A stretch of DNA of 64,000 bases, taken from Aliiroseovarius salicola (GTDB taxonomy: Bacteria; Pseudomonadota; Alphaproteobacteria; Rhodobacterales; Rhodobacteraceae). Below are positions 1 to 64,000 of the stretch, piece after piece. The stretch lies in contig NZ_JAQIIO010000003.1 of the NCBI RefSeq assembly GCF_027891095.1, forward strand, positions 310,001 to 374,000. Reading direction: 5' to 3'. The position numbers and the translations under genes were made by a program. The number at the start of each line of letters is the position of its first letter. The first letter of the stretch is position 1. Under the pieces are notes generated by a model. It ran no database searches. It was not told where the DNA came from and saw nothing but the letters and a program-made list of their open reading frames with translations.

Positions 1-138
1 TCTTACTCAAATGCAACGGCGAAAACACCAAGTCGTAAGGTAAGCTTGGGCAATCTGTCGAGAAAACCGACGAATGGTCGAAGGTTTCCGCCCTGTTTCT
101 TGGGGCCACGCGCAGAACGTGTGTTCTCATGGTTCCAT
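1..138. other. Left edge, no gene recognised
   Basis: I see no convincing coding region here. Short open stretches run on both strands, but none has a recognisable motif or a ribosome binding site. One of them may be the last residues of a plus-strand gene that starts left of the window, with stops available at 34-36 or 40-42. This cannot be decided from the fragment. Confidence 0.3.
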
Positions 139-576
139 TCAGATCGACTGAGCCCGCAACCGCGCCATGTTCGAATCGCGATCATTGACCCCCAGTAGGC
201 TGGCCACCATACGCATCAGTGCATCCTCTTCATGAGCCCGCTCGCCATCTGCCAGCACAACCGACCATGCTGCTTCGATCACCTGAAGCCGATCTTCAAG
301 CGGTACGGCATCCTTGATGGCGCGGGTAAAACGCACCGTATCGGGGGCTTGGGCTTCGAAGGTTTCAGCCTTCTGACGCAGGCTCGCAGCGTCGTCTGAT
401 GACAGGTCATAACGCACCGCCAGAGCGTGATCGATGGCGGTGATTTCAGCAGCAGCATAATCCCCGTCAGAACGCGCAAGACGTACCAGAAGGGCCGACA
501 GGGCCAGACGGGCGTCATCGGAGTTGAGCGGGGCGGGGGCGGGGGCAAACAGCCTGTCAAAAAGTGATGCGATCAT
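139..576 (-). CDS. TerB-family protein (first of two)
   Basis: A 145-residue all-helical protein of the TerB / tellurite-resistance-like fold. The two short acidic motifs of the family are visible: DGDY at residues 37-40 and ADGE at 109-112, which in TerB-like proteins lie close together and can bind metal. There is no signal peptide or membrane segment, so it is probably cytoplasmic. It is the last gene of a three-gene minus-strand cluster with a secreted protein and a second TerB protein. No purine-rich ribosome binding site precedes the ATG. A tellurite role is not implied; the real role of these stand-alone proteins is unknown. Confidence 0.8.
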   Translation of the reverse strand: MIASLFDRLFAPAPAPLNSDDARLALSALLVRLARSDGDYAAAEITAIDHALAVRYDLSSDDAASLRQKAETFEAQAPDTVRFTRAIKDAVPLEDRLQVIEAAWSVVLADGERAHEEDALMRMVASLLGVNDRDSNMARLRAQSI

Positions 577-680
577 GAAAGGAGATATAGGGTGTTCTGA
601 TGCGGGCGAAAAGGCGGCAAGGTACAGCGGCAGCTCTGGGCGAGTGAAATTTGCCGGTTCACCCGCTTTGGAGCTGCCCC

Positions 681-1424
681 TCAGCTTGCGAATTTGTCCA
701 GTGGATAAAGGATGTCATCAATCGCAATCCCGCCGGGATCTCTGTTGGTGATGGTCAAGGCTGTCGCCGGAAGGCTAAGACGAAACCCGTATTCGTTCAC
801 CCCGTGGTGCGGAATAACCGTCACGCCACCAATCTGGGCTCCGGTGTTGTCGAAGAAACCCAAAGTGACGGGGCCGGGTGCCGGACGGCTGCCCAATGGG
901 TCATCATAATCGGCATGCAGTTTCAAAGCGAAACGCGTGATAGCCTGTTCAAAGACCAGCGCAAGGGAACCCTCGCCGCGACCCGAGCGCGCATCAAACC
1001 CGTCGGGGCCAAGGGGGAAGGCAGCATTTGACCCAAAGCCAGCATGATAAGCAATGGCCACGGTTTCCCTGTCTTCCCCTGTGACCACATCTATTGGCAC
1101 GCGGGGCGATCCGGTCAGAGTGTCGTGACCGTTGACTGCGTGCACGCGCTGTCCAGTCAAACGTTCACCCATCCGAACCCCGGGGGCCAACAGGATTTTG
1201 TCGAAGGACGCGCCGGGTTCGGGCAAGACCTGAAGCGTTTCAAAGTCGATCTGCCCAGCAAGCTCCGTTTCCAACTGGGTATAGGGCAGCGGCGTCACGA
1301 CACCCGTTTCACTATCAGCCCATCCGGTTGTGGCAGCGATAGAACATGCGACAAACAGGCCGCAGAGGGTTGGCAGCACACGGCGTATCCAACACAGTGT
1401 CTTGCTATCGGCGTTTGACATCAT
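681..1424 (-). CDS. Secreted hypothetical protein between two terB genes
   Basis: About 247 residues. I chose the ATG ATG pair at 1424/1421 because it overlaps the end of the upstream terB gene by about 20 bp and is followed by a signal peptide: charged start, hydrophobic core near residues 15-32, cleavage after GWA. The reading frame stays open further upstream, but that part is antisense-like and has no signal sequence. The mature part looks like a beta-rich exported domain and ends with a conserved-looking AIDDILYP segment, as in secreted carbohydrate-binding-like sandwich domains. Function not recognised. Its location inside a TerB operon is the main clue. Confidence 0.65.
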   Translation of the reverse strand: MMSNADSKTLCWIRRVLPTLCGLFVACSIAATTGWADSETGVVTPLPYTQLETELAGQIDFETLQVLPEPGASFDKILLAPGVRMGERLTGQRVHAVNGHDTLTGSPRVPIDVVTGEDRETVAIAYHAGFGSNAAFPLGPDGFDARSGRGEGSLALVFEQAITRFALKLHADYDDPLGSRPAPGPVTLGFFDNTGAQIGGVTVIPHHGVNEYGFRLSLPATALTITNRDPGGIAIDDILYPLDKFAS

Positions 1425-1827
1425 CCGGTGACAGTCCAAGTTCCTGCGTAACATGCTTGATGAAACTGGTTTCCTCATCGCGCACCACCCCATCGGCACG
1501 GGATACGCCCCAGAGAGCGGACAGCATCTCGATCCGTTTTTGGGTGTCCACGCCTTCACGTACAAGCTCGGTGAGGATCGACGTTTCTGGGGCCTCTCGT
1601 TCAAGCTTTTCGCAGGTGGCGCGGGCTTTTGCGGCTTCGACAGGGTTAAAGCCACCGTGGCGCGCAAACAGCCTGTCGATCATGGCAATTTCTTCGACCG
1701 CATAGTCCCTGTCGGCTTTGGCAAGGCGAATCAATAGCACGCCCATCGCAATTCTACCATCTAGCTCGGGCAGCGGCGGGGCCTCATGCGGGGCCTTTTT
1801 GAACTTCTGAAAGAACTCTGACAGCAT
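1405..1827 (-). CDS. TerB-family protein (second of two)
   Basis: A 140-residue paralogue of the TerB protein encoded at 139-576, with the equivalent motifs KADRDY (37-42) and RADG (110-113). It is the first gene of the minus-strand cluster. A good ribosome binding site (GGGAG) precedes the ATG, and the 3' end overlaps the start of the secreted-protein gene, which suggests translational coupling. No signal peptide. Function beyond the TerB-like fold is unknown; two diverged copies around one exported protein suggest that the three work together. Confidence 0.8.
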   Translation of the reverse strand: MLSEFFQKFKKAPHEAPPLPELDGRIAMGVLLIRLAKADRDYAVEEIAMIDRLFARHGGFNPVEAAKARATCEKLEREAPETSILTELVREGVDTQKRIEMLSALWGVSRADGVVRDEETSFIKHVTQELGLSPDDVKRR

Positions 1828-1889
1828 TGGACATCTCCCGTTCTCGAGAGCCTATCCATGGGCAGAGGACGCGGCAAGGGGACAAAAGA

Positions 1890-1923
1890 AAAGGCGCGCC
1901 GCAGCAGATGCGACGCGCCTTTC
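1890..1923 (-). terminator. Terminator after pyrG
   Basis: Inverted repeat AAGGCGCG...CGCGCCTT with one mismatch and a loop near 1904-1909. On the minus strand it is followed by a T-rich run, which fits Rho-independent termination of pyrG. Confidence 0.75.
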
Positions 1924-1941
1924 AATTTCTGCGTTGCGGGA

Positions 1942-3585
1942 TCAGACCAGCCGTTCCACCTCTTTTGCGGCACGCACGAAATCGGCAAAAAGCGGCGCCG
2001 GATCAAAGGGTTTTGATTTCAGTTCCGGGTGGAACTGAACGCCGATGAACCACGGGTGATCTTCCCACTCGACGATCTCTGGCAGGCGACCATCCGGTGA
2101 CATGCCCGAGAACTTCAACCCGCAGGCTTCAAGCTGTTCGCGGTATTTGGCGTCGACCTCATAGCGGTGACGATGGCGTTCTTCCAGTTCCGTACCACCA
2201 TAAATCCGTGCCACATTCGAGCCTTCGGACAATGTGGCCGAGTATGCACCGAGGCGCATGGTGCCGCCTTTGTCGTCCCCGACCTTGCGCTTGACCTTGT
2301 AGTTGCCCTGCACCCATTCCTTGAGGTGATAGATAACAGGGGTAAAGCGGGTTTCTCCGGCTTCATGGTCAAATTCCTCAGACCCTGCATCCTTGATGCC
2401 CGCCACGTTGCGGGCTGCTTCGACCACGGCCATTTGCATACCAAGGCAAATGCCCAGATAGGGGATCTTTCGTTCACGGGCGAATTGGGCTGCTTTGATC
2501 TTGCCTTCAGTCCCACGCTCGCCAAAACCGCCGGGGACCAGGATTGCATGGAAGCCTTCCAGATACGGAGCAGGATCACTTTTGTCAAAAAGCTCCGCAT
2601 CAACCCATTCCAGTTTGACTTTGGTCCGGTTCGCCATCCCACCATGGGCCAATGCTTCTTTGATCGACTTATAGGCGTCTTCGAGCTGGGTGTATTTGCC
2701 AACCACAGCGACTTTGACTTCGCCTTCCGCATTGTGAATACGGTCTTCGACATCTTGCCAACGGCGCAGGTCGGGTTTCGGGGCGGGGGCAATCTGGAAC
2801 GCGTCCAGAGCCGCCTGATCCAACCCGACCTTGTGGTAAGCCATGGGGGCTTCGTAGATGGATTTCAGGTCGTAGGCCGGGATAACGGCTTCTTGGCGCA
2901 CGTTACAAAACAGGCCGATTTTGGCGCGTTCCTTATCCGGAATCGGATGCTCTGAGCGGCAGACCAGAACATCGGGTGCGATACCGATTGAGCGGAGTTC
3001 TTTCACGCTATGCTGGGTCGGTTTGGTCTTCAGCTCACCGGAGGCCGCCAGATAGGGCAGCAGGGTCAGGTGCATGAAAATACACTGGCCGCGCGGGCGT
3101 TCCTGGCTGAACTGGCGAATGGCTTCAAAGAAAGGCAGGGCCTCGATGTCACCCACCGTGCCGCCGATTTCGCAGAGCATGAAATCAACCTCATCATCGC
3201 CAATGGAAATGAAGTCTTTGATTTCATTGGTCACATGCGGGATCACCTGAATGGTTTTCCCCAGATAGTCACCGCGGCGTTCTTTCTCGAGGACATTGGT
3301 GTAGATCCGCCCCGACGACACAGAATCGGTATTGCGCGCCGCCACTCCGGTGAAACGTTCATAGTGGCCCAGATCCAGATCGGTCTCCGCGCCATCATCC
3401 GTCACGAACACTTCGCCATGTTCAAAGGGGCTCATCGTGCCAGGGTCAACGTTCAAATAAGGATCAAGTTTGCGCAGGCGTACCGAATAGCCACGCGCTT
3501 GCAAAAGCGCGCCCAAAGCAGCCGAAGTCAGCCCCTTACCAAGAGAGGATACCACACCGCCGGTGATGAAAATGTAACGTGCCAT
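1942..3585 (-). CDS. pyrG: CTP synthase
   Basis: 547 residues, the usual length. It converts UTP to CTP using ATP and ammonia from glutamine. The N-terminal synthetase domain starts at once with [12 protein letters not shown] (residues 7-18), and a C-terminal class I glutamine amidotransferase domain carries PGGFGERG, the nucleophile motif GICLGMQ and the GVQFHPE histidine-glutamate motif. The frame stays open upstream to 3636, but the family always begins [10 protein letters not shown], so the ATG at 3585 is the start. It lies downstream of secG on the same strand, with 208 bp between them. A terminator follows. Confidence 0.98.
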
Positions 3586-3793
3586 TAAGTTGGCTGCCCC
3601 CGTGAGATCTGGGCTTTCGAAGTGGCTCGAAAACACCCGGTCAAGTCCTTATGGAATCGCAAAACCCTATCAATGACGGGCCCCAGCGAATCCGCGCTCC
3701 ACGGGATTTAAGACTTACACGATTCCGGGCTCCCGCGCAACCGAACCGCAAGATGAGGGGCAAAAAAAACGCCCTCTTACAATGTGTAGTGGT

Positions 3794-4162
3794 TTAGTCC
3801 GCGCGGGGCGGGGTCAGGCTTTCGTCTGTAGAGACCGGCGGAAGCAAGTTCTCAACATCCGGAAGCGCTGGTGTGGCCGGTGCTGCTTCTTCGGCGCTTG
3901 GCAGGCCAAGTGCGTCCGTTACCGAGCTGTCAGAGGCATTTTTTGCAGCAATCACGGTGAGCGAAATCGACGTCACCAGAAAGGCGATTGCCAAACCCCA
4001 GGTGATTTTGGAAAGCGCAGTCGCTGCACCGCGTGACGACATGACGCCCCCGCCGCCACCGCCGCCAATACCAAGCCCACCACCTTCGGAGCGCTGAAGA
4101 AGCACAACACCGATCAGCGACAAAGCCAGGATCAGGTGGATGACAAGGACAACATTTTCCAT
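3794..4162 (-). CDS. secG: Preprotein translocase subunit SecG
   Basis: 122 residues. Inner-membrane subunit of the SecYEG channel. It shows the family layout: a first membrane helix at about 3-22 with LVLLQRS-like chemistry (VVLLQRSEGGGLG), a glycine-rich linker with seven consecutive glycines, an SRGAA motif, and a second membrane helix at about 52-72. The C-terminal tail is acidic and Pro/Ala-rich, as is common in alphaproteobacteria. It is followed by pyrG on the same strand. Confidence 0.95.
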   Translation of the reverse strand: MENVVLVIHLILALSLIGVVLLQRSEGGGLGIGGGGGGGVMSSRGAATALSKITWGLAIAFLVTSISLTVIAAKNASDSSVTDALGLPSAEEAAPATPALPDVENLLPPVSTDESLTPPRAD

Positions 4163-4503
4163 ACGCGGGGTCCAGTATTCGGTTTCAGTGTTCGATTACA
4201 ACGATCTTGCGGGTATGTAGGGGAAAGGGCGCAGCGGCGCAAGTCGCCTTTGCGGCGCTAAGGCGGATCTGTGCAGAATTTGGTTGGAATGCATCCTGTC
4301 AGTCGCGTTTTTTAGTTGTCAGCTCGAAATGGCTGCGCCTTCTTCGAAGAAAACTAGAAAACTAGAAAACTAGAAAACTAGGATTCTGGTTTTGTCTTCT
4401 GCCAAACATGCACGCCTTTTTGCATCTGCGGCGAATTAGCTGTTCCCCAAGCGGCAGAGTCCCGCTATGACGGGCCGGGTTTTCTTTGAGATAGGAACAG
4501 ACC
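4163..4503. other. Intergenic region secG / purA
   Basis: 341 bp between divergent secG and purA. It holds a 12-bp palindrome TTCTTCGAAGAA (4340-4351) that runs directly into the four-core CTAGAAAA array, then the box TTCTGGTTTT and TGCCAAA before purA. Promoters for both genes must lie here; no clear -35/-10 pair stood out. Confidence 0.6.
4349..4381 (+). repeat. CTAGAAAA tandem array 1 (4 cores)
   Basis: CTAG occurs at 4354, 4362, 4370 and 4378 in exact 8-bp register, separated by AAAA. It lies about 120 bp upstream of purA and is followed by GATTCTGGTTTT. The same unit forms arrays upstream of hflK (15237) and cpoB (31075), in the same orientation relative to the downstream gene. Confidence 0.95.
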
Positions 4504-5799
4504 ATGGCAAATGTTGTCGTCGTAGGCGCCCAATGGGGTGACGAAGGTAAAGGCAAGATCGTTGACTGGCTCAGCGAACGCGCAGATGTGATCTGCCGGT
4601 TTCAGGGCGGGCATAACGCTGGCCATACGCTCGTCATCGACGGCAAAGTATATAAACTGCACGCGCTGCCCTCGGGTGTAGTGCGTGGCGGAAAATTGTC
4701 GGTGATCGGCAATGGTGTGGTTCTGGATCCTTGGAACCTGCTTAAGGAAATCGAAACTGTGACGGCACAGGGCGTTGATATCTCGCCCGAGACCCTGATG
4801 ATCGCAGAAAATACTCCGCTGATCCTGCCGTTCCACGGTGAACTGGATCGCGCGCGTGAAGAGGCCGCGTCGAAAGGGACCAAGATCGGCACCACCGGTC
4901 GTGGCATTGGTCCGTGCTATGAAGACAAGGTTGGTCGCCGTGCGATCCGCGTCGCTGACCTGGCTGACGATGCAACGCTCGAAGCCCGCGTTGACCGCGC
5001 TCTGCAACACCATGATCCGCTGCGCAAAGGTCTGGGCATCGAGGCGATTGACCGCGATGCATTGATCGTGCAACTCAAGGAAATGGCTCCGAAAATCCTG
5101 CGCTTTGCTGCACCTGTCTGGAAGGTGCTGAACGAAAAGCGCAAAGCTGGCAAGCGGATCTTGTTCGAAGGGGCACAAGGTGCGTTGCTCGACATTGATT
5201 TCGGCACATATCCCTTTGTGACCTCGTCCAATGTGATTGCCGGGCAAGCGGCCACAGGTGTGGGCATCGGACCGGGGTCTATCGACTATGTGCTTGGTAT
5301 TGTGAAAGCCTACACCACCCGCGTGGGCGAAGGCCCGTTCCCGACCGAGCTGTTCGACGAAGATGGTCAGCGCTTGGGTGAACGCGGTCATGAATTTGGC
5401 ACCACCACCGGTCGTCAACGCCGTTGTGGCTGGTTCGACGCCGCTCTCGTGCGTCAAACTTGCGCCACCTCGGGCGTGTCGGGCATTTCACTGACCAAAC
5501 TGGATGTTTTGGATGGATTTGAAACGCTGAAAATCTGCGTGGCATACGATCTGGACGGACAACGTCTGGATTACCTGCCCACCGCCGCCGACCAGCAGGC
5601 CCGCTGCACGCCGATCTACGAAGAGATGCCGGGTTGGAGCGAATCGACCGAAGGCGCGCGCAGCTGGAACGATCTTCCAGCCAATGCGATCAAATACGTC
5701 AAACGGGTCGAAGAGCTGATCGAATGCCCGGTGGCTCTTTTGTCCACAAGCCCGGAGCGTGACGACACCATTCTGGTAACCGACCCGTTTGCGGATTGA
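4504..5799 (+). CDS. purA: Adenylosuccinate synthetase
   Basis: 431 residues, the normal length. It joins IMP and aspartate with GTP in the first committed step to AMP. The P-loop-like motif [11 protein letters not shown] opens the protein (residues 8-18) with the catalytic Asp and His region GGHNAGHT shortly after. GTTGRGIGP, the [19 protein letters not shown] block and [14 protein letters not shown] are all present. Ribosome binding site TAGGA precedes the ATG. It is monocistronic or co-transcribed with the small DUF2842 gene, although a strong terminator hairpin separates them. The upstream CTAGAAAA array could take part in its regulation. Confidence 0.98.
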
Positions 5800-5826
5800 T
5801 CCGGTGCGCATGTGACTGAAGATCAA

Positions 5827-5860
5827 GCTGGGCCCGCATCTGCCGAGGCCCGGCTTTTTT
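5827..5860 (+). terminator. Terminator after purA
   Basis: Stem GCTGGGCC / GGCCCGGC (5827-5834 and 5847-5854, one G-T pair) followed by six Ts. Typical Rho-independent terminator. Confidence 0.85.
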
Positions 5861-5875
5861 GTTAAGGAGGCCCCA

Positions 5876-6160
5876 ATGGCCCTGAGCTACAAGTCCCGCA
5901 AGCGGCTTTCACTTCTCGTTCTTCTGGTGGGATTGCCGGTCTACATCGTCTTGGCGATCTGGATTGTATCGCTGTTTGATCGCCCACCGATCTGGTTGGA
6001 ATTTCTGGTCTATGTTGTGCTTGGTTTTTTGTGGATGTTGCCCTTCAAGAAGGTATTCCTTGGGGTGGGGAAAGCGGATCCGGATGAGGATCCGGCCAAC
6101 TATCCGCATGACCCCGCCGGGAAATATGCTTTGAAGGACGATGATATTCAGGACAAATGA
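5876..6160 (+). CDS. DUF2842 small membrane protein
   Basis: 94 residues with two membrane helices (about 11-33 and 40-58) separated by a short loop containing DRPPIW, and a polar Asp/Pro-rich C-terminal tail. This matches the DUF2842 family found in Rhodobacteraceae. Strong ribosome binding site AAGGAGG six bases before the ATG. It sits after the purA terminator, so it may have its own promoter or depend on readthrough. Function unknown. Confidence 0.85.
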   Translation: MALSYKSRKRLSLLVLLVGLPVYIVLAIWIVSLFDRPPIWLEFLVYVVLGFLWMLPFKKVFLGVGKADPDEDPANYPHDPAGKYALKDDDIQDK

Positions 6161-6180
6161 TCCAGTACCACCCAAAGAAA

Positions 6181-6210
6181 AAGGCCCCTGATTTCAGGGG
6201 CCTTTTTTTT
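6181..6210. terminator. Bidirectional terminator
   Basis: Perfect 10-bp stem AAGGCCCCTG / CAGGGGCCTT with loop ATTT, flanked by A and T runs on either side. It serves the DUF2842 gene on plus and the acidic-protein gene on minus. Confidence 0.92.
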
Positions 6211-6216
6211 CTGATC

Positions 6217-8889
6217 TTATGCAGACTGGCGATCATCTGACCCGCGTTCGGAGCGGTCACCCGGGCGGAACCGGGTGGTATCTGTCAAGGTAAATTGCCC
6301 ACGTTTCAGCCGTTTGATCCGACCTTCGCGCAGCAACTTGCCAAAGGCGCGCAATCCCTCTTCGCGTGAGAAATTGTCTTCGCCTACATAGCGGCGTACC
6401 ATGCCCATTACTGTGGGTCGCGTAAAGCTCTCGCGATTGGCCACCAGAACGGTGTGACAGGCCGCCGCTTCCAGAAGTTCACCCAGTTCATGAGCACCAG
6501 TTTGCTCCACATAATCAATGAAACCGGCATCAACTTCACCCATGGCAGTGGATTGGATTTCAGCTTCTTCCACTTCCTGGGCTTCTCCTGCACTGCGCAA
6601 AACACGCCGTGGGCGGACAATATCCCCACTTGGAGTAGGGGTGGAATCAGTCACCTCTTCCGAGCTGTCAATCCGTTGTTCCGACACCAGAACCAGCGGT
6701 GGCATGCGTCGAGAAACACTATCCGATTTATCAGGGCGACGGGGGCGGACAACACGGGCCAAATCGTCACGATAGGCACCCACACTGTCCTCATCCCGAG
6801 TTGGCTCCAGTTCTTCTTTTTCGTTCCGATCTGCCCGGGTCGCCTGAACGGCCGCTTTGAGATGTGCAATGGCTGACCGACGGCGTGTTACCTCGGTGCT
6901 TTCCATCTTGTTGTTGGTTTCCGCAAGGATACGATCTACCGATTCATCGCTTTCGCCCATGCCGCTGTCGTCAAATGCCGACAGCTTGGGTTCCGTCGTC
7001 GCATCTTGGTCGGTCGGTTGTACATCGTCTGCCGAGGCCGCTTCATCCAATGCCGCCATTTCCGCCAGATCATCATCGATCACTACAGATTGAGGATCGG
7101 CCTCGGTCCGAGCTTCAGCTTCGGCCTCGGCCAGCTCAGCGATTAACTCAGCTTCTTCCTCTGGGGTAAGCATCGAGTTTTCATTATCCTGCGAGGCAGG
7201 TTCATTGCTGGGGGCTGCCTGCGGATCAGATCCAGCCTTGACGTGACGCACACGAACGACGCGGGGTTTGCGTGGCGTGGTGTCGGTGTCGTCGGCTTCT
7301 TTGGAATCTGAAGAAACGACCGAATCTGTTTTCTCCTGATCGGCTTCGGCTTGTGATGCAGCCTGCGCAACCTGATCCTTGTCTTCGGGGGCGCTGTCTT
7401 GGGCGTCGAACTCGTCGATCTGAACTTCTTCCGCTTCTTTTACGGACAGATCAGAAACAACTTCATTCGTGCGTTCTTCAAGCACTGCAGACAGGCGCGA
7501 CAGGACGCCAGAGATGGTGTCTTCGCCAGCTCCGTCGGTCAGTGCATCTTCGGCGCCATTGACGTTGTTAACCCCGCTTTGCAAGGCGGTTTCAGGCTCG
7601 GGAAGTTCCTCGTCTTCGAAGATCTCACTGTCGTCATTGGTCTGATCGATAACTGCCAGAACCGAAGACATGGCTTCGCTGGGAGATGTGTTTTTGGCGG
7701 TCTTTTCTTCTGCTTCTTCTGCGTCGGTTTTGTGGTCTTGTTCAGTCTGTGTGTTTTCGTCGGCGTGCTCCGCAACCAGCTCAGGTTCCTGAGGTTCTTT
7801 GTCGGCATCCTGCTCATTCAAGCTTTGCTGCTGGGTACGACGAGCGCGGCGGCGTTGACGGCGAAGTTCGCGAAGCTTTTTAGGAGAAAGCGGGCCCTCG
7901 GCTTCGGTCTCTTCGGTTGCGTCTGCGTCATCATTTTCAGGAGAAACTGTCGGGAGATCTGTGTCTTTCTCGGGCTCCTGGTCAGCGTCAGCTTCAGCTT
8001 CCTCAGCTTCGATTACATCTTCGGCCCGATCTTCGATTTGTGCTTCGACCTGTGCTTCGGGTGCCTCTTCGGCATCAACCACTTGCGGCTCTGCCGCGTC
8101 AGTCGCATCTTCGGCCTGTGCCTCGGGTGCAACTTCAACCTCATCCACCAAGGTGTCCACTGCGTCGGCCTCAATGATCAGGTCGGTGAATTCAGTGTCA
8201 GCCAGATCAACAGGTGTGACGAGTTCAGGTGCAAGATCCTGATCTTCTGCATATTGGTCTGCGGCCACAAAAGCTGTTTCGCCTTCGCCACGTTTTCCAT
8301 CCACCACTGCGCGAATGCGTTGCAGTTTCTCGGCAATGCTTCCAGTAACCGGTTCTGAAGCGAATGTTTCTGTTGGCTCGGCCTGATCGTTGCTTGGGGT
8401 CAGATCTTGTTCGGTGTCTGTAGCGTCTTCGGCGTCGCGTGGTTCTGCAACCGCGTCCACCGGTGCCACCGCTTCCACGACGGTTGCAACAGCGGGTTCG
8501 CTCTTCTCGTTAACAGGAGCTTTCTCTTCAACAGAAGCGTCTTCGGTGATCTCTTCAGCCACATCCTGATTCTCCAGGAGGTGATCCGCAGCAACCTGAG
8601 TCGCGCCTACAGCGGTCTGGGTGGTCTGCTCTGCATCTGCCTGACGCAGCACAACCCCATCCTCTTCCACACGAGCTTCGACGCGTTTCTGTATTTCGCG
8701 CTCGGCGATACGATGCAGCATCTCCGCATCCGGTGTCGGAGGTTCCGCACCGAAATAGCGATCATCTGCCGCCAAATCGCGAAAATACTCCGCGATTGAC
8801 TTCATCGTATTGAAAGGTTCGTCAAAACCCTCCAACGTGCACGAGAACGTACCATAAGATACAGTGAGAATCTTGCTATTGCTCACCAT
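6217..8889 (-). CDS. Large acidic low-complexity protein with conserved ends
   Basis: 890 residues. The first about 80 residues (SNSKILTVSYGTFSCTLEGF onward, with AADDRYFGAEPPTPDAE) and the last about 110 residues (GFIDYVEQTGAHELGELLEAA to the C-terminus, including a basic GKLLREGRIKRLKRGQF stretch like a winged-helix wing) look folded and conserved. Between them lie roughly 650 residues that are very rich in Glu, Asp, Ala, Gln and Thr and likely disordered, with one basic patch (LRELRRQRRRARR). I recall related Rhodobacteraceae proteins annotated as hypothetical or, wrongly, as CheA; no chemotaxis kinase motif is present. No signal peptide or membrane helix. Single gene between a terminator and a divergent thiamine gene. 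Function unknown. Confidence 0.85.
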   Translation of the reverse strand: MVSNSKILTVSYGTFSCTLEGFDEPFNTMKSIAEYFRDLAADDRYFGAEPPTPDAEMLHRIAEREIQKRVEARVEEDGVVLRQADAEQTTQTAVGATQVAADHLLENQDVAEEITEDASVEEKAPVNEKSEPAVATVVEAVAPVDAVAEPRDAEDATDTEQDLTPSNDQAEPTETFASEPVTGSIAEKLQRIRAVVDGKRGEGETAFVAADQYAEDQDLAPELVTPVDLADTEFTDLIIEADAVDTLVDEVEVAPEAQAEDATDAAEPQVVDAEEAPEAQVEAQIEDRAEDVIEAEEAEADADQEPEKDTDLPTVSPENDDADATEETEAEGPLSPKKLRELRRQRRRARRTQQQSLNEQDADKEPQEPELVAEHADENTQTEQDHKTDAEEAEEKTAKNTSPSEAMSSVLAVIDQTNDDSEIFEDEELPEPETALQSGVNNVNGAEDALTDGAGEDTISGVLSRLSAVLEERTNEVVSDLSVKEAEEVQIDEFDAQDSAPEDKDQVAQAASQAEADQEKTDSVVSSDSKEADDTDTTPRKPRVVRVRHVKAGSDPQAAPSNEPASQDNENSMLTPEEEAELIAELAEAEAEARTEADPQSVVIDDDLAEMAALDEAASADDVQPTDQDATTEPKLSAFDDSGMGESDESVDRILAETNNKMESTEVTRRRSAIAHLKAAVQATRADRNEKEELEPTRDEDSVGAYRDDLARVVRPRRPDKSDSVSRRMPPLVLVSEQRIDSSEEVTDSTPTPSGDIVRPRRVLRSAGEAQEVEEAEIQSTAMGEVDAGFIDYVEQTGAHELGELLEAAACHTVLVANRESFTRPTVMGMVRRYVGEDNFSREEGLRAFGKLLREGRIKRLKRGQFTLTDTTRFRPGDRSERGSDDRQSA

Positions 8890-9029
8890 AAATAACTCGC
8901 TTTCTCCCCCGATCCAGCAGAAACCTGTTTACCACGCATTGGATCGGAAAAATGAACAAAACCGGGAAATTCGCGGTATTTTTTCGAGGCAGGAATGTGT
9001 TTTGTTTCCATTTCGAGGACAATAACGGC

Positions 9030-9695
9030 ATGAATGGGCGAGATTTGCAACAATCAGACGCAATAACACTGGTTGGAGGGGGCACATTAAGCAACTCGAT
9101 TCTGAGTGACTGCTTGCGATTTGCCCCACGTTTGGCGGTCGCAGACGGGGCGGCGGATGTGGCGCTGGACTACGGCGTGATGCCGGAATGGGTGCTTGGT
9201 GATCTCGATAGCCTGTCGGATGACGCCCGCGGACGGATTGATCCAGACCGTATCATTGAAACGCCGGATCAGAACAAAACGGATTTTCACAAGGCGCTGG
9301 AGTGGCTCAATGTTCCATTGGTGCTTGGCGTGGGGTTCATGGGAGGACGACTGGACCATGAACTAGCCTGCTACAATGCGCTGGTGCGCACGCCGCGGCG
9401 ATGCGTGTTGGTGGGCGAAGTTGACATCTGCTTCCATGTCCCCCGCGCTCTTTCCCTGTCCCTGCCGGTTGGCACGCGGTTTTCCCTGTTCCCGATGGCA
9501 GAAGTGAAGGGGCATTGTTCTGGGTTAAAATGGCCGGTTGAAGGTCTGACCATGGCACCGTGGGATTGTATCGGTACGTCCAACGAAGTGGTTTGTAAGG
9601 ATATTCACTTGTCGTTTGATCGCCCAGGCATGTTGGTCATTCTGCCCCGCATGTATCTGGGGCCGGTGATCGCGGCCGTGATGGAGCAAGGGTAA
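9030..9695 (+). CDS. Thiamine pyrophosphokinase
   Basis: 221 residues from the chosen ATG at 9030, which follows a CGAGGA ribosome binding site; an in-frame ATG at 8952 would add a 26-residue extension unlike the family. It transfers pyrophosphate from ATP to thiamine to make TPP. Family motifs: GDLDS (57-61), DQNKTDFHKAL (80-90) and GGRLDHEL (105-112), which form the catalytic and metal site. It stands alone and divergent from the acidic-protein gene. No TPP riboswitch-like sequence is visible upstream. Confidence 0.92.
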   Translation: MNGRDLQQSDAITLVGGGTLSNSILSDCLRFAPRLAVADGAADVALDYGVMPEWVLGDLDSLSDDARGRIDPDRIIETPDQNKTDFHKALEWLNVPLVLGVGFMGGRLDHELACYNALVRTPRRCVLVGEVDICFHVPRALSLSLPVGTRFSLFPMAEVKGHCSGLKWPVEGLTMAPWDCIGTSNEVVCKDIHLSFDRPGMLVILPRMYLGPVIAAVMEQG

Positions 9696-9699
9696 ACCT

Positions 9700-9723
9700 G
9701 TCAGGCGTTTTCATGGGCCTGAC
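9700..9723. terminator. Hairpin between convergent genes
   Basis: Inverted repeat GTCAGGC / GCCTGAC (9700-9706 and 9717-9723), placed exactly where the thiamine gene ends and overlapping the 3' end of the convergent transporter gene. Probably a shared terminator without a long T run. Confidence 0.5.
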
Positions 9724-10591
9724 GGTGCTCTCTCGCAATCACATAGAGACCAGCACCCACAGTAATCACGATCCCCAGTGCCGCCAGCCCGTTGGGCAGG
9801 TCTTTGAAAAACAACCATCCCATCAGCGTGGCAAAGGGAATTTCGAGATACTGCATCGGGGCCAGTGTGGCAGAGGGCGCGAAGCGCAGGCTGGCGGTCA
9901 TCAGGACGGCTGAAACCGTGCCCACAACTCCAAACAGGATGAGCTCAGGCAGCAAGCTGGCGGAAGGGAGGATGTCACTCCCGACAAAGAAACAAGTCGG
10001 GACCAGCAGCATTGCACCCAGATACCCGTTGATGACCTGGACCGCGAGCGGGTCGATCTGATGTGAGATACGCCGGGTGATCAGGGCAAAGATTGCAAAC
10101 CCCAAAGCCACCCCCAATGGCATCAGGGCCGTGGCCCCGACCGCAATGAAATTCGGCTGGACCACCAGAAGGGTGCCAACAAATCCAACCGCCGCCGCAC
10201 CAAATCGGTGGGGTCCAACATGTTCGCCCAGAAAGACATGCCCCAACCCCAACATGAGGAACGGCGCAACAAAGGCGATTGCCACTGCATCTGCCAGCGG
10301 TAGGAAACGCAAGGACTGATACATCAGGGCCATGGCGATGATCAGAACCAATGCGCGGACCAACACCCAGAGAAATAGTCCTTCAGGAATGGCGCAGGAC
10401 ACGCCACGCCATTTCAGCCAAGGATAAAGCAGCAGCGGGAACAGAAACCGCAGGGTGATCAGAAAGAGCAAAGCAACCTCTACCCCCAGCATCTTGGCCT
10501 GCGCGTCCGACAGCGGCACCAACATGCAAAAGCCCAGCATCAACATGATGCCAAAGAGCGGGCGATCATATGGAGAGGGTGGATTGGTCAT
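9701..10591 (-). CDS. DMT/EamA family transporter
   Basis: 296 residues of almost continuous hydrophobic segments, about ten membrane helices in two five-helix EamA repeats. The first repeat carries the typical FVAPFLMLGLGHVFLGE-like loop (PFLMLGLGHVFLGEH), and the second the matching APMQYLEIPFATLMGWLFF. Such proteins are inner-membrane exporters of metabolites or amino acids. The substrate cannot be read from sequence. Single gene, convergent with the thiamine kinase gene. Confidence 0.9.
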   Translation of the reverse strand: MTNPPSPYDRPLFGIMLMLGFCMLVPLSDAQAKMLGVEVALLFLITLRFLFPLLLYPWLKWRGVSCAIPEGLFLWVLVRALVLIIAMALMYQSLRFLPLADAVAIAFVAPFLMLGLGHVFLGEHVGPHRFGAAAVGFVGTLLVVQPNFIAVGATALMPLGVALGFAIFALITRRISHQIDPLAVQVINGYLGAMLLVPTCFFVGSDILPSASLLPELILFGVVGTVSAVLMTASLRFAPSATLAPMQYLEIPFATLMGWLFFKDLPNGLAALGIVITVGAGLYVIAREHRQAHENA

Positions 10592-10644
10592 GAGGCGACC
10601 CTAGGCCGCCCCAAAATGAAGTCAATTGTTGATCTGCTGTTCTG

Positions 10645-12024
10645 TCAGCAGTTCGGTACGTTCACGGCCAAACCGCCAAGAGAAGTCTCTTTATACTTCT
10701 CCATCATATCCTGTCCGGTTTCGAACATGGTCTTCACGCAGGCATCCAGGGGCACGAAATGCGTGCCATCCCCCCGCAGTGCAAGCGATGCCGCAGATAC
10801 CGCCTTGATCGCACCAAGACCGTTGCGTTCGATGCAGGGCACTTGCACCAGGCCTTTGACCGGGTCGCAGGTCAGGCCCAAATGGTGTTCCAGCGCAATT
10901 TCAGCAGCGTTCTCCACCTGCATCGACGTGCCGCCCATCACGGCACAAAGACCGGCGGCGGCCATCGCGCTTGCTGATCCGACTTCGGCCTGACACCCCG
11001 CTTCAGCCCCGGAAATTGACGCGTTGTGTTTGACGATCCCGCCAATGGCAGAGGCTGTCAGAAGAAACTCGTCAATCTTGCCGCGACTGGCGCCTGGAAC
11101 ATGGTGCAGCCAATACATGATGACTGCAGGAAGAACCCCAGCAGCACCATTGGTCGGCGCGGTTACAACCTGTCCCCCGGCGGCATTTTCCTCGTTCACC
11201 GCCATGGCATAGACGCTCATCCAGTCATTGATGGTGTGGGGCGCGGTCAGGTTCAGACCCGCTTCTGCCTTTAGCGCTTCATGGATGTTGCGCGCGCGGC
11301 GCTTGACCGACAGGCCGCCGGGCAGGATACCGTCGCGCTCAAGCCCACGAGTAATGCAATCCTCCATCACCTGCCACAAACGCTCGATCCCGCTGTTCAG
11401 GCTGGCAGGCCCCATGTGTTCCAACTCATTGGCGCGCTTCATCTCTGCAATCGATTTGCCGGATTTAGCGGCCATCTCAAGCATTTGAGCAGCAGTTTCA
11501 AACGGGTAGGGATGAGTTTTTGCGTCTGCCTTGTCCCGGATCGGTTCTTCCGACTGTTCGGCTTCGGTCACCACAAACCCGCCTCCGATCGAGTAATAGG
11601 TTTCGCGCACAACCACGTCACCCTGCGCATCGGTGGCCATCAGTACCATGCCATTGGCATGGCCGGGCAGGGGGTGATCATAGTCAAATATCAGATCCGA
11701 TTTCGGATCGAAATTCAGTGTTCCCAGCCCCTCAGGGCTGACCGATTTGGTGGCTTCGATCTGAGCCAGGCACTCTTCTGCCGCAGCATGTTCGTAGCTG
11801 TCGGGCAGAAATCCGGCGAGGCCTAATATGGTCGCCCGATCTGTGGCATGCCCGACACCGGTAAAGGCCAGAGAACCGTGCAGCGACGCCCGCAATCCTG
11901 CCACTTGAAACGGCTGCTCTCGCAGAAGATCAAGGAAGCGGCCACCGGCCACCATTGGTCCCATCGTGTGGGACGAACTGGGGCCAACCCCAACTTTGAA
12001 CATGTCGAAGACAGACAGAAACAT
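10645..12024 (-). CDS. sdaA: L-serine ammonia-lyase (iron-sulfur)
   Basis: 459 residues, the single-chain form. It deaminates L-serine to pyruvate using a [4Fe-4S] cluster. The beta-domain motif [11 protein letters not shown] (about 14-24) is present, as are the cluster cysteines of the alpha domain in [12 protein letters not shown] and [13 protein letters not shown]. The C-terminal [10 protein letters not shown] tail ends in the conserved cysteine known to cap the cluster in this family. Ribosome binding site GAGGG upstream. Serine deamination could link to the C1 folate genes farther right, but they are not in the same operon. Confidence 0.96.
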
Positions 12025-12103
12025 GAGACCCTCGCGCGTTTTAGTCCACCAAGCATGGAGACATTTTCAATCCGAAGAGGGGCAGAAAGCGACATTTTCC
12101 TGC

Positions 12104-12457
12104 TTAGTCAGGACGTGTCAGGATGAAAGCAGCCCCAGCAGAGATCAAAACCCCTTGCAAAACGAGCACCCAAAGCGGCAATCCCTTCCAGATCGAAAAG
12201 GCAATGACCAGTGCCATCATGCTTGTGGCCAGCACCTTCGCGCGCCGTGAAATCGCGCCCCGTTCTTCCCAGTCGCGGATGGGCGGTCCAAAATGAGCGT
12301 GTTCAATCAACCAGTTGCGCGCCCTGGGGCTTGACTTGCCAAAGGCGAATGCAGCCACAAGCAGAAATGGCGTAGTCGGGAGCACCGGCAATACGATCCC
12401 CAGAACCCCCAAACCCACCGCGCCCCAGCCAAGGGCTATGTAGAAAAATCTGCTCAT
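12104..12457 (-). CDS. YbaN-like DUF454 membrane protein
   Basis: 117 residues with about three hydrophobic segments. Its N-terminal half (GWGAVGLGVLGIVLPVLPTTPFLL) is the DUF454/YbaN signature, followed by FAFGKSSPRARNWLI and HFGPPIRDW. Inner-membrane protein of unknown function. It lies upstream of sdaA on the same strand and could be co-transcribed with it. Confidence 0.9.
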   Translation of the reverse strand: MSRFFYIALGWGAVGLGVLGIVLPVLPTTPFLLVAAFAFGKSSPRARNWLIEHAHFGPPIRDWEERGAISRRAKVLATSMMALVIAFSIWKGLPLWVLVLQGVLISAGAAFILTRPD

Positions 12458-12554
12458 GCCGTTTGTCGCGCTCCAAAACGACTGTATCTTGCGTCATGCT
12501 GGTCCAACAGGCATGGATTGTCCAGATGCGCCGGGTAAATATATAACCCCTTAT

Positions 12555-12610
12555 TTTCCTTCTGAAAATACCTCGGGGTGAGTGCGAATGCACGAGGGGC
12601 AGAGCCCCTT
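12555..12610. repeat. Intergenic motif GAAAATACCTCGGGG plus hairpin
   Basis: An A-rich/GC-rich block GAAAATACCTCGGGGTGAG followed by the small hairpin AGGGGCAGAGCCCCT (GGGGC 12596-12600, GCCCC 12604-12608). I recall similar blocks between genes in Rhodobacteraceae. It sits between the ybaN-like gene and rpiA and may be a terminator or processing site. Confidence 0.45.
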
Positions 12611-12686
12611 CTCGACTTCCCCCTCGCCAGAAGGTCTGTTCTCTTTTATAAACACTTCCAAAATCGCACCAAAGGAAGACGCTGCC

Positions 12687-13469
12687 ATGTCCGGGGAATT
12701 GTCACCAATCGACACCGCCAAATTTGTAGCTGCAAAGCGGGCGGTGGAGTTTGTTGAAGATGGGATGCGCGTAGGGTTGGGAACCGGGTCGACGGCGGCC
12801 TGGATGGTGCGCTGCCTCGGGGAGCTGGTGCGCGAAGCGGGGTTGACGGTCACAGGAGTACCCACCTCGTCGCGCACGGCCGATCTGGCGCGGCAACAAG
12901 GCATCAAGGTGGTCAGTCTGGACGAGGCCAAATGGCTGGATCTCACCATTGATGGCACGGATGAATTTGATGCGGATCTTTGTCTGATCAAAGGCGGCGG
13001 TGGGGTGCATCTCCTTGAAAAGATTGTCGCAACAGCGTCTGACCGGATGGTGGTGATTGCCGACCCCTCGAAGTCCGTGGATCAACTGGGCGCCTTTCCA
13101 TTGCCCATCGAAGTGATCCCGTTTGGCTGGCAGACCTCAAAAAGTCTGGTCGAGGAATTACTCACCTCAATGGATGTTCTGGGACAAACCACAACGCTGC
13201 GGATGAACGGCGATCGCCCGTTCATTTCGGACGAGGGGAACTATATCATCGACCTGCACCTGAAGCGCATCGGTGATCCTCGCCGCCTGTCGATGGTGCT
13301 CAACCAGATCCCCGGTGTGGTGGAAAACGGGTTGTTCATCGACATCTGCGATGTGGTGGTGGTTGGTCATGGTGACGGGCGCGTCGAGGTGTCCGACATC
13401 AATGAAGGCACGTTCGAAGAAGACCGGATCGAGTTCGTGGATACCGATAATATCTTTAAAGATGTGTAG
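12687..13469 (+). CDS. rpiA: Ribose-5-phosphate isomerase A
   Basis: 260 residues. It interconverts ribose 5-phosphate and ribulose 5-phosphate in the pentose phosphate pathway. Motifs: GLGTGSTA (30-37, phosphate binding), DGTDEFD (89-95) and KGGGG with EK after it (102-112, catalytic Glu region). The start at 12687 is preceded by AAAGGAAG; the frame is open from 12582, but that part covers the intergenic hairpin motif. The last codons include the first of several CTTTAAAG palindromes. The gene is followed by an AT-rich spacer and gor. Confidence 0.96.
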   Translation: MSGELSPIDTAKFVAAKRAVEFVEDGMRVGLGTGSTAAWMVRCLGELVREAGLTVTGVPTSSRTADLARQQGIKVVSLDEAKWLDLTIDGTDEFDADLCLIKGGGGVHLLEKIVATASDRMVVIADPSKSVDQLGAFPLPIEVIPFGWQTSKSLVEELLTSMDVLGQTTTLRMNGDRPFISDEGNYIIDLHLKRIGDPRRLSMVLNQIPGVVENGLFIDICDVVVVGHGDGRVEVSDINEGTFEEDRIEFVDTDNIFKDV

Positions 13470-13534
13470 GGTTGCGAAGGCAAAACTTTAAAGTCTTTAA
13501 AGAGGCAAACGGGCAAAGTTTAAACTCTTTAAAG
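13454..13534. repeat. Cluster of CTTTAAAG palindromes
   Basis: The 8-bp palindrome CTTTAAAG occurs at 13454, 13486, 13495 and 13527, plus a related GTTTAAAC at 13518, all within 81 bp around the rpiA stop codon. The last two pairs look like a duplicated module (GGCAAA, then two palindromes 8-9 bp apart). Confidence 0.85.
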
Positions 13535-13770
13535 CGGATCATGCGGGCACTTGGTGGCAGAGCAATTATGCGTTTTGCTTCCGGCGGGGATATTTCATGG
13601 ACCAAAGATGGACCAATGTGCTCATTCACACTCAAGGCACGCCTTTGTGATTGATAGGGCGGAATTTTGGGGGATGTGGGCTGGAAACTGCTGTGCAGAA
13701 TCCCTAGTTTCTCGGAAATGAAAATCTGGCCAGAAAAATGAAGGCCTGTGAAGTTGGGGAACGGCAAACC
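13470..13770. other. Spacer rpiA / gor
   Basis: 301 bp without a convincing gene. It holds the CTTTAAAG cluster at its left and the GCTTCCGGCGGGGATATTT motif at 13577-13595. A gor promoter is expected in the right half. Confidence 0.6.
13577..13595 (+). repeat. Intergenic motif GCYTCCGGCGGGGATATTT, copy 1
   Basis: Identical in 18 of 19 positions to the copy at 24920-24938 just after ruvB. Both are followed by (C)ATGG and a purine-rich stretch. Confidence 0.85.
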
Positions 13771-15135
13771 ATGAGCGATTTCGACTATGACCTCTTTGTG
13801 ATCGGCGGTGGTTCGGGCGGCGTGCGCGCGGGCCGGGTGGCGGCTGAAGGTGGGGCCAAGGTGGGGCTGGCGGAAGAGTTCCGCATGGGTGGCACCTGTG
13901 TGATCCGCGGCTGTGTGCCGAAAAAACTGATGGTCTTTGCATCCCACTATGGCCCGGCTGCTGAAGAGGCCGCAAAATACGGCTGGAAGGGCAATGACGC
14001 GGGTGCTTTTGACTGGGGTCTGTTCCAGCCAATGTTGCATGCAGAGCTGGACCGACTGGAAGGGATCTATCAGCGTAATCTGGGCAATTCTGGTGCCGAT
14101 ATCTTCAATGCCCGTGCCGTGGTGAAAGACGCACATACGGTTGAGCTGTCCACCGGCGAGCGCTTTAGCGCCAAGCACATTCTTGTCGCCACCGGCGGGC
14201 GGCCCTTCCTGCCGAACACTCCGGGAGCGCAGGAACTGGGGATTACCTCGAACGAGGTTTTCAACCTCGACAGTTTCCCCGAACGCATCCTGATTGTCGG
14301 CGGCGGCTATATCGCCTGTGAATTCGCCTGTATTTTCAATGGCCTTGGTGCAAATGTAGCGCAATGGTATCGCGGGGCGCAGATCCTGCGCGGTTTCGAC
14401 GGCGAGGTGCGCGGATTTCTGGCCGAACATATTCGCGAACGTGGTGTCGACCTGCATGTGGGGCTTGAAGTCGAGCGGATGGAACGCCGCGATGGCCGCA
14501 TCTGGGTCAAGGGCACCGACGGGCGTGAAGAGATCTATGATCAGGTGCTTTTTGCCACCGGTCGTGTGCCCAACACCGACGGGCTTGGGCTGGAAGAGAT
14601 CGGTGTCAAACTTGGGCGTTCGGGCGAGGTTGTGGTGGATGACTATTCGCAATCCGCAGTGCCTTCAATTTTTGCGGTGGGGGATGTGACCAACCGGATC
14701 AACCTGACCCCTGTGGCGATCCGCGAGGCAGTGGCTTTTGTGGAAACGGTGTTTAAAGGAAATCCGACCAAGCTTGACCATGAAAATGTTGCCTCGGCCG
14801 TGTTCACCCAACCGGAATATGGCACTGTGGGCATGGGTGAGGAAGAGGCGCGGGAGCTTGAGAAAATCGATGTCTACACCGCGGCTTTCCGCCCGATGCA
14901 ATCTAGCTTTATCAGCTCGGATGAGCGGGTGTTGTTCAAGCTGGTGGTGAGCCAGGCAAGCCAGAAAGTGCTGGGAGTACATATCGTTGGCCCCGGTGCA
15001 GGTGAAATGATTCAGCTTACCGCTGTTGCGGTGAAGATGGGCGCCACCAAGGAAGATTTTGATCGCGCGGTGGCGGTGCATCCGACCATGTCGGAAGAGA
15101 TTGTATTGATGAAATCGCCGACGCGAAGCGATTGA
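13771..15135 (+). CDS. gor: Glutathione-disulfide reductase
   Basis: 454 residues. FAD enzyme that reduces GSSG with NADPH. FAD motif GGGSGGVRAG (12-21), redox cysteines in GGTCVIRGCVPKK (C43 and C48), an NADPH Rossmann motif GGGYIACEFA near residue 174, and the C-terminal AVHPTMSEE with the catalytic His-Glu pair. The ATG at 13771 is chosen because TTGGGGA precedes it and it places the FAD motif at the usual distance; an ATG at 13738 is less likely. It is the first gene of a stress-related run with hflKC and degP. Confidence 0.95.
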   Translation: MSDFDYDLFVIGGGSGGVRAGRVAAEGGAKVGLAEEFRMGGTCVIRGCVPKKLMVFASHYGPAAEEAAKYGWKGNDAGAFDWGLFQPMLHAELDRLEGIYQRNLGNSGADIFNARAVVKDAHTVELSTGERFSAKHILVATGGRPFLPNTPGAQELGITSNEVFNLDSFPERILIVGGGYIACEFACIFNGLGANVAQWYRGAQILRGFDGEVRGFLAEHIRERGVDLHVGLEVERMERRDGRIWVKGTDGREEIYDQVLFATGRVPNTDGLGLEEIGVKLGRSGEVVVDDYSQSAVPSIFAVGDVTNRINLTPVAIREAVAFVETVFKGNPTKLDHENVASAVFTQPEYGTVGMGEEEARELEKIDVYTAAFRPMQSSFISSDERVLFKLVVSQASQKVLGVHIVGPGAGEMIQLTAVAVKMGATKEDFDRAVAVHPTMSEEIVLMKSPTRSD

Positions 15136-15172
15136 GGTACCGTTCTGATCGGTGTTGATAAATGGTTTGGAA

Positions 15173-15198
15173 GCGCGCGCCGGTCGGTGCGCGTTTTT
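15173..15198 (+). terminator. Terminator after gor
   Basis: Stem CGCGC / GCGCG (15174-15178 and 15189-15193) followed by five Ts. Confidence 0.7.
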
Positions 15199-15236
15199 AT
15201 TTAGGGCTTGCGACCGGGTGTTGAGTTTTCATTTTA

Positions 15237-15256
15237 CTAGAAAACTAGAAAACTAG
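15237..15256 (+). repeat. CTAGAAAA tandem array 2 (3 cores)
   Basis: CTAG at 15237, 15245 and 15253 in 8-bp register. The last unit continues into TTTTCTGGTTTT, which makes a perfect 16-bp palindrome AGAAAACTAGTTTTCT (15247-15262 region). It lies about 130 bp 5' of hflK and shares its 3' box with array 1. Confidence 0.93.
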
Positions 15257-15389
15257 TTTTCTGGTTTTTTGCCAAAATCGAATTTTCACAGCTGGAAATG
15301 TTCCGCAACGCCGGGCTTTGACTTGAAAAACTGCGCACGAAAGTCCAGTTATTGTGCCGAAGCTTTGACCAAACAAGGATAACAACCAT

Positions 15390-16526
15390 ATGGCCAGCGA
15401 TAATGGCGGCCCCTGGGGCGGCGGTGGCAACCGCGGCGGCTCGGGAGGCAATAAAGGCGGCAACGACGACGGTGGGCGCCCACCGCATCGTCCGGGAGAC
15501 CAACCGCCGATCCCCGAAATCGACGAATTGATGAAAAAAGGGCAGGAGCAACTGCGCGTTCTGATGGGCGGTCGCTCCGATGGTCGTCGCGGCGGTTCCG
15601 GACGCGGTACGGGTGGAGGTGGCATTGGCCGTGGCACCCTGCTTTTGGGGGCTTTGGCCGCCGCAGGCCTCTGGGTATTTGCCAGTTTTTATCGGGTCGA
15701 CACGTCTGAACAATCCGTTGAACAGCTCTTTGGTGCCCGCTACGGCGTTGGGCAAGAGGGTTTGAACTTTGCTCCCTGGCCGGTTGTGACCAAGGAAATC
15801 TATCCGGTCACCCGCGAAAACATCATCAACATTGGTGAAGGCAACTCTGGCCTGATGCTGACCGGGGATGAAAATATCGTTGATATCGACTTCCAGGTGG
15901 TCTGGAACATCTCGAATATCGAAGAGTTCATCTATAACCTCGCGGCCCCCGAAAACACCATTCGCGCCGTGTCGGAATCAGTCATGCGCGAGATTATCGC
16001 GCGTTCGCTGTTGGGGCCGATCCTGACCTCGGATCGGGGCGTTATTCAGCAGGAGCTGCAAGACCTGATCCAGCAGACGCTCGACGGCTATGAAGCTGGC
16101 GTGAACATCGTGCGTGTGAACTTTGACCGTGCCGACCCGCCGCGTGAAGTGATCGACAGTTTCCGTGAGGTGCAAGCCGCTGAGCAAACCCGAGACACGT
16201 TGCAGAAACAGGCCGACGCCTATGCAAACCGTGTGGTTGCTGCCGCGCGTGGTGAAGCTGCTCAGCTTCTGGAAGAAGCGGAAGGGTATCGCGCCAAGGT
16301 CGTGAATGAGGCCGAAGGTGAAGCCGCACGCTTCCTGGCCGTTTACGAAGAATACCTGAAGGCCGAAGACATCACCCGCAAACGCCTTTACCTCGAGACC
16401 CTCGAAAAGGTCATGGGGTCGGTGAACAAGGTGATCATTGACGGGGCTGTAGGTGGAGAAGGGGGCGTGGTGCCTTACCTGCCGCTCAATGAACTGAACA
16501 AGCAAAGCAGCGGAGGGTCGAACTGA
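15390..16526 (+). CDS. hflK: FtsH protease modulator HflK
   Basis: 378 residues. Type II membrane protein of the SPFH/prohibitin family which, with HflC, forms a periplasmic cage around FtsH. A Gly/Asn-rich N-terminal tail (1-85) with repeated GG is followed by a single membrane helix near 81-100, then YRVDTSEQSVEQLFG and the SPFH domain, with the coiled-coil region AAEQTRDTLQKQADAYANRV at about 265-290. The glycine-rich N-terminus is usual for HflK. The stop overlaps the hflC start (TGATG). CTAGAAAA array 2 lies upstream. Confidence 0.95.
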   Translation: MASDNGGPWGGGGNRGGSGGNKGGNDDGGRPPHRPGDQPPIPEIDELMKKGQEQLRVLMGGRSDGRRGGSGRGTGGGGIGRGTLLLGALAAAGLWVFASFYRVDTSEQSVEQLFGARYGVGQEGLNFAPWPVVTKEIYPVTRENIINIGEGNSGLMLTGDENIVDIDFQVVWNISNIEEFIYNLAAPENTIRAVSESVMREIIARSLLGPILTSDRGVIQQELQDLIQQTLDGYEAGVNIVRVNFDRADPPREVIDSFREVQAAEQTRDTLQKQADAYANRVVAAARGEAAQLLEEAEGYRAKVVNEAEGEAARFLAVYEEYLKAEDITRKRLYLETLEKVMGSVNKVIIDGAVGGEGGVVPYLPLNELNKQSSGGSN

Positions 16527-17398
16527 TGCGTAAGACGCAATTGACTATCGGTGCACTTGTTGTGGCCACGGCGGCCGTCTTTCAGGCCATCTACATCGTG
16601 GATGAACGCGAAACTGCGTTGGAACTGCGCTTTGGTGAGGTGAAGGAAGAAGTTCGTAATCCGGGGCTTTACTTCAAAGTGCCGCTGATCGATGAGGTCG
16701 TGAAATATGATGACCGGATCCTGCCGCTGGACACCCGCAAGCTTGAAGTGACGCCGGCAGATGGACGCCGTCTGGAAGTTGATGCCTTTGCTCGCTGGCG
16801 CATTATTGACGCCAAGGAGTTCCGCCGTTCGGTGGGGGCGGGTGGCATTGACGGTGCAGCCTCGCGCTTGGAACGCATCCTGAACGCAGAACTGCGTGCG
16901 GTTCTGGGTAAGGTCAATTCTGGGGTTGTTCTTTCAGCTGACCGGATCCTTCTCATGAACCAGATCCGTGATCGGGCCCGCAGCCAATCGGTTGACCTCG
17001 GGATCGAAGTGGTCGACGTGCGGATCAAAAGCGCCGACCTGCCGCAGCAAAACCTCGAAGCCACCTTCGAGCGGATGCGGGCTGAACGTCAGCGTCTGGC
17101 CGCAGATGAGATCGCCCGTGGTAATGAGGCGGCCCAACGTCTTCGCGCCACGGCGGACCGGACCGTGGTCGAAACCACATCCGAGGCCCGCAAGAACGCC
17201 CAGATCATCCGTGGTGAAGCAGATGCTCGCCGCAATGGGATCCTGGCAGAGGCGCTGGGCCGTGATGCGGAGTTCTATACCTTCCTGCGTTCGCTTCAGG
17301 CCTATGAAACCTCGCTCGGCGGAGATAACTCTTCGCTGGTCATCTCACCGGATAGCGAGTTTTTTGACTATCTGAAGTCTGAGGGCGGCCGTCCGTGA
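16526..17398 (+). CDS. hflC: FtsH protease modulator HflC
   Basis: 290 residues. Partner of HflK: one N-terminal membrane helix (about 5-23), then IVDERETALELRFGEV and an SPFH domain with PGLYFKVPLID, followed by a long helical segment rich in Glu, Arg and Ala (about 170-235). The ATG overlaps the hflK stop codon and the stop overlaps the next GTG start, so the three genes are translationally coupled. Confidence 0.95.
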   Translation: MRKTQLTIGALVVATAAVFQAIYIVDERETALELRFGEVKEEVRNPGLYFKVPLIDEVVKYDDRILPLDTRKLEVTPADGRRLEVDAFARWRIIDAKEFRRSVGAGGIDGAASRLERILNAELRAVLGKVNSGVVLSADRILLMNQIRDRARSQSVDLGIEVVDVRIKSADLPQQNLEATFERMRAERQRLAADEIARGNEAAQRLRATADRTVVETTSEARKNAQIIRGEADARRNGILAEALGRDAEFYTFLRSLQAYETSLGGDNSSLVISPDSEFFDYLKSEGGRP

Positions 17399-17580
17399 GC
17401 CTTGTCTTACTAGGCATCGGGCTTGTGCTCGTGATTGAGGGGCTGGTGTTCGCACTGGCCCCTTCGCGTTTGGATGATCTGGTCGCCGCCATCAACGAAC
17501 TTTCGCGCGATCAAAGACGCCTGATCGGGCTGGGTGCCGTGGCGCTGGGTGCGCTGCTGGTCTGGCTGTCACAAGGGTGA
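17395..17580 (+). CDS. DUF2065 (YjeT-like) membrane protein
   Basis: 61 residues, GTG start overlapping the hflC stop codon. Two hydrophobic helices (about 3-22 and 42-59) flank a short polar segment with SRLDDLVAAINELSRDQRR, which fits the DUF2065/YjeT family that typically follows hflC in proteobacteria. Function unknown; the coupling suggests a role with the HflKC-FtsH complex. Confidence 0.88.
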   Translation: MSLVLLGIGLVLVIEGLVFALAPSRLDDLVAAINELSRDQRRLIGLGAVALGALLVWLSQG

Positions 17581-17708
17581 CACGCATGGCATAGATGTCA
17601 CGCTCCCTGTTTTTGGTCGTAAAATGGTCTAATTCTTAACTTAACTAGGTTATGAATATCGCGAAATTTGGTGCGAAGACGACAGTGTATTAGTGTGGAG
17701 ATCTTACG

Positions 17709-18782
17709 ATGACGACTTTTTGGGCGCGAACAGACAGCAACAGCGCGAACAATCCCGCATTGAATCTCACCACTGACCCGGCTCTTGAGATCACCTTTGT
17801 TGCATCTGGTACTGACGGGGATTGGTTGCTCGAACAGCCCGTGGATGGCGGAATTGATCCTGACACGCAGGTGGAAATCGACGGTGTCAGTTATGACTTC
17901 ACGTTTGAGCTCAGCGCAACGCTACCTACTCTGAAAAAAGATGGTGCCCAGCAGATACCTGATCAGTACGAAGGGGCAATTGTCTATACAATCACCGTGC
18001 ATGATTATCCCTCCGCTGGTGAAACCACGCGCCTGACCTTCATGCCGGATGAAGATGCGACACAGGCCGAGATGGATTCCTTCGGCTCCGGGGGCGCAGA
18101 TCTTCAGAACCTGGATGTCATGCCCGATCCGGGAACCATCTGCTTTGCACAGGGGACGCATATTCTGACCCCGGATGGGGAGGTGAAAGTTGAGGATCTG
18201 AATGAGGGGGATCAGGTGATGACCCTTGATCATGGTCCTCAGAAAATACTTTGGATCTCGACCACAGAACTTAACTGGCCGGGTGACTGCGAAAAATCCC
18301 TTCCCATCAAGATTGCCGCCGGGGCGATAGGTCCAAACCTGCCAAAGCGCGATCTAGTCGTGTCGCCGCAGCACAAGCTTCTATTGTCGGTCTCTCATCT
18401 AATCGGATTGGAACAGGGTGAGGTTCTTGCACCCGCCAAGGGACTTTTGAGCCTTCCCGGCATCCGCAGGATGCAGGGTAAGAAATCCGTGATTTATTAT
18501 CATATCATGTTGGAAAATCACGAAATTCTGTTTTCGGAAGGACTTGCGACAGAAAGCTTTTTCCCAGGTGAAATGGCGCTGAAGATGCTGACGCCCTCTC
18601 AGCGTCGGGACGTATTGCAGCGGATGCGAGGGCTGAACTGTGGGGATGCTGTGATGGATCAGCCGACCGCACGGCCTTGTTTGACCTGCTCACAGACACG
18701 TCTTGTGGTGGAAGATGCCAGGCAAAAAGCGGTGTCATTGGCACCGAACTCGATTTTCTTTGATGAGTTGATTGCGGCCTGA
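17709..18782 (+). CDS. Hint-domain (Hint_2) protein
   Basis: 357 residues. Residues 1-140 form a divergent N-terminal domain with no recognised family. From C145 a Hedgehog/intein (Hint_2) domain begins: CFAQGTHILTPDG, then VEDLNEGDQVMTLDHG, SPQHKLLL and HIMLENHEILFSEGL, which are the conserved Hint blocks with a catalytic Cys at its start and downstream His. Hint domains self-cleave by an N-S acyl shift, so the protein may auto-process at the Ile144-Cys145 junction. No signal peptide; export by a type I route is possible. Single gene after hflKC. The role of these Rhodobacteraceae proteins is not established. Confidence 0.88.
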   Translation: MTTFWARTDSNSANNPALNLTTDPALEITFVASGTDGDWLLEQPVDGGIDPDTQVEIDGVSYDFTFELSATLPTLKKDGAQQIPDQYEGAIVYTITVHDYPSAGETTRLTFMPDEDATQAEMDSFGSGGADLQNLDVMPDPGTICFAQGTHILTPDGEVKVEDLNEGDQVMTLDHGPQKILWISTTELNWPGDCEKSLPIKIAAGAIGPNLPKRDLVVSPQHKLLLSVSHLIGLEQGEVLAPAKGLLSLPGIRRMQGKKSVIYYHIMLENHEILFSEGLATESFFPGEMALKMLTPSQRRDVLQRMRGLNCGDAVMDQPTARPCLTCSQTRLVVEDARQKAVSLAPNSIFFDELIAA

Positions 18783-19032
18783 TTTCCCAACAAACATGGT
18801 CAAGAGCTTGTGGAAAGATACAACCGTGCGGTTGCTGGATCTCGTGTCGGCTGATTACCGCCCAAATTCTGTTTGACGTCACTTCACAACCCGGTGATCG
18901 CCGCCGGACAAGTTTGCGTTGCACATTTTTGTTCCTATCTAGAGACTGTCCCCAACGGGCCGTTCCAGATACCGTGTTTTCGTGATGTCTGGCACAGATG
19001 CCCCACAGCTATTGATTAAGAGGAGAGATGTT

Positions 19033-20532
19033 TTGAAAGCGCAGGCGATTCCCCTTTCGAAAGGGTCTGCAAATACTTCCCGCCAGGGCCTGATGCTGGT
19101 CATGGCAATGATCATGAGCGCGGCCATGGTTCTGGTGTCCGGAGTTCGGGCGGACGCGCGAGGCACCCCAGAAAGCTTTGCGGATCTGGCAGAGACAGTC
19201 AGCCCCGCAGTTGTGAATATCACCACCACCACGATCGTCGAAAGCCGTTCCGGGCCGCAGCCGATGGTGCCGGAAGGCAGCCCGTTCGAAGAGTTTTTCC
19301 GGGATTTCCTGGATCGAGATCGGCAAGGGCAGGGCAACGGTCCGGGCAATCGTCCCCGCCGCAGCCAGGCGCTTGGCTCGGGTTTCGTGATTTCGGAAGA
19401 CGGGTTTATCGTGACCAACAACCACGTGATTGAGGGCGCAGATGAAATCTTGATCGAGTTCTTTGGTGGCGAGAAGGAACTGCCTGCCAAGGTGATCGGC
19501 ACTGATCCCAATACCGACATCGCGCTGTTGAAAGTCGAGAGCGAAGAACCGCTGGATTACGTGAAATTCGGTGACAGCGATGTGATGCGTGTTGGCGATT
19601 GGGTGATGGCCGTTGGTAACCCGCTGGGTCAGGGTTTTTCGGTCTCTGCCGGGATCATCTCGGCCCGCAATCGGGGTCTTGGTGGGGTCTATGACGACTA
19701 CATCCAGACCGATGCGGCGATCAACCGGGGCAACTCGGGGGGGCCTCTGTTCAGCATGGATGGGGAAGTGATTGGCGTGAACACCGCGATCCTCAGCCCT
19801 AATGGCGGATCGATCGGCATTGGCTTTTCGATGTCGTCCAATGTGGTCGACAAGGTTGTTGGTCAGCTGAAAGAGTTTGGCGAAACCCGCCGCGGTTGGC
19901 TGGGTGTGCGCATTCAGGACATCACCGAGGACATGTTGGAAGGTCTGAACCTGAGCTCGACCGAAGGTGTACTGGTCAATGACGTGCCGGAAGGCCCGTC
20001 GAAAGAGGCCGGCATTATGGCAGGCGACGTGATCCTGTCCTTTGATGGGGTGGATGTGGCCAATACGCGCGAACTGGTCAAAATCGTCGGTGACGCTCCG
20101 GTAGGTAAAGCCGTGCGGGTTGTGGTGATGCGGGACGGCAAGACCGAAACGCTCAAGGTGACCCTTGGCCGTCGAGAAGAGGCTGTCGCCTCCAACACCG
20201 GTGATGCGCCGATGGATGGTGGCACCCCGTCAGAGAAATCTGTTCTGGGCATGACCCTGAGCGAACTGGATGATCAGCGCCGTGAAGAACTGGGGCTCAA
20301 TCCTGGCGCCAGTGGCCTTGTGGTTCTGGATCTTGATGAGAACAGCGAAGCCTTTGAAAAAGGGATGCGGGCCGGTGATGTGATTGCTGAAGCTGGTCAG
20401 CAGGAGGTCGTTGACCTGTCTGCGTTCGAAGAGAAGATCGAGGAAGCCCGCGACGCGGGACGCAAGTCGATCCTGCTTCTGGTGCGCCGCAACGGCGAGC
20501 CGCGCTTCCTCGCCCTGTCTCTTGAAGGCTGA
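19033..20532 (+). CDS. DegP/Do-like periplasmic serine protease
   Basis: 499 residues from a TTG start at 19033, chosen because a strong AAGAGGAG site lies seven bases upstream. GTG 18982 and ATG 18985 are in frame but lack a ribosome binding site and would bury the signal peptide. The signal sequence contains LMLVMAMIMSAAMVLVSG. Trypsin-like catalytic triad: His in TNNHVIEG (131), Asp in DPNTDIALL (162), Ser in GNSGGPLF (235). Two PDZ domains follow (about 265-355 and 400-495). It degrades or refolds damaged envelope proteins. Downstream of hflKC in the envelope-stress block. Confidence 0.93.
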   Translation: MKAQAIPLSKGSANTSRQGLMLVMAMIMSAAMVLVSGVRADARGTPESFADLAETVSPAVVNITTTTIVESRSGPQPMVPEGSPFEEFFRDFLDRDRQGQGNGPGNRPRRSQALGSGFVISEDGFIVTNNHVIEGADEILIEFFGGEKELPAKVIGTDPNTDIALLKVESEEPLDYVKFGDSDVMRVGDWVMAVGNPLGQGFSVSAGIISARNRGLGGVYDDYIQTDAAINRGNSGGPLFSMDGEVIGVNTAILSPNGGSIGIGFSMSSNVVDKVVGQLKEFGETRRGWLGVRIQDITEDMLEGLNLSSTEGVLVNDVPEGPSKEAGIMAGDVILSFDGVDVANTRELVKIVGDAPVGKAVRVVVMRDGKTETLKVTLGRREEAVASNTGDAPMDGGTPSEKSVLGMTLSELDDQRREELGLNPGASGLVVLDLDENSEAFEKGMRAGDVIAEAGQQEVVDLSAFEEKIEEARDAGRKSILLLVRRNGEPRFLALSLEG

Positions 20533-20588
20533 TCTGAACGTCCATTGGCTGCTCTGGTCAGAGCTGCCAATGGATAGAACAATAAGCA

Positions 20589-20622
20589 CAAAAAAAACCC
20601 GCGCTGATGCGCGGGTTTTTTT
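20589..20622. terminator. Bidirectional terminator degP / DUF1127
   Basis: Perfect stem CCCGCGC / GCGCGGG (20598-20604, 20609-20615) with loop TGAT, flanked by an A run on the left and a T run on the right, so it works for degP on plus and for the DUF1127 transcript on minus. Confidence 0.9.
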
Positions 20623-20631
20623 GAGTGGTGG

Positions 20632-20657
20632 GGCGTGTCAGGGAGAGAGGACACGCC
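20632..20657 (-). ncRNA. Candidate CcsR/cuckoo-like hairpin in DUF1127 3' UTR
   Basis: On the minus strand, right after the DUF1127 gene, a perfect 8-bp stem GGCGTGTC / GACACGCC encloses the loop CTCTCTCCCT and is followed by the Rho-independent terminator. In Rhodobacter sphaeroides the DUF1127 gene ccaF1 is followed by CcsR RNAs, which are hairpins with CCUCCUCCC loops released from the 3' UTR. The loop here is similar but not identical, and there is one hairpin plus the terminator rather than four. An RNA product is inferred. Confidence 0.45.
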
Positions 20658-20671
20658 GCCAGTAGATCCAT

Positions 20672-20869
20672 TTAGATCATTTCGATGTCAGCCCGTGTCA
20701 GACCGATATCCGCCAGTTCGCGGTCAGTAAGACTAGACAGCGCTTTACGGGTCGAGCGCGCGTCATTCCAGGCAGTCAGCGATGCAACAGCACGCTGGAC
20801 AGCGATGGACAGACGGCCCCCGAAGGATGAACCAGCGTGGTTCAGCAGGGTGGGTTCGAAGACAGCCAT
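20672..20869 (-). CDS. DUF1127 protein
   Basis: 65 residues. The C-terminal half (ALSSLTDRELADIGLTRADI) is the DUF1127/YjiS-like signature with an Arg-rich approach. Members of this family in alphaproteobacteria are small RNA-binding or stress-related proteins; CcaF1 of Rhodobacter binds and matures RNAs. The 5' leader can form AGAGCA / TGCTCT, and the 3' UTR carries a pyrimidine-loop hairpin and terminator. The ATG follows AAGGAC. Single gene. Confidence 0.88.
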   Translation of the reverse strand: MAVFEPTLLNHAGSSFGGRLSIAVQRAVASLTAWNDARSTRKALSSLTDRELADIGLTRADIEMI

Positions 20870-21133
20870 TGTTCATGTCCTTAGATCAAGAAAACAAGTC
20901 AGAGCACCATTGCTCTTAATCGCCAATTAGGCCCGAACATCCGGCCGGACAAGCGTTCAAATTGCATGTCACCTATGCGTTTTTTGCAACTGGTCGTTTT
21001 CAGATTTTGGCGTGTCGAAAATGGTCGGATTCTGACAATTTTTCACCTCTACGCACCCAATATTAATGAATAAAAACTTTTCTGGATCTGTTTGGTTGAC
21101 CTGAATTGGGGGCGGATGTGGGTGGAAAACGAC

Positions 21134-22435
21134 TCACTTCCTCTGCAATGCCATCCCATCGAGGCCGCGCAATCCCTGACCCTGTAGGGCCGAGACCAGT
21201 CTGGAATGAGGCATATCTTGCACGGTTGTGCCCGCAATAAGGGCCAGCGCCGCCGCCGTCCCGCAGGCTTGCCCCATGGCGATACATTGCGGCATCCCCC
21301 GGACCGAGGCGAAGGCCTCGGGATCGGCCGAGATGATCCGCCCGGCAAACATCAGGTTCTCAATTTCACGCGGGACCATGGACCGAAACGGGATGGTGTA
21401 ATAGTCGCCAGCCCCCACAATGGCGTCATGGGTCATGCTCTCGTCGGCCCGCATCACGTCGTCAATCGGGTTGTCGCAGGCCACGATCCCATCGGGGAAT
21501 TTGGTGCCCGCGGCCAGATCCGCCCCGGTCACGCGGTACTGACCTTCCAGCTTGCGGGTTTCGCGCACACCCACGGTTGGCCCGAGGTACATCATCTTGG
21601 CCTGTTCAAATCCGGGAATGTCCGAGCGCAGGAACTCCGCCATTTGCATACACCGCCTGCGCCCCTCTTGTGTGGCCCGGGTTACATCTGCCGGGTTGGT
21701 GCCATCCACCCCCCGGATCACCACAGAATTGCAAAAGACCGTATCGGGGTGAAACCCGCGCATGAGATAAAGCTTGCCCAGATCCTCGTGCAGCCGGCCT
21801 TCGGCAATGCCAATGCCGGCCTGCGCGGTAAAATACGGGTCGGGCTCGGCAAAGATCCGGTCCAGATCCGCCCCCACCATCATGAAAGTCAGCGTGACCC
21901 CCATCATGTTGCCGCTTGTGTCCCCCAACTCATACGGCACGCCTGCTTTGGCCGAGGTGTCACCATCGCCGGAGCAGTCGATCACCATGCCGGCGGCAAC
22001 GGTCTGCGCGCCGTGCCGGTCGAAAAACTCGACTGATTCAATGCGGTTCCCCTCCATTTCTGGCCCTGTCGCCGTGGCCCCAAGGCGCAGATCGACACCG
22101 GCTTCCTCCAGCATTTCAAACATCGTTGTGGTGGCGATGTCGTGGTCATACTGAATTTCCGCCCCGAAGTTTTCCAGCGCGCAGGGGCGTTTTTCGGCAG
22201 CTGGAGGATCCATGGCAAAGAGGCGTTCTGCCAGCTCTTCCATGATCCCGCCGATACTCACGTCACAGGGATATGCTGCGCCCCAAGGCATGCCGGGGCA
22301 AAAGGACATCACGCCACCGATCTTCTGGCTGGCCTCGATAAGCATGGTGCGCTGTCCCTGCCGGGCCGCTGCAAGCGCCGCGCCGAACCCGGCCGTGCCG
22401 CCGCCGATCACCAGTACATCAACATCTGTTTTCAT
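21134..22435 (-). CDS. FAD-dependent oxidoreductase (FAD_oxidored family)
   Basis: 433 residues. FAD-binding motif GGGTAGFGAALAAARQG starts at residue 10, followed by LIEAS, the VIDCSGDGD segment and, near the C-terminus, AGRIISADPEAFASVRGMPQCIAMGQACGTAAAL split over the second FAD contact, typical of the pfam12831 group. The ATG at 22435 has AGGGGCGAG upstream; the frame stays open to 22732 only across the ruvC promoter. Substrate unknown, no signal peptide. Divergent from ruvC with 208 bp between them. Confidence 0.88.
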   Translation of the reverse strand: MKTDVDVLVIGGGTAGFGAALAAARQGQRTMLIEASQKIGGVMSFCPGMPWGAAYPCDVSIGGIMEELAERLFAMDPPAAEKRPCALENFGAEIQYDHDIATTTMFEMLEEAGVDLRLGATATGPEMEGNRIESVEFFDRHGAQTVAAGMVIDCSGDGDTSAKAGVPYELGDTSGNMMGVTLTFMMVGADLDRIFAEPDPYFTAQAGIGIAEGRLHEDLGKLYLMRGFHPDTVFCNSVVIRGVDGTNPADVTRATQEGRRRCMQMAEFLRSDIPGFEQAKMMYLGPTVGVRETRKLEGQYRVTGADLAAGTKFPDGIVACDNPIDDVMRADESMTHDAIVGAGDYYTIPFRSMVPREIENLMFAGRIISADPEAFASVRGMPQCIAMGQACGTAAALALIAGTTVQDMPHSRLVSALQGQGLRGLDGMALQRK

Positions 22436-22578
22436 GATCTCGCCCCTTAGTCCTATTCGCTTCCGTTTCGTGATAGGGCGGCAGTGTTGTACAAGTGTAT
22501 AGCTAAATTGCGCCACCGGTGTCGTTTTCAGCACAAGTGCGGGGAAACCTGTGGTCAGATGCGAAAAAACTGGTGCAT

Positions 22579-22593
22579 GTTCTCGTTTCGTGC
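22579..22593. promoter_or_regulatory. Possible LexA (SOS) box upstream of ruvC
   Basis: GTTC-N7-GTGC, one mismatch from the alphaproteobacterial LexA site GTTC-N7-GTTC, about 50 bp before the ruvC start. ruv genes are often SOS-regulated, but the half-site is imperfect and a chance match is possible. Confidence 0.3.
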
Positions 22594-22643
22594 TAGTTCG
22601 CGGATAACAATAAAAACGGCAACCATACAGAGCAGGGCGGCAG

Positions 22644-23150
22644 ATGCGCGTCATTGGAATTGACCCGGGGCTACGCAACCTCGGCTGGGGTGTGATCGAT
22701 ACAGATGGAGCAAAGATGCGCCATGTGGCCAACGGGATCTGTCATTCGACTGGCACGGAATTGGGCGTGCGACTGTTATCTCTCTTTGAACAACTTACTG
22801 ACGTTTTCACCACCCATGCGCCCGACACGGCAGCGGTGGAGCATACTTTTGTAAACAAGGACGCGGTGGGCACGCTGAAACTCGGTCAGGCGCGCGGCAT
22901 CGCCATGCTGGTCCCGGCACGTGCCGGGCTGGAGGTTGGTGAATATGCGCCCAACGCCGTGAAAAAGGCCGTGGTGGGTGTGGGGCATGCCGACAAGAAA
23001 CAGGTGGAACATATGGTCAAGATGCAGCTGCCCGGTGTGAAACTGGCCGGTCCAGATGCCTCCGACGCATTGGCCATTGCAATCTGTCACGCCTTTCACG
23101 CGCAAAGCGCGGGGCGGTTGGCGGATGTGGTCCGGAGGGCAGGCGCATGA
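22644..23150 (+). CDS. ruvC: Holliday junction endonuclease RuvC
   Basis: 168 residues. RNase H-fold nuclease that cuts Holliday junctions. The acidic catalytic residues sit in [15 protein letters not shown] (Asp7), the [11 protein letters not shown] block (Glu near 67) and [13 protein letters not shown] near the C-terminus. The stop overlaps the ruvA start (ATGA). First gene of ruvCAB. Confidence 0.97.
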
Positions 23151-23827
23151 TCGGCAAGATCTCCGGTATTCTCGACTATCGCGCCGAAGACCATGTGCTG
23201 ATTGATGTGCGTGGGGTGGGCTATCTGGTTTATGTCTCAGACCGCACCATGACCACGTTGCCCGGCGCAGGTGAAGCGGTGGCGCTTTACACCGAACTTC
23301 TGGTGCGTGAGGACAATCTTCAGCTTTTTGGCTTTACCTCTCTCATCGAAAAGGAATGGCACCGTCTGCTCATTTCCGTGCAGGGGATTGGCCCCAAGGC
23401 CTCTATGGCAATCCTCTCAGCGCTTGGCCCTGACGGGGTCAGCCGGGCGATTGCGCTGGGTGACTGGTCTGCGGTGAAAGTGGCCAAAGGGGTTGGGCCT
23501 AAAACGGCGCAACGCGTGGTGAATGAGCTTAAGGACAAGGCGGCCAGCGTCATGGCGATGGCCGGGCAGGGCGGATCTCTGGGCGAGGCGATGGCAGCGG
23601 TGGATGATGAGGTGATTGAAGCGCCTCGCGCAAAATCTAAACCTGCGCCAAAAGCGCCCGCCACCAATGCGGCGGCGCAATCCGAAGCGCTCTCTGCGCT
23701 GGGCAATCTGGGCTATGGTCCGGGCGAGGCGGCCTCAGCCGTGGCGCAGGCGATGGGGGAAAACCCAGAGGCGGATACCGCCACTCTGATCCGATCCGCG
23801 TTGAAACTGCTGGCGCCCAAGGGCTGA
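23147..23827 (+). CDS. ruvA: Holliday junction branch migration protein RuvA
   Basis: 226 residues. DNA-binding subunit that loads RuvB on junctions. N-terminal OB domain ([26 protein letters not shown]), two helix-hairpin-helix motifs ([15 protein letters not shown] and [19 protein letters not shown]), a variable Ala/Pro/Lys-rich linker (about 150-185) and the C-terminal RuvB-contacting domain ([16 protein letters not shown]). Start overlaps ruvC. Confidence 0.97.
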
Positions 23828-23844
23828 AAGGGTAAAACGGATCC

Positions 23845-24891
23845 ATGAGTGAACCAGACCCCACATTGCGCCCTGACCCGCGTCCCGAAGACAAGGCTAT
23901 GGATCAGGACCGCGCCCTGCGCCCCGAACGGCTGACGGATTTTATCGGCCAGGCTGAGGCCCGCGCCAACCTGCGCATCTTCATCGAGAGTGCGCGCAGG
24001 CGTGGCGAGGCGATGGATCATGTGCTGTTTCATGGCCCTCCTGGTCTGGGCAAAACCACACTCGCGCAGATCATGGCGCGGGAACTTGGCGTGAATTTCC
24101 GCATGACCTCCGGACCAGTTCTGGCGAAAGCGGGGGATCTCGCGGCGATCCTGACCAATCTCGAACGCAATGACGTGCTGTTCATTGACGAAATTCACCG
24201 GCTAAATCCCGTCGTCGAAGAGGTGCTTTACCCGGCGATGGAGGATTTTGAGCTCGATCTGGTGATCGGCGAAGGTCCTGCCGCACGTACTGTGAGGATC
24301 GAATTGCAACCCTTTACGCTGGTGGGCGCGACCACCCGTCTGGGCCTGTTGACGACCCCCCTGCGCGACCGGTTTGGCATCCCGACCCGGCTGCAATTTT
24401 ATACCGTGGACGAACTACATGAGATCGTGACCCGAAATGCGATCAAACTCGGAACGCCCGCCGATAATGATGGCGCGCGAGAGATTGCCAAACGTGCCCG
24501 TGGCACGCCTCGGATTGCAGGCCGGCTGTTGCGCCGTGTGGTGGATTTCGCCGTGGTCGAAGGTGATGGGCGGATCACGCGAGAAATCGCAGACAATGCT
24601 CTGACACGGCTTGGTGTTGATCACCTTGGGCTGGATGGGGCGGACCGCAGGTATCTCGGCCTGATGGCAGAGCATTACGGTGGCGGGCCGGTCGGGATCG
24701 AAACCATGGCCGCCGCCCTGTCCGAAAGCCGCGACGCGCTGGAAGAGGTGATTGAACCCTTTCTTCTGCAACAGGGCCTCATCCAACGCACCCCGCGCGG
24801 ACGGATGCTGGGCAAGAAGGCCTGGCGGCATCTGGGGCTGGATGCACCAGAGGTGGGAGAGAAGGCGCAGACGGATTTGTTTGGCAAGTAA
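23845..24891 (+). CDS. ruvB: Holliday junction helicase RuvB
   Basis: 348 residues. AAA+ motor of branch migration. [12 protein letters not shown] at about 29-40, Walker [12 protein letters not shown] near 70, Walker [14 protein letters not shown], sensor 1 GATTRLG, the arginine finger block (TPLRDRFGI) and a C-terminal winged-helix domain with IQRTPRGRM. An inner ATG at 23899 is also possible; the first keeps 17 bp from ruvA. Confidence 0.97.
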
Positions 24892-24919
24892 GCTTGCGCT
24901 TTGGCGATTTGCTTTTTAT

Positions 24920-24938
24920 GCCTCCGGCGGGGATATTT
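24920..24938 (+). repeat. Intergenic motif GCYTCCGGCGGGGATATTT, copy 2
   Basis: Second copy of the motif at 13577-13595, located between ruvB and the following gene, 20 bp before its ATG. It may be part of that gene's 5' leader. Confidence 0.85.
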
Positions 24939-24958
24939 ATGGCAAGAGGAAAAGCCCG

Positions 24959-25624
24959 ATGACACCGGAAGAGATCCAGACCTTTTTCACCGGCAAGGAT
25001 GGTTCCTATGCGTTCGCCCGTTGGGGGCGGCCGATTGTGCCTGTTGTGTTCGGGGTTGAAGAAGAAACCCTTGAGGTCGTGAAAGGCGCGGTTGAGGCGG
25101 TGGTGGCGCTGGCTGGTCACAAGATGGCCGAGACCGACCCGGAGCTGGGCGCAAATCTGATGGTGTTTTTCTTTCAGGGCTGGGACGAGCTTTTGGGGGT
25201 GCCGAACCTTGAAAAGATGGTGCCTGATCTAGAGCCTCTGGTTGGTCGTCTTAAAGGGGTAGGGGCGAGCCAGTATCGCGCGTTCCGTTTTGATGAAGAC
25301 GGAGCCATTCAGGCCTGTTTCGTCTTTGTCTGCATGTCGGGTGAAATGGCCCAGCAACCTGCCGAAACCATCGCTCTTACCCAAGCCGTGCAGGCGGTTT
25401 TGCTTTGGGGCGAGGGGGCATTTTCCACCAAAAGCCCGCTGGCTGTGTTGCCGGAAACCGGTCAGGTGATCCTGCGCCCGGATGTAGCGGGAATTATTGC
25501 GGCGTCTTATGATCCGGTGATGCCAGCTGCGGCAGAGGATGCAAGTCATGCGCTGCGTCTGTTTGCGCGGATGCAGGTAAACCCGGTGGTAAATACCCTT
25601 TCAGAGGATGAGACCAAACACTGA
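24959..25624 (+). CDS. Conserved hypothetical protein after ruvB
   Basis: 221 residues, no signal peptide or membrane helix. Begins TPEEIQTFFTGKDGSYAFARWGRPIVPVVFG, has an acidic and aromatic middle with LMVFFFQGWDELLG, and a FVFVCMSGEM segment. I do not recognise a domain family; similar proteins sit after ruvB in Rhodobacteraceae as far as I recall. GAGGA ribosome binding site before the ATG, and the stop is directly followed by the thpR ATG, so the two are coupled. Confidence 0.85.
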   Translation: MTPEEIQTFFTGKDGSYAFARWGRPIVPVVFGVEEETLEVVKGAVEAVVALAGHKMAETDPELGANLMVFFFQGWDELLGVPNLEKMVPDLEPLVGRLKGVGASQYRAFRFDEDGAIQACFVFVCMSGEMAQQPAETIALTQAVQAVLLWGEGAFSTKSPLAVLPETGQVILRPDVAGIIAASYDPVMPAAAEDASHALRLFARMQVNPVVNTLSEDETKH

Positions 25625-26167
25625 ATGCGCGCCTTTATCGCTTGTCCCTTACCTGATCACGTCACGTCCGCACTGGCGGATTTGGCGGCACGGGTAAAGG
25701 TTGGGCGGGCGGTGCCCGAGGAGAACCTGCATCTGACGCTGGCGTTTCTGGAAGAACAGCCGGTGGAGGTGTTGGAGGCGTTGCATGAAGAGTTGGAGGT
25801 GATCTCTTCTCCACTCTTCGAGGTGTGTTTCAGAGGATTGGAACCGATGGGCGGCAAGACGCCCTCAGTGCTGGCGATCCGGGCCGAAGGGGCAGAGGCG
25901 TTGCAAAAACAGGTGAGTGGTGCTGCGCGGCTGGCAGGAATCTCGCTGCCTCATCGAAGGTTTCGCGGCCACGTCACCATTGCCCGACTGCCGCGACACC
26001 CGGCAGAGGCCGATCAGGTCGCATTAGGGCATGCGCTTGAGGTGTTTGGAGCAGTGGAGTTACCACCTGTCACGGTGGATCAATTTGCGCTCTTCCGGTC
26101 CGAGTTACACCCGGATGGGGCGCGTCATGAGGTGCTGGCGGAATATGATCTGTCGACATCTGGCTGA
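25625..26167 (+). CDS. thpR: RNA 2',3'-cyclic phosphodiesterase
   Basis: 180 residues. 2H phosphoesterase family: the two catalytic motifs are HLTLAFL (about 35-41) and HVTIARL (about 117-123). The enzyme opens 2',3'-cyclic phosphates on RNA ends to 2'-phosphates. MRAFIACPLP at the start is typical of the ThpR/LigT group. It begins one base after the stop of the preceding gene. Confidence 0.93.
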   Translation: MRAFIACPLPDHVTSALADLAARVKVGRAVPEENLHLTLAFLEEQPVEVLEALHEELEVISSPLFEVCFRGLEPMGGKTPSVLAIRAEGAEALQKQVSGAARLAGISLPHRRFRGHVTIARLPRHPAEADQVALGHALEVFGAVELPPVTVDQFALFRSELHPDGARHEVLAEYDLSTSG

Positions 26168-26177
26168 CCCACAATTT

Positions 26178-26207
26178 AATCCGAATACGGTTCCCACTTT
26201 TCGGATT
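26178..26207. repeat. Inverted repeat AATCCGAA...TTCGGATT
   Basis: Arms of 8 bp separated by 14 bp containing GGTTCCCACTT, followed by GCGCTCTAA. The core GGTTCCCACTTTTCGG with a following GCTCTAA resembles a repeat I recall between genes of Rhizobiales. It lies 40 bp before ybgC and may be a terminator for thpR or a promoter element for the tol operon. Confidence 0.6.
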
Positions 26208-26248
26208 GCGCTCTAAGCTCTGGAAAAACAAACCTGATTGAGGCCCCG

Positions 26249-26629
26249 ATGCACCAGTTTCCGATCCGCGTTTATTATGAAGACACCGATATGGCGGGCA
26301 TTGTCTATTACGCCAATTACCTGCGTTATATCGAACGCGCCCGGTCCGATTGGGTGCGCGACATTGGCGTGGATCAGAACGAAATGCGCGAAGCGGGGCA
26401 GGTTTTTGCGGTGCGCCGGCTTGAAGCGGACTATCTGGGATCGGCACGGTTTGATGACGAGTTGATCGTCGAGACATCCATCAACACGGTCAGCGGGGCG
26501 CGGTTGGTGCTGGATCAGGTGGTGAAGCGTGGGGAAGAAACCCTTTTCGAGGCGCAGGTCACCATCGTTTGTCTCGCTGACGGGCAGCCCACCCGGCTAC
26601 CGGCGGGTTTTCGCCGCCGAGTGAATTGA
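26249..26629 (+). CDS. ybgC: Tol-Pal associated acyl-CoA thioesterase
   Basis: 126 residues, hot-dog fold of the 4-hydroxybenzoyl-CoA thioesterase type. The signature VYYEDTDMAGIVYYANYLRYIERAR is split across residues 7-31 with the catalytic Asp. Opens the Tol-Pal gene cluster, as in most proteobacteria, 150 bp before tolQ. Confidence 0.95.
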   Translation: MHQFPIRVYYEDTDMAGIVYYANYLRYIERARSDWVRDIGVDQNEMREAGQVFAVRRLEADYLGSARFDDELIVETSINTVSGARLVLDQVVKRGEETLFEAQVTIVCLADGQPTRLPAGFRRRVN

Positions 26630-26779
26630 AAGAGCAAAAACCTGTCACATGACGTGGTTTTGATAGCTTTCCCCGTGCCTTTAAGTTAATTTACCTGCAA
26701 AACAGCCCCCAAAGAGGGGTATCCTTGGCAGTTTGGGGCATCCCGGTCGTCCGGGGCTAGCAGAGGCAGAGACAGAGTT

Positions 26780-27475
26780 ATGGAAACCGAAACGCTTGCA
26801 GCGGCCACGGAGATTGATTTCTCCTTTCTGGCCCTTTTCCTTCGCGCAACCCTGACCGTGAAACTGGTGATGATCCTGTTGATCATCGCGTCTTTCTGGT
26901 CTTGGGCCATCATCGTCACAAAGCTGATTGCGTACCGCAAAGAACGCGCTGAGGCGGTGGTGTTTGATCGCAAGTTCTGGTCGGGTGAACCGCTCGACAA
27001 GCTGTTTGACGAGGTCGGAGCCGCCCCGGAAGGGTCCGCCGAAAAGGTGTTTTCGGCAGGTATGATCGAATGGCGCCGCTCTCACCGTGCGGATGGTGGG
27101 CTGATTGCGGGGGCGCAATCGCGCATCGACCGGTCAATGGATGTGGCAATTGCCAAAGAGGGGGAAAAGCTCAATCAGGGGCTTTCGTTCCTTGCGACCA
27201 CGGCCTCTACCGCCCCGTTCGTTGGGCTGTTCGGCACGGTCTGGGGCATCATGAACGCCTTTATCGAGATTGCGCAGCAGCAAAACACCAATCTTGCCGT
27301 GGTGGCTCCGGGGATTGCCGAGGCGCTTCTGGCCACCGGGCTTGGACTGCTTGCCGCCATCCCGGCTGCGGTTTTCTACAACAAGCTTTCAGTGGATAGC
27401 GACAATATCCTGGCTGGCTACGAAGCCTTTGCGGACGAGTTTGCCACCATCCTCAGCCGACAGTTGGACAGCTGA
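26780..27475 (+). CDS. tolQ: Tol-Pal system proton channel subunit TolQ
   Basis: 231 residues. ExbB/MotA-type inner-membrane protein with three membrane helices: about 15-45, then SFLATTASTAPFVGLFGTVWG at about 135-155 and AEALLATGLGLLAAIPAAVFYN at about 180-200. With TolR it uses the proton gradient to energise TolA during outer-membrane constriction. The tolR ATG lies one base after its stop. Confidence 0.96.
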   Translation: METETLAAATEIDFSFLALFLRATLTVKLVMILLIIASFWSWAIIVTKLIAYRKERAEAVVFDRKFWSGEPLDKLFDEVGAAPEGSAEKVFSAGMIEWRRSHRADGGLIAGAQSRIDRSMDVAIAKEGEKLNQGLSFLATTASTAPFVGLFGTVWGIMNAFIEIAQQQNTNLAVVAPGIAEALLATGLGLLAAIPAAVFYNKLSVDSDNILAGYEAFADEFATILSRQLDS

Positions 27476-27476
27476 G

Positions 27477-27956
27477 ATGGGGGCCGCTACGCAACAGGGC
27501 GGCGCTGATCGCCGCGCCCGCCGGGGCCGTCGCCGGGGCAAACACCGCCGCATGATGGCCGAAATCAACATCACGCCGTTTGTGGATGTGATGTTGGTGC
27601 TTCTGATCATCTTCATGGTGGCCGCACCCCTGATGGTGGTGGGGGTTCCGGTTGAACTGCCCAAAACAGCTGCGACTGCCTTGCCTTCGACAGAAGAAGA
27701 GCCGCTCACTGTGACCATCGACGCCGAAGGGCGTGTGATGCTGCAAAAAACCGAGATTGCGCAGGACGAGTTGATTGGAAAGTTGCGTGCCATTGCCGCT
27801 GAACGCACGGATGACAAAGTGTTCCTGCGCGCAGACGGTGCCGTGGCCTGGGCCGAGATCGCCACTGTTATGGGCGCGCTGAACGCCGCCGGTTTCACCA
27901 ATATCGGAATGGTCACCGACGGCGGTGGTCCCACCCTGGACGGGCAAGGGGGATAG
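27477..27956 (+). CDS. tolR: Tol-Pal system subunit TolR
   Basis: 159 residues. Very basic cytoplasmic N-terminus (RRARRGRRRGKHRR), then AEINITPFVDVMLVLLIIFM with the membrane helix and the conserved proton-carrying Asp, and a periplasmic ExbD domain with DGAVAWAEI. The frame is open far upstream inside tolQ, but the ATG at 27477 right behind the tolQ stop is the natural start. Confidence 0.95.
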   Translation: MGAATQQGGADRRARRGRRRGKHRRMMAEINITPFVDVMLVLLIIFMVAAPLMVVGVPVELPKTAATALPSTEEEPLTVTIDAEGRVMLQKTEIAQDELIGKLRAIAAERTDDKVFLRADGAVAWAEIATVMGALNAAGFTNIGMVTDGGGPTLDGQGG

Positions 27957-27962
27957 CCACCC

Positions 27963-28985
27963 ATGCGCACGGGGCTTTATATCTCGGGGGCAGGGCATGC
28001 GCTCCTGATCCTGTGGCTCCTGTTCGGCTCGCTGATTGGTTGGCGGGACGATGAGGTGAAGCTGCGCGTATCGGATGTCTCGTTCATTTCCGAAGAGGAT
28101 TTTGCGGCCCTGACCGCCCCACGGGGCGAGGCCGCTGTACCGGAAAATCCTCCGGCGCCGGAACCCGCTGCGCCGGAGGAGGCCTCTGCGCCCCCCACAC
28201 GGCCTGAGCCGGACCCCACACCTGAACCTGCGCCGGAACCAGAACCCGAACCGATCCCGGAACCGCCTGCGCCGGACCCCGTTGTTCTGGACATCCCACG
28301 TGTTGCACCGCAACCTGCTCCGGAACCGGAACCTCAGATCGAGGTCGCCCCGGAAACGGTTGAGGCCCCTGCACCGGCGCCGGAACCCGAGGCCACACCG
28401 CTTCCAGAAGTGACGCCGACGGCCCCAGAGGCGGCAACAACCGAGATCGTGACCGAGGCGAAGGAATCGGAGGAAGAGATTGCGGCTGCTCCCACCCGCT
28501 CGCCGCGTCCGCCTACACGCCCCGAAAGACCGGAAACGCCCGCAGTGACAGAACCGGAAGAAACGCCGGAACCTGCCGATACGGCTGCAAACGCAGTGGC
28601 CAATGCGGTAAGCGACGCCATTGCAGGCGGTCAGCAGGACACGCCCGCGCAAGACATACCCGAAGGTCCACCCCTAACCCGCGGTGAGAAAGAGGGACTA
28701 AAGCTGGCGATCAAGCAATGCTGGAACCTTGGCTCCACGTCGTCTGATGCATTACGCACCACCGTGATGGTTCTGGTAGATATGGATCGCAACGGAAAAC
28801 CAGGCACCATGCGCATGGTGGGGTGGGATGGACCCGGACAAGGGTCCGCTGATATCGCATATCAAGCCGCCCGTCGGGCAATTCTGATCTGCGGCAAGAA
28901 CGGCTATGACCTGCCCGCCGAGAAATACGGCCAATGGCGCCAAATCGAGATAACTTTCAACCCGGATGAGATGAGGCAAAGATGA
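27963..28985 (+). CDS. tolA: Tol-Pal system protein TolA
   Basis: 340 residues. One N-terminal membrane helix (about 7-25), a long proline/glutamate-rich periplasmic arm (about 55-225) built of PEPxPEP-like repeats, and a C-terminal TonB-like domain (about 235-340) starting at [18 protein letters not shown]. It bridges inner membrane and Pal/TolB. The arm replaces the Lys/Ala-rich helix of enteric TolA and is typical of alphaproteobacteria. The tolB ATG overlaps its stop. Confidence 0.93.
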
Positions 28986-30337
28986 GTTTGACCAAGCTGA
29001 TGGGACTGACCAGACTAACCGGCGCGGCCGTGCTGGCTGGAGTGACTGCACTAATAGCGCCAGTGGGCGTGACTGCGGCTTGGGCTGAACCGCTCAGGAT
29101 CGAGATCACCGACGGGGTGATTGAACCTTTGCCATTTGCCGCCCCCGCGTTTCAGGCAGAAACCAGCGGGGCCGGGCAATATGCAGCTGAGATTGCGCGC
29201 CTTGTGGCGGCGGATCTGGCCGGCACAGGGCTGTTTCGGGAAATTCCCCCTTCGGCTTTCATTTCCAATGTGACGAGCTTTGCAAGCCCCGTCGCCTATG
29301 AGGATTGGCGCGCGATCAATGCGCAGGCGCTGATCACGGGTGCCGTAAGTGAAAACGGTGGAAATATCTCGGTTAAATTCCGGGTGTTCGACGTGTTTTC
29401 CGGCCAGCAATTGGGCGATGGGCTGCAATTTGGCGGATCTGCCACCGCATGGCGTCGTATGGCGCATAAGGTGGCCGATGTGGTCTATTCTCGCATCACC
29501 GGGGAAAGCGGCTATTTCGACAGCCGCGTGGTGTTTGTCTCAGAAAGTGGCCCCAAGAACGCCCGCCGCAAGCGTTTGGCGGTGATGGATTATGACGGGG
29601 CAAACGTTCAGTTTCTGACCGACAGCTCGTCGCTTGTGCTGGCCCCGCGGTTTTCTCCTGCGGGAGACAAGGTGCTTTATACGAGCTATGAGACCGGCTT
29701 TCCGCAGGTCAATGTGCTTGACGTGAACTCCGTCACCAAACGCATCCTGTCGTCAAAAGAGGGGACGATGACCTTTGCGCCGCGCTTTTCGCCGGATGGG
29801 TCGCGTGTGGTCTATTCGCTGTCGGCAGGTGGAAATACCGACATCTACACGATGAATGTCAATGGTGGTGGTGAACAACGCCTGACCTCTTCGCCGTCGA
29901 TCGAAACGGCGCCCTCCTATTCGCCGGATGGGCAATATATCGTCTTTGAAAGCGACCGCTCGGGGACACAACAGTTGTATATCATGTCTGCAGGAGGGGG
30001 AGAGGCGCGTCGGATTTCATTTGGACCCGGACGTTATGGCACACCGGTCTGGTCGCCGCGTGGCGATCTGATTGCCTTTACCAAACAGAACTCAGGCCGG
30101 TTCCATATCGGCGTGATGCGCACAGATGGCAGCGAAGAACGGCTTTTGACGGCGTCGTTTCTGGATGAGGGGCCAACATGGTCTCCCAATGGCCGGGTGA
30201 TTATGTTCACCCGCGAAAGCCAGGGTGCAAGTGGTGCGCCGGCGTTGTATTCCGTCGATATCTCCGGTCGAAATCTTCGCCGTGTCGTGACCGATGGCCC
30301 AGCCTCCGACCCGGCGTGGTCGCCTTTGTTGAAATGA
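28982..30337 (+). CDS. tolB: Tol-Pal system beta-propeller protein TolB
   Basis: 451 residues. Signal peptide (hydrophobic about 15-33, ending AWA), N-terminal alpha/beta domain ([14 protein letters not shown]) and a C-terminal propeller with repeated blades such as [25 protein letters not shown] and [14 protein letters not shown]. Periplasmic, binds Pal and the TolA C-terminus. Overlaps tolA by 4 bp. Confidence 0.97.
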
Positions 30338-30503
30338 CACAAAGTGAAAGCCAAGCAATCTCTGGCCGGTGACGCGTGGGGAGATTTCCCTTGTTCACAC
30401 AGATCTGCTAGGCTTTCAAAAAACGAGCAAGATATTATTGGAACATTGTCGCATCTGGCGGAAAACCAAGACGCGGCTTCTGACAGGATACAGGATCAAA
30501 TCC

Positions 30504-31010
30504 ATGAAACCATTTGCACTTACAGCAGTTTTAGTTGGCGTATTGGCCGTGGCCGGCTGTTCGAAAAGCCCGGGCGCTCTGGATGCAGGTTTTGGCGCGG
30601 GGGCGGGCGGCATAGTTCCCGGCAGCGCCTCTGACCCGAGTTCACCGGCCTACTTCCAGCAGACGATCGGTGATCGCGTTCTGTTTGCCGTGGACCAATC
30701 CACGGTGAGCCCGGAAGGCGTTGACGTGTTGAACAAACAGGCGGTTTGGCTGATGGAAAACCCAGCCTTCACCGCAGTGGTCGAGGGCCATGCGGATGAG
30801 CAGGGCACACGGGAATACAACCTTGCGCTGGGTGCGCGTCGTGCATCGGCCGTGCAGAATTTTCTCATTGAACGTGGTGTTGCCCCGAACCGTTTGAAAA
30901 CGGTGAGCTATGGCAAGGAACGGCCGCTGGAGATCTGTTCGGACGAGATCTGTTATGCCAAGAACCGCCGCGCGGTCACTGTTCTTGCGGCTGGTGGTTT
31001 GACGAGCTAA
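30504..31010 (+). CDS. pal: Peptidoglycan-associated lipoprotein
   Basis: 168 residues from ATG 30504, which follows an AGGA site; the frame is open to 30369 but would bury the lipoprotein signal. Lipobox LAVAGC places the lipidated Cys near residue 19. A Gly-rich linker is followed by an OmpA-like peptidoglycan-binding domain: FAVDQSTVS, EGHADEQGTREYNLALG and RRAVTVL. Anchors the outer membrane to peptidoglycan. Confidence 0.97.
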   Translation: MKPFALTAVLVGVLAVAGCSKSPGALDAGFGAGAGGIVPGSASDPSSPAYFQQTIGDRVLFAVDQSTVSPEGVDVLNKQAVWLMENPAFTAVVEGHADEQGTREYNLALGARRASAVQNFLIERGVAPNRLKTVSYGKERPLEICSDEICYAKNRRAVTVLAAGGLTS

Positions 31011-31030
31011 GGCGTGTAAATGAGCGCATG

Positions 31031-31060
31031 GGTCAGAGAATGACTTGATTTTCTCTGACC
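31031..31060 (+). terminator. Hairpin after pal
   Basis: Perfect 10-bp stem GGTCAGAGAA / TTCTCTGACC with a 10-base loop, 20 bp behind the pal stop. There is no strong T run, so it may be a 3' stabilising hairpin or partial terminator before cpoB. Confidence 0.7.
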
Positions 31061-31074
31061 AGGGCGTTGTTTTC

Positions 31075-31166
31075 CTAGAAAACTAGAAAACTAGAAAACT
31101 AGAAAACTAGAAAACTAGAAAACTAGAAAACTAGAAAACTAGAAAACTAGAAAACTAGAAAACTAG
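31075..31166 (+). repeat. CTAGAAAA tandem array 3 (12 cores)
   Basis: Twelve CTAG cores from 31075 to 31163 in perfect 8-bp register with no mismatch, ending in CTAG-TATTCTG and immediately followed by the cpoB ribosome binding site. It is the longest of three arrays; the others are 5' of purA and hflK. Confidence 0.97.
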
Positions 31167-31186
31167 TATTCTGAAAGGTGGTTCGG

Positions 31187-32014
31187 ATGCGTGTTGGATT
31201 ATTGGCGGCAGCCTTTTTGATGGGCACTTCTTTGGTGGCTCCAGCCCTGGCTCAGGATCGGGCGCAGTCGCTTGCGGATGTGCGCCAGGAACTTACGCTC
31301 CTTTATGTTGAGATCCAGTCCCTGAAAACCGAATTGTCGACCACAGGGGCGCCCATGGGAGGGACCGCTTCAGGCACGGCGTCGCAACGCATTGATGTGA
31401 TCGAAGGCGAAATGGCGCGGCTCACCGATAAGATCGAGCAGCTGGAATTTCGCATCGATCAGATCGTGAAAGATGGCACCAACCGGATCGCTAATCTGGA
31501 ATTCCGCTTGGTGGAACTGGAAGGTGGCGACATCTCGCAGCTTGGGGAAACCACAACATTGGGTGGGGATCTGCCGGACACTCCGATTACGGTTGCCCCG
31601 CAGCCGACGCCAGATGCCGGAGGGCAGTTGGCGGTGGGCGAGCAGTCCGATTTCGATGCGGCCTCTGCTGCGCTTGAAGCCGGGGACTTTGCCGAAGCGG
31701 CACAGATGTTTGCCACATTTCTTGAGACCTATCCCGCAGGTCCTCTGGCAGCTCAGGCACAGTTTCAACGCGGTGAGGCACTCACCGGGGCAGGGGACGT
31801 AAGGAATGCTGCCCGCGCCTATCTCAACGCCTTTTCCGGTGCCCCCGATGGGGTCAATGCACCGGATGCGCTGCTGCGTCTTGGCCAATCCCTTGGGGCG
31901 TTAGGTCAGACCTCCGAGGCATGCGTCACGCTTTCGGAAGTGGGCAAGCGGTTCCCGGGCAGCCCTGCCGTTGCGGACGCAGATGCGGAGTGGGCGACCC
32001 TCGGGTGCAACTGA
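31187..32014 (+). CDS. cpoB: Tol-Pal coordinating protein CpoB/YbgF
   Basis: 275 residues. The ATG at 31187 has GAAAGG eight bases upstream; an in-frame GTG at 31178 overlaps that site. Signal peptide ending ALA (about 20), an N-terminal coiled coil (about 25-105, with heptads such as IEQLEFRIDQIV) and C-terminal TPR repeats (about 150-270, QFQRGEALTGAGD). It couples peptidoglycan synthesis to Tol function. Its 5' leader consists almost wholly of the 12-core CTAGAAAA array. The stop overlaps the tilS start. Confidence 0.94.
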   Translation: MRVGLLAAAFLMGTSLVAPALAQDRAQSLADVRQELTLLYVEIQSLKTELSTTGAPMGGTASGTASQRIDVIEGEMARLTDKIEQLEFRIDQIVKDGTNRIANLEFRLVELEGGDISQLGETTTLGGDLPDTPITVAPQPTPDAGGQLAVGEQSDFDAASAALEAGDFAEAAQMFATFLETYPAGPLAAQAQFQRGEALTGAGDVRNAARAYLNAFSGAPDGVNAPDALLRLGQSLGALGQTSEACVTLSEVGKRFPGSPAVADADAEWATLGCN

Positions 32015-33252
32015 TGCCTGTTTCGATTGACAGTTTCATGAATACGCGAGGCGGGCCGGATGGCCCGTTTTTGCATATTGGCGTGGCGGTGTCGGGAGGA
32101 AGCGACAGCACCGCGCTTCTGATCCTGTGCCGCGATTGGGCTTTGGCAGAGAATATTCAACTTACTGCTTTCACCGTGGATCATGGATTGCGCCCAGAGG
32201 CGGCAGGTGAAGCCCGGCAGGTGGAGGCCCTGTGTCAGACACTCGGAGTTTCGCATCTGACCCTGCAATGGACCGGGTGGAACGGGCAGGGAAATGTGCA
32301 GGACGCAGCCCGTCAGGCGCGTTACCGGTTGCTGGCTGAGGCGGCCAAAACGGCCCGATGTGATGCGGTGGCATTAGGGCACACAAAGGATGATCAGGCC
32401 GAAACCTTTCTGATGCGACTTGCGCGGGGGTCCGGTGTGGATGGGTTATCTGCGATGCGCGATGACTGGCAGGCAGAGGGCATGCGCTGGCTCCGTCCCC
32501 TTTTGAACACCCGACGTGAAGAGCTGCGGTCGCTATTACGCGAACGGGGTGTGAGCTGGAGTGAGGACCCCTCAAATGCTGACCCGCGTTTCGAGCGGGT
32601 GAAGATGAGGCAGGCCATGCAGGATCTGGGCGCGCTGGGATTGGATGTGAACCGGTTGGCAGGTACCGCCGACGCCATGTCCACGGCGCGGGACGCGCTG
32701 GCGCATCTCGCCCATGAGGCCGCGCAAAAGATCTGCCGGGTTGAGGCCGGGGATGTCGTGATTGATCCGGCCCCTTTCTGGTCTTTGCCCATTGAGACAC
32801 GCGATCGAATTGTGGCCGAGGCCATTCGTTTTGTCTCGTCCACCCCTTATCGACCGCGACTGTCCAGTTTGCGCGGAGCAATCGCTGGTGCCAGATCCGG
32901 TCAGAAATCCACCTTACAGGGCTGCCTGATCCACCCGCATCACACAGGCCTGCGCATCACGCGTGAACATGCAGCGGTGTCCGGTTTGACGTCCCAACCG
33001 GGAGAGGTCTGGGACCATCGGTGGGTGCTGGAAACCAATGATGCGGGAGAGATTCGCGCATTGGGAGAAGGGATTTCCCAGATCAAGGATTGGCGCAGTT
33101 GCAAAATTCCGCGCCCCACATTGATGTCCAGCCCCGCCTTATGGTCGATAACCCACGTGATTGCGGCTCCTTTGGTGCAGGAAAGCAAGAATTGTGGGAT
33201 TGTAAGCGCTCCGAGCTTGACGGATTTCCTCTCATCATTTTTATCGCATTGA
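32014..33252 (+). CDS. tilS: tRNA(Ile)-lysidine synthase
   Basis: 412 residues. Modifies C34 of the tRNA-Ile CAU anticodon with lysine so that it reads AUA. PP-loop SGGSDS at 27-32 in VAVSGGSDSTALL, VDHGLRPEA, and GHTKDDQAETFLMRL with a substrate-binding role. The start overlaps the cpoB stop (TGATG). The last part carries the likely heat-shock promoter of ftsH. Confidence 0.94.
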   Translation: MPVSIDSFMNTRGGPDGPFLHIGVAVSGGSDSTALLILCRDWALAENIQLTAFTVDHGLRPEAAGEARQVEALCQTLGVSHLTLQWTGWNGQGNVQDAARQARYRLLAEAAKTARCDAVALGHTKDDQAETFLMRLARGSGVDGLSAMRDDWQAEGMRWLRPLLNTRREELRSLLRERGVSWSEDPSNADPRFERVKMRQAMQDLGALGLDVNRLAGTADAMSTARDALAHLAHEAAQKICRVEAGDVVIDPAPFWSLPIETRDRIVAEAIRFVSSTPYRPRLSSLRGAIAGARSGQKSTLQGCLIHPHHTGLRITREHAAVSGLTSQPGEVWDHRWVLETNDAGEIRALGEGISQIKDWRSCKIPRPTLMSSPALWSITHVIAAPLVQESKNCGIVSAPSLTDFLSSFLSH

Positions 33253-33275
33253 ACATGGCGACTTCATCCCTATTT
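33248..33275 (+). promoter_or_regulatory. Possible RpoH promoter for ftsH
   Basis: ATTG (33248-33251), 17 bp, CCTATTT (33269-33275): close to the alphaproteobacterial heat-shock consensus CTTG-N17-CYTATNT. It sits 54 bp before the ftsH start. ftsH is under RpoH in many proteobacteria. Confidence 0.5.
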
Positions 33276-33328
33276 TAAGGTAAGACGCCACTCAGACCCT
33301 GCGTCAAAGCATTCAAAGGAGATCCCTC

Positions 33329-35245
33329 TTGGGCAACGCGCGAAATTTCGCTTTTTGGATTGTGCTGTTTCTGCTGATCCTGACCTTGTTCAATCTGTTC
33401 TCGAACGGGCAGAGCTCGATGGCTTCGTCCACAGTGAGCTATTCTGAATTTGTAGCCGCCCTTGAAGGCGATCAGGTACAGTCCGCCACGATGGATGGTG
33501 AAGAGCTGACCTATCAGGCCTCGGACGGCAAACTTTACACCACCGTGTTGCCCGCCGATGCGGAAGTGACAAACCAGCTTCTGGCCAAAGGCGTCGAGGT
33601 CAAGGCCGAGCCGCAACAACAGTCGGGCTTCATGAGCCTGATCTCATTGCTCCTGCCGGTGCTGCTGCTGATTGGCTTTTGGTTCTTCATGATGAACCGG
33701 ATGCAGGGCGGCGGCAAAGGCGGTGCCATGGGCTTTGGTAAATCCAAAGCCAAGATGCTGACCGAGCGCGAAGGCCGTGTGACCTTTGACGATGTGGCTG
33801 GCATTGACGAAGCCAAGGAAGAGCTGGAAGAGATCGTGGAATTCCTGCGCAACCCGCAGAAGTTTTCGCGTCTTGGCGGCACCATTCCGAAAGGCGCGCT
33901 GCTGGTGGGCCCTCCGGGCACCGGTAAGACGCTTCTGGCCCGCGCCATTGCTGGCGAAGCCGGTGTGCCCTTCTTCACCATTTCCGGGTCTGACTTCGTG
34001 GAAATGTTCGTGGGTGTCGGTGCATCCCGTGTCCGCGACATGTTCGAACAGGCCAAGAAAAACGCGCCCTGCATCGTGTTCATCGACGAGATTGACGCCG
34101 TGGGCCGTTCGCGTGGCGCCGGTTATGGCGGTGGCAACGATGAACGTGAACAGACCCTCAACCAGCTCTTGGTCGAGATGGACGGGTTTGAAGCCAACGA
34201 AGGTGTGATCATTCTGGCGGCGACCAACCGTCGTGACGTTCTGGACCCTGCGCTGCTGCGTCCGGGCCGCTTCGACCGTCAGGTCACCGTGCCGAACCCG
34301 GACATCAAGGGCCGCGAGAAGATCCTTGGCGTACATGCCCGCAAAGTGCCGCTGGGCCCGGATGCTGACATGCGCATCATTGCACGCGGTACCCCCGGGT
34401 TCTCGGGGGCCGATCTGGCCAACTTGGTGAACGAGGCCGCCCTGATGGCCGCTCGCATAGGTCGCCGCTTCGTCACCATGGAAGATTTCGAGAATGCGAA
34501 AGACAAGGTGATGATGGGAGCCGAGCGCCGTTCGATGGTGCTGACGGATGACCAGAAGGAAAAGACCGCCTATCACGAAGCAGGACACGCCGTGGTGGGG
34601 CTCAAACTTCCCCAGTGCGATCCGGTCTACAAGGCAACAATTATCCCACGCGGTGGCGCGTTGGGTATGGTTGTGTCCCTGCCTGAGATCGATCGTCTGA
34701 ACTGGCACAAATCGGAATGCGAAGAGAAGCTCGCCATGACCATGGCCGGGAAAGCGGCTGAGATCATCAAATATGGTGAAGAGAATGTCTCGAACGGCCC
34801 CGCTGGCGATATTCAGCAGGCGTCGGGCCTTGCGCGCGCCATGGTGATGCGCTGGGGCATGTCCGACAAAGTGGGCAACATCGACTATGCTGAAGCGGCC
34901 GAGGGATACTCGGGCAATACTGCTGGCTTTTCGGTGTCCGCAAACACCAAGGAGCTGATCGAGGATGAAGTGAAGCGCTTTATCCAGGACGGTTACGACA
35001 CTGCGTTCAAGCTCTTGACCGAGCATAAGGACGAGTGGGAACGTCTGGCAGAAGGCCTGTTGGAATACGAGACCCTGACCGGTGCTGAAATCCAGCGCGT
35101 GATGGACGGCCAGCCGCCGCACAAAGGCGAGGATGAAGACGACACGCCGGAAGATGGCGCAGCTTCAGTCACGGCGATCCCGAAGACCAAGCCACGGGTG
35201 AAACCTACCGGGGATGAAGGTCTGGAGCCTGAACCTACAGCGTAA
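33329..35245 (+). CDS. ftsH: ATP-dependent zinc metalloprotease FtsH
   Basis: 638 residues with a TTG start, supported by AAGGAGA eight bases upstream. Membrane helices at about 8-24 and 101-121 enclose a periplasmic domain. AAA module: Walker A GPPGTGKT (194-201), Walker B FIDEIDAV, second region of homology [20 protein letters not shown]. Zinc site HEAGH at 416-420. It degrades membrane and soluble proteins; HflKC, encoded at 15.4-17.4 kb, form its cage. Follows tilS, as is common. Confidence 0.97.
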
Positions 35246-35262
35246 ACCGCCGGAAATACAAA

Positions 35263-35298
35263 CCGCCCCGAAGGAAACTTCGGGGCGGATTTCGTTTG
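35263..35298 (+). terminator. Terminator after ftsH
   Basis: Perfect 11-bp stem CCGCCCCGAAG / CTTCGGGGCGG with a GAAA loop, followed by a T-rich stretch. Confidence 0.85.
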
Positions 35299-35369
35299 AC
35301 CCGAAGGGCTGCCGCTAAATTCGCAATCCCCCCTTGTTCGATTTCTCAGTTCAATTCTGCTAAAATATA

Positions 35370-35391
35370 CAAGTTGGATATAACTAACTTG
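35370..35391. promoter_or_regulatory. Operator-like inverted repeat before methyltransferase gene
   Basis: CAAGTT-N10-AACTTG directly 5' of the ribosome binding site GGGGGAAAGG. The spacer GGATATAACT also pairs partly with itself. The setting fits a repressor site or leader hairpin. Confidence 0.45.
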
Positions 35392-35402
35392 GGGGAAAGG
35401 AT

Positions 35403-36215
35403 ATGAGCGAGCAAGCTGCACAATTCGTGGGTGATATTCCTCATCACTACGAAAATGGCCTCGGCCCCAATATCTTTCATGATTACGCTGATCTGATTGC
35501 GGATTGTTGCAAGGGCAAAGACCTGTCCGATGTGGTGGAGCTGGCTGCGGGCACCGGTATTCTGAGCCGCCGTCTGCGCGATGTACTGCCGCCGGATGCG
35601 CGGCTTGTCGTGACAGATCTGAATACACCTATGCTTGATCTTGCGCAGCAGAAATTCGACCCGTCCGAAACTGTGGAATTTCTGGAAGCGGATGCGATGG
35701 ATCTCCCTTTTTCCGACAGCGCATTTGATTTGGTGATGTGCCAGTTCGGAGTGATGTTCTTTCCGGACAAGGTTGCTTCTTATCGCGAAGCTGCCCGGGT
35801 GCTGCGGCCTGATGGCTGCTACATTTTCAATTCCTGGGGGGCGCTAGATGATAATCCTTTTGCCCGGATGGGGCATGAGGTGTTGGGTTCATTTTTTCCG
35901 GATGACCCGCCGGGCTTTTATATGGTGCCATTCCACTATCACGATCCACAAGAGGTGATAGCCGATCTCACGGCAGGGGGGTGGCAGGATGTCGAATATG
36001 AAACCATTGAACTGAACAAGACCATTGTTGACCCGCGGGCCTTTGCGACGGCGATGGTTTTCGGCAACCCTTCGGCGGACGCGATCCGGGAGCGGGGTGG
36101 CGTCAAACCTGAGGACGTTGCGGAAACCATGTTCGAGGCGCTGAACACACGGTTTGGTCCAGCCCCAATGACAATGCCGCTTTCCGCAACAACCTATTGC
36201 TGTCGTATGTCTTGA
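35403..36215 (+). CDS. Class I SAM-dependent methyltransferase
   Basis: 270 residues. Rossmann-type methyltransferase: motif I VVELAAGTGILSRRL (about 41-55), acidic residue in TDLN, motif II-like EADAMDLPFSDSAFDLVMCQFGVMFFPD (split here over 97-125), and AARVLRPDGCYIF. UbiE/Methyltransf_11 type; substrate unknown. The last residues (SATTYCCRMS) are cysteine-rich and unusual but match the position of the normal end. Own promoter region, with an inverted repeat. Confidence 0.9.
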   Translation: MSEQAAQFVGDIPHHYENGLGPNIFHDYADLIADCCKGKDLSDVVELAAGTGILSRRLRDVLPPDARLVVTDLNTPMLDLAQQKFDPSETVEFLEADAMDLPFSDSAFDLVMCQFGVMFFPDKVASYREAARVLRPDGCYIFNSWGALDDNPFARMGHEVLGSFFPDDPPGFYMVPFHYHDPQEVIADLTAGGWQDVEYETIELNKTIVDPRAFATAMVFGNPSADAIRERGGVKPEDVAETMFEALNTRFGPAPMTMPLSATTYCCRMS

Positions 36216-36366
36216 ATGAAGTTTCAGAGGTTGTGCGTGTTAGGGCTTAGGGAGCGCGTGAACACTGCACCTATAATTTAAGGTTGGGAGGGGCAGAGCG
36301 CCATTCAGGAGCAGGTGATACTGCCGTGAGGCCCGGCTCTGCGAAGGACCGGGACTTGAGCAAGGC

Positions 36367-37401
36367 TTACAGCGCGCGGGCCTGAGCGAAGGACAGAAGA
36401 CGTTTGCTGTCTTCGTCCCACAGATGCAGACGGGCGTTGGCAAAGCTTTCGCGGATCGTCATCGTGTGGGTCGCGTCCGTCAGCTCTGCGTGATCGCGCA
36501 GCACTTCGGTCAGACGGTAAAACGGGATCCGGCTGTATAGGTGGTGCACATGGTGGATGCCGATATTGGCGCTGAACCATTGCAGCACTTTCGGCAGGCG
36601 ATAGTAGGAAGAGCCATGAAGCGCCGCTTCATGCAGGTTCCAGTCATCATGTGCGTCCCACTGGGTGGTTTCAAACTGATGCTGGACGTAAAACAGCCAG
36701 ACTCCAGCGGTTGCAGCAACCAGAGTGCAGGGCAGGAAAATCAGCAAAAGCGGCATCAACCCACCAAACCAGTAGATCGCAAAGAGAGCGGCGATGATGG
36801 CCAGATTGGTCAGCATTGCACTGATCCAGTATCGGGTGCTGTTCATCAGTCCCAGGGGTATGCGGTTTTGCAGATAAAAGAGATAGCTCGGCCCGAAACC
36901 AAAAAGGGTAATCGGATGGCGGTACAGGCGGTAATGCAACTGGCCCCAACGCGACAGGGATTGGTACTCGGCCACCGTCAGCGTGTGAATGTCACCCATG
37001 CCCCGCTTGTCCAGATTGCCGGCGGTTGAATGGTGCACCGAATGGGTGCGGCGCCAGACGTCATAGGGGGTCAGGGTCAGAACGCCGAGCACCCGGCCCA
37101 CCCAGTCGCTCACATGGCGGTTTTTGAAAAACGCCCCATGTCCGCAATCGTGCTGGATGGCAAAGAGGCGAAGCAGGAAGGCTGCATTGACCAGCGAAAT
37201 CGCAAAAGCCAGAATATAGCTGATCGATATGACCCACCACGCCAGTGCCCAAAGGGCCAGAAAGGGCAGGGCGCTTACCGCCAGTTCGAAGCTGCTGCGC
37301 ATACTGCTCGGATCGCGATATTTTGCCAGTGTCGAGACCCATTCACGGGCCGAACGTGTGCTGGAGTGATCTTGGGTCGGTGCGGATTCTGCTGCTGCCA
37401 T
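36367..37401 (-). CDS. Membrane fatty acid desaturase
   Basis: 344 residues from ATG 37401; the open frame extends to 37557 but the extra part has no family features. Four or so membrane helices and the three di-iron histidine boxes: HDCGH (84-88), HSVHH (120-124) and HHVHH (283-287). This is the acyl-lipid/acyl-CoA desaturase family (PF00487). HDCGHGAFF and NIGIHHVHHLYSRIP resemble delta-12-like enzymes, but regiochemistry cannot be assigned. Single gene, convergent with the methyltransferase gene. Confidence 0.92.
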   Translation of the reverse strand: MAAAESAPTQDHSSTRSAREWVSTLAKYRDPSSMRSSFELAVSALPFLALWALAWWVISISYILAFAISLVNAAFLLRLFAIQHDCGHGAFFKNRHVSDWVGRVLGVLTLTPYDVWRRTHSVHHSTAGNLDKRGMGDIHTLTVAEYQSLSRWGQLHYRLYRHPITLFGFGPSYLFYLQNRIPLGLMNSTRYWISAMLTNLAIIAALFAIYWFGGLMPLLLIFLPCTLVAATAGVWLFYVQHQFETTQWDAHDDWNLHEAALHGSSYYRLPKVLQWFSANIGIHHVHHLYSRIPFYRLTEVLRDHAELTDATHTMTIRESFANARLHLWDEDSKRLLSFAQARAL

Positions 37402-37635
37402 AGGTCTGCCATATCTAGGGATCGTGCAAATCGGATAGACTATCCGCAGCACTAAGCAAGAAAATTGCGATGTAACGGGTGAAAAAAATATCAGCGACCC
37501 CTGAAACACAACCGGACGTGGTTGTTTCAAGAGCTGTTTTGACTGTCGTCGCACCATGACATTTGGGTTCGATCGGGTTCCGGGCGGATTGCTAAGGTTT
37601 CGACAGCGGGTGAATCACCTGATTGCCGTCCGAAA

Positions 37636-37674
37636 CTTCGCTTGTGCAGCAAATGAATTGCTGCACAAGCGAAG
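37636..37674. repeat. 17-bp perfect inverted repeat
   Basis: Arms CTTCGCTTGTGCAGCAA (37636-37652) and its reverse complement (37658-37674) with a 5-bp loop ATGAA. No T run on either side, so it is not a standard terminator. Confidence 0.9.
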
Positions 37675-37766
37675 GAAATAAACCGCCATTTCGGAATACA
37701 ACCGCATCCCATTTCGACGAATTCGGCGGGGATTATGTCGGATTCCATCCTATATGAAAATCTCGT

Positions 37767-37816
37767 CCCAGATATTGAAGGTGCAGACAAAAAGGTCGCA
37801 CCCCAGATATTCAAGG
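37767..37816. repeat. Direct repeat CCCAGATATTSAAGG before fhs
   Basis: Two copies (37767-37781 and 37802-37816), one mismatch, starts 35 bp apart. The second copy contains the fhs ribosome binding site AAGGGA. Confidence 0.75.
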
Positions 37817-37825
37817 GAACCAGCC

Positions 37826-39502
37826 ATGAGCTACAAAACCGACATCGAAATTGCCCGCGAGGCAAAAAAACGCCCGATCAGAGAAATCGGCGAGAAGATT
37901 GGCATCGCTTACGAGCACCTGATGCCTTACGGCCACGACAAGGCAAAGGTCAGCCAGGAATTCATCAACTCGGTGAAAGACCGCGAAGACGGCAAGCTGA
38001 TCTTGGTGACTGCGATCAACCCGACCCCGGCGGGTGAAGGTAAGACCACCACCACTGTAGGTCTGGGCGACGGCCTGAACCGCATCGGCAAGAACGCGAT
38101 GATCTGTATCCGCGAAGCCTCGCTCGGGCCGAACTTCGGCATGAAGGGTGGTGCTGCTGGTGGCGGTTACGCCCAGGTTGTTCCGATGGAAGAGATGAAC
38201 CTGCACTTCACCGGTGACTTCCACGCCATCACTTCGGCTCACTCGCTTCTGTCTGCGATGATCGACAACCACATCTATTGGGGCAACTCGCTGGATATCG
38301 ACGAACGTCGCGTGGCTTGGCGTCGTGTGGTCGACATGAACGACCGCGCCCTGCGTGACATCGTTGTGTCGCTGGGTGGCGTATCGAACGGCTTCCCGCG
38401 TCAGGGCGGCTTTGACATCACCGTGGCCTCGGAAGTCATGGCGATCCTGTGTCTGGCCAACGATCTGGAAGACCTGCAGAAGCGTCTGGGCGACATCATC
38501 GTGGCTTACACCCGCGAGCGCACCCCGATCTACTGCCGTGACATCGGTGCTGATGGTGCGATGACCGTTCTGCTCAAGGACGCGATGCAGCCGAACCTGG
38601 TGCAGACGCTGGAAAACAACCCGGCCTTCGTACATGGCGGCCCGTTCGCCAACATCGCCCACGGTTGTAACTCGGTGATCGCCACCAAGACCGCGCTGAA
38701 GTTGACCGACTATGTCGTGACCGAAGCCGGCTTTGGTGCTGACCTTGGTGCCGAAAAGTTCATGAACATCAAGTGCCGCAAGGCAGGCCTGGCCCCGTCG
38801 GTTGTGGTTCTGGTTGCCACCGTGCGTGCGATGAAGATGAACGGCGGCGTGGCCAAGGCTGATCTCGGTGCCGAAAACGTCGAAGCCGTTCAGAACGGGT
38901 GCGCCAACCTTGGCCGTCACATCGAGAACCTCAAGTCGTTCGGTGTTCCTGTTGTGGTTGCCATCAACCACTTCGTCACCGACACCGATGCCGAAGTTCA
39001 GGCCGTGAAGGATTACGTTGAGGGCCACGGTTCCGAAGCGATCCTGTCGCGTCACTGGGAACTGGGTTCGGAAGGTTCGGAAGAGCTGGCCAAACGCGTT
39101 GCAGAAATTGCCGATGCAGATGTTGCCGCTTTCGCTCCGATCTACCCGGATGACATGTCGCTCTTTGACAAGATCGACACCGTTGCCAAGCGCATCTACC
39201 GCGCGGACGAAGTTCTGGCTGACGCCAAGGTGCGCAAGCAGCTGAAAGATTGGGAAGATGCCGGTTATGGCAACCTGCCGGTCTGCATGGCGAAAACCCA
39301 GTACAGCTTCTCGACCGACCCGAACCTGCGTGGCGCGCCCACCGGCCACTCGGTTCCGATCCGCGAAGTGCGCCTGTCGGCAGGTGCTGGTTTCATCGTG
39401 GTTGTCTGCGGTGACATCATGACCATGCCGGGCTTGCCACGCAATCCTGCGGCGATGACCATCGGTCTGAACGCCGAAGGCGAAATCGAAGGTCTCTTCT
39501 AA
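37826..39502 (+). CDS. fhs: Formate-tetrahydrofolate ligase
   Basis: 558 residues. Makes 10-formyl-THF from formate, THF and ATP. Contains [19 protein letters not shown] (P-loop, about 66-84), [29 protein letters not shown] and PGLPRNPAA near the end. The ATG at 37826 has AAGGGA upstream; an earlier in-frame ATG at 37754 would translate the direct-repeat leader. Followed by two folD genes, giving a complete formate to methylene-THF interconversion pathway. Confidence 0.97.
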
Positions 39503-39513
39503 GAGACTTGACC

Positions 39514-39535
39514 AAGGGGGGCGACAGCCCCCCTT
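39514..39535 (+). terminator. Hairpin between fhs and folD
   Basis: Perfect 9-bp stem AAGGGGGGC / GCCCCCCTT with a GACA loop, 11 bp behind the fhs stop, without a clear T run. Terminator or attenuator. Confidence 0.65.
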
Positions 39536-39550
39536 ACGCTTTCTAAAGAC

Positions 39551-39579
39551 TGTCTGAGCGATTCGTACGCCTTCAGACA
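39551..39579 (+). promoter_or_regulatory. Leader hairpin abutting the folD ribosome binding site
   Basis: TGTCTGA / TCAGACA (39551-39557, 39573-39579) with an inner GCG / CGC pair. The 3' arm ends right before AAGGA, the ribosome binding site of the first folD, so folding could affect translation. A folate-sensing role is only a possibility. Confidence 0.4.
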
Positions 39580-39593
39580 AAGGACCAAAATAC

Positions 39594-40475
39594 ATGAGCG
39601 CAACAATCATCGACGGCAAGGCAATTGCCGCAAACATCCGCGAAGACGTGGCCCAGCAGGCCGCCAAGCTGGCCGAGAAGGGCTGGCAACCGAAACTGGT
39701 GTCGCTCTCGGTGGGCGACGTGGCTGCCGCAGAACTTTATGTGCGCAACCAGCAGCGCACCGCCGAAAGCGCAGGCGTCGAGTTTGAGGCCCGCAACTAC
39801 CCAGCTGAGACTTCGCTCGAACAGCTGACAGGGATCATTCAGGGCCTGAACGCTGACCCGCGTGTGAACGGCATCATCATCCAGCGCCCGCTGCCTGACC
39901 ACATCCCGGTCAAGACCTTCCAGAAGCTGGTGCACCCGCTGAAAGACGTCGAGGGCATGCATCCGGCCTCAATCGGTAATATCGTTTATAACGATCTGGC
40001 ACTTGGCCCCTGTACTGCCGTGGCCGCCGTGGAAATCCTGAAAACCCTGCCGATTGATATCGAAGGTTTGAATGTGACCGTGATCGGCCACTCGGAAATC
40101 GTCGGCAAGCCGATCGCCTTCCTTTTGATGGGGCTGGGCGCCACCGTGACCGTCTGCCACCACATGACCCGCTCGGTTGCCATGCACTCGCGCGCCGCAG
40201 ATGCTGTGTTTGTGGCCGTAGGCAAGCCGGGTCTTGTGACCGGCGAGATGCTGAAGCCGGGTTGCGCGGTGATCGATATCGGTATCAACCGGGTCGATGG
40301 AAAAACCGTTGGCGATGCGGATTACGACAGCTGCAAGGATGTGGCTGGCTGGATCACCCCTGTGCCGGGTGGCGTTGGGCCAGTGACCGTTGCCATGCTC
40401 ATGTCCAACGCGGTACATGCCACCGAAATGCAAATGAACCACTATCGGGACGCCTTCGCGCGCACCGATTTCTGA
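39594..40475 (+). CDS. FolD-like protein with altered active site
   Basis: 293 residues, clearly of the methylene-THF dehydrogenase/cyclohydrolase fold ([52 protein letters not shown]). The family motif YVxxKxK is YVRNQQR here, so the catalytic Lys is Gln53, and the KDVDG aspartate is Glu120; the conserved PCTPxG is PCTAVA. The matching residues in the neighbouring copy are intact. In the human enzyme this Lys is needed for cyclohydrolase activity, so this paralogue is likely dehydrogenase-only or has another role. Middle gene of fhs-folD-folD. Confidence 0.9.
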   Translation: MSATIIDGKAIAANIREDVAQQAAKLAEKGWQPKLVSLSVGDVAAAELYVRNQQRTAESAGVEFEARNYPAETSLEQLTGIIQGLNADPRVNGIIIQRPLPDHIPVKTFQKLVHPLKDVEGMHPASIGNIVYNDLALGPCTAVAAVEILKTLPIDIEGLNVTVIGHSEIVGKPIAFLLMGLGATVTVCHHMTRSVAMHSRAADAVFVAVGKPGLVTGEMLKPGCAVIDIGINRVDGKTVGDADYDSCKDVAGWITPVPGGVGPVTVAMLMSNAVHATEMQMNHYRDAFARTDF

Positions 40476-40497
40476 GACTGACTAAGGGAGAGCAGGA

Positions 40498-41400
40498 ATG
40501 ACCGCTCAGATCATCGACGGCAAGGCCTTTGCGGCTGGCGTTCGTGAAAAAGTCGCCGCCCATGTGGCGCGCCTGAAAGAAGAAAATGACATCACCCCAG
40601 GTCTGGCGGTGGTGCTGGTGGGCGAAGATCCCGCATCTCAGGTCTACGTGCGCTCGAAAGGCAAGCAGACCGTTGAATGCGGCATGAACTCCTATGAGCA
40701 CAAGCTCGACGTGGACACCTCGGAAGAGGATCTGCTGGCGCTGATCGCCAAGTTGAACAACGACCCTGCCGTACATGGGATCCTGGTGCAGCTGCCGCTG
40801 CCGGGTCACCTGAACGAAGATCTGGTGATCAACTCGATCGACCCGGCCAAGGACGTGGACGGGTTCCACATCTCGAATGTGGGCCTTCTGGGCACTGGTC
40901 AGAAGTCGATGGTGCCCTGCACCCCGCTGGGCTGCCTGATGATGCTGCGCGACCACCACGGGTCGCTGTCCGGTCTGAACGCGGTTGTGATCGGCCGTTC
41001 GAACATCGTGGGCAAGCCGATGGCACAGCTTTTGCTGGGTGACAGCTGTACCGTGACCATCGCGCATTCGCGCACCAAGGACCTGCCCGAGGTTGTCCGG
41101 CGCGCAGACATCGTTGTTGCCGCCGTAGGCCGCCCGGAAATGGTGCCCGGTGACTGGATCCGCGAAGGCGCGACCGTAATCGATGTGGGCATCAACCGCA
41201 TCCCGGCACCTGAAAAAGGCGAAGGCAAAATGAAGCTGGTTGGCGACGTGGATTTCGAAAGCGCCTCCAAAGTGGCCGGTGCCATCACGCCGGTTCCCGG
41301 TGGTGTTGGCCCAATGACCATCGCCTGCCTGCTGGCCAACACCCTGACCGCCTGCTGCCGCGCAAATGGACTGGCTGAGCCGGAAGGTCTGACAGCTTAA
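40498..41400 (+). CDS. folD: Methylene-THF dehydrogenase/cyclohydrolase
   Basis: 300 residues. Bifunctional enzyme interconverting methylene-, methenyl- and 10-formyl-THF. Active-site residues intact: Tyr50 and Lys54 in YVRSKGK, Gln98 in LVQLPLP, Asp121 in [18 protein letters not shown], and the NADP site [32 protein letters not shown]. Starts 22 bp after the altered paralogue, with GGGAGAGCAGG before the ATG, so the two are an operon with fhs. Confidence 0.97.
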
Positions 41401-41422
41401 GCTCAGGGCATAAGAGAATTGA

Positions 41423-41457
41423 GGCGGCGTCAGGGGAGCTTGGCGCCGTTTAGTTTT
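41423..41457 (+). terminator. Terminator after folD
   Basis: Stem GGCGGCG / CGCCGTT (41423-41429, 41444-41450, two G-T pairs) followed by TAGTTTT. Confidence 0.65.
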
Positions 41458-41574
41458 GGGGAGAGGCTGGCCTTCCAGCCAATACAGATCGCAAGGTAAA
41501 TGAATGCAATTTCAACAGATTGAGACTCCTGCTATGTTGCAGCAATAACCAACTAAAAAATCATCAGAGGAACC

Positions 41575-42477
41575 ATGAAGAACGTTATCCTGACTAAATC
41601 CCCCAGCGCAGGAGGAGCAGTTCGTCAACTCTTTCGAAAAATTAGACCAGATTGGCAAACGCGTGTGTTCGCAACCACTGATGATTATTCACATGGACCT
41701 TTGCCAACACATGGGGCGAGCTGTGACTTTTTTTTGGAACGGCAAGCGTTCTGGAAATCACTTGAATCGTACAATATGGATGCCGTTTATCAGTTTGACC
41801 TAAGTGATGAGTACACCGCTTTAGTCAAAGAAATTCAAATTGCGGAACACGCTAAAATATGGTTCACGAACACTGTGCAAGAGGTATTCTATGTAGTGGT
41901 GCTTTTGCACTTGCTGAGACTTGGTGGAATTGAGACCTCTGATGTCTTGATAAGAGATCTGTCGGGGTCGCAGGTGAGATGGGGCCTTGGCTCCGTACGG
42001 GCCGAAGAGCTCGAGGCCATGTATAAATCTAGCGAAGCTGTGCCGATTGATACGAAGCTTTTCAGTGACGCATGGAATGCGATCTCGCATGGAACTGGGG
42101 AAGCCATCAGCAGGTTCATAGGAGAACTTGACGCTTCCACACCCATGGCCAAAGCGCTTTCCGCATACCTTCTTCGGTTCCCGGAATTCAATAGTGGGCT
42201 AGGATCAATCGAGCGTGCTTTGCTTGGGTCTGGCACCACTGAAATGAAAAAGTCTGCCTTTACCGTTGGGACCGCTATGACTTTGGGTGGGTCAGAGAGT
42301 GATGTGATTGGTGACTGGATTCTATTTAGTAGGCTGGTCGAGCTGTCTAACGTGACCGTAGATCCTTGGTTCGAGATCGAAGGCGATCCTCACCATATGA
42401 GAAGTTGTTCAGCGCAAATAACCGAAAGCGGCAAGGAAGCACGCGTCCGGTATTCCGTGCAGGTTCTTGGGTTGTGA
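41575..42477 (+). CDS. DUF1835-like protein, probable acquired gene
   Basis: 300 residues, soluble. The N-terminal part (DDYSHGPLP at about 37-45, FWKSLESYN, then IWFTNTVQEVFYVVVLLHLL) matches the pattern of DUF1835 proteins, with a DUF3658-like C-terminal half. Function unknown. Codon use and base composition are visibly more AT-rich than in the neighbours (AAA, ATA, TCT, AGA codons), and the gene is a single insert between the folate block and the enoyl-CoA hydratase gene, so horizontal transfer is likely. Ribosome binding site AGAGGAA. Confidence 0.75.
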   Translation: MKNVILTKSPSAGGAVRQLFRKIRPDWQTRVFATTDDYSHGPLPTHGASCDFFLERQAFWKSLESYNMDAVYQFDLSDEYTALVKEIQIAEHAKIWFTNTVQEVFYVVVLLHLLRLGGIETSDVLIRDLSGSQVRWGLGSVRAEELEAMYKSSEAVPIDTKLFSDAWNAISHGTGEAISRFIGELDASTPMAKALSAYLLRFPEFNSGLGSIERALLGSGTTEMKKSAFTVGTAMTLGGSESDVIGDWILFSRLVELSNVTVDPWFEIEGDPHHMRSCSAQITESGKEARVRYSVQVLGL

Positions 42478-42524
42478 CGAGCATTGCTCATCGTGACTGG
42501 TGATTGTTTGGCAACAAACGTCCC

Positions 42525-43328
42525 TCAATCCCTAAACTTCGCTGCCCGTTTCTGCATCCCGGCCATCACCGCTTCCATTTGATTGGGTTGTCCGATCAGT
42601 CCTTCTTGTGCTTTGCTTTCGGCCAGAAGTGTGTCGAGCCAGCTTGTGGTTTCAGTGTCAGAAATCAATTTCTTGGCGGTGCGCACCGCGTCAGGTGATT
42701 GGGCGCCTATTGTGCCCGCCAGTTCCTGCGCGCGCGCCAGTGGGTCTTCACTGATCTCGGTCACAAACCCGTAGCGCTCGGCGGCGTCGGTTTCAAAAAT
42801 CTCCGCTGTATAGGTCAGCTTGCGGATGACATCTCCACGGGCAAGGCGGCGCATCAGGACCAGACCGCCCATGTCTGGCACCAGCCCCCAGCGGCCTTCC
42901 ATGATCGAAAACCGTGTGCTCGGTGCTGCAATGCGGAGGTCTGCGCCGAGCATCAGTTGGAATCCGCCACCAAGGGCATGGCCCTGCACGGCGGCAATAA
43001 CCGGCTGTGGAAGCTCTGCCCAGACCATCGCTACCGCCTGAAAGAGGTTCGACACGCCGTGAGAGCGTTCCATGATCCCGCCGCCCTGCATGGCGACCTG
43101 CGCGATCTTGGGCATAGCCGCGAGATCCAGCCCCGCGCAGAAGGCATCGCCTTCCCCTGCCAGAACCACGGCGCGAATGTCTTTGCGCTCTGCCAGAGCC
43201 TCTCCGGCGGCCACAATGGCCTGTATCATCTCCAGATCCAGCGCATTGCGCTTGTCCGGGCGTGACAGGGTGACGGTGGCGACCTGATTGTCTTCGGTAA
43301 TGGTGACGCGTTGGGTGGTCTGTGTCAT
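42525..43328 (-). CDS. Crotonase / enoyl-CoA hydratase family protein
   Basis: 267 residues. Crotonase fold: VTLSRPDKRNALDLEM, an oxyanion-hole motif GDAFCAGLDLAAM at about 60-72 and PQPVIAAVQGHALGGGFQLML with the second oxyanion glycine. FSIMEGRWGLVPDMGG carries the position of the catalytic Glu. Substrate is unknown. Start at 43328 has CAGGAC upstream. It lies 69 bp after a thioesterase gene on the same strand, suggesting a small acyl-CoA operon. Confidence 0.93.
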   Translation of the reverse strand: MTQTTQRVTITEDNQVATVTLSRPDKRNALDLEMIQAIVAAGEALAERKDIRAVVLAGEGDAFCAGLDLAAMPKIAQVAMQGGGIMERSHGVSNLFQAVAMVWAELPQPVIAAVQGHALGGGFQLMLGADLRIAAPSTRFSIMEGRWGLVPDMGGLVLMRRLARGDVIRKLTYTAEIFETDAAERYGFVTEISEDPLARAQELAGTIGAQSPDAVRTAKKLISDTETTSWLDTLLAESKAQEGLIGQPNQMEAVMAGMQKRAAKFRD

Positions 43329-43396
43329 GTGGGGTCCTGCCTGTTTTCGGAAAGGGCTGTGCGGAGTGTCCTGCAGTTTTGCATTCAGTGAAAGGA

Positions 43397-43831
43397 TCAC
43401 GTTGCGGTAGGCTTGGGCTTCACCGGAACCATCGTGCCCAATAAAACGGCGATCAGACGGTTTTCCCCAGCGTCTTTGGCGAATACCTTAGCCTCGACTG
43501 TGATCAATCGACGCCCTGCGCGCAGAACAGTTCCTTCGGCAATCAACCGATACCCTTTGGCGGGTGAGACGAGGCTGATCTTGATTTCGGCTGTCAAAAC
43601 CTCATGGCCCGGTTCCATCACGCTCATGGCGGCATAGCCCGCAGCAGTATCGCCAAGGCCGAATGTCAGGGCGGCATGGCCAAAGCCATGCTGCTGCTGG
43701 TTTCCGTCCAGGATGGGGGCAGAGATACGGCAGGTGCCCGGGGTCAAATCGTCAAGTGAAGCACCAAATGTTGTCATCATGCTCTGATGATCGAAACTCT
43801 CTCGGATCTGGTTTTCCTGTTCCGGCGTCAT
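43397..43831 (-). CDS. PaaI-type hot-dog thioesterase
   Basis: 144 residues. Hot-dog fold of the PaaI family: QQHGFGHAALTFGLGDTAAGYAAMS includes the catalytic HG/GD positions, followed by LTAEIKISLVSPAKG. Probably hydrolyses acyl-CoA. AGGAGG precedes the ATG. Upstream partner of the enoyl-CoA hydratase gene. Confidence 0.93.
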   Translation of the reverse strand: MTPEQENQIRESFDHQSMMTTFGASLDDLTPGTCRISAPILDGNQQQHGFGHAALTFGLGDTAAGYAAMSVMEPGHEVLTAEIKISLVSPAKGYRLIAEGTVLRAGRRLITVEAKVFAKDAGENRLIAVLLGTMVPVKPKPTAT

Positions 43832-43896
43832 GCGAATTGGCCTCCTGTTTTGCGAAGGCTAACACGAAGGGCAATTGCCCAAAGCGGGACGTGGCG

Positions 43897-44601
43897 TCAT
43901 TCGCCAATCGCCCCACGCTGCATCGGTACAGGGTGGGGCGGGACACCCAGCAAAACAGCGAGGGCATTGGGCTGCATCAGATCCGACAAGACCGGGTCAT
44001 CACTGCGCAGCCCGCCGGTATAGGTGCCATAAGCGGGCAGGATGATCCGGTGCCGATCCACCAGCATACAGGGGCGGGAAAACCCGCGCCCTTTCACGGA
44101 AAGTCGCGTTTTGGGATGGTAATGGCCTGAAACCTCGAAGGAACTCTGAGGGTCAGCAATGTGGCGAAACTGGATGGTGTCGATCAGACAGTCAGCTAGA
44201 TGGGTCCCGCCAAACTCTACCGGACCCGGATCGTGATTGCCCTCAATCCAGATCCAGCGCCGCCCGGCCATAAGCCGCGACAGCCATTGCCGCATCTCGC
44301 CATCAAGCTGGTTTGCGGCGGTGAGATCGTCGAAACTGTCCCCCAGACACAGGACACTACGCGCCTTGGTCCGGGCGATGTCGGCCTCAAGGCGCATCAG
44401 CGTGTCACGCGTATCATAGGGTGGGAGCAGATGCCCACCGCGGCGGGCCTGACGTTCAGATTTGCCCAGATGAAGGTCAGAGACGCACAGCAGGTCCTGA
44501 TCCGGCCACCATAACGCCCCGGAGGGCAACAGGGTGAGATCATGATCTGCAAAGCGAAACGCATAACAGTTCAGGGTAGGGGGGGGAGAAGAAACGCTCA
44601 T
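43897..44601 (-). CDS. pdeM: Ligase-associated DNA repair phosphoesterase PdeM
   Basis: 234 residues. Calcineurin-like metallophosphoesterase motifs CVSDLHLGKSE (about 40-50), LGDSFDDL, EGNHDPG and GHYHPKT. This is the phosphoesterase of the bacterial ligase-associated repair cluster. It overlaps the end of the helicase gene (ATGA), so the two are translationally coupled. The partner ATP-dependent ligase and exonuclease genes are not in this window. Confidence 0.93.
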   Translation of the reverse strand: MSVSSPPPTLNCYAFRFADHDLTLLPSGALWWPDQDLLCVSDLHLGKSERQARRGGHLLPPYDTRDTLMRLEADIARTKARSVLCLGDSFDDLTAANQLDGEMRQWLSRLMAGRRWIWIEGNHDPGPVEFGGTHLADCLIDTIQFRHIADPQSSFEVSGHYHPKTRLSVKGRGFSRPCMLVDRHRIILPAYGTYTGGLRSDDPVLSDLMQPNALAVLLGVPPHPVPMQRGAIGE

Positions 44602-47015
44602 TGGACCAGCCCTGCCTCTGCAAGAAGGCGTTGGGTTTCAGCGCGCAGCAATGCCTCTTGCCCGGCCCCCTCAACCGGCACGCGCCCCACTTCGAGAAAC
44701 AAAGGGGCCGCAAAAGGGGTCACACGATCGGTGCTGCAATGGTCTATCTTGCCACGGCTTTGTGCCAGCATCTCTTCGATCCGCCCAAAATCAATCAATC
44801 CGCGCATCGCCTCTTCTTTGGTCAGGGTCAAAAGAAGGTGATCCGGGTCATATTTGCGCAGGGTGTCATAAAGAATGTCGGTGGAAAAGGTGGCCTGTCG
44901 CCCGGTTTTGCGCTGCCCGGGATGGTTGCGCGTGATCAACCCCGCGATGGTTGCCGCGTTCTTGAAACTCCGCTTCATCAAAGCGTTGTCTGCCAGCCAA
45001 CTGTCCAGTCCCTCGCGCAGCAGTCCAAGGTCAAGCAGGCTTGCCGGATCGGATACCGGTTCAAGAGACCAGATCAGTGTGGCGTAGTCGGTGGCAACAA
45101 ATCCCAGCGGACCTGCACCAAGATCCTCCATTTGCCGTGTCGCCAACAGCCCCAATGTCTGCTGAGCATTCTTTCCGGCAAACCCGTAAATACAGGTGTG
45201 TGCCCGACCGTCATGAGGGAAGCTTTCAATCAGAATTCGACCGGGGCGTGGCAATTGGCTCATCTCATTTTGCAAAGAGATCCAATCTCTTGTGTGGGCT
45301 GGAAGCGTGGAATGGTCGCCATTATGCAAGAGCGACAGAATGCGCTGGGATAGTTGCAGTGAGGTGGCAAATTTGGTGCCGGAAAATACCGCCAGACGGG
45401 GTTTGCGCCCGCGATCCCGGCTGACCTGAACAACCATTTCACGCAGGGTTTCAAACCGAACGATCTGCCCGCCCATCAGGAAAGTATCGCCGGGCACAAG
45501 AGAGGAGGCGAAGCTTTCCTCCACCTCTCCCAATGGTTTTCCTCCGCGTCCCCGCATCCGGACTTTTAATGTGTCGGTGTCGATGATCGTGCCCAGGTTC
45601 ATGCGGATGAGCTGGGTCAGACGCGGATCACGCAGGTGCCAGCGCCCGTCTGAATTCTGCTTCAGCCTCTGCCAGCGATCATAGCCTTTCAGCGCATAGC
45701 CTCCGGTCGCCACAAAATCGAGGCATGCATCGAACTCTGCCCGGGTGAGCATTGCATAGGCACCCGCACTGGTCACTTCGGCAAACAGTCTGTCAGCATC
45801 AAACGGGGCAGAGCAGGCCGTGATCAGGATGTGCTGGCACAACACGTCGCGCGGGCCGGGGCCGCGCGGTTCACCATCCAGATCGTGATCCAATACGGCT
45901 TGGATGGCGGCCTGGCATTCAATGACTTCCCAGCGATTCGCGGGTAAAATCAAAGCCTTGGACGGGGTGTTATACTGATGCCCTGCGCGTCCGATCCGCT
46001 GCACGAGGCGTTTGACATTTTTTGGCGCCCCCACCTGAATGACCAGATCCACATCCCCCCAATCCAAACCAAGATCCAGCGATCCGGTGCAGACCACGGC
46101 ACGCAAGTTCCCCGCCACCATTGCGGCCTCGACCTTTTCACGCTGGGCGCGGTCAAGGGAACCGTGGTGAATGCCAATGGGCAGCGCGTCAATGTTGGTA
46201 AGCCACAGATCATGGAAAAAGATCTCAGCCTGAGCGCGGGTGTTGTGGAAAATCAGCGTGGTTTTATGAGCTTTCACCGCCTCCAGAACCTCGGGGATCG
46301 CATAGCGCCCGCCGCCGCCCGACCAAGGGGGTGGTGTGTCAGTGGTAAGCATTTTGATCTGCGGGTCGGGTCCGGGATCTGCCGCCAAAATCTCACAGGT
46401 TGCAGGATGCGGGGCCAGATAGCGCGCGAGAGCTGGCGGATCATCTACCGTGGCGGACAGCCCAACACGGGTCATGTCTGGGCACATGGCCTGCAGTCGG
46501 GTGAGAAGCAGCATCAACTGGTCGCCACGTTTGCTTTCAGCAAGCGCATGCAGTTCGTCCACAACCACCCGTTTGAGACCAAGAAACACACGCGGCGCGT
46601 CTTCATAGGACAACAGCAGGGCAAGGCTCTCCGGCGTGGTCAGAAGGATATGCGGCGGGTCTGCCCGCTGCGCTTTCTTTCGAGTCTGTGACGTGTCACC
46701 GGATCGGTCATCCACGCGGATCGGCAGGCCCATCTCAGCAATCGGCCGGGTGAGGTTGCGGCGCATGTCAGCGGCAAGCGCCTTTAGGGGGGATATGTAG
46801 AGAGTGTGCAGGCCCTCGCGCGGTTTCAGTGTCAGACCAACCAGAGACGGTAGAAATCCTGCAAGTGTTTTACCCCCTCCCGTGGGTGCGATCAGAAGGC
46901 TTGCGGATCGATCCGCGCGGTCCAGCATTGCCATTTGATGCGGGTGGGGGGCCCAGCCGCGCGACGTAAACCAGTCGGCAAAGACAGGGGGCAATGAGAG
47001 AGGCGCACGGGTCAT
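44598..47015 (-). CDS. Ligase-associated DNA repair helicase, Lhr type
   Basis: 805 residues. Superfamily 2 helicase: Walker A PTGGGKTLAGF at about 40-50, VVVDELHALAESKRGDQ (motif II, DELH), GLSATVDDP (motif III), VCTGSLDLGLDWGDVDLVIQVGAPK and QRIGRAGHQ (motif VI), then an Lhr-type DUF4145-like C-terminal region. TIGR04121-like. It opens duplex DNA in a repair pathway. No ribosome binding site is visible before the ATG. Overlaps pdeM. Confidence 0.95.
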   Translation of the reverse strand: MTRAPLSLPPVFADWFTSRGWAPHPHQMAMLDRADRSASLLIAPTGGGKTLAGFLPSLVGLTLKPREGLHTLYISPLKALAADMRRNLTRPIAEMGLPIRVDDRSGDTSQTRKKAQRADPPHILLTTPESLALLLSYEDAPRVFLGLKRVVVDELHALAESKRGDQLMLLLTRLQAMCPDMTRVGLSATVDDPPALARYLAPHPATCEILAADPGPDPQIKMLTTDTPPPWSGGGGRYAIPEVLEAVKAHKTTLIFHNTRAQAEIFFHDLWLTNIDALPIGIHHGSLDRAQREKVEAAMVAGNLRAVVCTGSLDLGLDWGDVDLVIQVGAPKNVKRLVQRIGRAGHQYNTPSKALILPANRWEVIECQAAIQAVLDHDLDGEPRGPGPRDVLCQHILITACSAPFDADRLFAEVTSAGAYAMLTRAEFDACLDFVATGGYALKGYDRWQRLKQNSDGRWHLRDPRLTQLIRMNLGTIIDTDTLKVRMRGRGGKPLGEVEESFASSLVPGDTFLMGGQIVRFETLREMVVQVSRDRGRKPRLAVFSGTKFATSLQLSQRILSLLHNGDHSTLPAHTRDWISLQNEMSQLPRPGRILIESFPHDGRAHTCIYGFAGKNAQQTLGLLATRQMEDLGAGPLGFVATDYATLIWSLEPVSDPASLLDLGLLREGLDSWLADNALMKRSFKNAATIAGLITRNHPGQRKTGRQATFSTDILYDTLRKYDPDHLLLTLTKEEAMRGLIDFGRIEEMLAQSRGKIDHCSTDRVTPFAAPLFLEVGRVPVEGAGQEALLRAETQRLLAEAGLVQ

Positions 47016-47219
47016 ACCCGGAGGATAAGGAGAGGATGGAAAAAGCGCCAGTGGGATGACGGGGAGGTGCGTACTAGGATCTCTCGAACTCCGAACCAGA
47101 AAGATTGAATTTAATTCCCCACTCTATTGAACCGGTAACATCCTGTCTAAGTTGCTGGCCGTACTGTTTTTTTGCTTCACCAGCTGCACAAGCCGAATTG
47201 CATCACCGGTAAAATAAAT

Positions 47220-47246
47220 CGGCAGGCGCGAGTGTCGCACCTGCCG
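47220..47246. terminator. Terminator beside the 105-residue protein gene
   Basis: CGGCAGGCGCG / CGCACCTGCCG with one mismatch and a five-base loop, T-rich on both sides. Likely terminates the small minus-strand gene at 47283. Confidence 0.75.
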
Positions 47247-47282
47247 GTTTTGTTTGATCCCGCCTCATTTAAAAAGGCTGCA

Positions 47283-47600
47283 TTATCTCCGCAGCGTGTC
47301 ACGGCGTTCCCGACGGTGACCACGCTCGGGGCGGTCGTCAGAGGCAACGCCAACCAAAGTCGCTGTTGGGGCTTCGGTAAAGATCGCTGCTCCTCCGGCA
47401 CAATTGCTCTGCATCATCATAAGGATATCTCCAAAGTCATCGCGATCAGCGATCTGTTTCAGGACATGGGATGGGGCGTTGTGAAGATTACAAAGATTAT
47501 ACGTCGTGCCGGATGCGGCCGAAGCTGACGTTGAAAACCCTGCAACTGCTATCATCAGAGCGGTGGCAGGAAGGGTGAGTTTGATCGATTTGGTGAGCAT
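47283..47600 (-). CDS. Small secreted protein
   Basis: 105 residues. Start 47600 has AGGAGTG upstream. Signal peptide of about 25 residues ending in ASA, then a short mature part with two cysteines (NLCNLHNAP and SNCAGGA) and a strongly basic C-terminus with RPERGHRRERR. Probably periplasmic or secreted. No family recognised. It has a very long upstream region and a strong terminator. Confidence 0.7.
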   Translation of the reverse strand: MLTKSIKLTLPATALMIAVAGFSTSASAASGTTYNLCNLHNAPSHVLKQIADRDDFGDILMMMQSNCAGGAAIFTEAPTATLVGVASDDRPERGHRRERRDTLRR

Positions 47601-48383
47601 TTGTTGCACTCCTAGGTGAAGTTGGCTAATTTCCAACTTGTCGGTTTTGATGTTGCTCCTGCGAAATTCCGCTTCGCCGAGCATCGAAACTGGCTGTTGG
47701 GGTGTTTCCTTGGATGTGGAGGCGCCCCTTTTCTTTGGCCATTTGGTCCTTGGCGTTTCGTCTACATTTGCCTGACCGTAGAACCAGTTTAGCCCCGTGT
47801 GGTTGCCGAAAAACAGATGGGCACGCCTGATGTCGCGGCTTGGTGAAAGGGGTGTGAGCGGACGGGTTTTTCACCCTTTTCGGGTGACAAATTTGGTGGA
47901 GTTGGTTTCGGAAATTCCCAATTCGGCTCACACAAAAGCGTGGAAACTGTGTGCTTGATGTTACCTTGCTTCGGAGAACTGGAGTTTCCAGACGAAGATC
48001 GGAGCAGTGTCGCGCGAAATAGCGTGTTCTCAAAGCTTTGCTATAAGGTATTTCGTTTCTTAATTTTTTGCATGTGTCCGGTCTGAAGGCAGGCAATATG
48101 AGTAGGGACCTATTGCACGCAGACCTGAGATGTCAGGTAAACCGGTGCAAATCACCAAGCTGATAGGATGCAGATAACGCTGTTCACCTGAAATGTGAGA
48201 AATCTTCTGTCGCCTGTTGTTGCCCGGCTGGAAAATGAAACAATTCAGGAAATCTAATGTATTTTTTGGCGCACTGCAGCCCGCAAACAGGTCAAAAGCA
48301 GGTGGAATCGCTCGGTTAGGAGTAGGGGGCGGTGCGGCGCAAATCCGCCCCGCCCAGTACTGTGTATTTTTCCGAACGTTCGC
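47601..48383. other. 783-bp region without a supported gene
   Basis: Between the small secreted-protein gene and the AAA ATPase gene, both on minus. An open frame at 47626-48096 has no motif and odd composition. Visible structure: a short hairpin TCACCC/GGGTGA (47871-47887) and the terminator-like stem at 48327-48355. It likely holds the promoter and leader of the secreted-protein gene, possibly an untranslated RNA. Confidence 0.6.
48327..48355 (-). terminator. Hairpin after the AAA ATPase gene
   Basis: GGGCGG-T-GCGG / CCGC-C-CCGCCC with a 7-base loop. Strong GC stem without a T run on the minus strand. Confidence 0.6.
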
Positions 48384-49697
48384 TTAGTGGACGATTTCTT
48401 TTTCGGTGACGAACATGTTTTCCCATGCCCGGTCGATCAGATCTGGTGTCATTTGATAGGGGATGCCCTCAAATTCACAAATCGAAATCATCTGGTCGAT
48501 CAGGAAAATCGGCTGATAGTTGGCGTAGATATTATCGATCAGCGGGTATTTCTTTTTAAGAAGATAGACCAGGGCCTCTTCATTCAGCGGCATCTTCTTC
48601 TTACGCGCCACCATGGCAAAGATCTTCAGGAACCCTTCCTGATCGGGTCCGTCGATGATGATCTTGTAGAAAATCCGGCGCAGAGCCGCCTTATCGAAGA
48701 TTTTGTTTGGGTGGAAGTTGGTCGAAAAGATGACCAGTGTGTCGAAAGGCACCTCGAATTTTTCACCCGATTGCAGGGCCAGAATGTCCTTGTTCTCTTC
48801 TAGCGGCACAATCCAGCGGTTGATCAATGCCTGGGGCGGTTCAGATTGGCGACCAAGGTCGTCGACGATAAATACGCCGCCCGAGGATTTGAGCTGAAGA
48901 GGTGCGGTATAGGTGCGCGCAGTTGGATTGTATTTCAGATCCAGCATGTCGAGGGTCAGTTCCCCCCCGGTGATCACTGTGGGGCGATCACACAATACAT
49001 AACGGCGATCAAATTTGGCGGTCGACCGGCGCAGACTGGTAGAATCATCCAGGTGGTCCTCGGCCGCGGTGTGTACAATCGGGTCGTAGACAGTGATGAT
49101 CTGACCCGAATAAACAATTGCGCGCGGCACATAGATCTTGTCGCCAAGCGCGTCGCGGATGCCATTTGAAATCGACGATTTACCGTTGCCGGGCGGTCCG
49201 TACATCAGGATCGAGCGACCAGATCCGACCGCAGGTCCCAATTGGTCGAGCAGGTTCGGTGGCAAGATCAGATGCCCCATGGCCCCGGTCAACTGCTCGC
49301 GCGACATCTGGATATTCCGGATCGACTGGCGTTTCACCTGTTTGGCGTAAACTTCCATCGGCACGGGCATTGCCCCGTAATATTCCGACTGGGCAAGGGC
49401 ATCGAGCGCACGGGCTTTGCCCGCGTCCGAAAGGCGATAGCCCATTTCCGAACTTTTGGCGCCTGCGTGCATTGTACCCATGGCCTCGACCAGAGCCTGT
49501 TCACGGCACAGGTCAATCAGGTCCTGAACCACGCGACCGGGAACCGCCAAAGCAGCTTCCAGATCGGTCACGCGCTCCAAATTTGTGCGGAACATGGTCT
49601 TGAGCATGATGTCCCGCATCATCACCATTGTCAGCCCGGTGTCTTCCAGCGCCCTTAGTGCCGGTGGTGCAATCAGATCAGTTGTCTGGATGTTCAT
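48384..49697 (-). CDS. AAA-family ATPase at the tad locus
   Basis: 437 residues. An N-terminal helical domain (1-140) precedes an AAA module with Walker A GPPGNGKSS (167-175), Walker B GGVFIVDDLGR and the sensor FSTNFHP. No signal or membrane helix. The start at 49697 is preceded by GAGGAC; further open sequence upstream is not similar to anything. I recall ATPases of this kind (annotated as having chaperone activity) next to tad loci, but no function is established. Divergent from the GT-C-like gene. Confidence 0.85.
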   Translation of the reverse strand: MNIQTTDLIAPPALRALEDTGLTMVMMRDIMLKTMFRTNLERVTDLEAALAVPGRVVQDLIDLCREQALVEAMGTMHAGAKSSEMGYRLSDAGKARALDALAQSEYYGAMPVPMEVYAKQVKRQSIRNIQMSREQLTGAMGHLILPPNLLDQLGPAVGSGRSILMYGPPGNGKSSISNGIRDALGDKIYVPRAIVYSGQIITVYDPIVHTAAEDHLDDSTSLRRSTAKFDRRYVLCDRPTVITGGELTLDMLDLKYNPTARTYTAPLQLKSSGGVFIVDDLGRQSEPPQALINRWIVPLEENKDILALQSGEKFEVPFDTLVIFSTNFHPNKIFDKAALRRIFYKIIIDGPDQEGFLKIFAMVARKKKMPLNEEALVYLLKKKYPLIDNIYANYQPIFLIDQMISICEFEGIPYQMTPDLIDRAWENMFVTEKEIVH

Positions 49698-49822
49698 TCC
49701 TATGTCCTCACCCAAAACTTGCGATTCTCGCCAATTCCAGCCAGAACTATGGCCAAAATGACAACGAAACTGGCCCGAACACGGACCCATACCTAGTTTC
49801 GTAAACAATGAAGAGGGCAGGC

Positions 49823-51466
49823 ATGAGCAAAGAAAATGGCATCATTTTGGCAGGGGTGCAGCTTGTGCTGTTTATTCTGCTTGCTGGCGCGCTCGTCGCC
49901 AAAGGCGGATTGTACATTAAACAGCATGAAGGTGACACGTTGCACCTGCTTCAAATCCTGATGAGGATGGGCGAAGGACAGCTGCCGCATCTCGATTTTG
50001 TCACCCCGATCGGTATTCTGGCGTTCTTGCCGATTGTTGCTTTCACAAATGTGGGGTTTGACGTGGGATTGGCATTTATTTCCGGCCAAATCCTTGTCGC
50101 GGCAATTTTCCTACCGGCGATCTGGTATGTTTCGATAACCCGCCTGACGGGCCCCTGGCGCTACTTTTTCATGGTAGCCATGATGATCATGTGTCTTGGC
50201 CTTATCCACGGTGAAACCAAAACGGCGCTCTCTGTGTCGATGCATTACAACCGATGGGCCTGGGCTGCGGCCTTCCTTGCGATTGTCACGGCCGTGTTGC
50301 CCAAACGAACCGGGCAGGGGGAATTGGCCGATGGGATGATCGTCGGGCTGGGCTTTGCGGCAATGGCGATGATCAAAGTCACGTATTTTGCAGCTTTCCT
50401 GCCCGCAGTTCTGGTGGCGCTGTTCACCCGTGGAGCAGGGAAAACAGTGCTTTGGGCGCTGATCGTGGGTCTCGTTGCCGTTGGGGCGATGACTGCCTAT
50501 GTCGGCACCCCGAAATTCTGGCTCTTCTATCTGGCGGATCTTCTGAACGTCTCTGGCAGCTCGGTACGACCTCACCCGGGCCGGTCCTTCAGCGAAGTGG
50601 TGAGTTCGCCAATCTATCTGCCCAATACGATGCTGGGACTGGCCGGTGTGATCCTGTTGCGACAGGCGGGGCGGATGCGCGAGGGGTTGGTGTTGTTGCT
50701 GCTTCTGCCCGGTTTCTTCTATGTGACCTATCAGAATTTCGGCAATGATCCGCAATGGACCGGTCTTCTGGCGATCCTTCTGATCATGCTGGTGCCGGAT
50801 CGGCCCGTCTATAACGGGGTCGGTTGGGATGTCAGCCGGGGTCTGGTGATCACCGCGTCATGTGCTTTTGTGCTGGCCGCCCCATCGTTTTTCAATATTG
50901 CGCAAAGCCCGTTTCGTCACCTCGTCACCAAACCCGAAGACTATGTTCCGCTGTTGCAGGGGGTTGAAGGATTTGAGGACCTTCAGGCCTTTGATGTGCG
51001 CGCGCACCGGTTGGATGCAAAGCGCGCGCTGGATGGGCCTGATACAGTGTTCGCTGCTTACCACGACCCGGAAGCGCGGGAAAATGGCGAGGTGACATTC
51101 CAAGGGGAAGCACTGCCTTGGTGTTCACTGGAGCTGGGAATGGTCGCCTGGTTCCGAACCGTATCGGATGATCTGGTGGCCACCGGGCTTGTCGAGGGCA
51201 AGTCGCTCTTCGTGGCGGACCTCCTGCCCAGTTACTGGATGTATGGCGCAGGGGAACCGGTACCCGGTGGGTCACCTTGGTATTATGGTGGTCTGAAGGG
51301 GATCAAAAATGCTGATCTTCTGCTGGTGCCGCTCTGCCCGCTGTCGTTGGATGTGCGCAAGACGATTTTGGATGAAGTCAGTGAAAAGAACTGGGTTTCG
51401 GGTGTGCGCGAGGTGCGACGGACCCCGGAATATATCCTCTACAGATTGCCCGCAGATGCCGAATAA
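49823..51466 (+). CDS. Polytopic membrane protein, GT-C-like
   Basis: 547 residues, about ten membrane helices in the first 370 residues and a soluble C-terminal part. The early loop LPHLDFVTPIG follows the pattern of GT-C glycosyltransferases (xPxxDFxxPxG), which use lipid-linked sugars on the periplasmic side. Start 49823 has AGAGGG upstream. The role is inferred: possibly glycosylation of pili or envelope. It is the only plus-strand gene in the tad region apart from the transglycosylase side. Confidence 0.7.
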   Translation: MSKENGIILAGVQLVLFILLAGALVAKGGLYIKQHEGDTLHLLQILMRMGEGQLPHLDFVTPIGILAFLPIVAFTNVGFDVGLAFISGQILVAAIFLPAIWYVSITRLTGPWRYFFMVAMMIMCLGLIHGETKTALSVSMHYNRWAWAAAFLAIVTAVLPKRTGQGELADGMIVGLGFAAMAMIKVTYFAAFLPAVLVALFTRGAGKTVLWALIVGLVAVGAMTAYVGTPKFWLFYLADLLNVSGSSVRPHPGRSFSEVVSSPIYLPNTMLGLAGVILLRQAGRMREGLVLLLLLPGFFYVTYQNFGNDPQWTGLLAILLIMLVPDRPVYNGVGWDVSRGLVITASCAFVLAAPSFFNIAQSPFRHLVTKPEDYVPLLQGVEGFEDLQAFDVRAHRLDAKRALDGPDTVFAAYHDPEARENGEVTFQGEALPWCSLELGMVAWFRTVSDDLVATGLVEGKSLFVADLLPSYWMYGAGEPVPGGSPWYYGGLKGIKNADLLLVPLCPLSLDVRKTILDEVSEKNWVSGVREVRRTPEYILYRLPADAE

Positions 51467-51483
51467 AGGATCATGAAAAATAA

Positions 51484-51508
51484 AACCCCGCCTTCTGGCG
51501 GGGTTTTT
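51484..51508. terminator. Terminator between GT-C-like gene and tadV
   Basis: Perfect stem ACCCCGCC / GGCGGGGT with a TTCT loop, flanked by A and T runs. Works in both directions. Confidence 0.9.
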
Positions 51509-51524
51509 CTTGTTCAGGTCGGGA

Positions 51525-52034
51525 TTATTGCCCGTAAAACACACCCGTTAAAAGGTATAGGATCAGGCTGGTGCCCAGACATAGACCCATCGGGAAATCC
51601 CGGCGTTCCCAACTGGACCAGTTTGGGGTCGCATTGCGGATGGCGGGAATAGCGCGGGCGATGCGATGCAGGGCAAAGCCAATCAGCAAAGACGCGCTGA
51701 ACAGCATGACATATGTAATGATATCCTGAAGCGCGATAAAGGGGGCCATGGCTGCGGCAAACTTGGCATCTCCAGCCCCCAAAGCGCCCGCCAGATTAAA
51801 GAGGAACCCCGCCGCGAGGATGACCACCAGATGCAGATAGCGCCACGGGTATTCAGCCAGCGGCAGGGCCACAAGCCCGACCACTGCGAAAACGAGAGTT
51901 AAGGCGACAACTGATTTGTTCGGGATTTTCATCCGGCTGAGGTCGCTCATCGCCGCCCAGATACAGATCGGGGTGACGAAGGGCAGAAACCAGAGTGCGG
52001 ATGAGGCGGTTTGGACCGTGGCCAGATCAGCCAT
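51525..52034 (-). CDS. tadV: Prepilin peptidase TadV/CpaA
   Basis: 169 residues, several membrane helices. A24-type aspartic peptidase: the first catalytic Asp is in AMSDLSRMKIPN and the second in GAGDAKF (about 85-91). It removes the leader of Flp pilins, whose three copies are at 62 kb. It is the last gene of the minus-strand tad series and starts inside the end of the TadD-like gene. Confidence 0.9.
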   Translation of the reverse strand: MADLATVQTASSALWFLPFVTPICIWAAMSDLSRMKIPNKSVVALTLVFAVVGLVALPLAEYPWRYLHLVVILAAGFLFNLAGALGAGDAKFAAAMAPFIALQDIITYVMLFSASLLIGFALHRIARAIPAIRNATPNWSSWERRDFPMGLCLGTSLILYLLTGVFYGQ

Positions 52035-52890
52035 TGCTCAGCTTGCTCTCCAACGCTTCCAGTGCCCGCACAGCGGTTTCGAAATGCTGCGGGTGGGTTT
52101 CAATTGCTTCCTGCAGGAGGCTTTTGCCAATGGTAACGTCGCCTTGTTTGATCGCGGACAGGGCCATTGTGTGCAGTAGCTGCGCACGTTCCACTTGTGT
52201 GGTCTGCACAATCGGCAGCTCATATTTGCGCTGTGCGGCACGGGACAGAACCAGGTTGTTCTTGATGGTGAACATCGAAGGATCATAGTTCAGCGCTTCA
52301 GAGAACAGGCGTTCGGCCCCTTTGTAATCGGCGCGAGTCAGTTTCGAATAGCCCCAGTTGTTCAGCACGCTGGAGGGTTTGGTCGACAGGCCCATGGCGG
52401 TTTCATAAAAGCTGTCGGCTTTCTTCCATTCCTTCTTGCTGTCGGCCACCATCGCCTCAAGACGATAGCGTTTATAGGTTTCATGGGTCGGGGGCACCTT
52501 GTCGAGCTCGATCTCAGCTGATCCCCAGTCGCCGGCACGGATCAAGGCATCGGCATAGGCCACGCGGTCCTCATTGGTGGCACCCGGCATCGAGACAACT
52601 TTTTTCCATACCGAAACCGCCTGCGATGGTTTCTTGGCCCGGATCAGCGATTTGGCCAGACCGCGCTGCAGGTCAATCCGGTCCGGTTGCGATTTTGCGG
52701 TGCGGCTGAAATAGGAGACTGCTTCGTTCGGATCCCCAACCGTCAGCATGATATCGCTGAGATTGCTCTCATCAATCACGTTCACATCACCCAGGGCGCG
52801 TTCCACATCTTCGGACTGGCCGGGTTTTTGACAGGCGGAAAGGGCCAGGGCACCGCCCAGACACAATGTCACAAGGAAAGAATGGCGCAT
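52027..52890 (-). CDS. tadD: TadD-like TPR lipoprotein
   Basis: 287 residues. Lipoprotein signal with lipobox LSAC (lipidated Cys at about 20), then TPR repeats (about 50-270). The pilotin-like TadD helps the outer-membrane secretin to assemble. The ATG at 52890 is chosen because the lipobox follows at the right distance; an upstream ATG at 52932 gives an unlikely longer N-terminus. Overlaps tadV by 8 bp. Confidence 0.86.
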   Translation of the reverse strand: MRHSFLVTLCLGGALALSACQKPGQSEDVERALGDVNVIDESNLSDIMLTVGDPNEAVSYFSRTAKSQPDRIDLQRGLAKSLIRAKKPSQAVSVWKKVVSMPGATNEDRVAYADALIRAGDWGSAEIELDKVPPTHETYKRYRLEAMVADSKKEWKKADSFYETAMGLSTKPSSVLNNWGYSKLTRADYKGAERLFSEALNYDPSMFTIKNNLVLSRAAQRKYELPIVQTTQVERAQLLHTMALSAIKQGDVTIGKSLLQEAIETHPQHFETAVRALEALESKLSNG

Positions 52891-52941
52891 GGTCTGCGTC
52901 CTCTGCTGCTCGTTTGCCCGCGCGTGGCCCATTTTTGGGCT

Positions 52942-53544
52942 CTAGAGTGTCGACAGAAGAAGGAAATCTCCTTGTCCCCGCCGCATCAGCGCGAAGTTGT
53001 TTTCATTTACTGGATCATAATCAGGGTTTTCCAATCTGGCGAGAGCCAGGCGCAAATTCTCGCGAATATCGGCAGATTGGCCACTATCCAGCCCAAAGGC
53101 GAGCCGGAAGACGCGCGCGGCCTCGGCCACTTCGCCTTTTTCCATCAAAACCACACCAAGATTGTTCCAGGCCGGAACAAACGTTTCATCCTTGCCCACC
53201 GCCTGCCGCAGCTGACGTTCTGCTTGCCCAAGGCGGCCCAGCTTCAGGTTCGCCGATCCAAGAGCTGAAAGCACGTCGACCGTGATCCCATGATCCGCAG
53301 CCGAGCGCAGATAGGCCTTCAATGCCAGCTCGTATTCGCCCGCTGACATCAGCCGGTGCCCGACAATCAATCCATCCACGCTTTCAGCCCCCCGAATGCC
53401 ACCGCTTGGCGCATAGGGGCTGTCAGGTTTCTGTGTAGGGCCAACGGTTTGGCCCTGGCATCCGGTGATCACCAATGCCAGGGCCAGAATTGTCATTTTT
53501 GGACGCAGATTGTGAGCCATCCGAAGAGGCAAAGAAGGCGGCAC
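52942..53544 (-). CDS. Second TadD-like TPR lipoprotein
   Basis: 200 residues from a GTG at 53544, which has AAAGGAA seven bases upstream; ATG 53520 is an alternative without a good site. Signal followed by lipobox ITGC, then TPR repeats (YELALKAYLRSA, LGRLGQAERQLRQA, AWNNLGVVLMEKGEVAEAARVF). Homologous in outline to the neighbouring TadD. Its 3' end stops about 50 bp before that gene and its 5' end overlaps tadC. Paralogous pilus-assembly lipoproteins in tandem are seen in several tad loci. Confidence 0.8.
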   Translation of the reverse strand: MPPSLPLRMAHNLRPKMTILALALVITGCQGQTVGPTQKPDSPYAPSGGIRGAESVDGLIVGHRLMSAGEYELALKAYLRSAADHGITVDVLSALGSANLKLGRLGQAERQLRQAVGKDETFVPAWNNLGVVLMEKGEVAEAARVFRLAFGLDSGQSADIRENLRLALARLENPDYDPVNENNFALMRRGQGDFLLLSTL

Positions 53545-53575
53545 TCTGAATTCCTTTACGCGCGGCCCGCTCCGT

Positions 53576-54556
53576 TCAAAAACTGATCTTCGACAGAGTT
53601 TGGGCAATGTTGTAAACAGATGGCCCCAAGAGGATGATCAAAAGCGGGGGCACGGTGAGGCCCATAGTGGCAAGTGTCATCTTTGTGGGCAAGGTGTTTG
53701 CCTTTTCTTCCGCGCGCATCACGCGTTTGTCCCGCATTTCTGCCGAAAAAACACGCAGTGCTTCTGCAATCGAAGTACCGAATGTGGCGGATTGAATGAG
53801 CACGGTCACGAAGCTTGAGACATCTGTCACACCGCAGCGTTCGGACATGTCGCGCAATACCTGAACGCGTTCCTTACCGGCTTTCACCTCGTGGCTGACA
53901 ATCTGAAATTCATCAGCCAGAGCAGGGTATCCGGCGCGAATTTCGTTCGCGACGCGAATGATCGCCTGATCCAGAGATTGACCGGCCTCAACACAAACCA
54001 ACATCATGTCAAGTGCATCGGGAAACCCGTTTGTGATCTCTTCCTTGCGGCTTTCCACCCGACGGGTGATCCAGTATTTCGGCAACATATAGCCAGCGAT
54101 GCCGGGGCCAAGGATCCACATGATTTTGGAGGTGGAGGTCATAACAACATTTGGGTTCTGGGACTTGAGAAATACGATCAGCACACCAAACAGAAGCAAT
54201 CCGATGCCAAGCGCAAACTGGGCAAAGTGGTAGGTGCGCACCGCGTTCTTGCCCCCATATCCGGCCTGCAATAATGTCAGCTGCATGGCGGAATATTCTT
54301 CTGCGTCCTTTGGCTCCAGGAACGCCGAATATTTTTCAAGCTTGTCGCCTCCGCCTTTTACACGCAGGGCTTGACGCTCACTGCCCGCTGCGTGGGGGCG
54401 ACGCTGATTTTCGCGCAGCTTGTCCAGCGGGTCGGCTTTTCTTTTGAAGAGGATCGGGACGGCGATCAGCATGAGCAGGAAGCCAAGACCGCCTACGGCC
54501 ATCAACGGTCCCGCGGGGCCAAACATATCGGTCAGGATCAGGTTAAGAGCTTCCAT
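53576..54556 (-). CDS. tadC: Tad secretion system membrane protein TadC
   Basis: 326 residues. T2SSF (GspF-like) domain protein with several membrane helices: N-terminal two (about 15-35, 110-150), the cytoplasmic core with GFPDALDMMLVCVEAGQSLDQAI at about 170-195, and C-terminal helix LGPSVYNIAQ. Platform subunit of the Flp pilus machine, paired with TadB. Confidence 0.92.
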   Translation of the reverse strand: MEALNLILTDMFGPAGPLMAVGGLGFLLMLIAVPILFKRKADPLDKLRENQRRPHAAGSERQALRVKGGGDKLEKYSAFLEPKDAEEYSAMQLTLLQAGYGGKNAVRTYHFAQFALGIGLLLFGVLIVFLKSQNPNVVMTSTSKIMWILGPGIAGYMLPKYWITRRVESRKEEITNGFPDALDMMLVCVEAGQSLDQAIIRVANEIRAGYPALADEFQIVSHEVKAGKERVQVLRDMSERCGVTDVSSFVTVLIQSATFGTSIAEALRVFSAEMRDKRVMRAEEKANTLPTKMTLATMGLTVPPLLIILLGPSVYNIAQTLSKISF

Positions 54557-54560
54557 GGGA

Positions 54561-55529
54561 CTACACCTTGATGTTCACAAGTATCTTCATCACGAAGATA
54601 TTGGCGATCAGGAACCCGGCCACGATAAAGCAGGCGGGGATGAAATATGCGGTTTCCTTAACGTCGTCATAATAGTTCGGCTGGATCACATTGATCATCA
54701 CCAGAGCAACCAGAGGGAAGCCTGACAGGAACATGCCGGACCATTTGCTTTCAGCAGTGATGGCTTTGACCCGGCGAAAGAGTTTGAACCGCGAGCGGAT
54801 CACCTTGGCCAACCCGTCAAGGATTTCGGCCAGATTACCACCGGATTGCTGCTGAATCGTCACGGCCACTGCAAGAAAGCGTAAATCCTGCATATCGAGG
54901 CGTTCCGCCATCGCCTTAAGGCTTTCGCCAATCTCGCGGCCATAGGACGCTTCATCGGCGATCATGCCAATTTCGGTGCCCAGCGGATCGGGCACTTCTT
55001 TGGCAACGATCTGGATGGCGGAGGTGAAGGGGTGACCGACACGCAGCGAACGCACCATCAGTTCAACAGCGTCAGGCAGTTGTTCCTCCAACATAGCCAT
55101 GCGTTTCTTGGCTTTGTTGTCGACCCAGAGATAGACGCTGGACACACCCATGGCGATGGATACAGCGATCCGTATGGGTGTCTCTGCGGCTGTTCCGACG
55201 GTCAGCCCGATATATGCCACTGCTGACAATCCACCCATCAACATGAACAGTTGGGAGGGTGAGAATGCGATTGCCGCTTTCTGGGCTTTCAGGGCGAGGA
55301 TCGAATAAAGCGGAAAGCCCTTGGCTTTCATGTGCTGGCCCATCTCCTTGCGGAGCTGTTCGAGCACCTCTTCGCGTCGCGCGCCTTTGTCCAAGAGATC
55401 CAGGCGGCGGTTCACGCGGCTGTTCAGGCTGATGGATTTGCCAAAGACAGCCAGATAGATGCTTTCGACCAGCAAGAGAACTGCGCCGAAAATCAGGCCA
55501 TAGATCAGAAGTTCTGGTGATATGGACAT
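54561..55529 (-). CDS. tadB: Tad secretion system membrane protein TadB
   Basis: 322 residues. T2SSF domain: LPDAVELMVRSLRVGHPFTSAI at about 145-170 and the Q-rich AVTIQQQSGGNLAEILDGLAKVIR. Membrane helices at about 6-24, 90-125 and near the C-terminus (290-315). Ends 4 bp before tadC starts. The ATG at 55529 is chosen because it starts the first helix. Confidence 0.93.
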   Translation of the reverse strand: MSISPELLIYGLIFGAVLLLVESIYLAVFGKSISLNSRVNRRLDLLDKGARREEVLEQLRKEMGQHMKAKGFPLYSILALKAQKAAIAFSPSQLFMLMGGLSAVAYIGLTVGTAAETPIRIAVSIAMGVSSVYLWVDNKAKKRMAMLEEQLPDAVELMVRSLRVGHPFTSAIQIVAKEVPDPLGTEIGMIADEASYGREIGESLKAMAERLDMQDLRFLAVAVTIQQQSGGNLAEILDGLAKVIRSRFKLFRRVKAITAESKWSGMFLSGFPLVALVMINVIQPNYYDDVKETAYFIPACFIVAGFLIANIFVMKILVNIKV

Positions 55530-55540
55530 GGGTGTTCCCC

Positions 55541-57016
55541 TCAGATGATCGGTTCGAAGATGGTTGCAGGCAGGTCGTAACCCCACTGACGGAAGCGATC
55601 CGAGAAGTGAGAACGTACGCCTGTGGCGTTGAAGCGACCGACGATGGTGCCGTCGGTTTCCAGCCCGAGGCGTTCATAACGGAACACCTCCTGCATCGAG
55701 ATAACCTCGCCTTCCATCCCGGTAATTTCGGTGATCGACACCATGCGCCGCGATCCATCTTGAAGGCGGCTTGCCTGCACAATGAGATGCACAGCTGATG
55801 CGATCTGGGACCGCACGGCTTTCAGGGGCATTTCGATCCCGGCCATGGCCACCATGTTCTCAAGGCGGCTGACGCCATCGCGGGCCGAGTTTGCGTGGAT
55901 GGTGGTCATCGACCCGTCGTGGCCGGTGTTCATGGCCTGAAGCATATCAATCACTTCCTCGCCACGCGTCTCACCTACGATGATCCGGTCCGGGCGCATC
56001 CGCAGGGCGTTTTTCAGACAGTCGCGCTGGCTGACCGCGCCTTTGCCTTCAACGTTGGCGGGGCGGCTTTCCATCCGTCCCACATGGGTCTGCTGAAGCT
56101 GAAGTTCCGCCGTATCCTCGATGGTCAGGATCCGTTCGCTGTTGTCAATGAAGCTGGACAGGGCGTTCAGGGTTGTCGTCTTACCCGAGCCGGTCCCGCC
56201 AGAGACGATGATGTTCAGGCGGCAGGCCACGGCGGCTTGCAAATATGCTGCCATCTCTTCCGAAAAAGCGCCGAAATTCACCAGTTCATCAATGCCCAGC
56301 TTGTCTTTTTTAAACTTCCGGATCGAAACCAGCGAACCATCCACTGCAATCGGCGGCACCATCGCGTTGAAACGCGAACCGTCTGCCAGACGGGCGTCAA
56401 CATGCGGGTTTGATTCATCAACGCGGCGACCCACGGCAGACACGATCTTGTCGATGATCCGCATCAGGTGACGTTCGTCCTTGAAGGTGATGTCAGTGAG
56501 TTCCAGTTTACCAGCACGTTCCACAAAGATCTGCTGCGGCCCGTTCACCAGAATATCGTTGACCCCATCGTCTTTCAAAAGCGCCTCAAGAGGGCCAAGA
56601 CCGGTGACTTCGTCATAGAGTTCCTGATTGAGCGCCACCCGCTCGTCGCGGTTCAGAACGACGCTCTTATCTTCAAGAAATTCCGATGCAATTTCAGTGA
56701 TTTCCTGGCGCAGTTCCTTTTCTGACGCCTGCTCGAGTGCGGCCAGATTCAGGTTGTCCAAGATCTCCTTGTGGAGTTCTGCCTTAATTTCCGACAAACG
56801 TTCCTTGCGTTTGCGCTCTTTGTCGAGCGGTGCAGCGCGCGCCGTTACCTTTTCCGTCACTTCGCGACGTTTGACCCGAGGGGCGTCTGTCGCATCCGGT
56901 GCCGGGGGCGGTGTGATAGCTGCTGCGTCGGTTTTGCCTCCGACTACGGCTTGCAGGTTCGGCGAACCACCATTTTTGGGCGGGCGCGGGTTTTGTTTTT
57001 TATAACGTGAAAACAT
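55541..57016 (-). CDS. tadA: Tad pilus ATPase TadA/CpaF
   Basis: 491 residues. Secretion ATPase of the VirB11/CpaF family: disordered Pro/Lys-rich N-terminus (1-70), N-terminal domain with [11 protein letters not shown] and ILVNGP, Walker [10 protein letters not shown] (273-281), Asp box, Walker B and [15 protein letters not shown], then the Walker B-adjacent [15 protein letters not shown]. It powers pilus assembly. Close behind tadB, 14 bp after tadZ. Confidence 0.96.
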
Positions 57017-57029
57017 CCTGACCTCCGGT

Positions 57030-58271
57030 TCAGATCGCCGCTTCCGCGGATTGGTTCACTTCATGCACAGATTTGGCGAGCTTCTGGATCTCACGGCGCA
57101 GTGGATTTTTCGCCGCTGCTTCCGCCAGAGGTACGCCGTGATCGCCTGCTTGCAACACCGGCTTTAGTCCGTCGGGAAGATGAACTTCGATAGAAATATC
57201 AAGGCTTTCAGACAATCTCTTGACGCGAGATTTCCCCGAGAGGTCGGTGAATTTCGGCGCGCGGTTCAACACGTGGCGCAGCTTGCTGACCGGCAAATCT
57301 TCTGACTTCAACGCTTTGATCATACGCAGCGTATTCTGGGCCGAACGCATGTCCATCTCGAGCGTCGTGAAATAGACATGGGCCGACTGCAATACGCATT
57401 CGGTCCATTGAACCACGGTGCTTGGCATATCGATCACCACATAGTCGAAATTGGCACGCGCCATATCAATCAGACGCTCCACGTCTTCGCTTGAGATCAG
57501 GTCCAGCGGCAACATGTCGTTTGGAGCGGTCAGCACTTGCAGGGAATCATTGAAGGAGATCAATGACTGCATGAAGCTTTCACGATCCATCGATTCAGTG
57601 TCTGATAGAAGTTCATAAACCGCATCCCTGCGCGGCAGGTCGAGGAAGGTGGAGACTGAGCCGAATTGCAGATCAAGGTCCAGGATGCAGACCTTAGGTG
57701 GATTTTTCTTATCGACCATGGTCAATTCCCAGGCAAGGTTCACGGCAAGCGTTGTAGCGCCTGTGCCTCCAGCCAATCCGTGCACCGCCAGAACCACACC
57801 TTCGCAATCCGCCTGACCCTTTACCGCCGAGGTTGCGTCACCATGAGCAGGCAATGAGGGTGGGGGGGTGCGAAGACGTTCGATGACATCGTTCAGGGCA
57901 CCCTCGGGCAGGGGGTAGGGAATAAATTCAGATGCTCCCATCTTGAGCAGCTGGTGCAGTGCAATCGGGCTGACCTCTTCGGCAATCACGATCACCTTGA
58001 TGTTGTTTTCCACCGCGGTTTTTACAGTATGGATAACTTTGGACAGATCACCCTCGTCATCATCATCAATGGCAATGGCGACAAATTCCAGCATCTCCGC
58101 TTCGGGTTGACCAAAAAAAGCCACGGCGTCTTCGATGGAAATATCGCCCCAGGATTCGCCGAGTTCGGCTTCCATATCTTCGATCAAAAGGTCGAAATTC
58201 TGTACGTCCCGAGAGATCGTGCAAGCTACGATGGGGGCGGCGTCTGGCTGCAACGCAACACTGCTACTCAT
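57030..58271 (-). CDS. tadZ: Tad localisation protein TadZ/CpaE
   Basis: 413 residues. N-terminal receiver-like domain (residues 1-140), then a MinD/ParA-type ATPase domain with a deviant Walker A HGLAGGTGATTLAVNLA (about 161-177) and LDLDLQFGSVSTFLDLPRR. Marks the cell pole for Tad assembly. AAGGAAT ribosome binding site. A 368-bp region upstream with its own palindrome suggests that a separate promoter begins the tadZABC part. Confidence 0.92.
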   Translation of the reverse strand: MSSSVALQPDAAPIVACTISRDVQNFDLLIEDMEAELGESWGDISIEDAVAFFGQPEAEMLEFVAIAIDDDDEGDLSKVIHTVKTAVENNIKVIVIAEEVSPIALHQLLKMGASEFIPYPLPEGALNDVIERLRTPPPSLPAHGDATSAVKGQADCEGVVLAVHGLAGGTGATTLAVNLAWELTMVDKKNPPKVCILDLDLQFGSVSTFLDLPRRDAVYELLSDTESMDRESFMQSLISFNDSLQVLTAPNDMLPLDLISSEDVERLIDMARANFDYVVIDMPSTVVQWTECVLQSAHVYFTTLEMDMRSAQNTLRMIKALKSEDLPVSKLRHVLNRAPKFTDLSGKSRVKRLSESLDISIEVHLPDGLKPVLQAGDHGVPLAEAAAKNPLRREIQKLAKSVHEVNQSAEAAI

Positions 58272-58493
58272 TGCCCTATTCCTTCCTAATTTCGACCCGG
58301 TACCGAGGATTCAGTCTGGACCACTCGGAGACCGGATCACGCGCGATTCGTAATCGGGCGCGCACTGCTCCATTTCCTGAATTTGTGCCAGCCAATCTGG
58401 GCAAGATTTGGGCCAAAAGATCGTAATTATTCGTCATTTTTGAACGATCAGGGTAAGGTTGGGTTAGCTGTTTCTAAATGGAAAACAAGTATA

Positions 58494-58511
58494 TAAAGGT
58501 CTCGACCTTTA
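58494..58511. promoter_or_regulatory. 18-bp palindrome upstream of tadZ
   Basis: TAAAGGTC-TC-GACCTTTA: 8-bp perfect arms around 2 bp, about 220 bp before the tadZ start, in an AT-rich stretch. Size and symmetry fit a dimeric regulator's operator. Confidence 0.55.
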
Positions 58512-58583
58512 AAATATGACGTTAAATCAACGACTTGATTGATTTTTAGGCCCCGGGGCGTTGTTTTTCTCGCTATTTACCAA

Positions 58584-58620
58584 ACAAAAAGGGCGCGGCC
58601 CGTGGCCACGCCCTTTTTGT
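58584..58620. terminator. Terminator after ompA-like gene
   Basis: Stem ACAAAAAGGGCG / CGCCCTTTTTGT with an inner GGCC pair and CGT loop. A and T runs on either side make it bidirectional. Confidence 0.9.
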
Positions 58621-58639
58621 GTCTAAATCGTAAACAGTT

Positions 58640-59302
58640 TTACTGTACGGAGCCATCAAGCCCGGCTTTGGTCAATTGCGGTTGTGGTTTTGCGCTTTCC
58701 ACATATTCACGGAAGATGACCGCAGCGTATTTCCCGTTCATCACCGTTGGGTGGCGGGATACAAAGCCCGATACCTCTGTCACGGTGCGGCGGTTCCGCA
58801 GTTCGCGTCCTTCGGTCACGATCAGCGGCTGGGTTTCGCCAAAGCTGGCAACAGCCTCCAGTCGTGACCGGCTGATACCTTGGCTGACCAGATAGTTGAC
58901 GACGGCATTGGCGCGGCGCAGGCCGAGACGTTTGTTATAGGTGTTCGAACCGACCAGATCGGTATGGCCATACACGCGGAAACGCACTTCCGGGAATTGG
59001 GCAATCCAACCCGCTTGTTGCGAAAGGATCGTCCGTGCGGAGGCGTCGAGCTGGGCACTATTGAATTCAAAATTCACCGTATCCGACACTTCGTCAGCGA
59101 AACGTCTGGCCAAAGCAATCGTGTGATTGATCTCGCCATTCTGCACACCGACATTATGCGCAGTGGGGGACGCAAAATATCCTTCGTCGAGGAAATCGCC
59201 GGCCGATCCGGTCAGGACACCGCGTTGCCCGTCGGCACAGGCGGCCAGAAGGGCAAGCAATGAGGTGGCGGCGAGGAGGGGTTTGATCGCAGTTGGTTTC
59301 AT
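58640..59302 (-). CDS. OmpA-family lipoprotein of the tad locus
   Basis: 220 residues. Lipobox ALLAAC with Cys22; a C-terminal OmpA-like peptidoglycan-binding domain with VNFEFNSAQLD, VYGHTDLVGSNTYNKRLGLRRANAV split over 110-135 and ELRNRRTVTEV. Probably ties the Flp secretin to peptidoglycan. It follows the secretin gene by 4 bp and ends at a terminator. Confidence 0.9.
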   Translation of the reverse strand: MKPTAIKPLLAATSLLALLAACADGQRGVLTGSAGDFLDEGYFASPTAHNVGVQNGEINHTIALARRFADEVSDTVNFEFNSAQLDASARTILSQQAGWIAQFPEVRFRVYGHTDLVGSNTYNKRLGLRRANAVVNYLVSQGISRSRLEAVASFGETQPLIVTEGRELRNRRTVTEVSGFVSRHPTVMNGKYAAVIFREYVESAKPQPQLTKAGLDGSVQ

Positions 59303-59306
59303 CAGA

Positions 59307-60719
59307 TCAGTCCTCCATCACGTAACCGTAGGATCCCGAGAAATCCTGTTTTGCCACTTCACCCGCAGCGCCTTTGGTTGGGCGGTTGGGGGCCGCTGTT
59401 TTGCCAAACAGGAACAACTCCCGTTCTGACGGCGGTTTGATACGGTCCGTCGGCAGAGCCAGCGCATCACCACGGGTCGGAGTGACCAGATGTGCAGTGA
59501 TGATGATCACAAGCTCGGATTGCTGACGTTCATATTCTGCAGAGCGGAACAGAGACCCAAGAACCGGGATATCTCCCAGCCAGGGCACTTGTCCGGACAG
59601 ATCGCGGAAATCATCTTCGATCAGGCCTGCAACCGCAAAGCTCTCGCCATCGCGCAGTTCCACCACGGTAGATGTCTCACGGCGACGGAAGGCGTTGATG
59701 TTAAACCCGCCATTGTTATAGCTGACCGTCGGGTCAAGCCCCGAAACAGCGGCCTTGAGGTCGAGATTGATCACATCGTCCGACAACACGCGCGGTGTAA
59801 AGGTCATTTCGATGCCGAATGGTTTGTAATCGACTACCACGCGGTCTTCACCGGCCGAGACAGGGATTGGGTATTCACCACCGGCGAGGAAACTTGCCTC
59901 CTGTCCCGAAAGGGCGGTCAGGTTGGGTTCTGCCAGAGTGCGAACAACACCTTTGCTTTCAAGGGCTTCGAGTAGGATGCCGACTTCGAAGGATCCAGCG
60001 TTGAAGCCCAGGGCCAGACCACCTTCAACACCGCCTGACACTTGAATTGGATTACCGCCAAGTCCGTTGCTTCCGTCAAGCCATGTTCCGGTTTCAGCAT
60101 CGATGCCAAGATTGGTGCCGCCAGAGATGGCCAGCGAACTGGACAGGGCCTTGCGGACCGAACGTTGCATTTCAGCGAAGCGCACTTTCAACATCACCTG
60201 CTGCGTACCGCCAACGGTCATCAGGTTAGAGACCCGTTCCGGTGCGTAACGTTCTGCCAGATCCAAAGCGCGATCCATACGTCCGATTGAGCTGACCGTG
60301 CCTGACAGCACAATGCCGTCATTTGCGGTGCGCACTTCGATGGCCTCGCCCGGTAGGATCTGCTGCAAGCGTTCCTTGAATTCAGCGACGTCCGCGGACA
60401 CGCGAACCTCGACATTGGTGATCAACCGCCCATCACCGCCCAGAAGGGTCAGTGTCGTGCGGCCGGGTGCCTTGCCCAGCACATAGATGGTGCGATCCGA
60501 CAAGGTCGAAATGTCAGCAATGCCGGGGTTGGCGATTGAGAGTTCCGCGAAGGGAACATCGCTTTCGACCACAACTGCTCGATTCATCGGAACACTCAGT
60601 GCCGATGAGGCAGAGCCGTTCATCACACGCAAGGTTTCTGACATTGCACCTGTCGGTACGGTTGTCATTGCAATAGCGACTCCGAACAGAGTCGCCTTGA
60701 GTACTTTATCTATTTTCAT
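59307..60719 (-). CDS. cpaC: Flp pilus secretin CpaC/RcpA
   Basis: 470 residues. Signal peptide ending near ATMTTVPTGAMS, an N-terminal pilus-assembly domain (GRTTLTLLGGDGRLITNVEV), BON-like segment, and a C-terminal secretin domain with the conserved GGEYPIPV and PWLGDIPVLGSLFRS. Outer-membrane channel for the pilus. The ATG is preceded by AGGAT. A 252-bp space with a terminator separates it from cpaB. Confidence 0.94.
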   Translation of the reverse strand: MKIDKVLKATLFGVAIAMTTVPTGAMSETLRVMNGSASSALSVPMNRAVVVESDVPFAELSIANPGIADISTLSDRTIYVLGKAPGRTTLTLLGGDGRLITNVEVRVSADVAEFKERLQQILPGEAIEVRTANDGIVLSGTVSSIGRMDRALDLAERYAPERVSNLMTVGGTQQVMLKVRFAEMQRSVRKALSSSLAISGGTNLGIDAETGTWLDGSNGLGGNPIQVSGGVEGGLALGFNAGSFEVGILLEALESKGVVRTLAEPNLTALSGQEASFLAGGEYPIPVSAGEDRVVVDYKPFGIEMTFTPRVLSDDVINLDLKAAVSGLDPTVSYNNGGFNINAFRRRETSTVVELRDGESFAVAGLIEDDFRDLSGQVPWLGDIPVLGSLFRSAEYERQQSELVIIITAHLVTPTRGDALALPTDRIKPPSERELFLFGKTAAPNRPTKGAAGEVAKQDFSGSYGYVMED

Positions 60720-60911
60720 GTGATCCTGCCTTTTCGATCACGCCTCGGTTTTAGGCTGTTTTTATCCTGTCAGTCGGTCGGTTTTCCGTCCCGCCTAGCC
60801 CGGTTGTTCCGGAGCATTTTGCCCAATTACGGCGAGCATGCGACAGAATTTGCTTTTTTGCAAGAATCAATAACTTGGCATGATTCTCTCATGTGGTTCT
60901 TTGGCAACAAA

Positions 60912-60932
60912 ACGGGGCCATTGAGGCCCCGT
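60912..60932 (-). terminator. Terminator after cpaB
   Basis: Stem ACGGGGCC / GGCCCCGT with an ATTGA-type loop; on the minus strand it is followed by TTTTGTT. Confidence 0.8.
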
Positions 60933-60971
60933 AAACTGGTTGGATTTACTGTCTGACATCTCGTCGAGACG

Positions 60972-61820
60972 TTATTGGGTCTTACAGGCGATCGGAACCT
61001 CTACGATTTCGGCGCCGCGGCGGGTTCGGATCGTGCAGACCTTCTGTGCCACTGCCTTTGGAGCATCCACCACACCCAAAAGTTCTCGTTGTCCGATCTC
61101 GACGGAGCCCGATACGCTGGCATCCTGAACCCCTACAAGCGCGAGGGAGAGTTTGCCTGTCGACTGTGCCTGGGCGAGGGCGGCCACTTGGCGTGGTGTT
61201 GCCTCGACCGTCACAGTGCGTGCGATGGTGGGGGAGACGCGGTCGCTATCAGCCATCTGGTCGATTGCGATCAGCTGGATCGAAGCTTCGATCAATTTTG
61301 TCACTTCGCGCTGGTTGCCTTCTCCTGCGGACATACGGCCAGACCAGTACACATCAACCCGGTCGCCGGGGCGCAGGAAGCCGGAAACACCAGATGAGAC
61401 ATCCACGCGGATTGCGAATGCACGCATCCCAGCGGACAGTCGCGAGCTTACACCAGCATCTTGCCCAGGTTCAGTCAGTTTGATTTTCATCAACGCTTCG
61501 TCTTTTTCCATCGCACGGGTCACAATGCGCGGGATTTCCGGGCCCCGTGGGAACAGGTCTTCCATGGACGTGAAGCTGCCTTCAGGAATGGCATCTTCTG
61601 GCCAGCGCACGGCACGTATGTCTTCCTGTGTCAGTGGTTGACCATAGGTAAGCGGTTTTGTCGAAACCAACACTTCAACTGTGGGAACAATGGCTTCGGC
61701 TGCCCGACGTTGAGCTTCAATCTGGGCCTGATAGACACCGATATAGTCGCGGGCAAGGTAAACCGCGAACCCGGCTAACGCCACGCCCAGGACCAATACC
61801 AATCCAAATACGGCTCGCAT
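60972..61820 (-). CDS. cpaB: Flp pilus assembly protein CpaB/RcpC
   Basis: 282 residues from ATG 61820, which has AAAGGAA eight bases upstream; a GTG at 61835 overlaps that site. Single N-terminal membrane helix (about 3-22), then a SAF-like domain (VEVLVSTKPLTYGQPLTQEDIRAVRWP, split over 43-70) and GFLRPGDRVDVYWSG. Periplasmic partner of the secretin. It follows the flp genes after a terminator. Confidence 0.93.
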   Translation of the reverse strand: MRAVFGLVLVLGVALAGFAVYLARDYIGVYQAQIEAQRRAAEAIVPTVEVLVSTKPLTYGQPLTQEDIRAVRWPEDAIPEGSFTSMEDLFPRGPEIPRIVTRAMEKDEALMKIKLTEPGQDAGVSSRLSAGMRAFAIRVDVSSGVSGFLRPGDRVDVYWSGRMSAGEGNQREVTKLIEASIQLIAIDQMADSDRVSPTIARTVTVEATPRQVAALAQAQSTGKLSLALVGVQDASVSGSVEIGQRELLGVVDAPKAVAQKVCTIRTRRGAEIVEVPIACKTQ

Positions 61821-61982
61821 TCGATTTCCTTTCACATCATTGCGCCAACCCCATTGGTGACGCAGATTTTGATTACATTCCCAAGTTAGAAACAGATTGG
61901 GGCGAATTTATGGACATATGATGAAAAACCAGTTGATTGTTCATCAGTTTAGCTAGGAACCAAACAATGTCCCGTCATGTGA

Positions 61983-62010
61983 AAAGCCGCGCCATTTCGG
62001 GCGCGGCTTT
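61983..62010 (-). terminator. Terminator of the flp array
   Basis: Perfect 11-bp stem AAAGCCGCGCC / GGCGCGGCTTT with a 6-base loop directly behind the last flp gene. Works on minus. Confidence 0.85.
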
Positions 62011-62034
62011 CTGATTCTGTACTAAGTTTGAAAC

Positions 62035-62226
62035 TTAGTGGGTCAGGATGGTCATCGAGCTCAGTTCGCTGGAGATTTTGTCGGCCAGCGAGGTGGTGCC
62101 ACCCGAGACCGAAGTCAGCACGGCGATGCCCAGACCCACGATGGCTGCGGTCAGCACGACCCAGTCGACGGTCACGGCGCCATCTTCGTCAGATTTGAAT
62201 TTGTTGATCAGGTTGAAGAGTTTCAT
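62035..62226 (-). CDS. flp: Flp pilin, copy 1
   Basis: 63 residues, the shortest class IVb pilin type. Leader up to DEDG, then AVTVDWVVLTAAIVGLGIAV as the hydrophobic assembly segment; the +5 acid is Asp. ATG at 62226 is chosen because AAGGA lies eight bases upstream; an ATG at 62232 is too close to it. The protein is identical to copies 2 and 3. Confidence 0.93.
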   Translation of the reverse strand: MKLFNLINKFKSDEDGAVTVDWVVLTAAIVGLGIAVLTSVSGGTTSLADKISSELSSMTILTH

Positions 62227-62276
62227 GGTCATATTCCTTGAATGTCTAGTTGGTCAGGTCACTTAAGGTGAGAACC

Positions 62277-62468
62277 TTAGTGGGTCAGGATGGTCATCGA
62301 GCTCAGTTCGCTGGAGATCTTGTCGGCCAGCGAGGTGGTTCCGCCCGAGACCGAAGTCAGTACGGCGATGCCCAGACCCACGATGGCAGCGGTCAGTACG
62401 ACCCAGTCGACGGTCACAGCGCCATCTTCGTCAGATTTGAACTTGTTGATCAGGTTGAAGAGTTTCAT
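62277..62468 (-). CDS. flp: Flp pilin, copy 2
   Basis: 63 residues, same protein as copy 1, with about ten silent nucleotide differences. Same leader sequence in front (AAGGAATATGACC). See copy 1 for motifs. Lies 242 bp from both neighbours. Confidence 0.93.
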   Translation of the reverse strand: MKLFNLINKFKSDEDGAVTVDWVVLTAAIVGLGIAVLTSVSGGTTSLADKISSELSSMTILTH

Positions 62469-62518
62469 AGTCATATTCCTTGAATGTCTAGTTGGTCAGG
62501 TCACTTAAGGAGTGAACC

Positions 62519-62710
62519 TTAGTGGGTCAGGATGGTCATCGAGCTCAGTTCGCTGGAGATTTTGTCTGCCAGCGAAGTGGTCCCGCCAGAGACCGAAGTC
62601 AGTACGGCGATGCCCAGACCCACGATGGCTGCGGTCAGTACGACCCAGTCGACGGTCACGGCACCATCTTCATCACTCTTGAACTTGTTGATCAGGTTGA
62701 ACAGTTTCAT
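62519..62710 (-). CDS. flp: Flp pilin, copy 3
   Basis: 63 residues, same protein as the other copies but the most diverged at silent sites. Its start has a different upstream sequence (GGGACGAAT) and it is the first gene of the array from the promoter side. An upstream ATG at 62803 in frame would add 31 residues with no pilin character. Confidence 0.9.
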   Translation of the reverse strand: MKLFNLINKFKSDEDGAVTVDWVVLTAAIVGLGIAVLTSVSGGTTSLADKISSELSSMTILTH

Positions 62711-63124
62711 ATTCGTCCCTCCGGTTAGGTGTTCAGTCACGTTGTCTTCCAAGCGCAACTCTGTGAACCACCTATGTTTCAGATCCTCAGTGCCGCTCGG
62801 CATGGATAAAAATTAGCCTGTTGATTGGGGCAAGAGTTGGGCAGGTTTCGTTCCTTTTTGGGAATCTTAACTTTTTTTGTGACTTTGAGGGTAAGCTCAT
62901 GAAATATATGCGGAATAAAAATAGAAAAAATTAATTTCATAATGGGAGAAGTCGTGGCGGTGGCAATTTATGTCACGAGTTTGATAGGAATTTCTGGTGT
63001 TTTTGCCTGCGATTTGCAAAAAATCGAATAGAAAAGAAAGGGAATAATCCCAAAGCAGAGGTCCTTGTTTGCAGAGAGGGCCCAAATAACAGAGACAGGC
63101 AGCAAGAGAGCAGTGTTGAATGCC
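62711..63124. other. Intergenic region flp / transglycosylase
   Basis: 414 bp between divergent genes, strongly AT-rich around 62860-62950. An inverted pair ATGAAAT / ATTTCAT (near 62900 and 62935) is visible. It must hold the promoter for the flp and tad series on minus and one for the transglycosylase on plus. No gene is supported. Confidence 0.6.
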
Positions 63125-63973
63125 ATGAAATATGTGGGGAAACTCACGGTTGTGTCTGTTGCTTTGACAGCATGGATCGGGCTCTGTTTGGTCGCGGGTC
63201 CGGCGCGTGCCGAGGAGGCGCCTCCTGCATTTCCAGAATTTACCTTCAAGAAAATTGGAGTTCCCAGCGGAGCGGGAAAACGGATCACTGTTCAGATCGA
63301 CCCGGAAGAGCAGGCGCGTGTATTGGCCCCGCTACCTTCTGCGGCGCAAACGGATGATGACAGCAATACAAACGACGACCTGATCCCAAGCGGATATGAA
63401 TGGTTCTGGAGCACCGTTTCACCAAAGACTGACGGTGGTGGCCCTGCCAATCTTCAAAAAGCTCTGTCGGCGCTGGAAATGAAAGAGGGGTTTGCGGCCC
63501 CTCGGTTGCAGCATCTTCAGGATATTGCGTCCCTGTATGGCATCGAAATTCTCAAAGCCACGGTTGGAACAAGTGTTTCCCCTGCATGGGTGCTGGCGCT
63601 GATCTCGGTGGAAAGCTCAGGACAGGCGGATGCTGAAAGCCATGCTGGCGCGCAGGGTGTCATGCAGCTTATCCCCGATACGGCTGCCCGGTTTGGCGTA
63701 GGCGACCCGCTGGATCCTGCGCAGAACATCAAAGGGGGCGTGGCCTATCTGTCGTGGCTCATGACACATTTCAACGGCGACCCCATTTTGGCGATGGCCG
63801 GATATAATGCTGGCGAAAACGCCGTGACCCAGAATGGTGGAGTGCCGCCATATGCCGAGACCCGCGCGTATATTCCAAAAGTCCTGGCAGCCTGGCAGGT
63901 GGCCAAGGGCCTGTGTTTAACCCCTCCTGAATTGTTGACCGACGGCTGTGTATTTGCCGTGAAAGGATCCTGA
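63125..63973 (+). CDS. Lytic transglycosylase of the tad region
   Basis: 282 residues. Signal peptide ending at ARA29; a variable Pro/Asp-rich stretch to about 105; then a C-terminal SLT domain with the catalytic Glu163 in ISVESSGQ, AGAQGVMQLIP, LDPAQNIKGGVAYLSWL and AGYNAGENAV. It cuts peptidoglycan and may open the wall for the pilus. ATG 63125 is chosen over 63065 because it starts the signal peptide. A further plus-strand gene follows after one base. Confidence 0.9.
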   Translation: MKYVGKLTVVSVALTAWIGLCLVAGPARAEEAPPAFPEFTFKKIGVPSGAGKRITVQIDPEEQARVLAPLPSAAQTDDDSNTNDDLIPSGYEWFWSTVSPKTDGGGPANLQKALSALEMKEGFAAPRLQHLQDIASLYGIEILKATVGTSVSPAWVLALISVESSGQADAESHAGAQGVMQLIPDTAARFGVGDPLDPAQNIKGGVAYLSWLMTHFNGDPILAMAGYNAGENAVTQNGGVPPYAETRAYIPKVLAAWQVAKGLCLTPPELLTDGCVFAVKGS

Positions 63974-63974
63974 T

Positions 63975-64000
63975 ATGAGTGTGAAGCCCCTTGTGCTGGA
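63975..64000 (+). CDS. Start of a gene cut by the window end
   Basis: ATG one base after the transglycosylase stop, encoding MSVKPLVL before the window ends. Position suggests co-transcription. Family cannot be told from eight residues. Confidence 0.5.

Follow-up and report, generated by a model that had tools for sequence, protein, structure and literature searches.

A dispersed intergenic palindrome of Aliiroseovarius whose arms occur as tandem octamer arrays, often faced by TTGAC

Why do tandem copies of the octamer CTAGAAAA stand upstream of purA in Aliiroseovarius salicola, and again near hflK, at loci with no evident relation to each other? We analyzed a window of 64,000 nucleotides of the A. 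salicola genome (contig NZ_JAQIIO010000003.1, positions 310,001 to 374,000, forward strand), in which CTAGAAAA occurs 16 times against 0.70 expected from shuffled sequence (shuffle maximum 3). A first-pass annotation of this DNA had described an array with a 3′ box upstream of purA and a second array, followed by a similar box and TGCCAAA, at hflK. Both are confirmed: the purA array has four CTAG cores and lies 122 bp upstream of the purA ATG (4504), and the hflK array with its box and TGCCAAA spans 15237–15276. The window contains three arrays with the following parts.

4354..4381, + strand: (CTAGAAAA)3-CTAG array in the secG-purA gap (secG on the − strand, purA on the + strand)
4382..4393, + strand: GATTCTGGTTTT, the opposite (inverted) palindrome arm that forms the 3′ box at purA; it pairs with a repeat unit in the DNA fold (z −3.7)
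4400..4406, + strand: TGCCAAA at purA, judged a chance resemblance outside the element
15237..15256, + strand: (CTAGAAAA)2-CTAG array in the gor-hflK gap
15257..15268, + strand: TTTTCTGGTTTT, the opposite arm at hflK, forming a 13-bp hairpin with the array
15270..15276, + strand: TGCCAAA at hflK
31075..31166, + strand: (CTAGAAAA)11-CTAG array of 11.5 units between an OmpA-family (Pal-like) gene and a TPR (CpoB-like) gene
31167..31173, + strand: TATTCTG, the cut-off opposite arm of the third array

Pal and CpoB are the names of the proteins that the OmpA-family and TPR neighbors of the third array resemble.

A search of the whole A. salicola genome (G000; 3.58 Mb, 32 contigs, 99.98% complete) revealed 25 CTAGAAAA arrays of 1.5 to 13.5 units, with no preferred unit number, every one of them intergenic. 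The list is complete for arrays of at least two units, the counts of three array words in the loci being equal to those in the genome (138, 148 and 91); the search for 1.5-unit arrays relied on CTAGAAAACTAG with a base other than A after it and may have let some escape. In all we read 65 arrays in five genomes: 25 in A. salicola, 15 in A. crassostreae (G292; two of these rows are one array split by an insertion), 14 in A. lamellibrachiae (G164), 9 in the metagenome-assembled genome (MAG) UBA2553 (G296) and 2 in G072. None of the 65 lies inside an open reading frame as called by our codon-usage script, which was used in place of an annotation, and four tandem CTAGAAAA units contain stop codons in all six frames, so that no frame can be translated through them. 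The 25 arrays have the properties of short tandem repeats, in that their units are short and tandem and the arrays are dispersed, intergenic and variable in copy number.

What the first-pass annotation had not recognized is that the 3′ box TTCTGGTTTT repeats the unit in inverted form and makes up the opposite arm of a palindrome. Its form at hflK, TTTTCTGGTTTT, is an inverted copy of repeat units with one G:T change, and array and box are therefore the two arms of one palindrome. The core of the element is a near-perfect palindrome of 36 bp, AAAACCAG-AATACTAG-TTTTCTGG-TTTT, with short outer pairs. A box of the form NNTTCYNG follows the 3′ end of 13 of the 25 A. salicola arrays and is found at the other end of one; over all 65 arrays the counts are 41 and 2, box frequencies outside A. 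salicola being biased upward, since the arrays of G292, G164 and G296 were collected through matches that included the box. The composite element proposed earlier stands in this part, as array plus box, but its third component does not: TGCCAAA lies within 40 bp of only 2 of the 65 arrays, which are the purA and hflK pair themselves, and its presence there is judged to be chance. An array built from the other arm also exists, (CTGGTTTT)n at L347 of G296, and a variant array, (CTAGGAAA)n, is found at L134 of A. crassostreae. Folded as DNA, the bare palindrome scores z −6.7, the one-unit form beside argJ in A. salicola (L103) −5.3, and the purA, hflK and third window arrays −3.7, −4.2 and −7.1, with none of 200 shuffles as good in any case; at hflK (15230–15276) the fold is a 13-bp stem.

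Forms with 0, 1 and 10 units coexist at a single locus. In the argJ gap, A. crassostreae has the bare 36-bp palindrome TAACAAAACCAGAATACTAGTTTTCTGGTTTTGTTA with no units (L338), A. salicola has a similar palindrome with one extra CTAGAAAA in its center (L103), MAG UBA2553 has one unit and a doubled CTGGTTTT, and A. lamellibrachiae has ten units. The same gap in 17 other congeners is 8–34 bp long and contains no element. Five ortholog comparisons show the array inverted relative to A. salicola (L105-L340, L108-L133, L111-L152/L139, L120-L347 and hflK-L161); among these, L340 and L347 hold a single unit, and in a further comparison, L103-L338, orientation is undefined because L338 is the bare palindrome. 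Expansion of one arm together with shrinkage of the other would yield inverted orthologs without any movement of the element.

The family is narrowly distributed. AAAACTAGAAAACTAG was found in 3 of 292 genomes drawn from the order, A. salicola included. Of 21 congeners, 4 gave BLAST matches to the array that lay beyond the secG and purA genes, and these 4 were also the ones with the CTAG-plus-box pattern; short arrays could escape these scans. The four array species are A. salicola, A. crassostreae, A. lamellibrachiae and MAG UBA2553, and in the genomes searched the family is restricted to their clade. A tree of 3.58 kb (purA and two argJ-region genes) gathers the 17 array-less species on the same side of a branch with 100/100 support; on this topology one gain, or one loss in the 17, would suffice for the distribution. 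The tree of purA alone sets the array species apart as pairs, requiring two changes (85/86 at the dividing branch); an AU comparison on the 3.58-kb tree gave constrained and free trees of equal likelihood and is thus uninformative.

Within this clade the elements keep their places. At 20 of the 25 A. salicola loci, one or more of the three other species also have an element in the corresponding gap (with A. crassostreae, 17; with MAG UBA2553, 13; with A. lamellibrachiae, 11), all of these counts being lower bounds because the arrays of those species were only partly sampled; for L101, L107, L117, L118 and L119 the sampled arrays included no ortholog with the element. All three species also have the purA-gap array, oriented alike and with no resemblance of the left flanks visible by eye, and the third window array has 15.5 units in A. 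crassostreae, 10.5 in A. lamellibrachiae and 2.5 in MAG UBA2553. The gor-hflK array sits between the gor terminator and a probable hflK promoter in A. salicola, A. crassostreae and A. lamellibrachiae, inverted in the last, again with left flanks that look unrelated by eye.

15322..15354, + strand: CTTGAA...CAGTTAT, probable hflK promoter, downstream of the array; CTTGAA is present in all six species compared

The motif of this probable promoter is heat-shock-like. The gap holds no insert in the array-less genomes G234, G298 and G012. Element-free gaps exist in congeners, with flanks too different for an insertion boundary to be read, or for the target-site duplication that, with terminal inverted repeats, would mark a MITE. 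The earlier view that the arrays are a dispersed element and not the product of chance slippage is supported, both by the single structure that array and box form and by the 20 of 25 loci with an element in an orthologous gap. Slippage alone would also not account for arrays in 4 of 21 congeners that share a side of the 100/100 branch.

A second feature that the earlier description lacked is the word TTGAC, which often faces the array. TTGAC occurs in 34 of 130 flanks where 5.3 are expected from DNA 300–700 bp away. At 19–42 bp from the array and aimed at it we counted 35 against 3.2 expected, an approximately tenfold enrichment, and only 4 aimed away; this expectation comes from array-free A. 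salicola gaps only (29 occurrences in 14,334 bp, both strands). The word lies to the CTAGAAAA side of 21 TTGAC-anchored arrays and to the opposite side of 13, where the array reads TTTTCTAG from TTGAC; no array has it on both. In the TTTTCTAG-reading class TTC follows 29–31 bp from TTGAC in 13 of 13 arrays (about 7 independent loci, in a search range of 15–32 bp that we chose), and in the CTAGAAAA-side class 24–30 bp from it in 17 of 21. Some copies overlap coding sequence or starts, as at the Pal C-terminus in L163 and in GTCAATG at the yidD start in L110, L137 and L143. For 22 of the 65 arrays no TTGAC-like word lies in range on either side; these include the purA and hflK arrays of the window. 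Nor is a clear TTGAC seen at the bare palindromes L338 and L339. Related words near the window arrays are the following.

4316..4320, + strand: TTGTC, a possible degenerate TTGAC facing the purA array, starting 38 bp before it; weak at this locus
15208..15212, + strand: TTGCG, where the A. lamellibrachiae ortholog has an array-facing TTGAC (by eye)
31045..31049, + strand: TTGAT facing the third array, starting 30 bp before it

Orthologs keep TTGAC more often than they keep its spacer. Its side agrees in 33 of 48 ordered comparisons of orthologs between the two species pairs, whereas other 5-mers of the same flanks recur in 64 of 576 and TTGAC is shared between non-orthologous arrays in 292 of 1,014. 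By locus, 8 of the 12 ortholog groups that span both species pairs and have TTGAC keep it on the same side; the groups were listed by hand and the comparisons are not independent. That TTGAC persists while the sequence around it is replaced is the strongest sign of selection in these data. We considered that TTGAC might belong to the promoters of the neighboring genes and rejected this, as it is aimed at the array and not at the genes and is present in convergent gaps too.

The account that we favor, and to which we give about an even chance of being right, is that the family is a dispersed, palindromic, slippage-amplified and clade-specific repeat that carries a selected bipartite TTGAC-array site and is inherited in place. 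About 25 intergenic palindromic elements would have been present in, or have entered, the ancestor of the four Aliiroseovarius species. As their arms are built of octamers, slipped-strand or hairpin-assisted copying could lengthen one arm octamer by octamer into (CTAGAAAA)n, the unexpanded arm being what we see as the 3′ box; now and then the opposite arm would grow instead, and the result would resemble an inverted array. We infer this order of events, and slippage as the amplifier, from the forms seen at orthologous loci. The elements would then have been inherited in place. A single TTGAC stands beside about half of them, to one side only, and points to the array across an unconserved spacer. 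TTGAC and array together may form a bipartite site in duplex DNA, read by a protein or contacted by RNA polymerase as a −35-like element; such a site would act regardless of the direction of the neighboring genes, and selection on it would keep the elements in place. A bolder form of the proposal, in which TTGAC plus array is a new alphaproteobacterial cis element, namely a duplex site for a putative nucleoid or transcription factor, usable in either orientation and with 0 to about 16 units, set between core genes irrespective of their direction and kept by selection, is tentative, and we think it more probably wrong than right.

To our knowledge, dispersed tandem repeats of 6–9 bp have rarely been reported in bacteria and have no assigned function. 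Here one such family can be followed across four species at the same gaps, the forms at argJ and elsewhere suggest a route from palindrome to array and to apparent inversion, and the conserved TTGAC helps to tell selection from mere slippage. Whether such repeats act becomes directly testable on about 25 defined loci.

The strongest competing explanation is neutral, and we regard it as a real though minority possibility. It holds that the family is the remnant of an old burst of a non-autonomous, perhaps selfish, palindrome with microsatellite-like arms, whose arrays are homogenized by slippage and tolerated in gaps. Neither orientation nor neighbor function is biased, copy number varies freely from 0 to 16.5 units, and 22 of 65 arrays do without TTGAC, all as such a history would have it. 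The A. salicola arrays occupy 8 convergent, 5 divergent and 12 tandem gaps, compared with 8, 24 and 35 among the array-free gaps of 100–700 bp in the A. salicola DNA sampled (n = 67). The mild convergent excess (8/25 vs 8/67, p = 0.033, uncorrected; for the divergent deficit p = 0.21) would be expected if insertions near promoters had been removed. Slippage cannot explain the retention of TTGAC at 33 of 48 comparisons against 64 of 576 for spacer words and 292 of 1,014 for unrelated arrays, however, and 20 of the 25 loci have kept the element, even though at purA and hflK the left flanks of the species show no resemblance to the eye.

The position of TTGAC also raises the possibility that the elements encode short non-coding transcripts, with TTGAC as the −35 box, a start near the beginning of the array and the hairpin ending the RNA. 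TTGAC is aimed at the array from roughly promoter distance, the arrangement is independent of gene direction, and RNA hairpins of −15 to −19 kcal/mol are predicted for four typed elements. A σ70 promoter has a TTGACA-like −35 and a TATAAT-like −10 at 16–18 bp; here the word is both enriched and kept, but no −10 consensus follows it, the best second block, TTTCTA, being the edge of the array. Nor is the transcribed strand of the array conserved, with 21 arrays reading CTAGAAAA and 13 reading TTTTCTAG from TTGAC and with inverted orthologs, and the window contains no Rfam match at gathering score. We consider this reading unlikely.

A weak bidirectional terminator, or an insulator hairpin between transcription units, could account for a palindrome with A-rich and T-rich ends and for the position of some arrays between transcription units, for example after the gor terminator. 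The stem is very AU-rich, however, long one-armed arrays lose the symmetry, and 5 of the 25 arrays lie in divergent gaps; ordinary G+C-rich terminator-like hairpins are moreover seen by eye as separate structures at gor and adjoining L100, L115 and L127. Such a role is very improbable.

We give slightly less credence to the regulon, or gene-linked regulatory element, that the first-pass annotation had proposed as one of two readings, noting that all three arrays point in the same direction relative to the gene downstream. This is true of the three window arrays, but genome-wide 11 of 25 point with the next downstream gene and 14 of 25 against it, the mixed orientation that had been named beforehand as counting against gene linkage, and 8 of 25 lie in convergent gaps. 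A genome-wide list of downstream genes had been proposed as a check; the 25 arrays have 50 neighboring genes, 46 with a Pfam match and 4 without, which are unrelated housekeeping genes with no Pfam function in common. They include secG, purA, a pyridine-nucleotide reductase (gor-like), an hflK-type Band_7 protein, OmpA-family and TPR proteins, rnpA-yidD, argJ, a carbamoyltransferase, hemC, a formyltransferase and rpsB. Orthologs may be inverted, as in the gor-hflK gap of A. lamellibrachiae, and the hflK array is upstream of the probable promoter and would lie outside the transcript.

Finally, that the arrays were written by a telomerase-like reverse transcriptase or moved by a REP-associated Y1 transposase fits perfect tandem octamers at dispersed sites around a palindromic core, RVT_1 matches in G292, G164, G296 and G072 and 8 Y1_Tnp matches in G292, but is close to negligible as an explanation, given that A. 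salicola (99.98% complete) has no RVT_1 match and array-less G234 has one, and that Y1_Tnp is without a match in A. salicola, G164, G296 and G072; a diverged or lost enzyme is possible.

REP/BIME elements have a GTAG or CGTC tag at one end. The Aliiroseovarius element resembles them in being a dispersed intergenic palindrome, which at 36 bp (L338) falls inside their 20–40 bp class, and differs in having only about 25 copies and arms amplified into octamer arrays. Neither end of TAACAAAACCAGAATACTAGTTTTCTGGTTTTGTTA bears GTAG or CGTC, the tags given for these palindromes in the part of the source used here (PMC3733652), and the associated RAYT transposase (Y1_Tnp, PF01797) has no match in A. 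salicola, G164 or G296 and 8 in G292. By tag and transposase, the family is not a REP element.

Closer parallels are found among short tandem repeats, each compared through a partial account. The STRRs of filamentous cyanobacteria are described in the text drawn on here as short tandem heptamers that are intergenic, numerous, capable of forming hairpins and without known function (PMC2670836). The Aliiroseovarius arrays share the short tandem units, the intergenic placement, the hairpin potential and the abundance, but they are alphaproteobacterial octamers and not cyanobacterial heptamers, and so are not STRRs proper; they differ further in originating from a palindrome arm, in their TTGAC anchor and in being kept at orthologous loci across species, a comparison made here for the Aliiroseovarius loci and not for those of STRRs. 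The GGGNATC heptamers of Xanthomonas and Nostoc are likewise dispersed, over-represented in non-coding DNA and highly variable, with 2–26 units, and according to the same source are G-rich, proposed to form G-quadruplexes, preferentially of four units and located between aligned genes (PMC4692102). Our arrays are similarly dispersed, non-coding and variable in unit number; unlike the GGGNATC repeats they are A/T-rich, have no preferred unit number and are not in excess between aligned genes (12/25 arrays vs 35/67 array-free gaps). Dispersed tandem octanucleotides, some on both strands, are also reported as predicted binding sites of global regulators in Geobacter metallireducens, with the sequences GTTGCTYN and TWGTTGAY, about four units and, in the portion of that report considered, no description of long arrays (PMC2700814). 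The Aliiroseovarius family is like these sites in consisting of dispersed tandem octamers. By kind, as far as these partial accounts extend, it joins dispersed short tandem repeats such as the STRRs and the GGGNATC repeats. It is set apart from the dispersed repeats known to us by its palindromic origin and its TTGAC anchor. In the literature searched, judged mostly by title, we found no earlier description of the CTAGAAAA repeat, which does not prove that none exists.

The octamer also occurs outside the genus, in at least the following lineages among the matches listed in a scan of the genome collection. Halocynthiibacter namhaensis (G311) has 113 copies of CTAGAAAACTAG, against 1 of the backward control. 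Three MAGs of Robiginitomaculum have 36, 10 and 14 copies (controls 0, 0 and 2), a Vibrio genome has 40 (control 0), with CTAGCAAA units beside the array that was read, and an Anaerolineales MAG has 4. Among viral sequences the 17-base word was found in 46 contigs, none of them with an array of more than 1.5 units. Eight Halocynthiibacter arrays were read. Two of them, L410 and L414, repeat the Aliiroseovarius arrangement of an array-facing TTGAC with TTCA before the array, and the right ends of some of the eight are CYGGTTTT-like; the TTGAC-array layout may therefore recur in this genus. If the TTGAC-array proposal is right, the Halocynthiibacter layouts and the Robiginitomaculum and Vibrio arrays would mean that this system has been used again elsewhere or transferred.

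Several other repeats and inserts were observed beside the arrays. At L219 of the gammaproteobacterium Vibrio sp. 05-20-BW147 a CTAGAAAA array runs into a CTAGCAAA array. The Halocynthiibacter arrays L411, L412 and L413 have near-identical right flanks with a terminator-like hairpin and are located near contig ends, suggesting that the flanks are part of a larger repeat that breaks the assembly. In the argJ gap of A. crassostreae a separate dispersed repeat of about 115 bp (L338:2049–2163) adjoins the bare palindrome; it has about 20 copies in that genome and more diverged matches in several congeners, and is absent from the A. salicola argJ gap. The L135 array of A. crassostreae is split directly at CTAG by an insert of about 830 bp with 9-bp inverted ends, which may be an IS insertion into the repeat, and an end partly similar to this insert adjoins the L136 array of the same genome. 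The window itself contains, at 62030–62711, a 242-bp unit in 2.8 tandem copies with 94% matches.
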